A stretch of DNA of 40,861 nt from the NCBI GenBank assembly GCA_011051715.1, contig DRKP01000049.1, positions 1-40,861 on the forward strand. Direction: 5' to 3'. The stretch comes from Sedimenticola thiotaurini (GTDB lineage: Bacteria; Pseudomonadota; Gammaproteobacteria; Chromatiales; Chromatiaceae). The position numbers and the translations under genes are program-made. Below are positions 1-40,861 of this stretch, piece by piece. Under the pieces are notes generated by a model. It searched no databases and was not told the DNA's origin. It was given only the letters and a program-made list of their open reading frames with translations. Position 1 is the first letter of the stretch, and every line of letters begins with the position of its first letter.

Positions 1-49
1 CCAGCACCAGGCACAGGGAGAGACGAAGCAGCCGCCTCAGCAGGCGCAT
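1..49 (-). CDS. Possible 5' fragment of a divergent secreted or membrane protein
   Basis: An ATG on the minus strand at 49-47 opens a frame that stays open to the window edge. Its 16 visible codons read Met-Arg-Leu-Leu-Arg-Arg-Leu-Leu-Arg followed by Leu/Ser/Cys/Val residues. This looks like the basic n-region and hydrophobic core of a signal peptide. It would be transcribed away from the AsmA-family gene that starts near 197. No convincing Shine-Dalgarno sequence precedes the ATG. The fragment is too short to identify a family, so both the call and the start are tentative. Confidence 0.35.
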   Translation of the reverse strand, partial: MRLLRRLLRLSLCLVL

Positions 50-196
50 GGATCGGAGACAGGAGGTTCGACGGGCGTCATGGCCCCGATTCTACCGGAT
101 CGGGCGCGCTGATCGTGCATGCCGTTCATGCTAGAGTTCCGGTCTTCGTCCGTTCCCCTGGTGACCCGTGCCAACCGATCCGGGACAGGCAATCGT

Positions 197-3100
197 GTGA
201 AGATCAAGACCGCGCTGCTGAGTACTCTGGCCCTGGTGGCAGGGCTGCCGTTGCTGCTGCTGGCCCTGCTCCTGCTGCAGCCGTCCCTGCTCCGGGCACC
301 GCTCGGCATGGTGGCGGGCTGGCTGACCGGGCTGGAGATCCGCATCGACGGCGACCTCTCGCTGCGACCGTCCCCGACCCCGGTACTGCGGGCGGGCCGG
401 GTGACCCTGCGCAACCCGGCCTTTGCGGAACAGCCGTCCCTGGCCGAACTGGGGTTGCTGGAGCTGCAACTGGACCTCTCCTCCCTGCTCGGGGATCGGA
501 TCCGCCTGCCGCGCGTGGTGCTGACCGACGCCTCCATCCATCTGGCCAGGGACCAGGCGTGGCAGGGGAACTGGGAGACGGGGGGTGGCCCGGATGGCGC
601 CACTGCGCTGCCCATGGTAGATCACCTCTCCCTGTCCCGCATCCGGCTCTCCTACCGTCAGCCCGGGACTCCCCCCCTGGAAGCCCGCATCGAGACCATG
701 GAGGCCAGTATCGACCCGGAGCGCGGCATTCAGGCCCGCCTCGCCATGGAGGTGGACGGTACCCCCTACCGGCTGGAGGCGACCAGTGGATCCCGCGGTG
801 AGGGGGGCTTCCCGTTGCAGGCCGCTCTGCAGGGTGCCGACGCAACCCTGGACATCGGCGGCAGCCTCGGCTGGCCGCTGCTGGAAACGGTGGCGACGGA
901 GCTTCGAATCCGGGCACAGGGGAAGGACCTGGCCCGCAGTGCCGCCCTGCTGGCCCAGCCCCTGCCGCCGCTGAAGGAGTTCGCCGTCGACACCCGGCTG
1001 CACCTGAGCGCCGGGAAGCTGCGGCTGGAGAAGCTGCGGCTGCAGCTGGAACAGACCACCGTCAGCGGCGACCTCACCCTGGACAGCAGCACCGACCCGC
1101 CGCAGCTGCGCACCACCCTGGCCGTGGACCGGATCCCGGAAGAGCTGCTGCAGCGGCTGCTGCAGTGGCCCCGCGGCGGCGACGGCGGCCAGCTCCCGGC
1201 ATCGCTACCGGACGCCCGCTTCTCTCTCACCCTGGGGCGGCTCGACTGGCATGGTCAGCCGGTCCGCGACATCCGCACCAACGGACGTCTGGCCGGTGGG
1301 CGGCTGGAGGCCGGGCTCCAGGGCCGCCCCGCCTTTGCCGGCAGGGTGGCCGCGCGGCTGCAACTGACGCTGGACGACGCCTCCCTCCCCTACCGGCTGA
1401 CCCTGAGCGGCCGCGACCTCGACCTGCAGCGGCTCAGCGCCCTGCTGCAGCCCGGGGAGAAACGGGACCTGGAGGGAGACATCGGCCAGGCCGGACTGGA
1501 ACTGGCCGGGCGCCTCCACCCCGGCCCGGTCACGGCCGGCCTCACCCGGCTGGAGGCGACCCTCCGGGATGCCCGGCTGGATCTCCCTGCCGGCAGGGGC
1601 GGGCGGATCCGGTTGCGACTGCAGCACGCCGCTGCCCGGGCCGGGAATCGCGACGCCCGTATTGCCGGTGAGGCGACCGGAAGTGTCGGCGGCAGCCCCC
1701 TGACCCTGGCTTACCGCCTCGGCACCCTGGGCGGGCTGGCCGGCCGGTCGGCACAGCCGCTGTGGTTGAAGCTGCGGGCCGATCCGGACACCCGGCTGCT
1801 GGCGGAGCTGGAGGGCAGCTACCGCATCGTCGATTCCGGCCTGCGCTACGACGGCAGAATGACCGCCCGCACCGACTCCCTGGGACAGGCCGGCGTCCCG
1901 TTCGGCCTGCGACTCCCGGACCTCGGAGCCGTGACCCTGGAAACGGAGATCGGGGGTGACCCGGCCGGGCTGACCTGGAGCAATACCCGGATGGAGCTGG
2001 ACGGCGGCCGCCTGGACGGATCCGGAGAACTGCACTATGCGCCGCTGAACTACCGCCTCCAGGCCACCCTGCAGGGCCGGGACACCCGGCTGCTGCGCTC
2101 CCTGTTCGGCTTCGCCGGGGCCGCGGACCGGCCGCTGCGGGGCGAGGTGGAGTTGTCGGGGGGGGCCGACCGGATCGACTACCGGCTCTCCCGCCTGGAC
2201 ATCGGCAGCACCCGCCTGAGCGGATCCGGCGCCATGCTCCATGGCCCCAACGGGAACCGGTTCGAGGGCGATCTGCTGATGGAGCAGCTGCAGCTGGACG
2301 ATTTCATCCCCGATGAGGGGAGCCAGGCGCCGCCCCCGGCTCCGGCGACGGGCGCGGACACCCGTTTGATCCCCGCCCTGGCGATCGACACCCGCTGGCT
2401 GCAGCGGCTGACGCTGGACCTGGAGGTGGATGTACGCCATCTGCTGGAGGGAAAAGACGACCTGGGCGAGTATCGCATCCACGCCAGCGTCGCCGACGGC
2501 ACCCTCAGCACCAGGGTCGGCATCCGCTCGAAGTACATCCCCTCCATCGACCTGACCGCCTCGGTCAGCAATCGCGGCGACAGCAGCGAGATCGACTTCC
2601 GCACCGAGGTGAAGGATCTGGACTACGGTGCCCTGTTCCGCATCTTCGATATCTCCGACCGGATCGAGGGTCGGCTCGATCTGGAGCTCCGCTTCCGCGG
2701 CGGCGGCCGCGATCTGCGCAGCCTGCTGGCCGCCGGCGAGGGTGAGGTGGTGCTCAGCGGCGGCGAGGGCAGACTCGATTTCGAGGCCCTGCGCCTGTGG
2801 GGCGGTTCGCCGGTGGACCTGCTGCTGCCATCCGCGCTGCTGGGAAAGAGGACGGACCGGCTGGAGTGCCTGGCCGCCCGCTACCGGCTCACTCCCGGCC
2901 GCTGGGTCAGCGACGGCATCGTGCTGAACCTGGAGAAGGTGCTGATCAGCGGTGCAGTTGAACTGAAGCTGCCGTCGGAGCGGCTCTCCGGGGTCTTCCG
3001 CCCCCAGCCCAAGGAGAGCCGGCTGGTGACCATGGACACACCGATCTCCCTCTCCGGCACCCTGGCCCGGCCCGTGGCCGGACCGGCCGCCACCGATGCC

Positions 3101-3355
3101 CTGGTGGCGGTCGGCAAGCTGGCTGTGGGAATCAGCAATCCGGCGGCCCTGGTAGTGCTGTTCGGCTCCCTCGGCAACACGGTGGAGAATCCGTGCGAGG
3201 CGGTGCTCAGCGGTACACTGAAGATGCCACGGGACCTGCGCCAGGAGCTGGAGGAGACCACCACCAGACCGCTGCGCGGCCTGGTGGAAGGGGTGGAGAA
3301 GGGGACGGCGCCTCCTCCCGCGCCGGCCGGCCCGCTGGTCCCGGCCGGCCAGTAG
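197..3355 (+). CDS. AsmA family protein (large, periplasmic)
   Basis: This encodes about 1050 residues. A hydrophobic anchor near residues 5-28 (KTALLSTLALVAGLPLLLLA) is followed by a typical AsmA N-terminal region with the pattern GLEIRIDGDLSLRPSPTPVLRAG. The rest is a long repetitive beta-rich body of alternating Leu/Arg/Asp strands, as in AsmA/TamB-like proteins. Such proteins sit in the inner membrane, span the periplasm and are implicated in phospholipid transport to the outer membrane and in envelope homeostasis. The C-terminal part has the LSGTLKMP-type strand often seen in AsmA proteins. I chose the GTG at 197 because the hydrophobic anchor follows directly; an in-frame ATG at 119 would add 26 unconvincing residues. 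It converges on lpxD with only 7 bases between stop codons. The exact subfamily is not clear. Confidence 0.85.
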   Translation: MKIKTALLSTLALVAGLPLLLLALLLLQPSLLRAPLGMVAGWLTGLEIRIDGDLSLRPSPTPVLRAGRVTLRNPAFAEQPSLAELGLLELQLDLSSLLGDRIRLPRVVLTDASIHLARDQAWQGNWETGGGPDGATALPMVDHLSLSRIRLSYRQPGTPPLEARIETMEASIDPERGIQARLAMEVDGTPYRLEATSGSRGEGGFPLQAALQGADATLDIGGSLGWPLLETVATELRIRAQGKDLARSAALLAQPLPPLKEFAVDTRLHLSAGKLRLEKLRLQLEQTTVSGDLTLDSSTDPPQLRTTLAVDRIPEELLQRLLQWPRGGDGGQLPASLPDARFSLTLGRLDWHGQPVRDIRTNGRLAGGRLEAGLQGRPAFAGRVAARLQLTLDDASLPYRLTLSGRDLDLQRLSALLQPGEKRDLEGDIGQAGLELAGRLHPGPVTAGLTRLEATLRDARLDLPAGRGGRIRLRLQHAAARAGNRDARIAGEATGSVGGSPLTLAYRLGTLGGLAGRSAQPLWLKLRADPDTRLLAELEGSYRIVDSGLRYDGRMTARTDSLGQAGVPFGLRLPDLGAVTLETEIGGDPAGLTWSNTRMELDGGRLDGSGELHYAPLNYRLQATLQGRDTRLLRSLFGFAGAADRPLRGEVELSGGADRIDYRLSRLDIGSTRLSGSGAMLHGPNGNRFEGDLLMEQLQLDDFIPDEGSQAPPPAPATGADTRLIPALAIDTRWLQRLTLDLEVDVRHLLEGKDDLGEYRIHASVADGTLSTRVGIRSKYIPSIDLTASVSNRGDSSEIDFRTEVKDLDYGALFRIFDISDRIEGRLDLELRFRGGGRDLRSLLAAGEGEVVLSGGEGRLDFEALRLWGGSPVDLLLPSALLGKRTDRLECLAARYRLTPGRWVSDGIVLNLEKVLISGAVELKLPSERLSGVFRPQPKESRLVTMDTPISLSGTLARPVAGPAATDALVAVGKLAVGISNPAALVVLFGSLGNTVENPCEAVLSGTLKMPRDLRQELEETTTRPLRGLVEGVEKGTAPPPAPAGPLVPAGQ

Positions 3356-3362
3356 CGGGCGG

Positions 3363-4406
3363 TCACTCCTTGCCCAGCCTCCGCTCGAGACGGATGACGC
3401 GGCGGAACAGTTCGTCCAGGTGGTGGAACCGCGCCGTGTTGCGGCGCCAGCTGCGGTTGCCCTCGGCGGTGATGCCGGAGGAGTAGGTCCCCGGCTGGCG
3501 CAGGCTGTGGGTGACCATCGAGTTGCCGGTGATGGTGACGTCGTCCGCCACCTCCAGGTGGCCGGCGATGGCCACCGCGCCGCCGATGCGGCAGCGCCGG
3601 CCGATGCGGGCGGTGCCGGCGATGGCGGTATGGGCGGCGACGATGGTATCGGCGCCGATGTGGCAGTTGTGGCCGATCTGGATCAGGTTGTCCAGCTTCA
3701 CCCCCTGCTCGATCAGGGTCGACCCCAGCGCCGCCCGGTCGATGCAGGTGTTGGCCCCGACCTCCACGTCGTCGCCGATGCGCACGTCACCGATCTGGCG
3801 GATCTTGTGCCAGCTGCCGTCGGGACGGGCGGCGAAACCAAAGCCGTCGGCGCCGATCACGGCGCCGGAATGGAGCAGGCAGCGGGCGCCGATCCGGGTC
3901 CCCTCGCCAAGAGCGACGCCGGCCTCCAGCACCGTCCCCTCGCCCAGCCGGCAGCGGTCTCCGAGGGAACAGCCGGGGCCGATCCAGACCCGGTCCTGCA
4001 GCCGGCAGCCGTTGCCGATCACCGCGTGGGCATCGATGCGCACCCGTTCCCCCAGCTCCACACCGTCGCCGATCACGGCGCTGGGGTGGATCGACGCCCG
4101 CGCCGGCGGCGGCGGATGGAGCAGCTCCACCGCCCGGGCATAGGCAAGATAGGGATCCTCGTTGAGCAGCCGGTTGCCCCCGAACAGGTCCGCCATCGCC
4201 GGGGGCAGGATCACCGCGCCGGCGTCGCTGCCGGCCAGGAACGAGCGGTAGCGGCCGTCGTGCACGAAGCTGAGCTCACGCGGCCCCGCCTGGTCGATGG
4301 CGGCAACTGCGAAGACACGGTACGACGGATCGCCCCGCAGCTCGGAACCGGTGTCGCGGGCCAGCTCCGCCAGGCTCAGCCCGCCGTTGGAATGGTCCTG
4401 CGCCAT
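3363..4406 (-). CDS. lpxD: UDP-3-O-(3-hydroxymyristoyl)glucosamine N-acyltransferase LpxD
   Basis: LpxD adds the N-linked 3-hydroxyacyl chain to UDP-3-O-acylglucosamine in the third step of lipid A synthesis, using acyl-ACP in the cytoplasm. The 347-residue product matches the usual length of about 340. An N-terminal uridine-binding domain (about residues 10-100) is followed by a left-handed parallel beta-helix of hexapeptide repeats. The motif IGADGFGFA and the catalytic-His segment QIGHNCHIG are both present, and a C-terminal helical tail ends the protein. The ATG at 4406 is preceded by GGGGGAGGG, a good ribosome site. Unlike the usual bamA-skp-lpxD-fabZ-lpxA cluster, this gene stands alone, divergent from glk and convergent with an AsmA gene. 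It may therefore be a second copy. Confidence 0.93.
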
Positions 4407-4469
4407 TGCCGCCCTCCCCCTTTGCAGTCGGTCCCGGGCCCCGTCACGGGCACCGGGGATCAATCGGGA

Positions 4470-4475
4470 TATAAT
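4470..4475 (+). promoter_or_regulatory. Probable -10 element for glk
   Basis: A perfect TATAAT lies 29 bases before the glk start codon in the short divergent lpxD/glk spacer. The -35 position at 17-base spacing (CGGGCA) is poor, so this would be a -10-driven or activated promoter. The transcription start would fall near 4482, giving a leader of about 20 bases. Confidence 0.45.
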
Positions 4476-4504
4476 GGGTCGTCATCGCCACGCAGCCCCG
4501 TCCC

Positions 4505-5503
4505 ATGACCGATCCCCGCCCCCTGCGCATCCTCGCCGGAGACATCGGCGGCACCAAGACCCGCCTGGCCCTGTTCAGCGTCCGTGGAACCGCCCTGGAA
4601 AGCCTGGCCGAGGAGCGCTTCGCCAGCCGCGACCACGATTCGCTGGCGGCCATCATCCGTATTTTCCGGGAGCGGCACAAGACGGAACCACCGCATGCCG
4701 CCTGCTTCGGCATCGCCGGTCCGGTGGACGGCGGCCGGGCTGCGGCCACCAACCTGCCCTGGCGCATCGACGCCGCCGAACTGGCGCGCCGTTTCCGCAT
4801 CCCCCGGGTCGACCTGCTGAACGATCTGGAGGCCAACGCCTGGGGGATCCCGGCGCTCTCCCCCGCCGACATCCACGAACTGCATCCGGGCGCCCCCGGG
4901 GCGGCGGGCAATGCGGCGGTGATCGCCGCCGGCACCGGCCTCGGGGAGGCGGGGATGTACTGGGACGGTGACCGGCTGCACCCGTTCGCCACCGAGGGGG
5001 GGCATACCGGTTTCGCCCCCGCCACTGAACTCGAGATCGAACTGCTGCGCTTCCTCCAGCGCGACTACGATCACGTCAGCTGGGAGCGGGTCGTCTCCGG
5101 GCCGGGGCTGGTCGCCATCCACCGTTTCCTCACCAGCCGCAGCGGCCAGCCGCCAGCGGCAGCGGTGGCCCGGGCGATGGAGCAGGGCGACCCGGCCGCC
5201 GCCATCTCCGCCGCGGCCGACGACGACCCGGTGTGCGGCCAGGCGCTGGAGCTGTTCGTGCACCTGTACGGCGTCGAGGCGGGCAACCTGGCGCTGAAGC
5301 AGATGGCCCTGGGCGGCCTCTACCTGGGCGGCGGCATCGCGCCGAAGATCCTGCCCCGGCTGCAACGGGGTCCTTTCCTCGACGCCTTCTTCGCCAAGGG
5401 ACGGATGCGGCCGCTGCTCGAACGGATGCCGGTGCGTGTTATCCTCAACGACCGCACCGCCCTCTACGGCCCGGCCCTGTACGCCGCGACGCGCAGCGGC
5501 TGA
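4505..5503 (+). CDS. glk: Glucokinase
   Basis: This is an ATP-dependent hexokinase of the bacterial Glk family that phosphorylates free glucose to glucose 6-phosphate in the cytoplasm. It has 332 residues (E. coli Glk has 321). The N-terminal phosphate-binding motif is AGDIGGTKTRLAL. The glucose-binding segment NDLEANAWG, the adenosine-loop motif AAGTGLGEAG and the sugar-binding EGGHTGFAP are all visible in the expected order. The C-terminal GGLYLGGGIAPK is also typical. The gene lies 82 bases upstream of a 6-phosphogluconate dehydrogenase on the same strand. The pair could feed glucose into the oxidative pentose phosphate or Entner-Doudoroff route, although no glucose-6-phosphate dehydrogenase is visible here. 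Confidence 0.93.
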   Translation: MTDPRPLRILAGDIGGTKTRLALFSVRGTALESLAEERFASRDHDSLAAIIRIFRERHKTEPPHAACFGIAGPVDGGRAAATNLPWRIDAAELARRFRIPRVDLLNDLEANAWGIPALSPADIHELHPGAPGAAGNAAVIAAGTGLGEAGMYWDGDRLHPFATEGGHTGFAPATELEIELLRFLQRDYDHVSWERVVSGPGLVAIHRFLTSRSGQPPAAAVARAMEQGDPAAAISAAADDDPVCGQALELFVHLYGVEAGNLALKQMALGGLYLGGGIAPKILPRLQRGPFLDAFFAKGRMRPLLERMPVRVILNDRTALYGPALYAATRSG

Positions 5504-5585
5504 CCGTCTGTTACGGGCCCGAGCGGCCAGGGCCTTGCGGCGCCCGCCCATGATCTATCAGCAGCACTCTCACGGAGCACACACC

Positions 5586-6602
5586 ATGCAACTCGGAATC
5601 ATCGGACTTGGCCGGATGGGAGCCAACATGGCACGGCGGCTGCTGGCGGCCGGTATCGACTGCGTCGTCTTCGACCACGACCAGGGGGCGGTGGAGACAC
5701 TGACGCGGGAGGGAGCGACCGGCTGCTCCGGGCTGGAGGAGCTGGTGCGCGAACTGCAGCCGCCGCGCCACATCTGGATGATGATCCCGGCCGCCCGGGT
5801 CGACGCGCTGATCGACGATCTGCAACCCCTGGTGGCGGCGGGCGACACCCTGATCGACGGCGGCAACTCCTGGTACAAGGACGACATCGCCCGCAGCCGG
5901 CGCCTGGCCGGCGACGGGATCCACTACCTGGACGTGGGCACCAGCGGCGGCGTCTGGGGCCTGGAACGGGGCTACTGCCTGATGATCGGCGGTGAGCGGC
6001 CGGTGGTCGAACGCCTGGATCCGGTGTTCGCCGCGCTCGCCCCCGGGGTGGCTGCGGCGCCGCGCACCCCCGGCCGCGACGGCGAACCGGACACCGCCGA
6101 GCAGGGATACCTGCACTGCGGCCCGGCCGGGGCCGGCCACTTCGTCAAGATGGTGCACAACGGCATCGAGTACGGCCTGATGGCGGCCTATGCCGAGGGG
6201 CTGAACCTGCTGCGCCACGCGGACGTCGGCAACGCCGACCACCAGGCCGATGCCGAGACCGCGCCGCTGCGCGAGGCGGAGGCGTTCCAGTACGACTTCG
6301 ACCTGGCGGCGGTGACCGAGCTGTGGCGCCGCGGCAGCGTGATCGGCTCCTGGCTGCTGGACCTGACCGCGACCGCCCTCGAGCGGGATCCGCAGCTGAC
6401 CGGCTTCGCCGGCCGGGTCTCCGATTCCGGCGAGGGCCGCTGGACCAGCATCGCCGCCATCGAGGCGGGGGTGCCGCTGCACGTGCTCAGCGCCGCCCTG
6501 TTCGACCGCTTCAGCTCCCGCGGTGAGGCGGACTTCGCCAACCAGGTGCTCTCCGCCATGCGCTTCCAGTTCGGCGGCCACCACGAGAAGAGCGGGGAGT
6601 GA
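5586..6602 (+). CDS. gnd: 6-phosphogluconate dehydrogenase, decarboxylating, short form (probably NAD-preferring)
   Basis: This catalyses oxidative decarboxylation of 6-phosphogluconate to ribulose 5-phosphate. The 338-residue length fits the short GndA/YqeC-type family rather than the 470-residue classical enzyme. The Rossmann motif GLGRMGANM is followed by a second strand ending in VFDHD. The acidic residue there is usually associated with NAD+ rather than NADP+ use. Substrate-site signatures are GTSGGVWGL and GHFVKMVHNGIEYG, with the catalytic Lys and Asn. The ATG at 5586 has ACGGAG 8 bases upstream. The stop codon is one base from the stop codon of the convergent metallophosphoesterase gene. 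Cofactor preference is inferred only from the motif. Confidence 0.9.
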   Translation: MQLGIIGLGRMGANMARRLLAAGIDCVVFDHDQGAVETLTREGATGCSGLEELVRELQPPRHIWMMIPAARVDALIDDLQPLVAAGDTLIDGGNSWYKDDIARSRRLAGDGIHYLDVGTSGGVWGLERGYCLMIGGERPVVERLDPVFAALAPGVAAAPRTPGRDGEPDTAEQGYLHCGPAGAGHFVKMVHNGIEYGLMAAYAEGLNLLRHADVGNADHQADAETAPLREAEAFQYDFDLAAVTELWRRGSVIGSWLLDLTATALERDPQLTGFAGRVSDSGEGRWTSIAAIEAGVPLHVLSAALFDRFSSRGEADFANQVLSAMRFQFGGHHEKSGE

Positions 6603-6603
6603 A

Positions 6604-7548
6604 TCAGGCGCCGGCGGCCGCCGGCTGCGGATCCAGGACCCGGTAACCCTCGCCGTCCCACTCTCCGGGCAGGGCACGCAGCCCCCCTTGGTGGTCCAGC
6701 TCGAACAGCCAGAAGCCCTCCCGCCCGGCCATGGTGGCGGTACCGGCACAGTAGAGGCCGCCGGCGACGCCATCCACCGCCACGTGATAGCGCCGGTGCA
6801 CGTGGCCGCAGAGGATGGCGCCCCGCTTCAGGCCATGGCAGGCGGCGAGAAACTCGTCGCCGTTGACCATGCCGTGCAGCGGCGTGTCCGGCCGGCCATC
6901 CCGGAGCAGGGGGGCATAGTGGGTGATGACGAAGACGAAACGGCCGTCCAGCCGCCGGTCCGCCAGGATCCGCTCCAGCGCCTGCAGCTGCGCCTCCGGG
7001 ATCCTGCCGTTGGAACGCCATGGCCGCGGATTGGGGCGGGCGCTGTTGACCGCCACCACCGCCAGGCGGTCGCCGATCAGACGCACCAGGGGCCAGGGGC
7101 CGTCGCTGCACAGATCGGGCAGATCGCTTACCAGGACATCGGCGAAGTGGCGCAGGAAGCGGCGCTGACGCACCACGTCGGTGACATAGATGTCGTGATT
7201 GCCGGGCACGGTGACGAAACCGGACGGCGCCCGCATCAGCGGCGCCACCACCCGGCGCGCACGTTCCAGCTCGTGCTCCAGCCCGAGGGCGGTATAGTCG
7301 CCGGTGCAGATCACCAGGTCCACCTCCTGCCGCCGGGCGAATCCGGCCAGGGCCGCCACCTTCTCCTCCGCCTCGTCGAAACGCCTGCCGCGGCCACTCA
7401 TCAGGTTGACGGCACCGATGGAGCGCTTGCCGAACCATTTGTGCAGCGGCATGTGGAACAGGTTCAGCTTGAGATGGATGTCGCTGAAATGGAGGATGCG
7501 CAGGGGACGGCGAAGTGCGGCCGGGGGCGGTTCGACATCGGGTTGCAT
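6604..7548 (-). CDS. Calcineurin-like metallophosphoesterase
   Basis: This 314-residue protein carries all five metal-binding blocks of the calcineurin-like phosphoesterase fold in order: FSDIHLK (D-x-H), CTGDYTA (G-D), VPGNHDIYV (G-N-H-D), VITHYAPL (H) and CGHVHRRY (G-H-x-H). Two divalent metals in such a site hydrolyse phosphomono- or phosphodiesters. The substrate cannot be read from the sequence. The ATG at 7548 was chosen because it lies shortly before the first conserved strand. An upstream extension in the same frame is Arg/Gly/Pro-rich and looks non-coding. GAGGCG lies 16 bases upstream, which is a loose fit for a ribosome site. No signal peptide is seen, so it is probably cytoplasmic. 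Confidence 0.85.
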   Translation of the reverse strand: MQPDVEPPPAALRRPLRILHFSDIHLKLNLFHMPLHKWFGKRSIGAVNLMSGRGRRFDEAEEKVAALAGFARRQEVDLVICTGDYTALGLEHELERARRVVAPLMRAPSGFVTVPGNHDIYVTDVVRQRRFLRHFADVLVSDLPDLCSDGPWPLVRLIGDRLAVVAVNSARPNPRPWRSNGRIPEAQLQALERILADRRLDGRFVFVITHYAPLLRDGRPDTPLHGMVNGDEFLAACHGLKRGAILCGHVHRRYHVAVDGVAGGLYCAGTATMAGREGFWLFELDHQGGLRALPGEWDGEGYRVLDPQPAAAGA

Positions 7549-7789
7549 TGGGGTATACGCTTCGCCTCGAATGGGCCGCCACCGGGCAGGCCGAGGAGCA
7601 TCGCCCCGGGGCGGCAGCACCCGGCTGCCGGCCGAAACGCCCGCTCGCGGGCACCCCGGCATCCCTGCCCCGACGCGGGTCCAGGCGATGATACCACGGT
7701 GCAACCGGGCGACAAGATCCATCCCGGCAGCCGCTGCGCCACGTCGCTCCCTGCCGGCATCCCCCGGGTGGGACCGGGCCGGCCGGTCC

Positions 7790-8578
7790 CTACACGCCCA
7801 CCAGCTGCCGCAGGTAGCGGTAGAGCACCTCCCGGTCCGAGGCCACTGCCGCCGCGCCCCTGGCGTTGCAGGCCTCCCAGGCGGCCCTGACCGCCGCGAT
7901 CTCCGCCCCCATCTCCCGGTCTTCGATCTCCCGTTTGAAGCTGCGACGGAGAAAGGTGAGCCGGGCACCGAGGCGGGACAGCTCCTGCAGGATCTGGGTG
8001 AAACGGATGGGATGGCCGCCGCCGATCACGGTGGCGCCGGCGAAGCCGACGTCACGCCCGGACAGGGTGCGGAAGATCCGTTCCACGGTGCCGTCAAGCA
8101 GCGCCCGCCACATGGAATCGGCCGAGCGGGAGAGCATCAGGTCGTGCAGGCCGATATAGGCAGCGTCCCAGCCCAGTGTGGCGAAACGGTCCAGGTCCTC
8201 CACCAGGGGCTGGGTCTCAACCTGCACGATGGTGCGGGCGCGTCCGGCCACCTGGTCCAGGAACCGGGCCACCTGGCCGGCATCGGTCGCCATTGGCAGC
8301 ATCAGCCCGCCGGCGCCGCAGTCGAGGGCCAGCTCGATCTCCCCCGGGGTGTGATCACCGGGACCGTTGATGCGCACGATCACCGGCCGTTCGACCGCCT
8401 GCGCGACCATCGCCACATCCTCCGGCGTATCCGCATTGACCTCCATGTCGAATCCGCGCTGACGATCCCCCTTGCCCTTGCACTCCCAGTCGACGATGAA
8501 ACCGTCGATGCCCGCCTGCTCGGCGCGCCGGGCGAAAGCGGGATCGGTGGTGAACAGCAGCAGTTCCAGTGGGCTCAT
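7790..8578 (-). CDS. HpcH/HpaI aldolase / citrate lyase family protein
   Basis: The 262-residue protein resembles the TIM-barrel HpcH/HpaI family, which makes or cleaves C-C bonds via a pyruvate enolate and a divalent metal. Supporting elements are an N-terminal strand ending GFIVDWECKGKGD (metal/substrate Glu region), IVRINGPGD, a glycine-rich GAGGLMLPM strand, VQVETQPLVEDLDRF and the IGLHDLMLS segment, which corresponds to the IGxxDLxxS motif of the family. Trp replaces the more common Leu before the conserved Glu. The substrate is not predictable. It is the last clearly chromosomal gene before the accessory pocket that extends to tRNA-Phe. Confidence 0.75.
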   Translation of the reverse strand: MSPLELLLFTTDPAFARRAEQAGIDGFIVDWECKGKGDRQRGFDMEVNADTPEDVAMVAQAVERPVIVRINGPGDHTPGEIELALDCGAGGLMLPMATDAGQVARFLDQVAGRARTIVQVETQPLVEDLDRFATLGWDAAYIGLHDLMLSRSADSMWRALLDGTVERIFRTLSGRDVGFAGATVIGGGHPIRFTQILQELSRLGARLTFLRRSFKREIEDREMGAEIAAVRAAWEACNARGAAAVASDREVLYRYLRQLVGV

Positions 8579-9014
8579 CTCGCAACCATCTCCTGGCGTC
8601 GTGTAATCGTGATACCGGCCGGGTCACGACCGGACCGGATCTATCAGAACATGGCGGCGGCGGCGGGGGGAACTGAACCCACGGAGCCCCCCATTCCAGT
8701 ACCAGGCCACCGGGGAAGTGCAGACGGCAGCGGCTTGCGGTATCGAAGTTGACAGGGCAACGCGGGCAAACCGACCTGACATACCGTGCCGCTGTTTGTG
8801 GCGCCTGCTCCAGCCGTAGAGCATGACAGTGTCAGCCCTTCCTCCTGGCAGCAGCGCAGGTATTCGAACCAGAACTCACGGCGTGGCTGTGGTACCTCCA
8901 CCCACTATCTCCTAAGTATGTTCGAAAGAGAGAGTGTCTGGGATCAGATCGGCGGGAGGGGGCAGGTGGGATAAACGGGGCGCTTGTTTTTCAACAGGCT
9001 GCCAGGCTCGCCTT
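8579..9014. other. Gene-poor junction with insertion-sequence debris
   Basis: This 436-base stretch has no intact gene. Its central part (about 8680-8901, minus strand) is a broken IS66-type tnpA, described separately. The remaining parts, 8579-8679 and 8902-9014, show no coding pattern that I can recognise. The segment near 8985-9005 (TTTTTCAACAGGCTGCCAGG) could be element-end sequence but has no identified partner. Base composition drops sharply at its right end, where the AT-rich sulfotransferase gene begins. Confidence 0.6.
8680..8901 (-). pseudogene. Decayed IS66-type TnpA (accessory ORF) remnant
   Basis: Three pieces of one protein lie in order but in different frames. REFWFEYLRCCQEEGLTL comes first, then LYGWSRRHKQRHGMSGRFARVAL after a shift and apparent loss of about ten codons, then CRLHFPGGLVLEWGAP after another shift. 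This order (helix-turn-helix opening, YxWRRR-like segment, FxxV segment, RLxxPxGxxLEW close) is that of the small TnpA protein of IS66-family elements. A GTG at 8901 with AGGAG nearby could be the old start. No tnpB or tnpC follows. The family assignment is from memory of motif order, not from alignment. Confidence 0.55.
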
Positions 9015-9791
9015 TTATACACCTACCGGCAACTCTGAATAGTCTTCAACAGCATACTTTTGCAGGAATCTATATTGAGACATTCTGTGAACAATATCCT
9101 TTATATCATCTTTATTCCAATTGACATTGAATCTTGTCCTTTTTGGTTCACCAAATAATACTCTTTTGCATGACTCTATATGGTCTATATCAGAATCTAC
9201 TCCAAGAAAGCCGGATATATCTGAAATAACAACATCTGGTGTCATGATCAGGTCTTCGTGGTGAATATCCATGAAGAGTGAATCCTGACAATGATCGTGT
9301 ATGGCACAGACCGCATCACAATGCATGAAATACCACAGGATTCTGTCTGGTATCGGTGCCTTACTTCTGTGATGCATAGTCGCAATCACATCAAATGGAT
9401 TTCGAATCGCATGTATAATCTTAACTGGTGCATTTATGAGATCCTCCAATCTTGTCAAAAGAGAAAAATCACCATGCAACAGTAAAGTGGCGGGATTCCA
9501 TACTTTATCACCCATTACAAGTATGTCGGGCTTGCCGGTGACATTGGTCTGAATCGTATAGTCATATCCTTCAGACATTCTTCCAGATGACGCGTCATTC
9601 TCTGATTTTATATATATTTCTTCCAAAATATCATTACGGCTTAACCTCCGCCAAAAATTAGCGGAAGCCGACGTTTCATTCGCAACCATTGCATTTGGGT
9701 GTGCATTGATTATTGAACCCAACAAGGTAGAACCACTTCTTGCATTGCCGACAATTAGAACAAAGCAATTCAGTTTGTTAAAACTCTGCAT
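9015..9791 (-). CDS. Sulfotransferase family protein (AT-rich, probably acquired)
   Basis: This 258-residue protein has the two PAPS-binding signatures of cytosolic-type sulfotransferases. The N-terminal 5'-phosphosulfate loop is VGNARSGSTLLGSI (about residues 14-27). The 3'-phosphate element is KIIHAIRNPFDVIATMHH, with Arg and downstream polar residues. Such enzymes move sulfate from PAPS to hydroxyl or amino groups of sugars, lipids or small molecules. The acceptor here is unknown. The gene is strikingly AT-rich, with AT-ending codons throughout, against GC-rich neighbours, so it was probably acquired by transfer. AGGGAA lies just before the ATG at 9791. It is flanked by broken transposase genes on both sides and has no partner gene, so its role in this cell is uncertain. 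Confidence 0.8.
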   Translation of the reverse strand: MQSFNKLNCFVLIVGNARSGSTLLGSIINAHPNAMVANETSASANFWRRLSRNDILEEIYIKSENDASSGRMSEGYDYTIQTNVTGKPDILVMGDKVWNPATLLLHGDFSLLTRLEDLINAPVKIIHAIRNPFDVIATMHHRSKAPIPDRILWYFMHCDAVCAIHDHCQDSLFMDIHHEDLIMTPDVVISDISGFLGVDSDIDHIESCKRVLFGEPKRTRFNVNWNKDDIKDIVHRMSQYRFLQKYAVEDYSELPVGV

Positions 9792-9965
9792 AGTGTTCCC
9801 TGTTTTTCCTAACGAGCCTGTATAATAATCCTGCCGTCTCCGAAATCCATTATCAGCGCCGCTCCCTCTCGATTCGTCAAAGACTGTTGACCCAATAGTT
9901 CATCCATTCCTCCAACGGGACACCGGCCCGTTGACTTCACTCTATCGGCGCCCGGGGCCTGCATC

Positions 9966-10109
9966 TCACTCCCATGCCCATCCACAGCGGTGGCTCTTCA
10001 GCATGTTGTGCAACGTCAATACCGGTTTCCATTGGTCATCCACCTTGGCTCGGCCACACTGACCGAACCGCCTGATGCCGGTCGCTTCGATCAGGTGGCC
10101 GAAGACCGG
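9966..10109 (-). pseudogene. C-terminal remnant of an IS5/IS1182-like DDE transposase
   Basis: The minus strand encodes 47 residues beginning PVFGHLIEATGIRRF and continuing GRAKVDDQWKPVLTLHNMLK before a stop. Many IS5/IS1182-type transposases end with a VEPVFGxIK...GFRxFxLRGxxKVxxEWxLxCxxHNLLKL block, which contains the last catalytic Glu. Here the codon just before PVFG is TAA (10112-10110), where Glu is expected, so the catalytic residue has become a stop. The rest of the transposase upstream is not recognisable. The identification rests on this single block. Confidence 0.55.
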
Positions 10110-10330
10110 TTACACCACGCAGAGTCGCTGGCTGTTTGTAGTGTCAACACCGATGCAAGATGTCCGCTTTTCACCGGTTCGAGGTGTCCTGTTTCCAATA
10201 ACTTGTGCTTGGCTGTCCAAGCCGCTCGAGGTCGATCAGTCGTCTCCTTTGTCTTCGGGTTTCTCGATGGATTGTGTGATCAGCCCAGCCTTGCGTTTCT
10301 CCTTCTCCGCCGACCAACCAGCCGGATACG

Positions 10331-10441
10331 CTTACAGGCAAACGCAAAGGCCTACACAGCATCCGGATCAACGATCAGTGGCGCACCTGTTTGGTCTGGT
10401 CCGCATCCAACGCGCATGATGTCGAGTTCGTTGATCATCAC
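10331..10441 (+). pseudogene. higB toxin remnant (RelE/ParE superfamily), N-terminus missing
   Basis: The frame LTGKRKGLHSIRINDQWR followed by TCLVWSASNAHDVEFVDHH matches the C-terminal half of HigB-type toxins. In these the block is GDRKGxYSIRINDQWRICFxW...VEIVDYH, an mRNA interferase that acts at the ribosome. The first half, including the start, is not recognisable upstream. The expected stop after the final His is replaced by CAG, so the frame runs on into the antitoxin remnant. The toxin is almost certainly inactive. Confidence 0.65.
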
Positions 10442-10453
10442 CAGGAACAGCCA

Positions 10454-10745
10454 ACGAAGACTTTACCCAATATCCACCTGGCGAGGTGCTGCCGGAAGGG
10501 TTCCCCAGGCCACTTGGCATCAGCCAGAACAGACTGGCCCGCGCCATGGGCGGCCGCCCCGGCGAATCAATGAAATCGTGCTCGGCAAGTGGGCGACCAC
10601 CGCTGATACCGCTCTGCGGCTGGCCCCCGCCCTTAGTACATCCGGGAAGTTCTGGATGGGGTTGCAGACCGACCATGATTTGGAAGAAGCCCGCGAAGCA
10701 GCCCGCAATTACCTGACGAAGGTGGTAAATATCGCTGCTGGAGCC
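10454..10745 (+). pseudogene. higA antitoxin remnant with lost start and two frameshifts
   Basis: The order is TKTLPNIH, then GEVLPEGFPRPLGISQNRLARAMG after loss of one base near 10478, then RRINEIVLGKWATTADTALRLA and FWMGLQTDHDLEEAREAAR after a second shift near 10555. This is the HigA helix-turn-helix antitoxin (family pattern MKxLPNIHPGEVLLEEFL...GISQxRLA...PPRRINEIVxGKRxITADTALRLAR...FWMGLQxxYDLE). The expected ATG is ACG at 10454, consistent with a start-codon mutation. The last frame has no stop before the tRNA-Phe. It lies directly after the higB remnant, the usual higBA order. Confidence 0.7.
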
Positions 10746-10757
10746 AAAGAAGGTTAT

Positions 10758-10833
10758 TGGTGGCCAGGGACAGAATCGAACTGCCGACACGGGGATTTTC
10801 AGTCCCCTGCTCTACCGACTGAGCTACCTGGCC
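10758..10833 (-). tRNA. tRNA-Phe (GAA), CCA encoded
   Basis: The minus strand folds as a complete cloverleaf. The acceptor is GGCCAGG/CCTGGCC with discriminator A and a genomic CCA. The D arm is GCTC...GAGC, the anticodon stem is GGGGA/TCCCC around loop CTGAAAA (anticodon GAA), the variable segment is GTGTC, and the T arm is GGCAG TTCGATT CTGTC. The 3' end faces the accessory pocket at 8.6-10.75 kb, the side on which integrating elements typically insert. No duplicated copy of the tRNA 3' end was found on the far side of the pocket. Confidence 0.95.
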
Positions 10834-10869
10834 GCAGAAGAGAGGCGTATTAAAGCGGTCGCACCTGGA

Positions 10870-11148
10870 TTAGTCAAGCGTGACCTGGGGGCTGTAGGCG
10901 TCCGGCATCTCGGAGCCGCCGCCGAAGAAGAACTTCTCCATCTGCTCCTCCAGGTACTTGCGCGCCTTCGGATCCATCGGGCTCAGGCGGTACTCGTTGA
11001 TCAGGATGGTCTGCTGCTGCAGCCACATCTGCCAGGCCTCCCTGGAGACGTTCTCGAAGATGCGTTTGCCCAACTCGCCGGGATAGGGCACCCGGTCCAG
11101 GCCTTCCGCCTCCTTGTCCAGCTTCACGCAGTGTACAGTACGGCTCAT
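10870..11148 (-). CDS. yggX: Oxidative damage protection / Fe(2+)-trafficking protein YggX
   Basis: This 92-residue protein matches the YggX family: [19 protein letters not shown] at the start, [18 protein letters not shown] in the middle and a C-terminal helical part ending in an acidic tail. YggX proteins protect Fe-S proteins from oxidative damage and are proposed to handle labile iron. The ATG at 11148 overlaps the mutY stop as ATGA and sits after GGAGAAGAG, so the two genes are translationally coupled. The mutY-yggX pairing is widely conserved in gammaproteobacteria and fits the Fe-S cluster carried by MutY. Confidence 0.94.
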
Positions 11149-12245
11149 GGCTCTTCTCCGGTCATTCTTCGGATCATCCGCTCCACGGGTGCCGGCAGCC
11201 CCCGCGGATCGGGGCATGCGGTGTTATACCAGACCAGATCGGCCCCTTCCATCACACAATCCCTGCTGTTTTCCACCTGCAGCTCCATCGGCTGGATCTC
11301 CAGATGATAGTGGGAAAAGCTGTGGCGCAGGGTCGGCCATGCCTCCGCCCGGCCTGCCTCCAGACCCAGCCGTTCCCGGCTCCAGCGTGCCGGATCCGCC
11401 TCCGGCGGGCATTCCGGGAGACTCCACAGTCCGCCCCAGACGCCAGTGGGCGGGCGCCGCTGCAGCAGTACCTGGTCATCCTGCCGCAGGATCAGCATCC
11501 GCACCGTTCGTACCGGCAGTTCCCGTCGTGGCTTCGGCTCCGGATACCGGGTGGGGTCCCCCCCGGCACGGGCGCGACACCGGTCGGAGAGGGGACAGCG
11601 CGGGCAGGCGGGATTGTGGCGGGTGCAGAGTTCCGCGCCCAGGTCCATCATCGCCTGGTTGAATTCGCGCACCTGGCGGGCCGGGGTCAGGCGGTCGCTG
11701 AGCCGCCACAGGCGCCGCTGCACCGCGCTGCGCCCCGGCCATCCCTCCACCGCGAAGCAGCGGCACAACACCCGCTTGACGTTGCCGTCGAGGATCGGCT
11801 GGCGCTGGCCCAGGGCGAGGGAGAGGATGGCGCCGGCGGTGGAGCGGCCGATGCCGGGGAGCTGCATCAGCCCCTCCAGGGTTGCCGGCATCTCTCCGCC
11901 ATGGCGTTCCAGAACCATGCGCGCGGCCGCGTGCAGATTGCGGCCACGGGCGTAGTAGCCGAGGCCGGACCAGAGGTGGAGCACCTCGTCCACATCGGCC
12001 GCCGCCAGCTCGGGCAGCGCCGGGAAGCGCTCCATGAAACGCAGGAAATAGGGCACCACCACGCCGACCCGGGTCTGCTGCAGCATGATCTCCGAGACCC
12101 ACACGCGGTAGGGCGTGGGCGGTCGCTGCCAGGGCAGATCGTGGCGCCCCGAATGGCGGTACCAGGCCACCACCCGGCGGGCGAACGCCGGGTCGTCGTC
12201 CGGGGGTGGATCCTCTTTCTGCGCAGCGGAGGAGTGTGCGATCAT
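11145..12245 (-). CDS. mutY: A/G-specific adenine DNA glycosylase MutY
   Basis: MutY removes adenine mispaired with 8-oxoguanine in base excision repair. The 366-residue protein has the helix-hairpin-helix [12 protein letters not shown], the catalytic Asp segment [12 protein letters not shown] and a [4Fe-4S] site C-x6-C-x2-C-x5-C ([17 protein letters not shown]). A C-terminal NUDIX-like domain for 8-oxoG recognition includes [11 protein letters not shown]. The ATG at 12245 is used here; an in-frame ATG at 12275 would add ten residues, and neither has a strong ribosome site. The gene is head-to-head with an L,D-transpeptidase gene with only 3 bases between the proposed starts. It is co-transcribed with yggX. 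Confidence 0.94.
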
Positions 12246-12248
12246 GGA

Positions 12249-13199
12249 ATGATGGTCGGCGGGGCCTGCCCGCATCGGTTCCGGAGGTGCGTCATCGCTC
12301 GCATCATAACAGGATGCCTGGTCTGGCTGGCGCTGCTGCCCCTCGGCGTGGCAGCCGCGGAATACCCGCTGCCGCTGCCGGGCAACGACCTGGTGGGAGA
12401 GATCCGCACCGTCACCACCCGCTTCGAGGACACCCTGTCGGACATCGCCCGCGCCAACGACCTCGGCTACTCGGAGATCGTCGCCGCCAACCCCGGTGTC
12501 GACCCCTGGCTGCCCGGCGCAGGTATCGAGATCGTCCTGCCGACCCGTTTCATCCTGCCACCGGGGCCGCGCGAGGGGATCGTCATCAATCTGCCGGAAC
12601 TGCGGCTCTACTACTATCCCAAGGGGGAGCACCGGGTGATCACCCATCCCCTCGGCATCGGCCGCGAGGGCTGGTCGACGCCGACCGGCGTGACCCGGAT
12701 CGTGGGCAAGAAGGAGCATCCGAGCTGGACGCCGCCGGAATCGATCCGCCGGGAATACGAGGCGGAAGAGCGCCCCCTGCCACCGGTGATCGGCCCCGGT
12801 CCGGACAATCCCCTGGGCGACTACGCCCTCTATCTGGGCATGCCAGGTTACCTGCTGCACGGCACCAACAAGCCCTGGGGCGTGGGCATGCGGGTGAGCC
12901 ACGGCTGTATCCGCCTCTATCCGGAGGACATCCGGGCCCTGTTCCCGCGGGTGCCGGTGGGGACGCCGGTACGGATCATCAACGAACCCTACAAGCTGGG
13001 CTGGGACGGGGGCCAGCTCTACCTGGAGGCCCACCGCCCCCTGAGTGAACAGCAGCAGGGGGGCGAGGACATCCACACGCCCCTGCGGGAGACTGTGGCC
13101 AGGGCCCTGGAGGGACGGCGCCTGCGGCCGGACTGGAAACAGATCCGCAGCGCCGTGCTGGAACATACCGGCATCCCGGTTCCGATCGCCACCGACTGA
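12249..13199 (+). CDS. L,D-transpeptidase (YkuD domain) with LysM, ErfK/YbiS type
   Basis: This periplasmic enzyme forms peptidoglycan cross-links or attaches outer-membrane lipoproteins to peptidoglycan. A basic N-terminus and hydrophobic stretch end in VAAA before EYPLPLPG, a likely signal-peptidase site. A LysM-like segment follows (TLSDIARANDLGYSEIVAAN). The YkuD catalytic domain contains LLHGTNKPWGVG and the hallmark SHGCIRLYPED, with catalytic Cys at residue 220. The start is uncertain. ATG 12249 and ATG 12252 are both in frame, and GGAGGAG lies about 14 bases upstream of the first. An Lpp-like lipoprotein gene lies next to it and converges on it; lipoproteins of that kind can be substrates, but a C-terminal Lys alone does not prove a pairing. 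Confidence 0.9.
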   Translation: MMVGGACPHRFRRCVIARIITGCLVWLALLPLGVAAAEYPLPLPGNDLVGEIRTVTTRFEDTLSDIARANDLGYSEIVAANPGVDPWLPGAGIEIVLPTRFILPPGPREGIVINLPELRLYYYPKGEHRVITHPLGIGREGWSTPTGVTRIVGKKEHPSWTPPESIRREYEAEERPLPPVIGPGPDNPLGDYALYLGMPGYLLHGTNKPWGVGMRVSHGCIRLYPEDIRALFPRVPVGTPVRIINEPYKLGWDGGQLYLEAHRPLSEQQQGGEDIHTPLRETVARALEGRRLRPDWKQIRSAVLEHTGIPVPIATD

Positions 13200-13300
13200 G
13201 GAAAGGCCCCCGGGCGTCCCGCCTTGCCCTTCCAGCCCCCCCGCATGGGGGAGAGCCGCCGGTTCCGGCGCCTTCCCGACCAGGTACTGCACCTGCTGCC

Positions 13301-13340
13301 GCGGCCGCCGCCGGGCGCTGAGTGGCCCGGCGGCGGCTGC
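13301..13340. terminator. Strong GC hairpin between convergent genes
   Basis: A 16-bp stem with one G-T pair (13301-13316 with 13325-13340; the inner 13 bp are GCCGCCGCCGGGC paired perfectly) encloses an 8-base loop. It lies between the stops of the L,D-transpeptidase and lipoprotein genes, which converge. There is no T-run on either strand, so it may act as a bidirectional terminator, a transcript-end stabiliser, or both. Confidence 0.5.
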
Positions 13341-13358
13341 GGTGAGCCGGTTCAGAAG

Positions 13359-13643
13359 CTACTTGAGCATCGCCTTCTGCATCATGCGCTCACAGCGCTC
13401 CGAGCATTCGTCGGCGGCATTCTGGGCCGCGTTGGCGGCGTCCATGGCGGCCCCCGCCTTGCGGTCCGCCTCGGCCGCGGCTCCCTTCGCCTCGTTGGCC
13501 GCTGCCATGGCCGCATCGGCGCTCTGCTGGGCCTTGTCGATCTGGGCCTGCATCTGTTTCAGCTGGTCGGTGGTGGCACAGCCGGCCACCAGGCCCGCCG
13601 TCAGCAGCAGTACCGAGAACTTCGCCACTGTGGTCGTCTTCAT
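13359..13643 (-). CDS. Alanine-zipper outer-membrane lipoprotein (Lpp/OprI-like)
   Basis: This 94-residue product has a lipoprotein signal, MKTTTVAKFSVLLLTAGLVAGC, with lipobox LVAGC and the acylated Cys at residue 22. The mature part is a heptad-rich alpha helix with repeated Ala (DAAMAAANEAKGAAAEADRK), the alanine-zipper pattern of Lpp and OprI that forms trimers. It ends MMQKAMLK. A C-terminal Lys is the residue joined to peptidoglycan in E. coli Lpp. Two Cys near the end (ECSERCERM) are unusual for Lpp and could make disulfides. AGAGGAGAGAG precedes the ATG at 13643. It should be abundant in the outer membrane if expressed like its relatives. Confidence 0.82.
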   Translation of the reverse strand: MKTTTVAKFSVLLLTAGLVAGCATTDQLKQMQAQIDKAQQSADAAMAAANEAKGAAAEADRKAGAAMDAANAAQNAADECSERCERMMQKAMLK

Positions 13644-13762
13644 GATTCTCTCTCCTCTCGCTGTCGCGTGTTGCTCAATCAACCATGCCGGTTTTGCACC
13701 GGCTCGAAAATAGGGTCTCCACCACGCTCCTTTCAACCCGCCTCCATGGGTTCGGGCTCCGG

Positions 13763-15880
13763 TCAGTTGAACAGCCCTTTCAACTGGTTGCGCAGCCCCT
13801 CCGGGACCTTGTCCTTCAGTTTCTCGTCGATCTTCTCCTGGATCTCCTCTTTCGCCCTGCCCTTCTGGCTCTCCAGCAGCACCTTGGCCCAGTCGATACG
13901 GTAGTCCGGACTGGCCAGGGAGCCGGTCAGATGGACCGGTACCTGGACACCCTTCAACTCCTCCAGCCCCTCGCCACCCTGGCCTTTCGACGTGCTCACC
14001 ACCACCGCCACCGCGGTGTAGTCCAGGGTCTCGTCCACCAGGTTCACCCGACCCTTGCCGGTGACACGCAGGAACGGTGACTTGGCCAGCAGGTCCCGGT
14101 TGCTCAGCACCCCCCTGGCAATGGTGGCGGTGGCGCTGATCTCGGAGAAATCGGTCTGCTGCGGCTGTCTCCCGGACGGCAGCGGCTCCCCCTTGAACCG
14201 GGCCTTGGTCTCACGGATCACCTGGGCCAGGTTGAACCCCTTCACCGCCCCGTCCTCGAAGCGGAAATCGAGTTTTCCGTCCAGGCCCCGCTTCATCGCC
14301 GGCAGGGTGTTGCCGGTGGTCTGCAGGCTGGCCCCGAAGCGTCCCCTGCCGGTGAGCCGGTCCCTGCCGGTCATGTCCTTCAGCAGCGGACCGACCTGGA
14401 TCTCCCGGGCATCGGCCCGCACCCGGGTCACCGGCCGCTTGCCGCTCACGTTCAGATCGAACAGCCCCTTGTAGGAACCCTGGTAGAAGGCGCCGACCTT
14501 CTGATCCAGTTTCAGGCGGCCATCCTTCGCCTTCACGGTCAGGCGGATCTTCTCCGCCACCAGCCGGTTCACCACCAGCCGGCCGATGGTCAGCACGCCA
14601 TCCAGATTCAGGTTGCGCAGGGTTTCGACCGGGTACAGGGGGGGCTCGCTGCCGGCGCCCGTCCCGCTCTTCGCGCCGTTCCCGCCCTTGGCTGTCGCCC
14701 CTTCGGAGGCCGGAGGCGGCAGGTAGCGGTCCAGGTCGATGCGGTCCAGCGCCAGCTGGAAGCGGACGGCGCCGCCTTCGACCCCCGCCTCGCCGGTGAT
14801 GCGGGTGTCGTCCAGGCCGATGTCGATGCGCGGCAGAGCCACCTGCCCGCCCCGTACCGCCAGCGCCAGTTTCGCCTCCACCCGGGACAGGGCCTTGGGA
14901 TCGGCCATCGGCGGCAGCGCCACTCCCAGCCCCCGCAGCCATGCCGCCAGGTCCACGGGTTCCAGGTCCAGGTTGCCATCGATCTTCGGGCCGGTGGCCA
15001 GGTCGGTGCCGGTCAGCCCGCCACTGACGCGCAGCTCTCCGGAGGTGAGCCGGAGATCGCTCAGCTGCAGGCGACTGCCGTCCAGTGCCGCCTGCACCGC
15101 CGCCTCCAGTTCCGCCTTCGCCTTGCCCCCGGGCAGCGCCGCACCGCTGGCATCGAGCCGCAGTTTCAGGCCACTGATGTCGACCTGCGCGGCCGCCTGG
15201 TCCAGGTTCACCACCCCTTCCAGCCCGATGTCGGCCCGCAACTGGGGGTCCTCGTTGTCCAGCGACAGGCCGAGCCGCAGCTCCACCGGGCGGCCGGGGA
15301 CCAGCTCGCCGGTCTCCAGGTTGAGGTTGTCGATCACCAGGCGCCGGCCGCTGACGCGGTCGTCCCAGGTGACGCGGGCGTTACTGATGTCGATGCCGCC
15401 GATACGCAACTCCTCCAGCCCGGCGCCCTCTTCGGCAGCTGCCGGCTCTTCCGTACCAGCGGTGTCCGCCCTGCTGCCGGCAGCCAGGTCCTCCCAGTTG
15501 CCGCGCCCGTCGGCGGAACGCGCCAGGTTCAGCTGCAGGCCGTGCAGGGTCAGGGTATCGGCCACGACCCGCTTCTGCAGCAGCGGTGTCAGCTGGATCC
15601 GGACCGCCACCTTGTCGGCGGCCGCGAACGGGGTATCACCGAACCCCCTGGCGTTGCCCAGCCGCAGGTCGGTGACCTGGAAGCCAAGCCAGGGAAACAC
15701 CGTCAGGCTGATGGGCCCGCCGATCTGCAGCTCCCGACCGGTCCTGTCGCGTACCTGGGCGACGATCTCGTCCTTGTAGTCGTTGGGATCGAAGACCATC
15801 GGCAGTACCGCGATCAGGACCACCAGCGCCAGCAGAATCAGGCCCACTATCCAGCCAATGACCTTGAACACTCTTCCCAT
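13763..15880 (-). CDS. AsmA family protein
   Basis: This 705-residue protein has an N-terminal membrane anchor (about residues 5-30, FKVIGWIVGLILLALVVLIA). It is followed by the classic AsmA block DPNDYKDEIVAQVRDRTGR and LTVFPWLGFQVTDLRLGN. The C-terminal region, with the conserved GRVNLVDETLDY strand and RFEDGAVKGFNLA, matches AsmA/YhjG-like proteins. The family is linked to outer-membrane biogenesis and, more recently, to phospholipid transfer across the periplasm. A GGGAGACGACG ribosome site precedes the ATG at 15880. An upstream in-frame extension (to 15949) lacks support. It is the second AsmA-family gene in the window and is more typical in size than the one at 197-3355. Confidence 0.9.
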   Translation of the reverse strand: MGRVFKVIGWIVGLILLALVVLIAVLPMVFDPNDYKDEIVAQVRDRTGRELQIGGPISLTVFPWLGFQVTDLRLGNARGFGDTPFAAADKVAVRIQLTPLLQKRVVADTLTLHGLQLNLARSADGRGNWEDLAAGSRADTAGTEEPAAAEEGAGLEELRIGGIDISNARVTWDDRVSGRRLVIDNLNLETGELVPGRPVELRLGLSLDNEDPQLRADIGLEGVVNLDQAAAQVDISGLKLRLDASGAALPGGKAKAELEAAVQAALDGSRLQLSDLRLTSGELRVSGGLTGTDLATGPKIDGNLDLEPVDLAAWLRGLGVALPPMADPKALSRVEAKLALAVRGGQVALPRIDIGLDDTRITGEAGVEGGAVRFQLALDRIDLDRYLPPPASEGATAKGGNGAKSGTGAGSEPPLYPVETLRNLNLDGVLTIGRLVVNRLVAEKIRLTVKAKDGRLKLDQKVGAFYQGSYKGLFDLNVSGKRPVTRVRADAREIQVGPLLKDMTGRDRLTGRGRFGASLQTTGNTLPAMKRGLDGKLDFRFEDGAVKGFNLAQVIRETKARFKGEPLPSGRQPQQTDFSEISATATIARGVLSNRDLLAKSPFLRVTGKGRVNLVDETLDYTAVAVVVSTSKGQGGEGLEELKGVQVPVHLTGSLASPDYRIDWAKVLLESQKGRAKEEIQEKIDEKLKDKVPEGLRNQLKGLFN

Positions 15881-15989
15881 CGTCGTCTCCCTCGTTGGCG
15901 GTCCGCCAACCGGCCCGGCTCCGGCCGGCACTGTGACCGCATCGGTCAAATCATAGCAGTGGCACTGGCCCCGTTCCGCTCACCGCCTC

Positions 15990-16295
15990 TCATTCGTGGG
16001 GCAGGCCACAGTTCCAGCACACCCGGAACTGTCCCTCGTTGCTCTCGCCGCAGTTCGGGCACACCCACGCCGCCTGCCGCGCGGCGGCGCCGAACCACTC
16101 CCGGATCAGCCTCTTCGCCAGTTCCAGGTCACGGTCGTCGATCACCCACAAGAGCGGAAACTGCAATGCCGGAAGTTCGCCGACACCGCCGCTCAGGTAC
16201 TCTCCCTGGACCAGGGTCTCGATGTGGTGATCACGCAGGTGATCCTTCAGCAGTTGTGCCTCGATCCGGTCCGCCGCCTGGTACAGGATCTTCAT
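15990..16295 (-). CDS. DUF2007 domain protein with C-terminal zinc ribbon
   Basis: In this 101-residue protein, residues 1-70 match the DUF2007 ('putative signal transducing protein') pattern. ILYQAADRIEAQLLKDHL is followed by a VQGEYLSGGVGELP segment and a WVIDDRDLELAKRL helix. The C-terminus has two Cys pairs (CPNCGESN and CWNCGLPHE), the spacing of a small zinc ribbon. Proteins of this type are thought to have regulatory or binding roles but their partners are unknown. The gene starts 10 bases after the HDOD gene on the same strand, so the two are probably co-transcribed. Confidence 0.8.
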   Translation of the reverse strand: MKILYQAADRIEAQLLKDHLRDHHIETLVQGEYLSGGVGELPALQFPLLWVIDDRDLELAKRLIREWFGAAARQAAWVCPNCGESNEGQFRVCWNCGLPHE

Positions 16296-16305
16296 CCGCC
16301 CCCGT

Positions 16306-17160
16306 TCAGACCGCCGCCAGCAGGCGCCCCAGTTCGGCGATCTCGTCCTGCGCCTGCTCCAGCATGCGGATGCTGCGCCGCGGTGTCAGCTCGCCCAGCG
16401 GCAGCTTGTGGAATGCCGGCAGCTCGTCGAACGAGGGGCACTGCCCGAATTCCGGGGTGCCGAGCAGGGAATGCAGCCGGGCGATCAGAACCACGTCGCT
16501 GAGGTCCGGTTTTCGCCCCCCCTCCCGCTGCCACTGCTTGCGGGTGCGGGCCACCTCGATCATCTCCTCGTCGAACCCCCACTGTTTCAGGATCAGCACG
16601 CCGACGAGGGGGGCCAGCCGGTCGATCGCGGCATCGCGTGCCCGCTCGTCCTCGAACAGCTCCCGGCGCTCCACCAGGTGACGCAGGATCAACGGCACCG
16701 AGATATCCTGCAACAGGCCGGCCAGCATCGCCCGGTCGGAATCGAATCCCTTCACCGTGCTGGCGATGAAGGCACTGATCACCGAGACCCGGGTGGCCTG
16801 GTGGTAACTGGAAATCACCTGCCTGCGCAGGGCGGGAGTCGGACTCTGGAAGGTGGCCCGGACGAAGAACAGCATCGCCAGCTGTCCGGTGGCGCGCAGG
16901 CCGATCCGGCGCACTGCGCTCTCGATGTCGGATGGCGGCACCCGGGTCAGATAGCGGGCGCTGCCGGCCATGCGCAGGATGAATGCGGACAGCCCGGGAT
17001 CGGTCTTCAGCAGCTTGGCGGCGGAGGCCACGTTGCAATCGGGATCGTCGAGCGTCTCGCGCAGTCGCAGGGTGATCTCCGGCAGCGATGGGAACAGGGA
17101 CTCGTTGGACACGATGGCGGTATAGAGTTCCGAATAGATCCCCGCGATACCCTGAGCCAT
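16306..17160 (-). CDS. HDOD domain protein
   Basis: This 284-residue protein has the HDOD domain (related to HD phosphohydrolases but without the metal-binding HD residues) over about residues 18-215. Key features are LFPSLPEITLRLRETLDDPD, LKTDPGLSAFILRMAGSA, AVRRIGLRATGQLAM and AMLAGLLQDISVPLIL. The last is the position where catalytic HD enzymes have H-D. HDOD proteins usually act in signalling, c-di-GMP networks, stress or motility, often as scaffolds. The ATG at 17160 has GGACAACGG just upstream, a weak ribosome site. It is paired with the DUF2007 gene downstream. The specific pathway is not known. Confidence 0.85.
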   Translation of the reverse strand: MAQGIAGIYSELYTAIVSNESLFPSLPEITLRLRETLDDPDCNVASAAKLLKTDPGLSAFILRMAGSARYLTRVPPSDIESAVRRIGLRATGQLAMLFFVRATFQSPTPALRRQVISSYHQATRVSVISAFIASTVKGFDSDRAMLAGLLQDISVPLILRHLVERRELFEDERARDAAIDRLAPLVGVLILKQWGFDEEMIEVARTRKQWQREGGRKPDLSDVVLIARLHSLLGTPEFGQCPSFDELPAFHKLPLGELTPRRSIRMLEQAQDEIAELGRLLAAV

Positions 17161-17545
17161 ACCGTTGTCCCACAGCAGTAGTCGGAAACCACCGATCGGG
17201 CCGCCGGCAGGAGGAAGGGGGTGTCCAGGCACACGCCGGCGGACGCCGGCACTTCACCCCTGCCTTCCCTGGTGGCGACACCATCCCGGGCAACACCGCC
17301 GGGACCCCCGGCGGAGCCATGCCCGTTACCCGGGGATCGTGGTCGTGGGGCAATAGTACGGCAGCAGGGATCTTCGATACAATCGCAACCGGGCCAGGGC
17401 CGGCAGTCTCCAGCGGGGAATGCCTGAACGAGCACCTTTTCATCATTCCGGCGCGATCCGCGATGGCGGGTTGTTCGGAGGCTCCCCCGGGCTGGGCAGC
17501 AGTCCGGCGCCGCAAGAACGACCAGAAATCCGCATTGGAGCCCCC
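17161..17545. promoter_or_regulatory. Divergent intergenic region, HDOD gene and outer-membrane protein gene
   Basis: This 385-base stretch separates the HDOD gene (minus) from the outer-membrane barrel gene (plus) and must hold both promoters. On the minus strand TTGTAT, an 18-base spacer and TACTAT near 17354-17383 could form a weak promoter for the HDOD operon. On the plus strand a TACAAT at 17378-17383 lacks a fitting -35. I saw no clear operator, repeat or RNA gene. The open frame to 17420 is an upstream extension of the barrel gene without support. Confidence 0.35.
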
Positions 17546-18826
17546 ATGCCGCGACGGCTGTTGTCCATCCTGCTGCTGTGCCTGCCTCCCGCTCTCGCCA
17601 CCGGGGCCGGGCCATCGCGCGGCGACGACGGCGACGCGACCCCGGAGACGCGGGAGGAGTCCAACGTCAAGGCCCTGGAGGCGGCACCCTCGGAGAATGC
17701 GATCGAGCGCGAGGCCGAGACCCAGGAGGATCCCCTCACCCAGCGCCAGGAACAGGCCGGGCTGATCCGCCGGCAGATCCAGCAGGAACTGGACCGGTGG
17801 AACTGGCGCCTCTACCTCAGCGCCCGCCTGCGCTACCGCAAGTCCAGCGACGAATGGCTGTTCGGCGACGGAGGATCACGGGTCGGTTTCGATGCCAGCT
17901 ACCACCTGTCACCCCGGGTGCGCCTGTTCGGCCTGCTGGAGGAGGGCTTCAACATCGCCGACGAACTGGACGCCCTGCTCAATCCGGGCAACCAGTCCGG
18001 TACCGGCACCACCATCTTCACGCGGCTCGCCTATCTCGGCGTGGAGTCCCAGCGGCTGACCCTGACCGGCGGCAAGAACTGGTCCACCTACTATCAGATC
18101 GCCAGTTTCACCGACCGCCTGATCTCGTTCGGCGGCGAGGGCACCCAGTTCGCCAATGCCGGCACCGACGGCGGCCCGACCGGAACCGGCCGCGCCGACA
18201 ACGTGCTGCAGCTGCGTTTCATGGTCAACGCGATTCCCGACAACTGGTGGTTCAAGCCGTTCCGGCTGAACCTGCAGCTTCAGCAGGGCACCTCCATCCC
18301 GGAGCTGGACGGTTACCGCTACGGCACCAATGCCGGCGGCAGCGCGATCCTGCACCTGCGCAACGAGTTCATTCTCGGGATCGCCTACAACAGGGCCCCC
18401 ATCAGCCTGAACCGGGAACTGAGGCTGGCGGGGCTGCGGGGAGACGAGGAGGCGCTGCTGCTGGGCAGCCGCTGGTTCGGCGACGACTGGTACCTGGGCG
18501 CCACCCTGGCGCGGCTGCGCAACCACGCCACCACCGACGAGGGCCACTATATCGATGCCATCGGTTCGGAGCTGTACGGCAAGTACCGGTTGTATCCCAG
18601 GCTGTGGCTGACCGGGGGATGGAATGCTCTGCAGCCGGACGACGATCCGCGGGGCAGGCGGTTCCGCATCCGCTACCTGGTGCCGGGACTGCTGTACGAG
18701 CTGGACGGCCCCAGCCGCTTCGTCTATCTGGAATACAAGCGGGAGGACAGCCGCCGCGCCGACGGCAGCCCGATGGAGGACGTGATGACGGTGGGTATCC
18801 GCTGGGACTTCGACCGGGAGAAGTGA
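17546..18826 (+). CDS. Outer-membrane beta-barrel (porin-like) protein
   Basis: This 426-residue protein has a signal peptide (MPRRLLSILLLCLPPALATG). Next comes an acidic, coiled-coil-prone segment (about residues 25-80) rich in Glu and Gln. The rest is a barrel-like series of alternating amphipathic strands, for example WRLYLSARLRYRKS, ASYHLSPRVRLFGLLEEG and LTLTGGKNWSTYYQIASFTD. The end, MTVGIRWDFDREK, does not finish on the aromatic residue usual for BAM recognition but has Trp and Phe in the last strand. It resembles porins with an N-terminal coiled-coil region. The transported solute is not predictable. ATG 17546 follows GGAG. The stop lies 2 bases from a convergent tRNA-Gly gene. Confidence 0.72.
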   Translation: MPRRLLSILLLCLPPALATGAGPSRGDDGDATPETREESNVKALEAAPSENAIEREAETQEDPLTQRQEQAGLIRRQIQQELDRWNWRLYLSARLRYRKSSDEWLFGDGGSRVGFDASYHLSPRVRLFGLLEEGFNIADELDALLNPGNQSGTGTTIFTRLAYLGVESQRLTLTGGKNWSTYYQIASFTDRLISFGGEGTQFANAGTDGGPTGTGRADNVLQLRFMVNAIPDNWWFKPFRLNLQLQQGTSIPELDGYRYGTNAGGSAILHLRNEFILGIAYNRAPISLNRELRLAGLRGDEEALLLGSRWFGDDWYLGATLARLRNHATTDEGHYIDAIGSELYGKYRLYPRLWLTGGWNALQPDDDPRGRRFRIRYLVPGLLYELDGPSRFVYLEYKREDSRRADGSPMEDVMTVGIRWDFDREK

Positions 18827-18828
18827 AT

Positions 18829-18902
18829 TGGAGCGGGTGATGGGAATCGAACCCACGTTAGAAGCTTGGGAAGCTCCTGTTCTACCATTGAACTACACCC
18901 GC
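18829..18902 (-). tRNA. tRNA-Gly (CCC), CCA encoded
   Basis: The minus strand folds into a cloverleaf with acceptor GCGGGTG/CACCCGC, discriminator T and genomic CCA. The D arm is GTTC...GAAC. The anticodon stem GGAGC/GCTTC surrounds loop TTCCCAA (anticodon CCC), and the T arm is GTGGG TTCGATT CCCAT. It lies 2 bases from the stop of the outer-membrane protein gene, transcribed toward it. Confidence 0.95.
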
Positions 18903-18949
18903 GCACCGGCAGGGTCAGTATACTAGACGAGATCGTCGCCAGTCACCAG

Positions 18950-20791
18950 TCAGCGCCGGTCCCCGGCCGCCGGTCCCCCCTCGTACATGGCATCGACCTC
19001 CCGGGCATGGCGCTCCAGCACCTGGGCCCGCTTGATCTTCATGGTCGGCGTCATCAGGCCGTTGTCCACGGTCCAGGGCTCCAGCAGCAGGGTGACGCGG
19101 CGGATCTTGGCGTAACCGGGAAAATCCCGCAGGGCCTCCTTGATATGGCGCTGCACCACGCCGATCACCCCGGCATCGCGCAGGCTCTCCGGCGCCATCG
19201 GATCGAGGCCGCACTCCTGGGCCAGGCCGGGCCAGAAGTCGCCATCGAGGACCACCAGTGCGGTCAGGAAGGGACGGCCCTCGCCCACCACCATCACCTG
19301 GGCGATCAGCGGATCCAGGGCGATCGCCAGCTCCATGTCCGCCGGCGGGATCTTCTCGCCGTTGGAGAGTACCAGGATGTCCTTGATGCGGCCGGTGATG
19401 TAGATGTGGCCGTTCTCGATGCGGGCTTGGTCACCGGTGTGGAGCCAGCCGTCGGAGTCGATCATCTGGGTGGTGGCGGCGTGGTTGTTCCAGTAGCCCA
19501 TCATCACTCCGGGGCTCTTCACCAGCAGTTCGTCGTTGTCGCCGATCTTCACCTCGATTCCCCGCAGCGGCGGTCCGACGCTGGCCGGTTCGTTGTCATG
19601 CGGCGGATTGACGCTGATCACGGGGCTGGTCTCGGTCAAACCGTACCCCTGCAGGATCGGCACACCGAGGCCGATGAACACCTTCGCGATCTCCGGCGAC
19701 AGCGGTGCCCCGCCGCTGACCGCAAGCCGCAGCCGCCCGCCCAGCGCCGCCTTGATCCTGGCAGCCACCAGCCGCTCCAGCAGCGGATGGGCCAGCTCCA
19801 GCGGATGCCAGCGGGCGCGCCCCTGCTGGCGCAGGAAGCGGCGCCAGCCCACCTCCACCGCCGACTCGAACAGGCCGCGGGCCAGTCCCGACTTCTTCTC
19901 CATCTGCTCCTTCAGCCGGCCGTAGACCCGCTCGAAGATCCGCGGCACCGCGATCATCGCCGTCGGCCGCACCACCTGCAGGTCCTGGGCCAGCTGGGCC
20001 ACGGAACGGGCATAGGCGACCGTCGATCCGGTCATCACCGGCAGGTAGTAGCCGGCGGTGCGCTCGAGGGTATGGGACAGGGGCAGGAAGGAGAGGAACA
20101 GGTCCTCCTCGTAGACATCGATCATGGTGAGGGCAGCATGGGCCACCGACAGCATGTTGTGATGGCTCAGCATCACTCCCTTGGGACGGCCGGTGGTGCC
20201 GGAGGTGTAGATGATGGAGGCCAGTTCGTGGGGATCGCCGCGGCGCCGGCGCAGTGCCGATCCCCCGGCCGGCAGCCACTCCCCCACCATGCGCACGCGC
20301 TCGTCGCTTTCGCGCACGGCGGCCTCGTCCCTGCCACCGTCCAGCACCAGCACCCGCTGCAGGACCTGATTCTCCTTCAGCACCGGCGCCAGCCGCTTCC
20401 AGCGGCCGGCGTCCTGCACCAGCAGCAGCTTCACCGCCGCGTCGCGCAGGATGTAGTCGATATTGTCGGGGCGGTCGTCGGTGTACAGCGGCACCACCAC
20501 CAGCCCCATGCCCAGGCTCGCCTGGTCGAACATCACCCACTCGGGGCTGTTGCGCAACAACACCGCGACCCGGTCCCCCGGGGCCAGGGACTCGCCGGCC
20601 AGGGCATCCTGCCAGCGCGCGATCTCGTCCGCCATCCTGCTCCAGCTGTAGTCCTGCCACTCCTGGCTGGAGCGGTCGAAGCTGCGATAGGCCACCCGCT
20701 CGCCGGAACGCCGCACCCGCCGGGCGAACAGCCCGTCCAGGGTGCGGGCGTCATCCAGGGAAATGATGTTTTCACGCCACTGTTGCGCCAA
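18950..20791 (-). CDS. AMP-dependent long-chain acyl-CoA synthetase
   Basis: This is an ATP-dependent fatty acid:CoA ligase of the ANL superfamily, forming acyl-AMP and then acyl-CoA. Diagnostic motifs are the P-loop YTSGTTGRPKGVMLSH, the QGYGLTETSPVISVN block, and LHTGDQARIENGHIYITGR with the hinge/catalytic region KDILVLSNGEKIPP. About 613 residues is the size of FadD15-type enzymes. The start is uncertain. No ATG or GTG fits in frame near the conserved opening (SLDDARTLDGLFARRV). The TTG at 20791 follows a G-rich stretch and is the best choice. The open frame continues past thiS on the opposite strand but that part looks non-coding. Substrate chain length is not certain. Confidence 0.85.
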   Translation of the reverse strand: MAQQWRENIISLDDARTLDGLFARRVRRSGERVAYRSFDRSSQEWQDYSWSRMADEIARWQDALAGESLAPGDRVAVLLRNSPEWVMFDQASLGMGLVVVPLYTDDRPDNIDYILRDAAVKLLLVQDAGRWKRLAPVLKENQVLQRVLVLDGGRDEAAVRESDERVRMVGEWLPAGGSALRRRRGDPHELASIIYTSGTTGRPKGVMLSHHNMLSVAHAALTMIDVYEEDLFLSFLPLSHTLERTAGYYLPVMTGSTVAYARSVAQLAQDLQVVRPTAMIAVPRIFERVYGRLKEQMEKKSGLARGLFESAVEVGWRRFLRQQGRARWHPLELAHPLLERLVAARIKAALGGRLRLAVSGGAPLSPEIAKVFIGLGVPILQGYGLTETSPVISVNPPHDNEPASVGPPLRGIEVKIGDNDELLVKSPGVMMGYWNNHAATTQMIDSDGWLHTGDQARIENGHIYITGRIKDILVLSNGEKIPPADMELAIALDPLIAQVMVVGEGRPFLTALVVLDGDFWPGLAQECGLDPMAPESLRDAGVIGVVQRHIKEALRDFPGYAKIRRVTLLLEPWTVDNGLMTPTMKIKRAQVLERHAREVDAMYEGGPAAGDRR

Positions 20792-20939
20792 CTCCCCACC
20801 CCCGCCTGTTCGACTGCAGGTTCCTGCCGGACCTGCCTGATCGGGCCAGTTTAGTGTAGAATCGAACCCGTTTGAATCTTTCCCGAACCCCGGGACCGGC
20901 GCCGGCGGCGCCGGACCACCCCCCAGGACGACACGACCC

Positions 20940-21140
20940 ATGCAGATCCACGTCAACGGTGAACCGCGCGAGGTTCCGGACGGCCTAACCCTGGCCGGGC
21001 TGACCGCAGGCATGGCGCTGGAAGGCCAGCGCTTCGCCATCGAGGTGAACGAGGAGCTGGTGCCACGCAGCCGCCATCCGGAGCACCGCCTGGCGCCCGG
21101 CGACCGGGTCGAGATCGTCCAGGCGATCGGTGGGGGCTGA
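20940..21140 (+). CDS. thiS: Sulfur carrier protein ThiS
   Basis: This 66-residue ubiquitin-fold protein has the essential C-terminal Gly-Gly (ends EIVQAIGGG), which is adenylated and thiocarboxylated to donate sulfur for the thiazole ring of thiamine. [21 protein letters not shown] is a typical ThiS opening. thiG follows 58 bases later on the same strand, so they form a unit. thiF, thiH or thiO are not in the window. The spacer upstream is divergent from the acyl-CoA synthetase gene; no thi-box riboswitch is evident. Confidence 0.93.
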
Positions 21141-21198
21141 ACCGGCGTTCTCCCCTTCCGATCCCACGGCCATCCCTCTACCCCAATCTGGAGTCACA

Positions 21199-21999
21199 GT
21201 GACCAACATGCCTCAGGACAGCAACGACACCCTCAGCATCGCCGGCAGGGACTACCGTTCCCGCCTGCTGGTGGGCACCGGCAAATACAAGGACATGGAG
21301 GAGACGCGCCAGGCCATCGAGGCCAGTGGCGCCGAGATCGTCACCATCGCCGTGCGCCGCACCAACATCGGCCAGAACGCCGACGAGCCCAATATCCTCG
21401 ACGTGCTGCCACCGGAACGCTACACCATCCTGCCCAATACCGCCGGCTGCTACGATGTGAAGACGGCGGTGCGCACCTGCCGCCTGGCGCGGGAGCTGCT
21501 GGACGGCCACAACCTGGTGAAGCTGGAGGTGCTGGGCGACGAGAAGACCCTGTTCCCGGACGTCATCGCCACCCTGAAGGCGGCGGAGGAGCTGATCGCG
21601 GACGGCTTCGACGTCATGGTCTACACCAACGACGACCCGATCGTGGCCCGCGAGCTGGAGCAGATGGGCTGCGTGGCGGTGATGCCCCTGGCCGCGCCGA
21701 TCGGTTCCGGCCTGGGCATCCGCAACCGGCTCAACATCCTCACCATCGTCGAGAACGCCGGGGTGCCGATCCTGGTGGATGCCGGTGTCGGCACCGCCTC
21801 CGACGCGGCGGTGGCGATGGAGCTGGGTTGTGACGGCGTACTGATGAACACCGCCATCGCCGCGGCGAAGAGACCGGTGCTGATGGCCTCCGCCATGAAG
21901 AAGGCGATCGAGGCCGGGCGCGAGGCCTTCCTGGCCGGGCGCATGCCGGCGAAGCGCTACGCATCCGCCTCGTCGCCGCTGGACGGCCTGTTCTTCTGA
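21199..21999 (+). CDS. thiG: Thiazole synthase ThiG
   Basis: ThiG builds the thiazole phosphate moiety of thiamine from 1-deoxyxylulose 5-phosphate, dehydroglycine and ThiS-thiocarboxylate in the cytoplasm. The 266-residue TIM-barrel protein has [20 protein letters not shown] at the start, the catalytic Lys in [17 protein letters not shown], and the phosphate-binding [18 protein letters not shown] near the end. The GTG at 21199 has GGAG 6 bases upstream; an ATG at 21208 is possible but worse spaced. trmB follows 11 bases after the stop, so thiS-thiG-trmB may be one transcript. Confidence 0.94.
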
Positions 22000-22010
22000 G
22001 CCCGGGGCCG

Positions 22011-22709
22011 GTGGTGACCGACCCCGCCCCCCCGGGACACCGCCCGGTCCGCAGCTTCGTGCTGCGCGAGGGGCGCCTCACCCGGGGCCAGCAGCGCGCC
22101 TTCGAGCGGATGTGGCCACGGCTCGGCGTCGACTTCGACGGCCGCCCCCTGGACCTGCCCGCCCTGTTCGGCAACGACCGGCCGGTGTGGCTGGAGATCG
22201 GCTTCGGCAACGGGGAGGCGCTGGCGGAGATGGCCCGGCGCCACCCGCGGCGCAACTACCTGGGTATCGAGGTGCACCGGCCGGGCGTCGGCCACCTGCT
22301 GCTGCGGGCACAGGAGCTGGGGCTGGAGAACCTGCGCGTCCTCCGCCATGACGCGGTGGAGGTGATCCGCGACGGCATCGGCGATGCCGCGCTGGCCGGC
22401 GTCTGTCTGTTCTTTCCCGACCCCTGGCACAAGAAGCGGCACCACAAGCGGCGCATCCTGCAGCCGGCGCTGGTGGAGCAGCTGGCGCGGGTGATCCGGC
22501 CCGGGGGCCTGTTCCACGCCGCCACCGACTGGCAGGACTACGCCGCCCAGATGATGCGGGTGCTGAGTGCCGACGACCGCTTCGAGAACTGCGCCGGCCC
22601 CGGTGCCTACACCCCGCGCCCGCAGGAGCGTCCGCTGACCCGGTTCGAGCAGCGTGGCCAGCGCCTCGGCCACGGCGTCTGGGACCTGCTGTTCCGGCGC
22701 CGCCCATGA
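22011..22709 (+). CDS. trmB: tRNA (guanine-N7-)-methyltransferase TrmB
   Basis: TrmB methylates G46 in the variable loop of tRNAs using S-adenosylmethionine. The 232-residue protein has the SAM motif WLEIGFGNGE, followed by YLGIEVHRPGVG and the signature VCLFFPDPWHKKRHHKRR. It ends with TRFEQRGQRLGHGVWDL, typical of the family's G-x-K/R-L-G-H segment. Two adjacent GTG codons (22011, 22014) are the likely starts. Its stop overlaps the start of the ABC ATPase gene by ATGA. Confidence 0.93.
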   Translation: MVTDPAPPGHRPVRSFVLREGRLTRGQQRAFERMWPRLGVDFDGRPLDLPALFGNDRPVWLEIGFGNGEALAEMARRHPRRNYLGIEVHRPGVGHLLLRAQELGLENLRVLRHDAVEVIRDGIGDAALAGVCLFFPDPWHKKRHHKRRILQPALVEQLARVIRPGGLFHAATDWQDYAAQMMRVLSADDRFENCAGPGAYTPRPQERPLTRFEQRGQRLGHGVWDLLFRRRP

Positions 22710-23305
22710 GCCTGCAACTGCGGGGCTTCCATATCCCGCTGCTGAGTCCCCTCGACCTGACCGTGGCCGACGGCTGGCTGGTGACCCTGTTCGGTCCCTC
22801 CGGCGCCGGCAAGAGCCTGATGCTGCGCGCCATCGCCGATCTCGATCCCCACCAGGGGGAGTGCCTGGTGGACGGCATCCTGCAGTCCTCCCTGCCACCG
22901 CCGCGCTGGCGCCGCCTGGTGGGGCTGCTGCCGGCCGAGCCCCAGTGGTGGTACGACCGGGTCGGCGACCACTTTCCCGCCGGCGGACGGCAGTTTCTGG
23001 AACCCCTGGGACTGCCACCGGAGTGCCTGGAGTGGGAGGTGAGCCGCCTCTCCAGCGGCGAGCGGCAGCGCCTCGGCCTGGCCCGGCTGCTGGAGAACGA
23101 ACCGCGGGTGCTGCTGCTGGACGAGGCCACCGCGAACCTGGACCGGCACAACACGGGGCGGGTCGAGCAGCTGATCCGGCAACAGGCCCGGCAGCGGGGG
23201 CTGGCGGTACTCTGGGTCAGCCACGACCCGGAGCAGCGGCAGCGGCTGTCGGGGCGCAGCCTGCGGATCCACCAGGGACGGGTGGAGCGTGCCACATGGA
23301 GCTGA
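22706..23305 (+). CDS. fetA: FetA-like ABC transporter ATP-binding protein (YbbL)
   Basis: This 199-residue ABC ATPase has Walker A GPSGAGKS (residues 30-37), signature LSSGE (115-119), Walker B VLLLDE (135-140) with the D-loop NLD, and the switch His in VSHD. The Q-loop region reads LLPAEPQWW, the form seen in FetA/YbbL. FetA pairs with the FetB permease; in E. coli FetAB exports iron and protects against oxidative stress. The start codon overlaps the trmB stop (ATGA) and the stop overlaps fetB by 10 bases, so the chain is translationally coupled. Confidence 0.88.
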   Translation: MSLQLRGFHIPLLSPLDLTVADGWLVTLFGPSGAGKSLMLRAIADLDPHQGECLVDGILQSSLPPPRWRRLVGLLPAEPQWWYDRVGDHFPAGGRQFLEPLGLPPECLEWEVSRLSSGERQRLGLARLLENEPRVLLLDEATANLDRHNTGRVEQLIRQQARQRGLAVLWVSHDPEQRQRLSGRSLRIHQGRVERATWS

Positions 23306-24093
23306 TCCGCCTCACCCCGCTGGATCTGGCCATCGCCGCCGCGCTGATCCTGGCGCTGGCCGCCCTCTCCTGGCAGCTCCACCTCGGGGTCGGAAAGCGG
23401 CTGCTGGTCTCCGCCGCCCGCAGCCTGGTGCAGCTGACCCTGCTCGGCCTGCTGCTGAAGCTGATCTTCGCCCAGTCCGATCCCTGGTTCATCGGCGCCA
23501 TGCTGCTGCTGATGTCCCTGATTGCGGCACGGGAGATCCGCGCCCGCCAGGCGCGGCCGTTCCGCGGCCTGTGGGGCTACGGCATCGGCGGCGGCACCAT
23601 GTTCGTCAGCGCCCTGGCACTGGTGCTGCTGGCCACCCGGGTGATCATCCAGGTGGACCCCTGGTTCACTCCCCAGTACCTGATCCCCCTGTTCGGCATG
23701 CTGCTGGGCAACACCATGTCCGGTATCGCCATCGCCCTCGACGGCCTCAGCCGCAGCGCCTGGCGCCAGCGGCCGGTGATCGAGCAGCGGCTGCTGCTGG
23801 GCGAGAGCTGGCAGCAGGCCATCGGCGACATCCGCCAGGAGGCGCTGCGCTCAGGCCTGATCCCGATCATCAACCAGATGAGCGTCGCCGGCCTGGTCAC
23901 CCTGCCCGGGATGATGACCGGCCAGATCCTGGCCGGCAGCCCGCCGCTGGAGGCGGCCAAGTACCAGATCCTGATCCTGCTGCTGGTGGCGGCCGGGGTC
24001 GGCTTCGGCACCATGGGTGCCATCTGGATCGCCTCCCGGCGCCTGTTCGACGAACGCCAGCGGCTGCGCCTGGACCGGCTGCGCTCACGGTGA
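23296..24093 (+). CDS. fetB: FetB-like ABC transporter permease (YbbM, UPF0014)
   Basis: This 265-residue membrane protein has about seven hydrophobic segments and conserved UPF0014 motifs: RSLVQLTLLGLLLK, PLFGMLLGNTMSG, LGESWQQAI and PGMMTGQILAGSPP. It is the membrane partner of FetA and probably exports iron or a similar ion. Its start lies within the last codons of fetA. Its stop overlaps the GTG start of the MATE gene by GTGA. The tight packing suggests a single mRNA with coupled translation. Confidence 0.88.
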   Translation: MELIRLTPLDLAIAAALILALAALSWQLHLGVGKRLLVSAARSLVQLTLLGLLLKLIFAQSDPWFIGAMLLLMSLIAAREIRARQARPFRGLWGYGIGGGTMFVSALALVLLATRVIIQVDPWFTPQYLIPLFGMLLGNTMSGIAIALDGLSRSAWRQRPVIEQRLLLGESWQQAIGDIRQEALRSGLIPIINQMSVAGLVTLPGMMTGQILAGSPPLEAAKYQILILLLVAAGVGFGTMGAIWIASRRLFDERQRLRLDRLRSR

Positions 24094-25415
24094 CCCTGGG
24101 CCGCGACATCCGCCGCACCCTGCTGCTGGCCGCCCCCCTGGTGCTGGGCCAGCTCTCCGCCATCGCCATCAACTTCGTCGACACCGTCATGGCCGGGCGC
24201 TTCGACGCCCTCACCCTGGCGGCGGTGGCCATCGGCGGCGCGGTCTGGTCCGCCGGCCTGCTGTTCATCATCGGCGTGCTGATGGCGATCCCCCCCCACG
24301 TCTCCCGTCTGCACGGGGCCCGCCGCCTGCGCCAGGTGGGGCCGTTCATGCACCAGGCGGCGTGGCTCGCGCTGGGACTGGCACTGCTGTTCTTCCTCTA
24401 CCTGCGCAACGCCGAGCCGCTGCTGCGACTGATGCGTGTCGATCCACAGATCGTGCCGCCGGCACTGGGCTACCTCGACGCCATCTCCTGGAGCACGCCC
24501 GGCCTGTGCGGTTTCCTGCTGCTGCGCATGCTCAGCGAGGGGCTGTCACGACCGCGACCGGTGATGTACTTCGGCCTGCTGGGACTGGCCATCAACATCC
24601 CGGCCAACTACGTGCTCATCTTCGGTCACCTGGGCTTCCCGCCGCTGGGGGCGGTCGGCTGCGGCTACGCCTCGGCCCTCACCCTGTGGCTGCAGCTGGC
24701 CGCATTCCTGGTCTACACATGGCGCCAGCCGGCGTTTCGCCGCACCCGTCTGTTCCGCCCCCTCGCCCCTCCCCACCCGGAACGGCTGCGGCAGTTGCTG
24801 CGGCTGGGGCTGCCGATCGGCGCCAGCGTGTTCGTCGAGGGCAGCCTGTTCGCCGCTGCGGCCCTGCTGCTGGGCGCCCTGGGCCCGGTGATCACCGCCG
24901 CCCACCAGGCGGCGATCAACTGGTCCGGGCTGATGTTCATGATCCCGCTGGGGGTGGGAATGGCGATGACGGTGCGCATCGGCAACGCCCTGGGACGGCG
25001 CGACCCGGTCGCGGCCCGCCTCGCCGGTCGGGCCGGCTTCCGTGTGGTGCTGGTCACCCAGCTGGCGTCGGCCACCTTCATGCTCGCCTTTCCCGGCGTC
25101 GTCGGCCATCTCTACACCAGCGACCCCGAGGTCCAGGGCCTGATCGTGCAGCTGCTGTTCCTGGCCGCCATCTTCCAGCTGCCGGACGGTTTCCAGGCGG
25201 CCGCCGCCGGCGCCCTGCGCGGCTACAAGGACACCCGGGTGCCGATGCTGATCACCGTCGTCGCCTACTGGCTGGTGGGGCTGCCCCTGGGCTGGTGGCT
25301 GGGGATCGGGGCCGGCTTCGGCGCCAGGGGGATGTGGGTGGGACTGATCGCCGGCCTGTCGCTGGCGGCCCTGCTGATGCTGCTGCGCTACCGGCGGCTG
25401 GCGCGGCGCCCGTAG
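24090..25415 (+). CDS. MATE family multidrug efflux transporter (NorM-like)
   Basis: This 441-residue protein is rich in transmembrane helices, consistent with the usual 12. MATE features are PLVLGQLSAIAINFVDTVMAGR near the N-terminus, PANYVLIFGHLGFPPLGAVG (repeat end), the second-half PIGASVFVEGSLFAAAA and the C-terminal GALRGYKDTRVPM, typical of NorM. MATE proteins export cationic drugs, dyes or metabolites using Na+ or H+. The GTG at 24090 overlaps the fetB stop. The end of the gene (25398-25404) pairs with 25418-25424 as a short hairpin that may terminate the operon. Confidence 0.88.
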   Translation: MTLGRDIRRTLLLAAPLVLGQLSAIAINFVDTVMAGRFDALTLAAVAIGGAVWSAGLLFIIGVLMAIPPHVSRLHGARRLRQVGPFMHQAAWLALGLALLFFLYLRNAEPLLRLMRVDPQIVPPALGYLDAISWSTPGLCGFLLLRMLSEGLSRPRPVMYFGLLGLAINIPANYVLIFGHLGFPPLGAVGCGYASALTLWLQLAAFLVYTWRQPAFRRTRLFRPLAPPHPERLRQLLRLGLPIGASVFVEGSLFAAAALLLGALGPVITAAHQAAINWSGLMFMIPLGVGMAMTVRIGNALGRRDPVAARLAGRAGFRVVLVTQLASATFMLAFPGVVGHLYTSDPEVQGLIVQLLFLAAIFQLPDGFQAAAAGALRGYKDTRVPMLITVVAYWLVGLPLGWWLGIGAGFGARGMWVGLIAGLSLAALLMLLRYRRLARRP

Positions 25416-25438
25416 CGGCGCCAGCCGGGCCGGCCGCC

Positions 25439-25657
25439 CTACCCCAGCTGCTTCATCCGCACCAGCTTGAGACCCAATACCACGATGGGGGCCAGGTGCA
25501 GCAGCAGGTCGAAGATGTCGAGCGGTCGGGTGAGGGTGCCGGCGGCCAGCATCTTCAGCTTCTCCCAGATGTGGGGTTCGGGGACGAAGGGGGCCAGTCC
25601 CAGCAACAGGGCGGCGAGCACCAGGGCGCCGAGGGGCAGATCATCCAGCCAGGCCAT
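25439..25657 (-). CDS. Small hydrophobic membrane protein
   Basis: This 72-residue protein has two hydrophobic stretches: LPLGALVLAALLLGLAPFVP and, near the end, LLLHLAPIVVLGLKLV. A PEPHIWEKLKMLAAGTLTRP segment lies between them. This pattern recurs in small gammaproteobacterial proteins of unknown function. The ATG at 25657 has GAGGAG in a good position, inside the end of the macrodomain gene 5 bases away. The two genes are probably co-transcribed. I do not know its function. Confidence 0.75.
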   Translation of the reverse strand: MAWLDDLPLGALVLAALLLGLAPFVPEPHIWEKLKMLAAGTLTRPLDIFDLLLHLAPIVVLGLKLVRMKQLG

Positions 25658-25662
25658 CGGGT

Positions 25663-26166
25663 TCACTCCTCGTGGGAACAGTCGGGACAGAGAGATCGGT
25701 ACAATAGCGCATCGGATTCGCTGAAGCAGCAGGCGATGATCCGCTCCGGTCCCGGCGCCGCCCTCATCTCCTCCAGCGCGATGATCGTCGCCTCCCGCTT
25801 GGGATAGCCGTAGACGCCGGTACTGATGGCGGGAAAGGCGATGCTGTGGATCCGCCGCTCCCGCGCCAGCGCCAGGCTGTTGCGGTAGCAGGCGCGCAGC
25901 AGGCCGGCCTCGCCGGCATCGCCGCCCTGCCAGACCGGGCCGACGGTGTGGATCACCCAGCGCGCCGGCAGGCGGAACCCGGGGGTGATGCGGGCCTCGC
26001 CGGTGGGGCAACCGCCCAGCGGACGGCACGCCTCCAGCAACTGCGGACCGGCGGCCCGGTGGATGGCCCCGTCGACACCGCCACCACCGAGCAGGCTGCT
26101 GTTGGCCGCATTGACGATGGCGTCGACCTGGAGCCGGGTGATATCGCCGGTCAGGATGTGGATCAT
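25663..26166 (-). CDS. Macrodomain protein (O-acetyl-ADP-ribose deacetylase, YmdB-like)
   Basis: This 167-residue single macrodomain has the family blocks [34 protein letters not shown] (ADP-ribose pyrophosphate loop), [15 protein letters not shown] and the second loop [13 protein letters not shown]. Enzymes of this type hydrolyse O-acetyl-ADP-ribose or mono-ADP-ribose from proteins. In E. coli YmdB also affects RNase III activity. The ATG at 26166 is internal to a slightly longer open frame and opens the conserved MIHILTGDI. It is upstream of a small hydrophobic protein gene on the same strand, an odd pairing. Confidence 0.9.
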
Positions 26167-26274
26167 CGCACTCACCGGTCGGGCCCGGTACAACGCCCCC
26201 GCCACGGGGCCTTCGCTGAGCCGGCGCGGGAAAAACCGGCCCCCGGACCCTGGCCAGCGGTTATCATATCCACC

Positions 26275-26628
26275 ATGTCCACGTTCCTCGGCATCCTGTT
26301 CCTGCTGCTACTGCTCTGGTTCTGGCTCGACAGCGCGCGGGCGCGGGAACTGGCCACCGCCATCTGCGACAGCGCCTGCGGCGACCGGGGGTTGCAGTTC
26401 CTGGACCAGACCGTGGCGCTGCGCCGGATCTCGCTGCGCTGGACCGGCCAGGGCATCCGCATCCGCCGGCTCTACCGCTTCGACTTCAGCGAGGAGGGAG
26501 TGGGCCGGCGCAGCGGCCACATCGTCATGCTGGGTACAGCCCTGGAGGAGTTCAGCCTGGGCCTGCCCAGCCTGCCGGACAACGTGATCCCGATCCAGCG
26601 TGCGGCGTCCAGGAGGCAGCAGCGCTGA
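26275..26628 (+). CDS. DUF3301 membrane-anchored protein
   Basis: This 117-residue protein has an N-terminal transmembrane helix ([17 protein letters not shown]). The body, [19 protein letters not shown] followed by [16 protein letters not shown] and [13 protein letters not shown], matches DUF3301 proteins of gammaproteobacteria. These are of unknown function and probably face the cytoplasm. The ATG at 26275 lies in a divergent spacer from the macrodomain gene. It converges on sspB. Confidence 0.8.
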
Positions 26629-26652
26629 TCTCCGCCCAGCCTCCCGGGACGG

Positions 26653-27048
26653 CTATTTCACCACCTTCAGGCTGGGCCGCTCCCGCGGTGGGGTCCCGTC
26701 GGGCTCGTCGTCCGGAGGCCCGCCCCCCTCCGGCGGCTCGTCCGGGAACAGCATCCCCTGGCCGTTCTCGCGGGCATAGATCCCGAGCACCGCGGCCGGC
26801 GGCACCAGTACCTCCATCGGGGTGCCGCCGAAGCGGGCACTGAAACGGATCCAGTCGTTGTCCAGCTCCAGGCCCAGTACGGCATCGGGGCCGATGTTGA
26901 GGACGATGCGCCCCTCCTCCACGAACTGGGCGGGAACCTGGGCCAGGGGATGCTCCGCATCCACCAGCAGGTGGGGAGTCAGGCCATTGTCCACCAGCCA
27001 TTGGTAGAGGGCGCGGATCAGGTAGGGACGGTTGGAGCTGATGCCCAT
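26653..27048 (-). CDS. sspB: ClpXP protease specificity-enhancing factor SspB
   Basis: SspB delivers ssrA-tagged and other substrates to ClpXP. The 131-residue protein has the folded domain (about residues 5-100: RPYLIRALYQWLVDNGLTP, VLNIGPDAVLGLELDNDW and RFGGTPMEVLVP). An acidic, Pro/Gly-rich flexible tail follows and ends RPSLKVVK, the C-terminal ClpX-binding motif of SspB. Gene order sspA then sspB, 16 bases apart, is the conserved gammaproteobacterial arrangement. Confidence 0.94.
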   Translation of the reverse strand: MGISSNRPYLIRALYQWLVDNGLTPHLLVDAEHPLAQVPAQFVEEGRIVLNIGPDAVLGLELDNDWIRFSARFGGTPMEVLVPPAAVLGIYARENGQGMLFPDEPPEGGGPPDDEPDGTPPRERPSLKVVK

Positions 27049-27064
27049 CGCAGGGGCGCGGCAG

Positions 27065-27688
27065 TCAGCCCCGCATCTCCTTTTCCAGTTCGGTCAGGCT
27101 CTGCTGGAACGAGGGCCGGTCGAACAGGCGCTCGGCATACTCCGCCACCGGCTTCGCCTGGGGCGGCAGCTCCACGCCGAGGGAAGGCAGGCGCCACAGC
27201 AGCGGGGCGATGGAGCAGTCCACCAGGGTGAATTCGTCACTCATGAAATAGGGCTTGGCGGCAAACACCGGCGCCGTCACCGTCAGGCTCTCACGCAGCT
27301 CCTTGCGCGCCTTGGTCGCGGCCTTGCCTCCCCCCCTGATCTGCTCCATCAGGCTGTACCAGTCGTTGTCGACACGGTGCAGGAACAGGCGCGAACTCGC
27401 CTTGGAGACCGGGTCCACCGGCAGCAGCGGTGGATGGGGAAAGCGCTCGTCCAGGTACTCCATGATGATGCGCGACTGGTAGAGGACGAGGTCCCGGTCC
27501 ACCAGGGTCGGCAGGGTGCCGTAGGGATTCAGTTCCACCAGGTCTTCCGAGACGTCGCCCGGTTCCACATCGACGATCTCGACGGTGATGTTCTTCTCCG
27601 CCAGGACCAGCCGCACCCGATGACAGTAGGGGCACTTGGCGCCCGAATACATGGTCATCACCGATCGCTTGTTTGCAACAACCGCCAT
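27065..27688 (-). CDS. sspA: Stringent starvation protein A (SspA), GST fold
   Basis: This 207-residue GST-like protein has MTMYSGAKCPYCHRVRLVLAE at the start (thioredoxin-like domain), NPYGTLPTLVDRDLVLYQSR and the C-terminal helical domain. SspA binds RNA polymerase and is needed for stationary-phase and acid survival in E. coli. The CPYC motif resembles a redox site; E. coli SspA is not known as an active GST. It is upstream of sspB. A hairpin with an embedded TATACT lies in the spacer to petC. Confidence 0.93.
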   Translation of the reverse strand: MAVVANKRSVMTMYSGAKCPYCHRVRLVLAEKNITVEIVDVEPGDVSEDLVELNPYGTLPTLVDRDLVLYQSRIIMEYLDERFPHPPLLPVDPVSKASSRLFLHRVDNDWYSLMEQIRGGGKAATKARKELRESLTVTAPVFAAKPYFMSDEFTLVDCSIAPLLWRLPSLGVELPPQAKPVAEYAERLFDRPSFQQSLTELEKEMRG

Positions 27689-27797
27689 ACAGACAACTCC
27701 AGAGATTCAGTTGGGGGACGCCTCTACCGGCCCCGGACGCCCGCTTCCAGACAGGGTGCCGTTCCGCCCGGATGGCAGAAACCGTGGCCGGAACGGA

Positions 27798-27842
27798 CGA
27801 AGGGGGCGCACAGTATACAACAAAAACCGTGCACCCCCTTCG
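27798..27842 (-). promoter_or_regulatory. Hairpin and possible sspA promoter element between petC and sspA
   Basis: Two arms (27798-27811 CGAAGGGGGCGCAC and 27829-27842) pair over 14 positions with one mismatch around a 17-base loop. On the minus strand the loop reads GTTTTTGTTGTATACT. It holds TATACT (complement of 27812-27817), a good -10 for sspA, 125 bases upstream of the sspA ATG. No good -35 is visible. The hairpin could end or process the petABC mRNA and also frame the sspA promoter. Confidence 0.4.
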
Positions 27843-27859
27843 CTCGGTGGCGGTCGCCG

Positions 27860-28582
27860 CTAGTGGACGTCCTTCCAGTACTCCTTCTTCAGCAGGTAGG
27901 CGAGGACGAAGAAGATGGCGATGAACAGCAGCACCCACTTGCCCATGGCGCGGCGCTCCACCTGGATCGGCTCGCCGACATAGGTGAGGAATGCGGTCAG
28001 GTCACGCATGGCGCCATCGAACTCCTCCGGGCTCATGCTGCCGGGAGAGACCTGCTCGAACTTCTCGAACACCTGCTGTCCCTCGTGCTCGGTGAATACC
28101 GCCTTCTGCAGCCCCTGCAGCTTCCACAGCACGTTCGGCATGCCGACGTCCTTGAACACCACATTGTTGACGCCGAACGGACGGCTGTCGTCGAGATAGA
28201 AGCTGCGCAGGTAGGTGTAGAGCCAGTCGGAGCCGCGGGCACGGGCGATGACGCTCAGGTCCGGCGGCGCGGTACCGAACCATTCGCCGGCATCCGCCGG
28301 GGGCATGGCGATGGTCATGGTGTCACCGATCTTGTCGGCGACGAACATCAGGTTCTCCTTCACCTCCTGATCGGTCAGTCCCAGGTCCCGCGCGGTGCGG
28401 TTGAAGCGCTGGTACTTGGCCGAATGGCAGCTCAGGCAGTAGTTGACGAACAGGCGGGCGCCACGCTGCAGCGATGCCTGGTCGGTCAGGTCGATGTCGG
28501 CGTCATCCAGATGGACCCCGCCCGACGCCAGTCCAAGCAGGGGCGTCGCGGCCAGCAGAAATGCAACGATCAGCTTTTTCAT
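27860..28582 (-). CDS. petC: Cytochrome c1 of the bc1 complex
   Basis: This haem c subunit of ubiquinol-cytochrome c oxidoreductase has 240 residues. A signal peptide (MKKLIVAFLLAATPLLGLAS) directs it to the periplasm. CLSCH at residues 49-53 binds haem c, a Met in IAMPPAD is the likely axial ligand, and a C-terminal transmembrane anchor (WVLLFIAIFFVLAYLL) holds it in the membrane. It overlaps the petB stop as ATGA and is the last gene of petABC. Confidence 0.95.
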   Translation of the reverse strand: MKKLIVAFLLAATPLLGLASGGVHLDDADIDLTDQASLQRGARLFVNYCLSCHSAKYQRFNRTARDLGLTDQEVKENLMFVADKIGDTMTIAMPPADAGEWFGTAPPDLSVIARARGSDWLYTYLRSFYLDDSRPFGVNNVVFKDVGMPNVLWKLQGLQKAVFTEHEGQQVFEKFEQVSPGSMSPEEFDGAMRDLTAFLTYVGEPIQVERRAMGKWVLLFIAIFFVLAYLLKKEYWKDVH

Positions 28583-29820
28583 TTGGTCACCCTCTCAGGA
28601 ACGGGCTTGGTCTTGTCCATCTTGCTGTAGATCGGCATCAGCAGGAAGAACGCGAAGTAGAGCGCGGTACAGATCTGCGCCAGCAGGGTCTTGCCCGGGG
28701 TGGCCGGCTGGGTGCCGAGCCAGCCCAGCACCAGGAACACCACCACGAAGATGGCGATCCAGGCCTTGAAGATCGGGCCCTTGTAGCGGATCGACTTGAC
28801 CGGGCTCCTGTCCAGCCAGGGCAGCAGGAAGAACATGATGATCGAGGCGAACATCGCGATCACGCCGGGGAAGGCGGAGCCGGCCATGGAGGGGACGGCG
28901 CGCAGGATGGCGTAGAACGGGGTGAAGTACCAGACCGGCGCGATGTGCTCCGGCGTCTTCAGCGGGTTGGCCGGCTCGAAGTTGGGGTGTTCGAGGAAAT
29001 AGCCGCCCATCTCCGGCCAGTAGAAGATCACCGCCGCGAACAGGAACAGGAAGCCCGCAACGCCGACGATGTCCTTCACCGAATAGTAGGGATGGAACGG
29101 AATGCCGTCTGCCGGGGCGGTGTCGCTCCAGCGGTTGCCCTTCGGCCCCTTCTTGATCTCGATGCCGTCCGGGTTGTTGGAGCCCACCTTGTGCAGGGCG
29201 ACGATGTGGATGAACACGATCGCGGCCAGCAGGAACGGCAGCAGGAAGTGCAGCGCGAAGAAGCGGTTCAGGGTGACGTCGGAGATGACGTAGTCGCCGC
29301 GGATCCAGACCCCCAGCTCCTCACCCACCACCGGCACGGCGGAGAACAGGTTGATGATCACCTGGGCGCCCCAGTAGGACATCTGACCCCAGGGCAGCAG
29401 ATAGCCCATGAAGGCGGTGGCCATCATCACCACGTAGATCACCACGCCGATCAGCCACAACAGCTCACGCGGCTTGCGGTAGGAACCGTAGATCAGACCA
29501 CGGAACATGTGCAGATAGATGACGATGAAGAAGGCCGAGGCACCGGTGGAGTGCATGTAGCGGATCAGCCAGCCCCAGTCCACGTCGCGCATGATGTACT
29601 CGACGGAGCCGAAGGCCAGGGTGGCGTCGGGCTTGTACATCATCGCCAGCCAGACGCCGGTCAGGATCTGGTTCACCAGCACCAGCATGGCCAGCGAACC
29701 CATGAAGTACCAGAAGTTGAAGTTCTTGGGTGCGTAGTACTGGGCCAGATGCTCGTTCCACACCTTGGTCAGGGGGAACCGATCATCGATCCACGCGACC
29801 ATGTTTTTCATTGCGCTCAT
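28579..29820 (-). CDS. petB: Cytochrome b of the bc1 complex
   Basis: This 413-residue integral membrane subunit carries the two b haems and the quinol oxidation and reduction sites. Transmembrane segments hold the haem-ligand histidines (HSTGASAFFIVIYLHMFRG, and the second set in FFALHFLLPFLL with IHIVALHKVG). The Qo-site PEWY-type motif is PVWYF in this protein. AFMGYLLPWGQMSYWGA is another family signature. It sits between petA and petC with a 1-base and a 4-base overlap, so the three are one operon. Confidence 0.96.
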   Translation of the reverse strand: MSAMKNMVAWIDDRFPLTKVWNEHLAQYYAPKNFNFWYFMGSLAMLVLVNQILTGVWLAMMYKPDATLAFGSVEYIMRDVDWGWLIRYMHSTGASAFFIVIYLHMFRGLIYGSYRKPRELLWLIGVVIYVVMMATAFMGYLLPWGQMSYWGAQVIINLFSAVPVVGEELGVWIRGDYVISDVTLNRFFALHFLLPFLLAAIVFIHIVALHKVGSNNPDGIEIKKGPKGNRWSDTAPADGIPFHPYYSVKDIVGVAGFLFLFAAVIFYWPEMGGYFLEHPNFEPANPLKTPEHIAPVWYFTPFYAILRAVPSMAGSAFPGVIAMFASIIMFFLLPWLDRSPVKSIRYKGPIFKAWIAIFVVVFLVLGWLGTQPATPGKTLLAQICTALYFAFFLLMPIYSKMDKTKPVPERVTK

Positions 29821-30413
29821 CAGGAAGCCCCTCCATCTTCACCGATCAGCAGCACATTGTCGGACAGGTACTGATGCGGCGGAATGACCAGGTTGGTGGG
29901 TGCCGGCACGCCCTTGAAGACGCGTGCCGCCAGATCGAATCGGGAGCCGTGGCAGGGGCAGAAGAAACCACCGACCCACTCGGGACCCAGGTCGGCCGGC
30001 GCCACATCGGGCCGGTAGGTGGGGGAGCAGCCCAGGTGAGTGCAGATGCCGATGGCCACCAGGTACCTGGGCTTGATGGAGCGGGTCGGGTTCTTGCAAT
30101 ACTCCGGCTGCTGGGGCACCTCGGAGGTGGGGTCGACCAGTTTCGGATCCAGGCTCGGCAGATCGGCGATGTTCTTCTCGGTGCGATTGACGATCCAGAC
30201 CGGCTTGCCGCGCCACTTCACACGCATCAGCTGGCCCGGCTCGAGGGCGCTGATATCGGCCTCGACCGGGGCGCCGGCTGCCTTGGCCTTCTCACTCGGG
30301 GCCCAGGACGCCAGGAACGGATAAATGACATAGCCGGCGCCCACGGCACCGACCACACTGGTTGCGGCGGTGAGAAACCGCCTCTTCTTCAGATCTACGC
30401 CTTCTGCGCTCAT
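29820..30413 (-). CDS. petA: Rieske iron-sulfur protein of the bc1 complex
   Basis: This 197-residue subunit carries the [2Fe-2S] cluster of the bc1 complex. A twin-arginine-type N-terminus (KKRRFLTAATSVVGAVGAGY) serves as both membrane anchor and Tat signal. The two cluster-binding blocks are CTHLGC (residues 124-129) and CPCHGS (152-157), each with a Cys and a His ligand plus a disulfide Cys. The inserted segment PTYRPDVAPADLGPEW between them is usual for the proteobacterial form. First gene of petABC. Confidence 0.96.
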   Translation of the reverse strand: MSAEGVDLKKRRFLTAATSVVGAVGAGYVIYPFLASWAPSEKAKAAGAPVEADISALEPGQLMRVKWRGKPVWIVNRTEKNIADLPSLDPKLVDPTSEVPQQPEYCKNPTRSIKPRYLVAIGICTHLGCSPTYRPDVAPADLGPEWVGGFFCPCHGSRFDLAARVFKGVPAPTNLVIPPHQYLSDNVLLIGEDGGAS

Positions 30414-30536
30414 TTCTCTACGACTCCCGGAGTAGGCTGGATGTCACGACATCCTGGGAACCCAGCATTCTTCGACGAACCCGACCCAACGAATCAGGAA
30501 AAAAGAATATACGAATTTACCCCAAATTGACGGCGC

Positions 30537-30565
30537 ATTCTCCAACATGCACTGGCGGAGGTCAA
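30537..30565 (-). promoter_or_regulatory. Candidate promoter for petABC
   Basis: On the minus strand TTGACC (complement of 30560-30565) and GAGAAT (complement of 30537-30542) are 17 bases apart, a reasonable sigma70 pair. Transcription would start near 30530, leaving a leader of about 115 bases before petA. The segment 30414-30530 is locally AT-richer (including a run of six A) and has no other recognisable element. Confidence 0.4.
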
Positions 30566-30623
30566 GATTCACATGGTGATGACAGGGGTATCAGCGAAAT
30601 TTATCGACGACGGGAGGAACACC

Positions 30624-31373
30624 TCACACCGGGTTGTCGACATCGAGGAAGCGGTGGTCGATCCCGAACCTGTCCGCCAGGTGACGCCCGAGGGCCTGGA
30701 CCCCGCCCCGCTCGGTGGCATGGTGGCCGGCGGCGTAATAGTGAATGCCGAGTTCCCGGGCCAGGTGGGTGGTCTGTTCCGACACCTCGCCGGAAACGAA
30801 GGCATCGAGACCGGCTGCCGCCGCCTGCCCGATCATTCCCTCCGCCGCTCCGCTGCACCAGCCGATACGCCGCACCCCGGCGGGACCGCCCGGCAGGTGC
30901 AACGGGGCACGCTGCAGCGCGGTGCCGATCCGCCGGGCCAGTCGCCCGGGGGAGATCTCCTGCGCCAGTTCCGCGTGCCAGATCATGCCGTCGTCCAGCG
31001 GACTGCCGTCGGCCAGTCCCAGCAGCAGGCCGAGCTGGCGGTTGTTGCCCAGCTCCGGATGGAGATCCAGCGGCAGATGGTAGGCCAGCAGCCCCATGCG
31101 GCCCTGCATCAGGGCCCGGATCCGGTTCCCCTTGACGCCGGTGAGGGGCGCCGCCTCCCCCTTCCAGAAGAACCCGTGATGCACCAGCAGCAGGTCGGCG
31201 CCCCACTCCAGCGCCGCATCGATCAGGGCCTGGTTGGCGCTGACGCCGGTGGCCAGCCGCTGGACCGTCCCGTTGCCCGCATCCACCTGCAGTCCGTTGG
31301 GGCAGTAGTCGCTGAAGGTCTCCGCCTGCAGCAGACGGTCACACCAGGCGACCAGTTCGCTCAGCTCGATCAT
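30624..31373 (-). CDS. Nif3-like dinuclear metal-center protein (YbgI/YqfO family)
   Basis: This 249-residue protein of the Nif3/DUF34 family forms hexameric toroids with two metal ions per subunit and may be a GTP cyclohydrolase I type 2-like or metal-handling protein. Its cellular role is unsettled. The motifs CPNGLQVDAGN, LVHHGFFWKG and, near the end, GIHYYAAGHHATERGG supply metal-binding His and Glu/Asp residues. The second of two close ATGs, at 31373, has GAGGA 6-7 bases upstream. The gene is divergent from degS/algW, as in many gammaproteobacteria. Confidence 0.88.
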   Translation of the reverse strand: MIELSELVAWCDRLLQAETFSDYCPNGLQVDAGNGTVQRLATGVSANQALIDAALEWGADLLLVHHGFFWKGEAAPLTGVKGNRIRALMQGRMGLLAYHLPLDLHPELGNNRQLGLLLGLADGSPLDDGMIWHAELAQEISPGRLARRIGTALQRAPLHLPGGPAGVRRIGWCSGAAEGMIGQAAAAGLDAFVSGEVSEQTTHLARELGIHYYAAGHHATERGGVQALGRHLADRFGIDHRFLDVDNPV

Positions 31374-31440
31374 GGGCATTCCTCGGATCAGTATGGGACA
31401 ATGGCCCCGGTACAAGGCCTTCCCGCAAGCATATCAGCCG

Positions 31441-32589
31441 ATGAAACCCACCCGCACCCTCCTGTTCGCCCTGATCTCCGCCGTTGCCGGGCTGGCGGCG
31501 GCGCTGCTGGTGACGGCCCTGTTCGGCCTCGCCGGCGACGACGCCGGCCCCTCCCTGGCGGAGCGCCTGCGCCGGGGCATCGGCTCCGGTCCGGTCTCCT
31601 ATGCCGATGCGGTGGCCCGTGCCACCCCGTCGGTGGTCAACGTGTTCAGCAGCAAGGTCACCCGGGAACAGGGCCGGAGCCTGTTCGACGATCCCCTGTT
31701 CAGGCGTTTCTTCGGCGACGGCCTGGCGACGCGCCCCCGGGAGAAGCGGGAGACCGACCTCGGTTCCGGCGTCGTGATCGACGAGCGTGGCTACATCCTG
31801 ACCAACCATCATGTGATCTCGGGGGCCGAGGCGATCCGGGTGGTGCTGAGCGACGGCCGTACCCTGGAGGCCACGGTCGCCGGTACCGATCCGGACACGG
31901 ATCTGGCGGTGATCAGGACCGAGGGGGAGCGGCTGCCGGCGATCACGGTAGGGGATTCCCGACACCTCCGGGTCGGGGACGTGGTGCTCGCCATCGGCAA
32001 CCCGTTCGGGGTCGGCCAGACCGTCACCATGGGCATCGTCAGCGCCACCGGCCGCAATCAGCTGGGGATCAACACCTTCGAAAACTTCATCCAGACCGAT
32101 GCCGCCATCAACCCGGGCAACTCCGGCGGCGCCCTGATCAATGCCCATGGCGAACTGGTCGGCATCAACACCGCCATCTTCTCCAGCAACGGCGGCTCCG
32201 ACGGCATCGGCTTCGCCATCCCGATCGCCCTGGCGAAGGGGGTGATGGATCAGATCCTGCGCCAGGGTCGGGTGGTGCGCGGCTGGCTCGGCATCGCCGG
32301 CCAGGACATCACCCCCGAACTGGCCAGGGCCATCGACGCCGAGGCCGGGCGGGGGGTGCTGGTATCGGGGGTTCTGGAGGACGGCCCGGCGGACCGGGCG
32401 GGGGTGGAGCCGGGCGACATCATCACCCACGTCGACAACCAGGTGCCGGGCAGCGCCCGCGATATCCTGGAGATCATCTCCCGGCTGCCGCCTGGCAGGG
32501 CGGTGGAGTTGCGCGGCTGGCGCGACGGTGAACCCCTGCGGCTGGTGGTGGAGATCTCGGAACGCCCCAGGATCAGGGACCCTCGCTGA
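31441..32589 (+). CDS. DegS/AlgW-type periplasmic serine protease
   Basis: This 382-residue trypsin-like protease is anchored by one N-terminal transmembrane helix (LLFALISAVAGLAAALLVTA). The catalytic triad is in TNHHVI (His124), DTDLAVI (Asp154) and PGNSGG (Ser228). One PDZ domain follows (GRGVLVSGVLEDGPADRAG), so the layout is DegS/AlgW rather than two-PDZ DegP. In that role it senses misfolded outer-membrane proteins and cleaves anti-sigma RseA/MucA to release sigma-E/AlgU. The GTPase-like partner genes are not in the window. The start ATG at 31441 lies in the 67-base divergent spacer from nif3. Confidence 0.92.
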   Translation: MKPTRTLLFALISAVAGLAAALLVTALFGLAGDDAGPSLAERLRRGIGSGPVSYADAVARATPSVVNVFSSKVTREQGRSLFDDPLFRRFFGDGLATRPREKRETDLGSGVVIDERGYILTNHHVISGAEAIRVVLSDGRTLEATVAGTDPDTDLAVIRTEGERLPAITVGDSRHLRVGDVVLAIGNPFGVGQTVTMGIVSATGRNQLGINTFENFIQTDAAINPGNSGGALINAHGELVGINTAIFSSNGGSDGIGFAIPIALAKGVMDQILRQGRVVRGWLGIAGQDITPELARAIDAEAGRGVLVSGVLEDGPADRAGVEPGDIITHVDNQVPGSARDILEIISRLPPGRAVELRGWRDGEPLRLVVEISERPRIRDPR

Positions 32590-32643
32590 ATCCGTCGCCG
32601 GATACCCGGGTCCGGCTGGTGACCGGTGACGCGGGCCGGTCGG

Positions 32644-35121
32644 CTACCCCGCCCCGCCCGCGGATCCGACGCTGTGATCGGAGAGCAGCTCCAGCGGCAT
32701 CGGCCGGGCCACGCCGTATCCCTGGGCGTAGTCGACCCCCAGTTCCCGCAGCCGCTGCTCGATCTCCCGGTCCTCGACGAACTCGGCGATGGTCTGCTTC
32801 CCCATCACGTGTCCGATGTCATTGATGGAACGGACCATCGCAAGGTCGATGTCGTCCTCCATGATATCGCGCACGAAGGCGCCATCGATCTTGAGGAAGT
32901 CCACCGGCAGGTTCTTCAGGTAGGCGAAGGAGGACATGCCGCTGCCGAAGTCGTCCAGGGCAAAGCGGCAGCCACGCTGGCGCAGGGCCTCGATGAAGCG
33001 GCTGGCCTTGGCCAGGTTGGAGACCGCTGCAGTCTCGGTCACCTCGAAGCAGATGCGGTCGGCGGGCACCCCTTCCTGCCCCAGCTCGTCGAGCAGGAAG
33101 GCGAGAAAGGCATCGTCGGTGACCGAGTGGCCCGACAGGTTGATGCTGCACATGGCGAGATCCCGCAGATGTCCCGGGTTGCTGCACAGCCAGGAGAAGA
33201 CGCTGCGCACCACCCAGCGATCGATGGTCTGCATCAGACTGTAGCGCTCGGCCGCCGACAGGAACACGTCCGGCGCCACGAACTCCCCCTTGCGGTCACG
33301 CATGCGGATCAGGATCTCATAGTGGAGTCCCTCCACATCCCCCTGCAGCGGCCGCAGCTGCTGCTGGTAGAGGAAGAAGCGCTCCTCCTCGAAGGCATCG
33401 TGGATCCGGCTGACCCAGCGCATCTCGCCCTGGCGCCGCGCCAGATCCACGTCGTCCGGATGAAACAGGTGGAGCCGGTTGCGGCCCTGTTCCTTGGCCA
33501 TGTAGCAGGCGGTATCGGCGGCACTGAGCACATCCTTGACCGACTGCCTGCGGGTATGCAGCGGTACGATGCCGATACTGGCGGTGACGTTCAGCGCCCT
33601 GCCCTGCCAGTCGAAACGCAGGCTCTCCAGCCCTTCCAGGATCTGCCTCCCGGTGGACTCGGCACGCTCCAGGGTGCAGTGCTCCAGGATCATGCCGAAC
33701 TCGTCGCCGCCGAGCCTGGCCAGGGTGTCGCCGACACCGGTGTAGATATGCAGCAGACGCCCCACCTCGCACAGCAGGGCGTCGCCGGCCTCGTGGCCGC
33801 TGATGTCGTTGACCACCTTGAACTGGTCGAGATCGATGTAGAACATGGCGTGCTGCTCGCCGCCCAGGCCGATCCCCTCCAGCACCCGGGCCAGCCGCTC
33901 CTCGAACTGGGTCCGGTTGAACAGACCGGTGAGATCGTCGTGGGTCGCCTGGAAGAACAGCCGCTCCTCCAGCCGCCGGGATTCGGTCATGTCACGCAGA
34001 TAGGCGGTGAACACGACCCCCCCGTCGGGCGATGCCACCCGGGTCACCGTCAGCTCGACGGGAAACTCCTCGCCATCGATACGCATGGCGGTGGTCTCCA
34101 CCCGGGTGCCGAGGATGGTCCCCTCGCCGCTCTCCAGATAGCGGCGCAGGCCGTGGCGATGCAGCTCGCGCAGGGACGGCGGGATGATCAGCTCCGCCAG
34201 CTCCCGGCCCAGCACCTGCTGCCGCCGGTAGCCGAAGGTCCGCTCCGCCGCCGGGTTGAACTCCAGGACGCAGCCGTTCTGATCGATGGTGATGATGCTG
34301 TCCAGGGCCGCCTCCAGAATGGCGCCCTTGCGCTCCTCGCTCGAGACCAGGGCGGCCAGGGCAAGGCCCCGTTTCCGCTGCACGTCGTTGAGATGGCGGA
34401 ACACGAACAGCAGGATCAGGGTGCCGAGCAGCCACACGCCCGCCATCGAGACGCCGTCTCCCAGCAGTCTCTTTCTCTCCCGGGCCAGCAACCGTGTCAT
34501 CGGCAGGGCGACGCCGACACCGCCACCCACCTCGCCCGGCTTCCTCCCCTGGGAGGCATGGCACAGCAGACAGCCGGGCTTCACCATCAACGGCTGCATC
34601 AGCCGCAGGTAGGGTTCGCCATCGATGCGGGTGAACTCCATCACCTCCCGGGTGCCCTGCTGGAACGCCTCCAGCGCCTTGCGCTCCCAGGGATCGGGCC
34701 GGTTCTCCGGCCGCAGTGGCTGCAGACTGGTGATGCGCCCGGCGACACCGTAGAGGTCGCCGTAGTCGTGGTTCAGCTGGCGGACCATCGCCGCCGGATT
34801 GATCAGGGTGAGGCGGTTGCCCGCCGGGGTGGTGATATCCCGCTCCGGGATATGGGCCATGTTGGGATCCGGCCGGGTCCGCTCGGTGACCGGAACGTAG
34901 ATGCGGCCATGGTCGGTAGCCCAGAGCCGGAAGGCCACGTCCTTGTCATAGTGGGCCCTGGCCTGGGCGATGGCCAGCTCCCGTATGGTCTGGTCACCCC
35001 TCTGCATGTCCCAGAAAAACAGCAGCACGAACAGCAGCGTCCAGACCGTCAGTGCCAGCACCGCGTACTGCTTGATGCGTGATGGACTCTCCAGCTCCGG
35101 TTGTTGTGCCCTGGATCTCAT
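32644..35121 (-). CDS. DUF3365-PAS-GGDEF-EAL membrane sensor with CxxCH motif
   Basis: This 825-residue c-di-GMP signalling protein has a TM helix at about residues 19-37 and a periplasmic DUF3365 (Tll0287-like) sensor at about 45-215. CLLCH at 184-188 is a c-type haem motif. A second TM at 226-242 is followed by PAS at about 262-380 (AALDSIITIDQNG), GGDEF at about 385-550 and EAL at about 565-810. The GGDEF motif itself (471-475) is intact. The residues five positions upstream read GVGD, so the RxxD inhibitory site is missing. The EAL domain starts with EIL and keeps SINLSG, FEVTET, ALDDFGSG, KIDGAF, AEFVED and QGYGVARP, so phosphodiesterase activity is plausible. It probably couples a haem- or redox-linked signal to c-di-GMP turnover. 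Confidence 0.9.
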   Translation of the reverse strand: MRSRAQQPELESPSRIKQYAVLALTVWTLLFVLLFFWDMQRGDQTIRELAIAQARAHYDKDVAFRLWATDHGRIYVPVTERTRPDPNMAHIPERDITTPAGNRLTLINPAAMVRQLNHDYGDLYGVAGRITSLQPLRPENRPDPWERKALEAFQQGTREVMEFTRIDGEPYLRLMQPLMVKPGCLLCHASQGRKPGEVGGGVGVALPMTRLLARERKRLLGDGVSMAGVWLLGTLILLFVFRHLNDVQRKRGLALAALVSSEERKGAILEAALDSIITIDQNGCVLEFNPAAERTFGYRRQQVLGRELAELIIPPSLRELHRHGLRRYLESGEGTILGTRVETTAMRIDGEEFPVELTVTRVASPDGGVVFTAYLRDMTESRRLEERLFFQATHDDLTGLFNRTQFEERLARVLEGIGLGGEQHAMFYIDLDQFKVVNDISGHEAGDALLCEVGRLLHIYTGVGDTLARLGGDEFGMILEHCTLERAESTGRQILEGLESLRFDWQGRALNVTASIGIVPLHTRRQSVKDVLSAADTACYMAKEQGRNRLHLFHPDDVDLARRQGEMRWVSRIHDAFEEERFFLYQQQLRPLQGDVEGLHYEILIRMRDRKGEFVAPDVFLSAAERYSLMQTIDRWVVRSVFSWLCSNPGHLRDLAMCSINLSGHSVTDDAFLAFLLDELGQEGVPADRICFEVTETAAVSNLAKASRFIEALRQRGCRFALDDFGSGMSSFAYLKNLPVDFLKIDGAFVRDIMEDDIDLAMVRSINDIGHVMGKQTIAEFVEDREIEQRLRELGVDYAQGYGVARPMPLELLSDHSVGSAGGAG

Positions 35122-35440
35122 CAGTCGCTCTATCGACAGCCTGGTACTTGAACTGTAGCAAGTATTGCCGTGTGCACCCAGGAAACCTCCTCGTCACCTG
35201 CTGTCCGGGAGGCAGTTGTCCGGGCAGTGGAATTCCCTGGATTCCGGCCTTCGCCGGAATGACGGACGGGGTCTTGCCTGGAACTTTGCCGGAAACAGCC
35301 GAATACCCGGTCATCCCGGAGAAGGCCGGGATCCAGTGGGACGCATCTTCCGGATTCCCACCGGCCTGGGGCAGGCGAACGGGATGGAGATCAAGACCTG
35401 GGTGGTTCCCGGCGCCGCCTGCTCACGTTGCCACCATCTC
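35122..35440. other. Intergenic region with REP-like inverted repeats
   Basis: This 319-base gap lies between the GGDEF-EAL and hisC genes, both on the minus strand. It contains a pair of REP-like palindromic units, listed separately. The flanks, 35122-35236 and 35337-35440, show no coding pattern. The promoter of the GGDEF-EAL gene must lie in 35122-35236; no clear -35/-10 pair was found. Confidence 0.6.
35237..35336. repeat. Inverted pair of REP-like 27-base units (BIME/MITE-like)
   Basis: The left unit at 35237-35263 begins CTGGATTCCGGCC and ends CGGAATGAC. The right unit at 35310-35336 is its imperfect inverted copy, 24 of 27 positions matching. Each unit is itself a hairpin (ATTCCGGC...GCCGGAAT and ATCCCGG...CCGGGAT). 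A 46-base spacer separates them. The sequence is of the widely spread 'GGATTCCCGC-GCGGGAATGAC' type found between genes in many proteobacteria, mobilised by transposases acting in trans. It may also stabilise mRNA ends. Confidence 0.75.
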
Positions 35441-36547
35441 TCAGCCGGACGCCTCCCCGAGGGAACCGGCGAGGGCCGTCAGCAGGGTGTCGTTCTCCTC
35501 CGGGGTACCCACGGTCAGGCGCAAGCACTGTTCCAGCAGGGGATGGCTGCCGTGCAGGTTCTTCACCAGCACGCCCCGCTCGCGCAGCCGGCGATGGAGC
35601 TCAGACGCGTCGCCCGCCGTCACCCGGACCAGGATGAAGTTGGCCTCGCTGGGCCATGCCCTGAGCCCCGGCAGGCGGGAGAGGGCCTCGAACAGCCGCT
35701 GGCGTTCGCTCCGGATCGCTGCGGTCTGGCGCCGGAACAGCCCGCCGTGTTCCAGGGCGAAGGTGGCGCTGACCTGGGTCAGCACGTTGATGTTGTAGGG
35801 CAGCCGGGTCTTCTCGACCTGGTCCAGCCAGGCCGCCGGCCCGGCCAGCAGGCCCAGACGCAACCCCGCCAGCCCCAGCTTGGAGACGGTGCGCATCACC
35901 ACCAGGTTGGGCCATTCCCCCAGCCGCGGCAGGAAACTGGCGTCGGTGAAGGGGGCGTAGGCCTCGTCGATCACCACCAGCCCCGGGGCCGCATCCAGCA
36001 CCCGCTCCAGGGCGCCGGCATCGAACAGGTTGCCGGTGGGATTGTTGGGATAGGCCAGGAACAGAAGCGCCGGCCGCTCCCGGTCGATGGCGGCGAGCAG
36101 GGCGTCGGTATCGAGGGAGAAGTCGTCCGCCCGCAACGGCACGCCGACGTACTCCATCCCCAGGAAGACGGCGATCATGCGATACATGACGAAGCCCGGC
36201 TCCGGCGACAGGATGGTGCGTCCCGGGCCACCCACGGTCATGGCCAGCATCTGGATCAGCTCGTCGGAGCCGTTGCCCAGCACCAGGCCCATCCCATCGG
36301 GAATCGCCATCGACCGGTGCAGTGCCTCCTTCAGCGCCGGCGCCTGGGGATGGGGGTAGCGGTTCACGTCCACCTGACGCAACCGCTCCAGCCACGCCTG
36401 GCGCATCTCCGGCGGCCAGGTGTAGGGATTCTCCATCGCGTCCAGCTTGATGACCCCCTCCGCTTCCGGCACATGGTAGGCGGAGAGCGCCTGGATCTCC
36501 TCCCGCACCCACTCGGCCACCAGGTCGTCGATGTCTCTGTCCGCCAT
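35441..36547 (-). CDS. hisC: Histidinol-phosphate aminotransferase HisC
   Basis: This PLP-dependent enzyme converts imidazole-acetol phosphate to histidinol phosphate. The 368-residue fold-type I aminotransferase has IKLDAMENPYTWPPE at its start and GNGSDELIQMLAM. It also has YPNNPTGNLF (PLP/substrate Asn), VIDEAYAPF (Asp, Tyr) and RTVSKLGLAGLRLG with the Schiff-base Lys. ENPY in place of the usual ENPF/NENP is a family variant. GGAGGG precedes the ATG at 36547. It follows hisD by 28 bases on the same strand, in the order murA-hisG-hisD-hisC. Confidence 0.94.
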   Translation of the reverse strand: MADRDIDDLVAEWVREEIQALSAYHVPEAEGVIKLDAMENPYTWPPEMRQAWLERLRQVDVNRYPHPQAPALKEALHRSMAIPDGMGLVLGNGSDELIQMLAMTVGGPGRTILSPEPGFVMYRMIAVFLGMEYVGVPLRADDFSLDTDALLAAIDRERPALLFLAYPNNPTGNLFDAGALERVLDAAPGLVVIDEAYAPFTDASFLPRLGEWPNLVVMRTVSKLGLAGLRLGLLAGPAAWLDQVEKTRLPYNINVLTQVSATFALEHGGLFRRQTAAIRSERQRLFEALSRLPGLRAWPSEANFILVRVTAGDASELHRRLRERGVLVKNLHGSHPLLEQCLRLTVGTPEENDTLLTALAGSLGEASG

Positions 36548-36575
36548 CTCGGCCCTCCCCGGAACGGGTTCCCCG

Positions 36576-37877
36576 CTACTTGCGGAAGCGGTATTCCGCC
36601 GCCCGCGCATGGGCGGTGAGTCCCTCGCCCCGGGCCAGCGCTGAGGCGGTCTCTCCCAGGGTGGCCGAGCCGCTCTCCGACACCATGATCAGGCTGGAGC
36701 GCTTCTGGAAATCGTACACCCCCAGCGGCGACGAGAAACGCGCCGTGCGCGACGTCGGCAGCACGTGGTTGGGGCCGGCGCAGTAGTCGCCCAGGGGCTC
36801 ACTGGTGTAGCGACCCATGAAGATGGCACCGGCATGGCGGATTTGCGGCAGCAGCGCCTCCGGGTCGGCCACCGACAGCTCCAGGTGCTCGGGGGCGATG
36901 CGGTTGGCCACCTCGCACGCCTGCTCCAGATCGCGGCAGTGGATCAGGGCACCGCGCTCGCGCAGGGCGGTGGCGATGATGGGTTCCCGTTCCATGGTCG
37001 GCAGCAGCCGTTCGATGCTCCCGGCCACCCGTTCGATGAAGCCGGGGTCCGGGCACAACAGGATCGACTGGGCATCCTCGTCGTGCTCGGCCTGGGAGAA
37101 CAGATCCATCGCCACCCAGTCGGGGTCGGTGCCGCCGTCACAGATCACCAGGATCTCGGACGGCCCCGCGACCATGTCGATGCCCACCTGGCCGAACACC
37201 GCCCGCTTGGCGGTGGCGACGTAGATGTTGCCCGGCCCCACCACCTTGTCCACCGCCGGCACGGTGTCGGTGCCCCAGGCCAGGGCCGCCACCGCCTGGG
37301 CCCCGCCCACGGCGAACACCCGGTCCACGCCGCTGACGTGGGCCGCCGCCAGCACCAGCTCGTTGAGTTCGCCACCGGGGGTGGGCACCACCATGATCAG
37401 TTCCGGCACCCCGGCCACCTTGGCCGGGACCGCGTTCATCAGCACCGACGACGGATAGGCCGCCTTGCCGCCGGGCACATACAGCCCCACCCGGTCCAGC
37501 GGCGTCACCTGCTGGCCGAGCAGGGTGCCGTCCTCCTCCCGGTAGCTCCAGGAGTCGAGCCGCTGCCTCCCGGCATAGGCGCGGATACGGCCGGCGGCGT
37601 GCTCCAGTGCCCGCTGCCGGCCGGCGTCGATGTGCTGCCACGCCTGTGCCAGCCGCTCCCGCGGGATCTCCAGATCGGCCGCGGTCGCCGCCTCCCAGCC
37701 GTCGAAGCGGCGGGTGTATTCCAGCAGTGCCGCATCGCCGCGCCGGCGGATGTCGGCGATGATCTCGTCCACCGTGCGCTGGACGCCCTGGTCGGAGACG
37801 GACTCCCAGGCCAGCAGCTGCTCCAGCTGCTGATCGAACCCCGCATCGGTGGTGGAAAGCTGTCTGATCCCGGTCAT
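36576..37877 (-). CDS. hisD: Histidinol dehydrogenase HisD
   Basis: HisD catalyses the two-step oxidation of histidinol to histidine with NAD+ and a Zn2+ ion. The 433-residue protein has [59 protein letters not shown] (family signature) and the C-terminal zinc-site segment [19 protein letters not shown]. Length fits the family (about 430). The gene lies between hisG and hisC; 191 bases separate it from hisG, with a small hairpin in the spacer. Confidence 0.95.
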
Positions 37878-37916
37878 GGTCGGTCGACTCCGTCAGTACC
37901 CAAGAAACCTGAAGCG

Positions 37917-37938
37917 GCTGGCCCGGCCTCCGGCCAGC
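37917..37938 (-). other. Hairpin in the hisG-hisD spacer
   Basis: GCTGGCC (37917-37923) pairs with GGCCAGC (37932-37938) around an 8-base loop in the hisG-hisD spacer. On the transcribed minus strand the sequence after it has only short T-runs (GGTTTCTTGG), so it is a weak terminator or a pause or processing site. The rest of 37878-38068 has nothing else recognisable. Confidence 0.3.
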
Positions 37939-38068
37939 ATCTCTGTTGCCGCGAATGGACGTGAATACACGCCACCGGCCGGGGACGCGGGGCCATCCCG
38001 TCGATCGGCAGCGCCGTCGTCTCCACCCGGCCGCTCCCCTGGTGTCGATCCCCGGCGGACACCCCGGT

Positions 38069-38710
38069 TCAGCCCCGCTGCACCGCCTCGCGCAGGGCCT
38101 CGATCAAGCCCATGACGACGCCGTGCTTGGTCTTCCAGGCGGCCTTGTTGACCACCAGCCGGGAGCTGATGTCGGTGATGTGCTCCAGCGGTACCAGGCC
38201 GTTGGCCTTCAGCGTGTTGCCACTCTCGACCAGGTCGACGATCAGATCCGACAGCCCCACCAGCGGTGCCAGCTCCATGGAGCCGTACAACTTGATGATC
38301 TCGACCTGCTGGCCGCGGGCGGCGAAGTGGTCGCGGGCCGACCTGACGTACTTGGTGGCGATGCGCAGACGCTGGCCGGTGAGGCTGGCCCCCTCGCGAC
38401 CCGCCACCATCATGCGACAGCGGGCGATGCCCAGGTCCAGCGGCTCGTAGAGGCCGTCGCCGCCGTGCTCGATCAGCACGTCCTTTCCCGCCACCCCCAG
38501 GTCCGCCGCCCCCCACTGGACATAGGTGGGCACATCGGTGGCGCGGATGATCAGCAGCTTCACCTGGGCATGGTTGGTGGCCAGGATCAGCTTGCGGCTG
38601 GTCTCCGGGTCGTCCACCGCCTCGATACCGGCATGGGCCAGCAGCGGCAGGCTCTGCTTGAAGATGCGCCCCTTGGACAGGGCAATGGTGATCGGGGTAT
38701 CGAACTGCAT
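38069..38710 (-). CDS. hisG: ATP phosphoribosyltransferase HisG, short form
   Basis: HisG catalyses the first step of histidine synthesis, joining ATP and PRPP. The 213-residue length is the short form (HisGs) that lacks the C-terminal regulatory domain and requires HisZ as partner; hisZ is not in this window. Motifs are [18 protein letters not shown] at the start, [20 protein letters not shown], and [19 protein letters not shown] with PRPP-binding residues. The ATG at 38710 is preferred to a TTG three codons upstream that overlaps the murA stop. Confidence 0.93.
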
Positions 38711-38715
38711 GACGC

Positions 38716-40044
<1,329 letters not shown>

Positions 40045-40080
40045 CTAACGGCGGCCGGCGGACGGACCGGGAAAGGACGT

Positions 40081-40086
40081 ATCATA
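40081..40086 (-). promoter_or_regulatory. Candidate -10 of the murA-hisG-hisD-hisC operon
   Basis: On the minus strand TATGAT (complement of 40081-40086) sits in an AT-rich spot inside the 168-base mlaB-murA spacer. A weak -35 (TTTCCG) is at about 18 bases spacing. Transcription would start near 40074. No other gene, such as the small BolA-like ibaG that often occupies this spacer, is visible here. Confidence 0.4.
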
Positions 40087-40143
40087 TAGAAAAATGGTGG
40101 CAAACGGAAAAGCGCGGGGCGTACGGAGGCCGGGCGAGGGGGA

Positions 40144-40446
40144 TCAGTCGGCGACCGGCAGCAGGGAGTCCAGGTTGCTCAGCCTGGCGATGCGCCAGAG
40201 GGCGTCCGGAACATCCCGGAAAGCGATGCTGCAGCCGCGTTCGCGCGCCCTGCTCAGCCACTCCAGCAGCAGCGCCACTCCGGCGCTGTCGATGGCCCCG
40301 ACGCCAGCCAGGTCGATGGTGATCCGTGATCCTCCACCAAACAGGGACACCCCCTCGGAGAGCAGCGGCCCCACGGTCTCGAACACCAGGTCGCCCTCGA
40401 CCCGCAGCTCGTCCTGCTGCCGTTTCACGATGCGGGCGCCGCTCAT
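40144..40446 (-). CDS. mlaB: MlaB-like STAS domain protein
   Basis: This 100-residue STAS domain protein has VEGDLVFETVGPLLSEG and the conserved loop GAIDSAGVALLLEWL. In the Mla system MlaB is a cytoplasmic subunit that binds the ATPase MlaF and stabilises the MlaFEDB inner-membrane complex. The start overlaps the mlaC stop as ATGA. The position between mlaC and murA is the usual one. Confidence 0.85.
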   Translation of the reverse strand: MSGARIVKRQQDELRVEGDLVFETVGPLLSEGVSLFGGGSRITIDLAGVGAIDSAGVALLLEWLSRARERGCSIAFRDVPDALWRIARLSNLDSLLPVAD

Positions 40447-40861
40447 TTCACCTCCTGTCCGCCCATGGTCTCCAGCTTCCGGATCAGGCCGTCCATCCCG
40501 CGGCGCCGGATCTCGGAACCGAAGCTGGAGCGGTAGTTGGAGACCAGGCTGACGCCATCGACGATGACGTCATACACGCGCCAGTGCCCGTCACTGCCCA
40601 GATGCAGCCGGTAGTCGATGGGAACCGGAGCCCCACCCGGCTCGCTGACCAGGGTGTTGACGACGGCCTCCTTCCCTGTCGGCTCCTGGCGCAGGGGCTT
40701 GTAGACGATCTGTTCATCCGAGTAGTTGAGCAGGGCGGTGGCGTAGGTGCGCACCAGCAGCTGGCGGAAGGCGGCGACGAAGGCCTGACGCTGCTGTTCC
40801 GACGCCTTCCGCCAGTGGCGTCCCAGGGCGAGCCGGGACATGCGCTCGAAATCGAACCGGG
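40443..40861 (-). CDS. mlaC: MlaC phospholipid-binding protein, 5' end outside window
   Basis: The C-terminal 138 residues of MlaC (Tol-Pal-independent lipid shuttle, also called Ttg2D-like) are present. RFDFERMSRLALGRHWRKAS, FRQLLVRTYATALLNY, DYRLHLGSDGHWRVYDVIVDGV and SLVSNYRSSFGSEI are family patterns. The N-terminus and signal peptide lie beyond the right edge. MlaC carries phospholipids between the outer-membrane MlaA complex and the inner-membrane MlaFEDB complex. An ATG at 40841 is internal, not the start, because the frame is open to the edge. Confidence 0.9.
   Translation of the reverse strand, partial: RFDFERMSRLALGRHWRKASEQQRQAFVAAFRQLLVRTYATALLNYSDEQIVYKPLRQEPTGKEAVVNTLVSEPGGAPVPIDYRLHLGSDGHWRVYDVIVDGVSLVSNYRSSFGSEIRRRGMDGLIRKLETMGGQEVK

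Follow-up and report, generated by a model that had tools for sequence, protein, structure and literature searches.

The window, the whole stretch of 40,861 nucleotides that was analysed, carries on its minus strand an open frame (32644–35121) that encodes an 825-residue protein with the order TM-sCache_heme-TM-PAS-GGDEF-EAL. Two conserved genes flank it: hisC (35441–36610, minus strand) and, convergently oriented, a degS-like protease gene (31372–32589, plus strand). The stretch between hisC and the gene holds an inverted pair of a short repeat (35237–35263 and 35310–35336, together 35237–35336, given no strand), which begins 115 bp upstream of the gene. The repeat belongs to a REP-like family that matches the genome at 73 places, mostly in part only; given that spread we dropped the pair as a mark of insertion and take it as a bystander. 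The region 32560–35480 showed no sites resembling promoters or terminators. The frame with its coordinates and strand, the adjoining repeat pair and the domain architecture (a DUF3365 domain with CxxCH, then PAS, GGDEF and EAL) were all read correctly in the first-pass annotation.

Pfam and hydropathy analyses define the protein in more detail, all features lying on the minus strand. Two strong hydrophobic segments, at residues about 18–38 (35008–35070) and about 219–242 (34396–34467), are predicted to span the membrane on either side of a Tll0287-like/DUF3365/sCache_heme domain (residues 47–198, 34528–34983), which matched PF11845 with 66.5 bits against a curated cut-off of 24.1. This domain holds the only CxxCH of the protein (0.003 expected from composition), a CLLCH at residues 184–188 (34558–34572) that is a putative site of covalent haem attachment. 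The cytoplasmic half consists of a PAS domain (residues 267–372, 34006–34323), a GGDEF domain (residues 392–549, 33475–33948) with its motif intact at 471–475, and an EAL domain (residues 573–807, 32701–33405). NCBIfam gave no equivalog above its cut-off for the 825-residue protein among 25 of the 41 families listed.

A phmmer search of the PDB with the sensor domain alone returned no matches, and profile searches retrieved Tll0287 (5B82) at E 0.18 with a 7-row alignment and at E 0.0027 with a 73-row alignment. We built a model of the domain from 73 related domains (mean pLDDT 94.8). Compared with solved structures by Foldseek, the model matched 5B82 first (E 7.6e-5) and the Geobacter haem chemoreceptor domain GSU0935 (3B42) third; VIA-align likewise placed 5B82 best, with a Z of 13.4 over 138 residues against 9.9 for the next row. 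The predicted fold is that of a Cache domain in which the CxxCH (model residues 147–151) sits in a helix (145–154) within an insertion ahead of the last strand (161–170). CxxCH is present in all 73 aligned sensor domains (alignment A4), as well as in 79/79 loci retrieved by an LTLxNPA-type pattern that does not itself contain CxxCH. The domain's only cysteines, C184 and C187, both belong to the motif; it lacks an axial Cys, a trait it shares with sCache_heme domains of the signalling class. A further Cys lies just before an APxI-like stretch in all 10 stand-alone relatives examined. Family, motif and predicted fold agree, and support the assignment of this region as a haem-type, probably periplasmic sensor.

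Alignment A4 comprises the window protein and 72 reference domains chosen from 81 listed references. Nine loci, all with CxxCH, were removed by hand as likely redundant (L087, L102, L105, L122, L132, L138, L139, L140 and L142); its input was assembled without L071, L073, L086 and L112, whose contigs are the same as those of L033, L035, L034 and L036, and L130 was skipped because of its length. L038 was left out of a second alignment, A2. Output domains of the sensor-bearing loci were assigned by rough regular expressions, and by this rough motif test many of the 73 sensor domains belong to histidine kinase fusions. Those found in the GGDEF-EAL proteins (11 rows) group as one clade among the 73 (support 100/97). 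The same domain order also occurs in the less similar proteins L037 and L038, and L012 fuses the sensor to HAMP-GAF-PAS-GGDEF-EAL. A Phycisphaerae assembly (L106, 5563–8994) joins sCache_heme to PAS-GGDEF-HD, and a Mariprofundus assembly (L129, 5836–7137) joins it to GGDEF alone.

The family is named sCache_heme and placed in the Cache superfamily by a 2026 preprint (PMC12889525), whose accessible passages report CXXCH in 99% of members, propose that members fused to signalling modules are NO sensors, and assign redox roles to stand-alone members, which have the axial Cys. Slow NO release and the lack of a stable oxy complex count as further marks of the signalling class. The window protein shares its Pfam family, CxxCH and predicted fold with Tll0287 (5B82), GSU0935 (3B42) and the NO-binding protein of P. 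azotoformans, and shares with the family the two flanking hydrophobic segments. Its output, PAS-GGDEF-EAL, differs from those of the studied members, which in the excerpts are stand-alone, chemoreceptor or TM-HAMP proteins. PF11845 itself is found in 183/210 genomes of the host's family. The window genome encodes a second PF11845 protein (L002, 283–1974), a chemoreceptor with CVGCH; a search with this protein gave 15 weak matches (best E 0.14) with no known haem sensor by name.

The best solved relative of the cytoplasmic half is RbdA of Pseudomonas aeruginosa (PA0861, 5XGB; E 4e-155), with MorA, FimX and DosP far behind. The EAL motif of the window protein reads EIL, and all eight residues that we take to be catalytic, on the basis of the EAL family in general and of the alignment with RbdA, are present (E602, N661, E693, D723, D724, K744, E780 and Q800). 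The protein thus combines the PAS-GGDEF-EAL order with a full EAL catalytic set, as in RbdA; the EIL variant with its catalytic residues had been recognized from the letters alone, as had an intact GGDEF domain lacking RxxD. The inhibitory site reads G462-V-G-D465 (residues 462–465, 33727–33738), in contrast to REGD in RbdA, which keeps RxxD. The 5XGB comparison covers the PAS-GGDEF-EAL region only; there the two proteins share domain order and aligned EAL residues, and they have the context of biofilm and NO in common. The available parts of PMC10294637 describe RbdA as a phosphodiesterase and report no effect of GTP on it, contrary to earlier reports cited there, while an excerpt of PMC7148300 states that deletion of RbdA raises c-di-GMP and impairs NO-induced dispersal.

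To examine how the sites of this protein have been maintained, we collected orthologues at a limit of E ≤ 1e-180. They occur in 23/210 genomes and 9/61 genera of the host's family, with named loci in Sedimenticola, Thiolapillus, Chromatiaceae and unplaced gammaproteobacterial assemblies. Removal of five duplicates from 28 sequences left 23 distinct orthologues, a number that equals the number of genomes by chance; the incomplete L078 was left out, and frames were read to the first stop only. CxxCH is present in 23/23, and all 22 that can be read (L114 is incomplete) retain the full EAL catalytic set. The Arg of the inhibitory site, by comparison, is kept in 13/23 and missing in 10/23 including the window protein, which requires at least four changes on the tree; the loss of RxxD, noted at the outset, is therefore not peculiar to this protein. 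The GGDEF motif is intact in 21/23 and altered to GSDEF in L165 (G066) and GGDGF in L164 (G067), both from the genus nearest the window's and both with a full EAL site. Over 22 rows EAL has the highest mean pairwise identity (0.593), followed by PAS (0.558), the sensor domain (0.554) and GGDEF (0.552). EAL as a whole is thus only slightly more conserved than GGDEF, and the argument for a phosphodiesterase rests on the sites.

That argument is as follows: in the readable orthologues the EAL site is invariant while the inhibitory site and, in 2/23, the GGDEF motif change, and the nearest solved relative is RbdA; we therefore prefer to read the protein as a phosphodiesterase. Conservation of the GGDEF motif and of the GGDEF-site columns (D432, N438, D447 and D473, invariant in 23/23) counts against this reading, since it leaves room for cyclase activity. 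The first-pass annotation had proposed a redox, gas or haem-dependent switch between making and breaking c-di-GMP. Its haem-type sensor agrees with the family, motif and fold; the two-way switch fares less well. A truly bifunctional enzyme, an inhibitory-site-free cyclase in one state and a phosphodiesterase in the other, would fit the intact GGDEF and EAL motifs and the four invariant columns, and a dual-function GGDEF-EAL enzyme is reported in the title of PMC9683572. We nevertheless consider it improbable here, in view of the constant EAL site beside a varying inhibitory site and GGDEF motif and of RbdA as the closest solved relative.

A different question is which domain receives the signal. 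The table of PMC8846402, as excerpted, gives the PAS domain of RbdA as an O2/haem sensor, and the PAS region of the orthologues aligns across 22 rows with a mean identity of 0.56, so that the cytoplasmic PAS domain could be the input and the haem domain structural or vestigial. We regard this as very improbable: CxxCH is kept in 23/23 orthologues, even though the sensor domain otherwise averages 55% identity. The gene product is probably a membrane haem-sensing c-di-GMP phosphodiesterase.

The nature of the signal bears on position 107 of the sensor domain, which in alignment A4 is Met in 60/73 domains and Ile in 13/73. Ile occurs in all 11 GGDEF-EAL clade members of that alignment and in L081 and L084; among the 23 orthologues, 21 have Ile, L179 has Val, L180 has Leu and none has Met. 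Residue 107 lies near the expected place of the extra Cys of the stand-alone relatives. It may be a distal haem ligand that was lost in the GGDEF-EAL clade, which is a guess, and its equivalence to Met60 of GSU0935 is likewise a guess. The position matters for a reading in which the protein is a redox sensor, its activity set by the oxidation state of the haem iron and a change of distal ligand as proposed for GSU0582 and GSU0935. These belong to the same domain family (3B42 being the third Foldseek match), and the accessible passages of PMC8396549 interpret both as redox sensors and describe a redox-linked ligand switch; yet the Met at position 107, should it serve as the switching ligand, is absent from this protein, and we think a redox sensor unlikely, if less so than a bifunctional enzyme. 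In the available excerpts of PMC8396549 and PMC3460858, oxidised GSU0582 is reported to have a much higher affinity for NO than GSU0935.

Nitric oxide (NO) is likely a metabolite of the host, because the window genome encodes an NO reductase of the cNorB type (3O0R, E 4e-221) and two cytochrome-d1-type proteins (PF02239). The one of these two that has a c domain is closest to 6RTD, which we take to be NirN. NirS itself was not identified in the window genome, where the two PF02239 matches were the only ones, and NCBIfam at 1e-20 gave no match for the NirN, NirF and NorB candidates. The genome also encodes a cbb3 oxidase and CcmF, the latter a component of the machinery for c-type haem attachment.

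We propose that the protein is a haem-gated, most likely NO-gated, phosphodiesterase with its GGDEF domain as regulator, an explanation that, taken whole, we place slightly on the probable side. It would act as a one-component sensor of the inner membrane, whose periplasmic Cache-type domain would covalently bind one c-type haem at CLLCH, with His188 as the presumed proximal ligand. With no axial Cys, the distal position would probably be weakly held, so that a diatomic ligand could bind, most likely NO from denitrification. The resulting change would be relayed by the second transmembrane segment and then by the PAS domain to a GGDEF-EAL dimer of the RbdA kind. This dimer would mainly hydrolyse c-di-GMP, and its GGDEF domain would act chiefly as an allosteric regulator that binds GTP. 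In consequence the signal would most likely lower c-di-GMP and favour exit from the attached state. Architecture, motifs, family, predicted fold and conservation can be read from the sequence, whereas haem attachment, NO as the ligand and the direction of the response are inferred. Haem-dependent control of a c-di-GMP enzyme is, according to source excerpts, also a feature of DosP and of the CHASE4 protein PA14_53310, for which a response to b-type haem at the periplasmic domain has been reported. The same excerpts mention no CxxCH c-type attachment for either, unlike the window protein, and the sensor of DosP is a PAS domain.

The position of the gene was suspected from the outset to reflect insertion into a conserved cluster, and the comparison of gene order supports this. 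The whole order murA-hisG-hisD-hisC-gene-degS-nif3-petABC-sspA is found in genome G011. Under our E-value limits, degS and hisC lie convergently within 10 kb of each other in 43 genomes of the host's family (44 pairs), and near each other in a non-convergent arrangement in two further genomes. The gene stands between them in 4/43 (G000, G011, G066 and G067), and 11/43 carry an orthologue elsewhere. In G025 the gene is near hisC, with a chemoreceptor-like gene (L033, 2970–5297) between the two, at a contig end. The orthologues of G000, G011, G066 and G067 form one group of the tree with modest support (81/73), and a single insertion in a shared ancestor followed by vertical descent is the simplest reading. 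In the family the shortest gap between convergent hisC and degS is 23 bp and the longest about 6.8 kb; since gaps of 1–7 kb occur at this junction in other genomes too, it appears permissive. The gap of about 6.8 kb is shared by G020, G111, G112, G114 and G115, which all belong to a single genus.

Fusions of this sensor to GGDEF or EAL domains are a kind already known: PMC12889525 includes such fusions, and the legend of its Figure 2 names GGDEF and EAL among the domains associated with sCache_heme. The sCache_heme literature, in the parts available, reports no assayed member that has a GGDEF/EAL output, and a search of open-licence literature (titles and abstract starts) found no assayed c-di-GMP enzyme with a DUF3365/Tll0287/sCache_heme sensor. 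The NO sensors of c-di-GMP networks in the excerpted table of PMC8846402 are H-NOX (HNOB) or NosP (FIST-type) proteins, with no c-type haem domain among them. Tentatively, and with somewhat less confidence than in the mechanism above, we suggest an NO receptor in the periplasm, with covalently attached haem, that would directly gate a c-di-GMP phosphodiesterase within one polypeptide; loss of the Met at residue 107 in this clade may have opened the distal site for gas, and NO from periplasmic denitrification would trigger dispersal without entering the cytoplasm. The orthologue set amounts to a natural experiment, in which the EAL site is strictly kept, the inhibitory site repeatedly changed and the GGDEF motif changed in two members. 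If a member were proven to work in this way, it would tie a periplasmic c-type haem to c-di-GMP within one protein.
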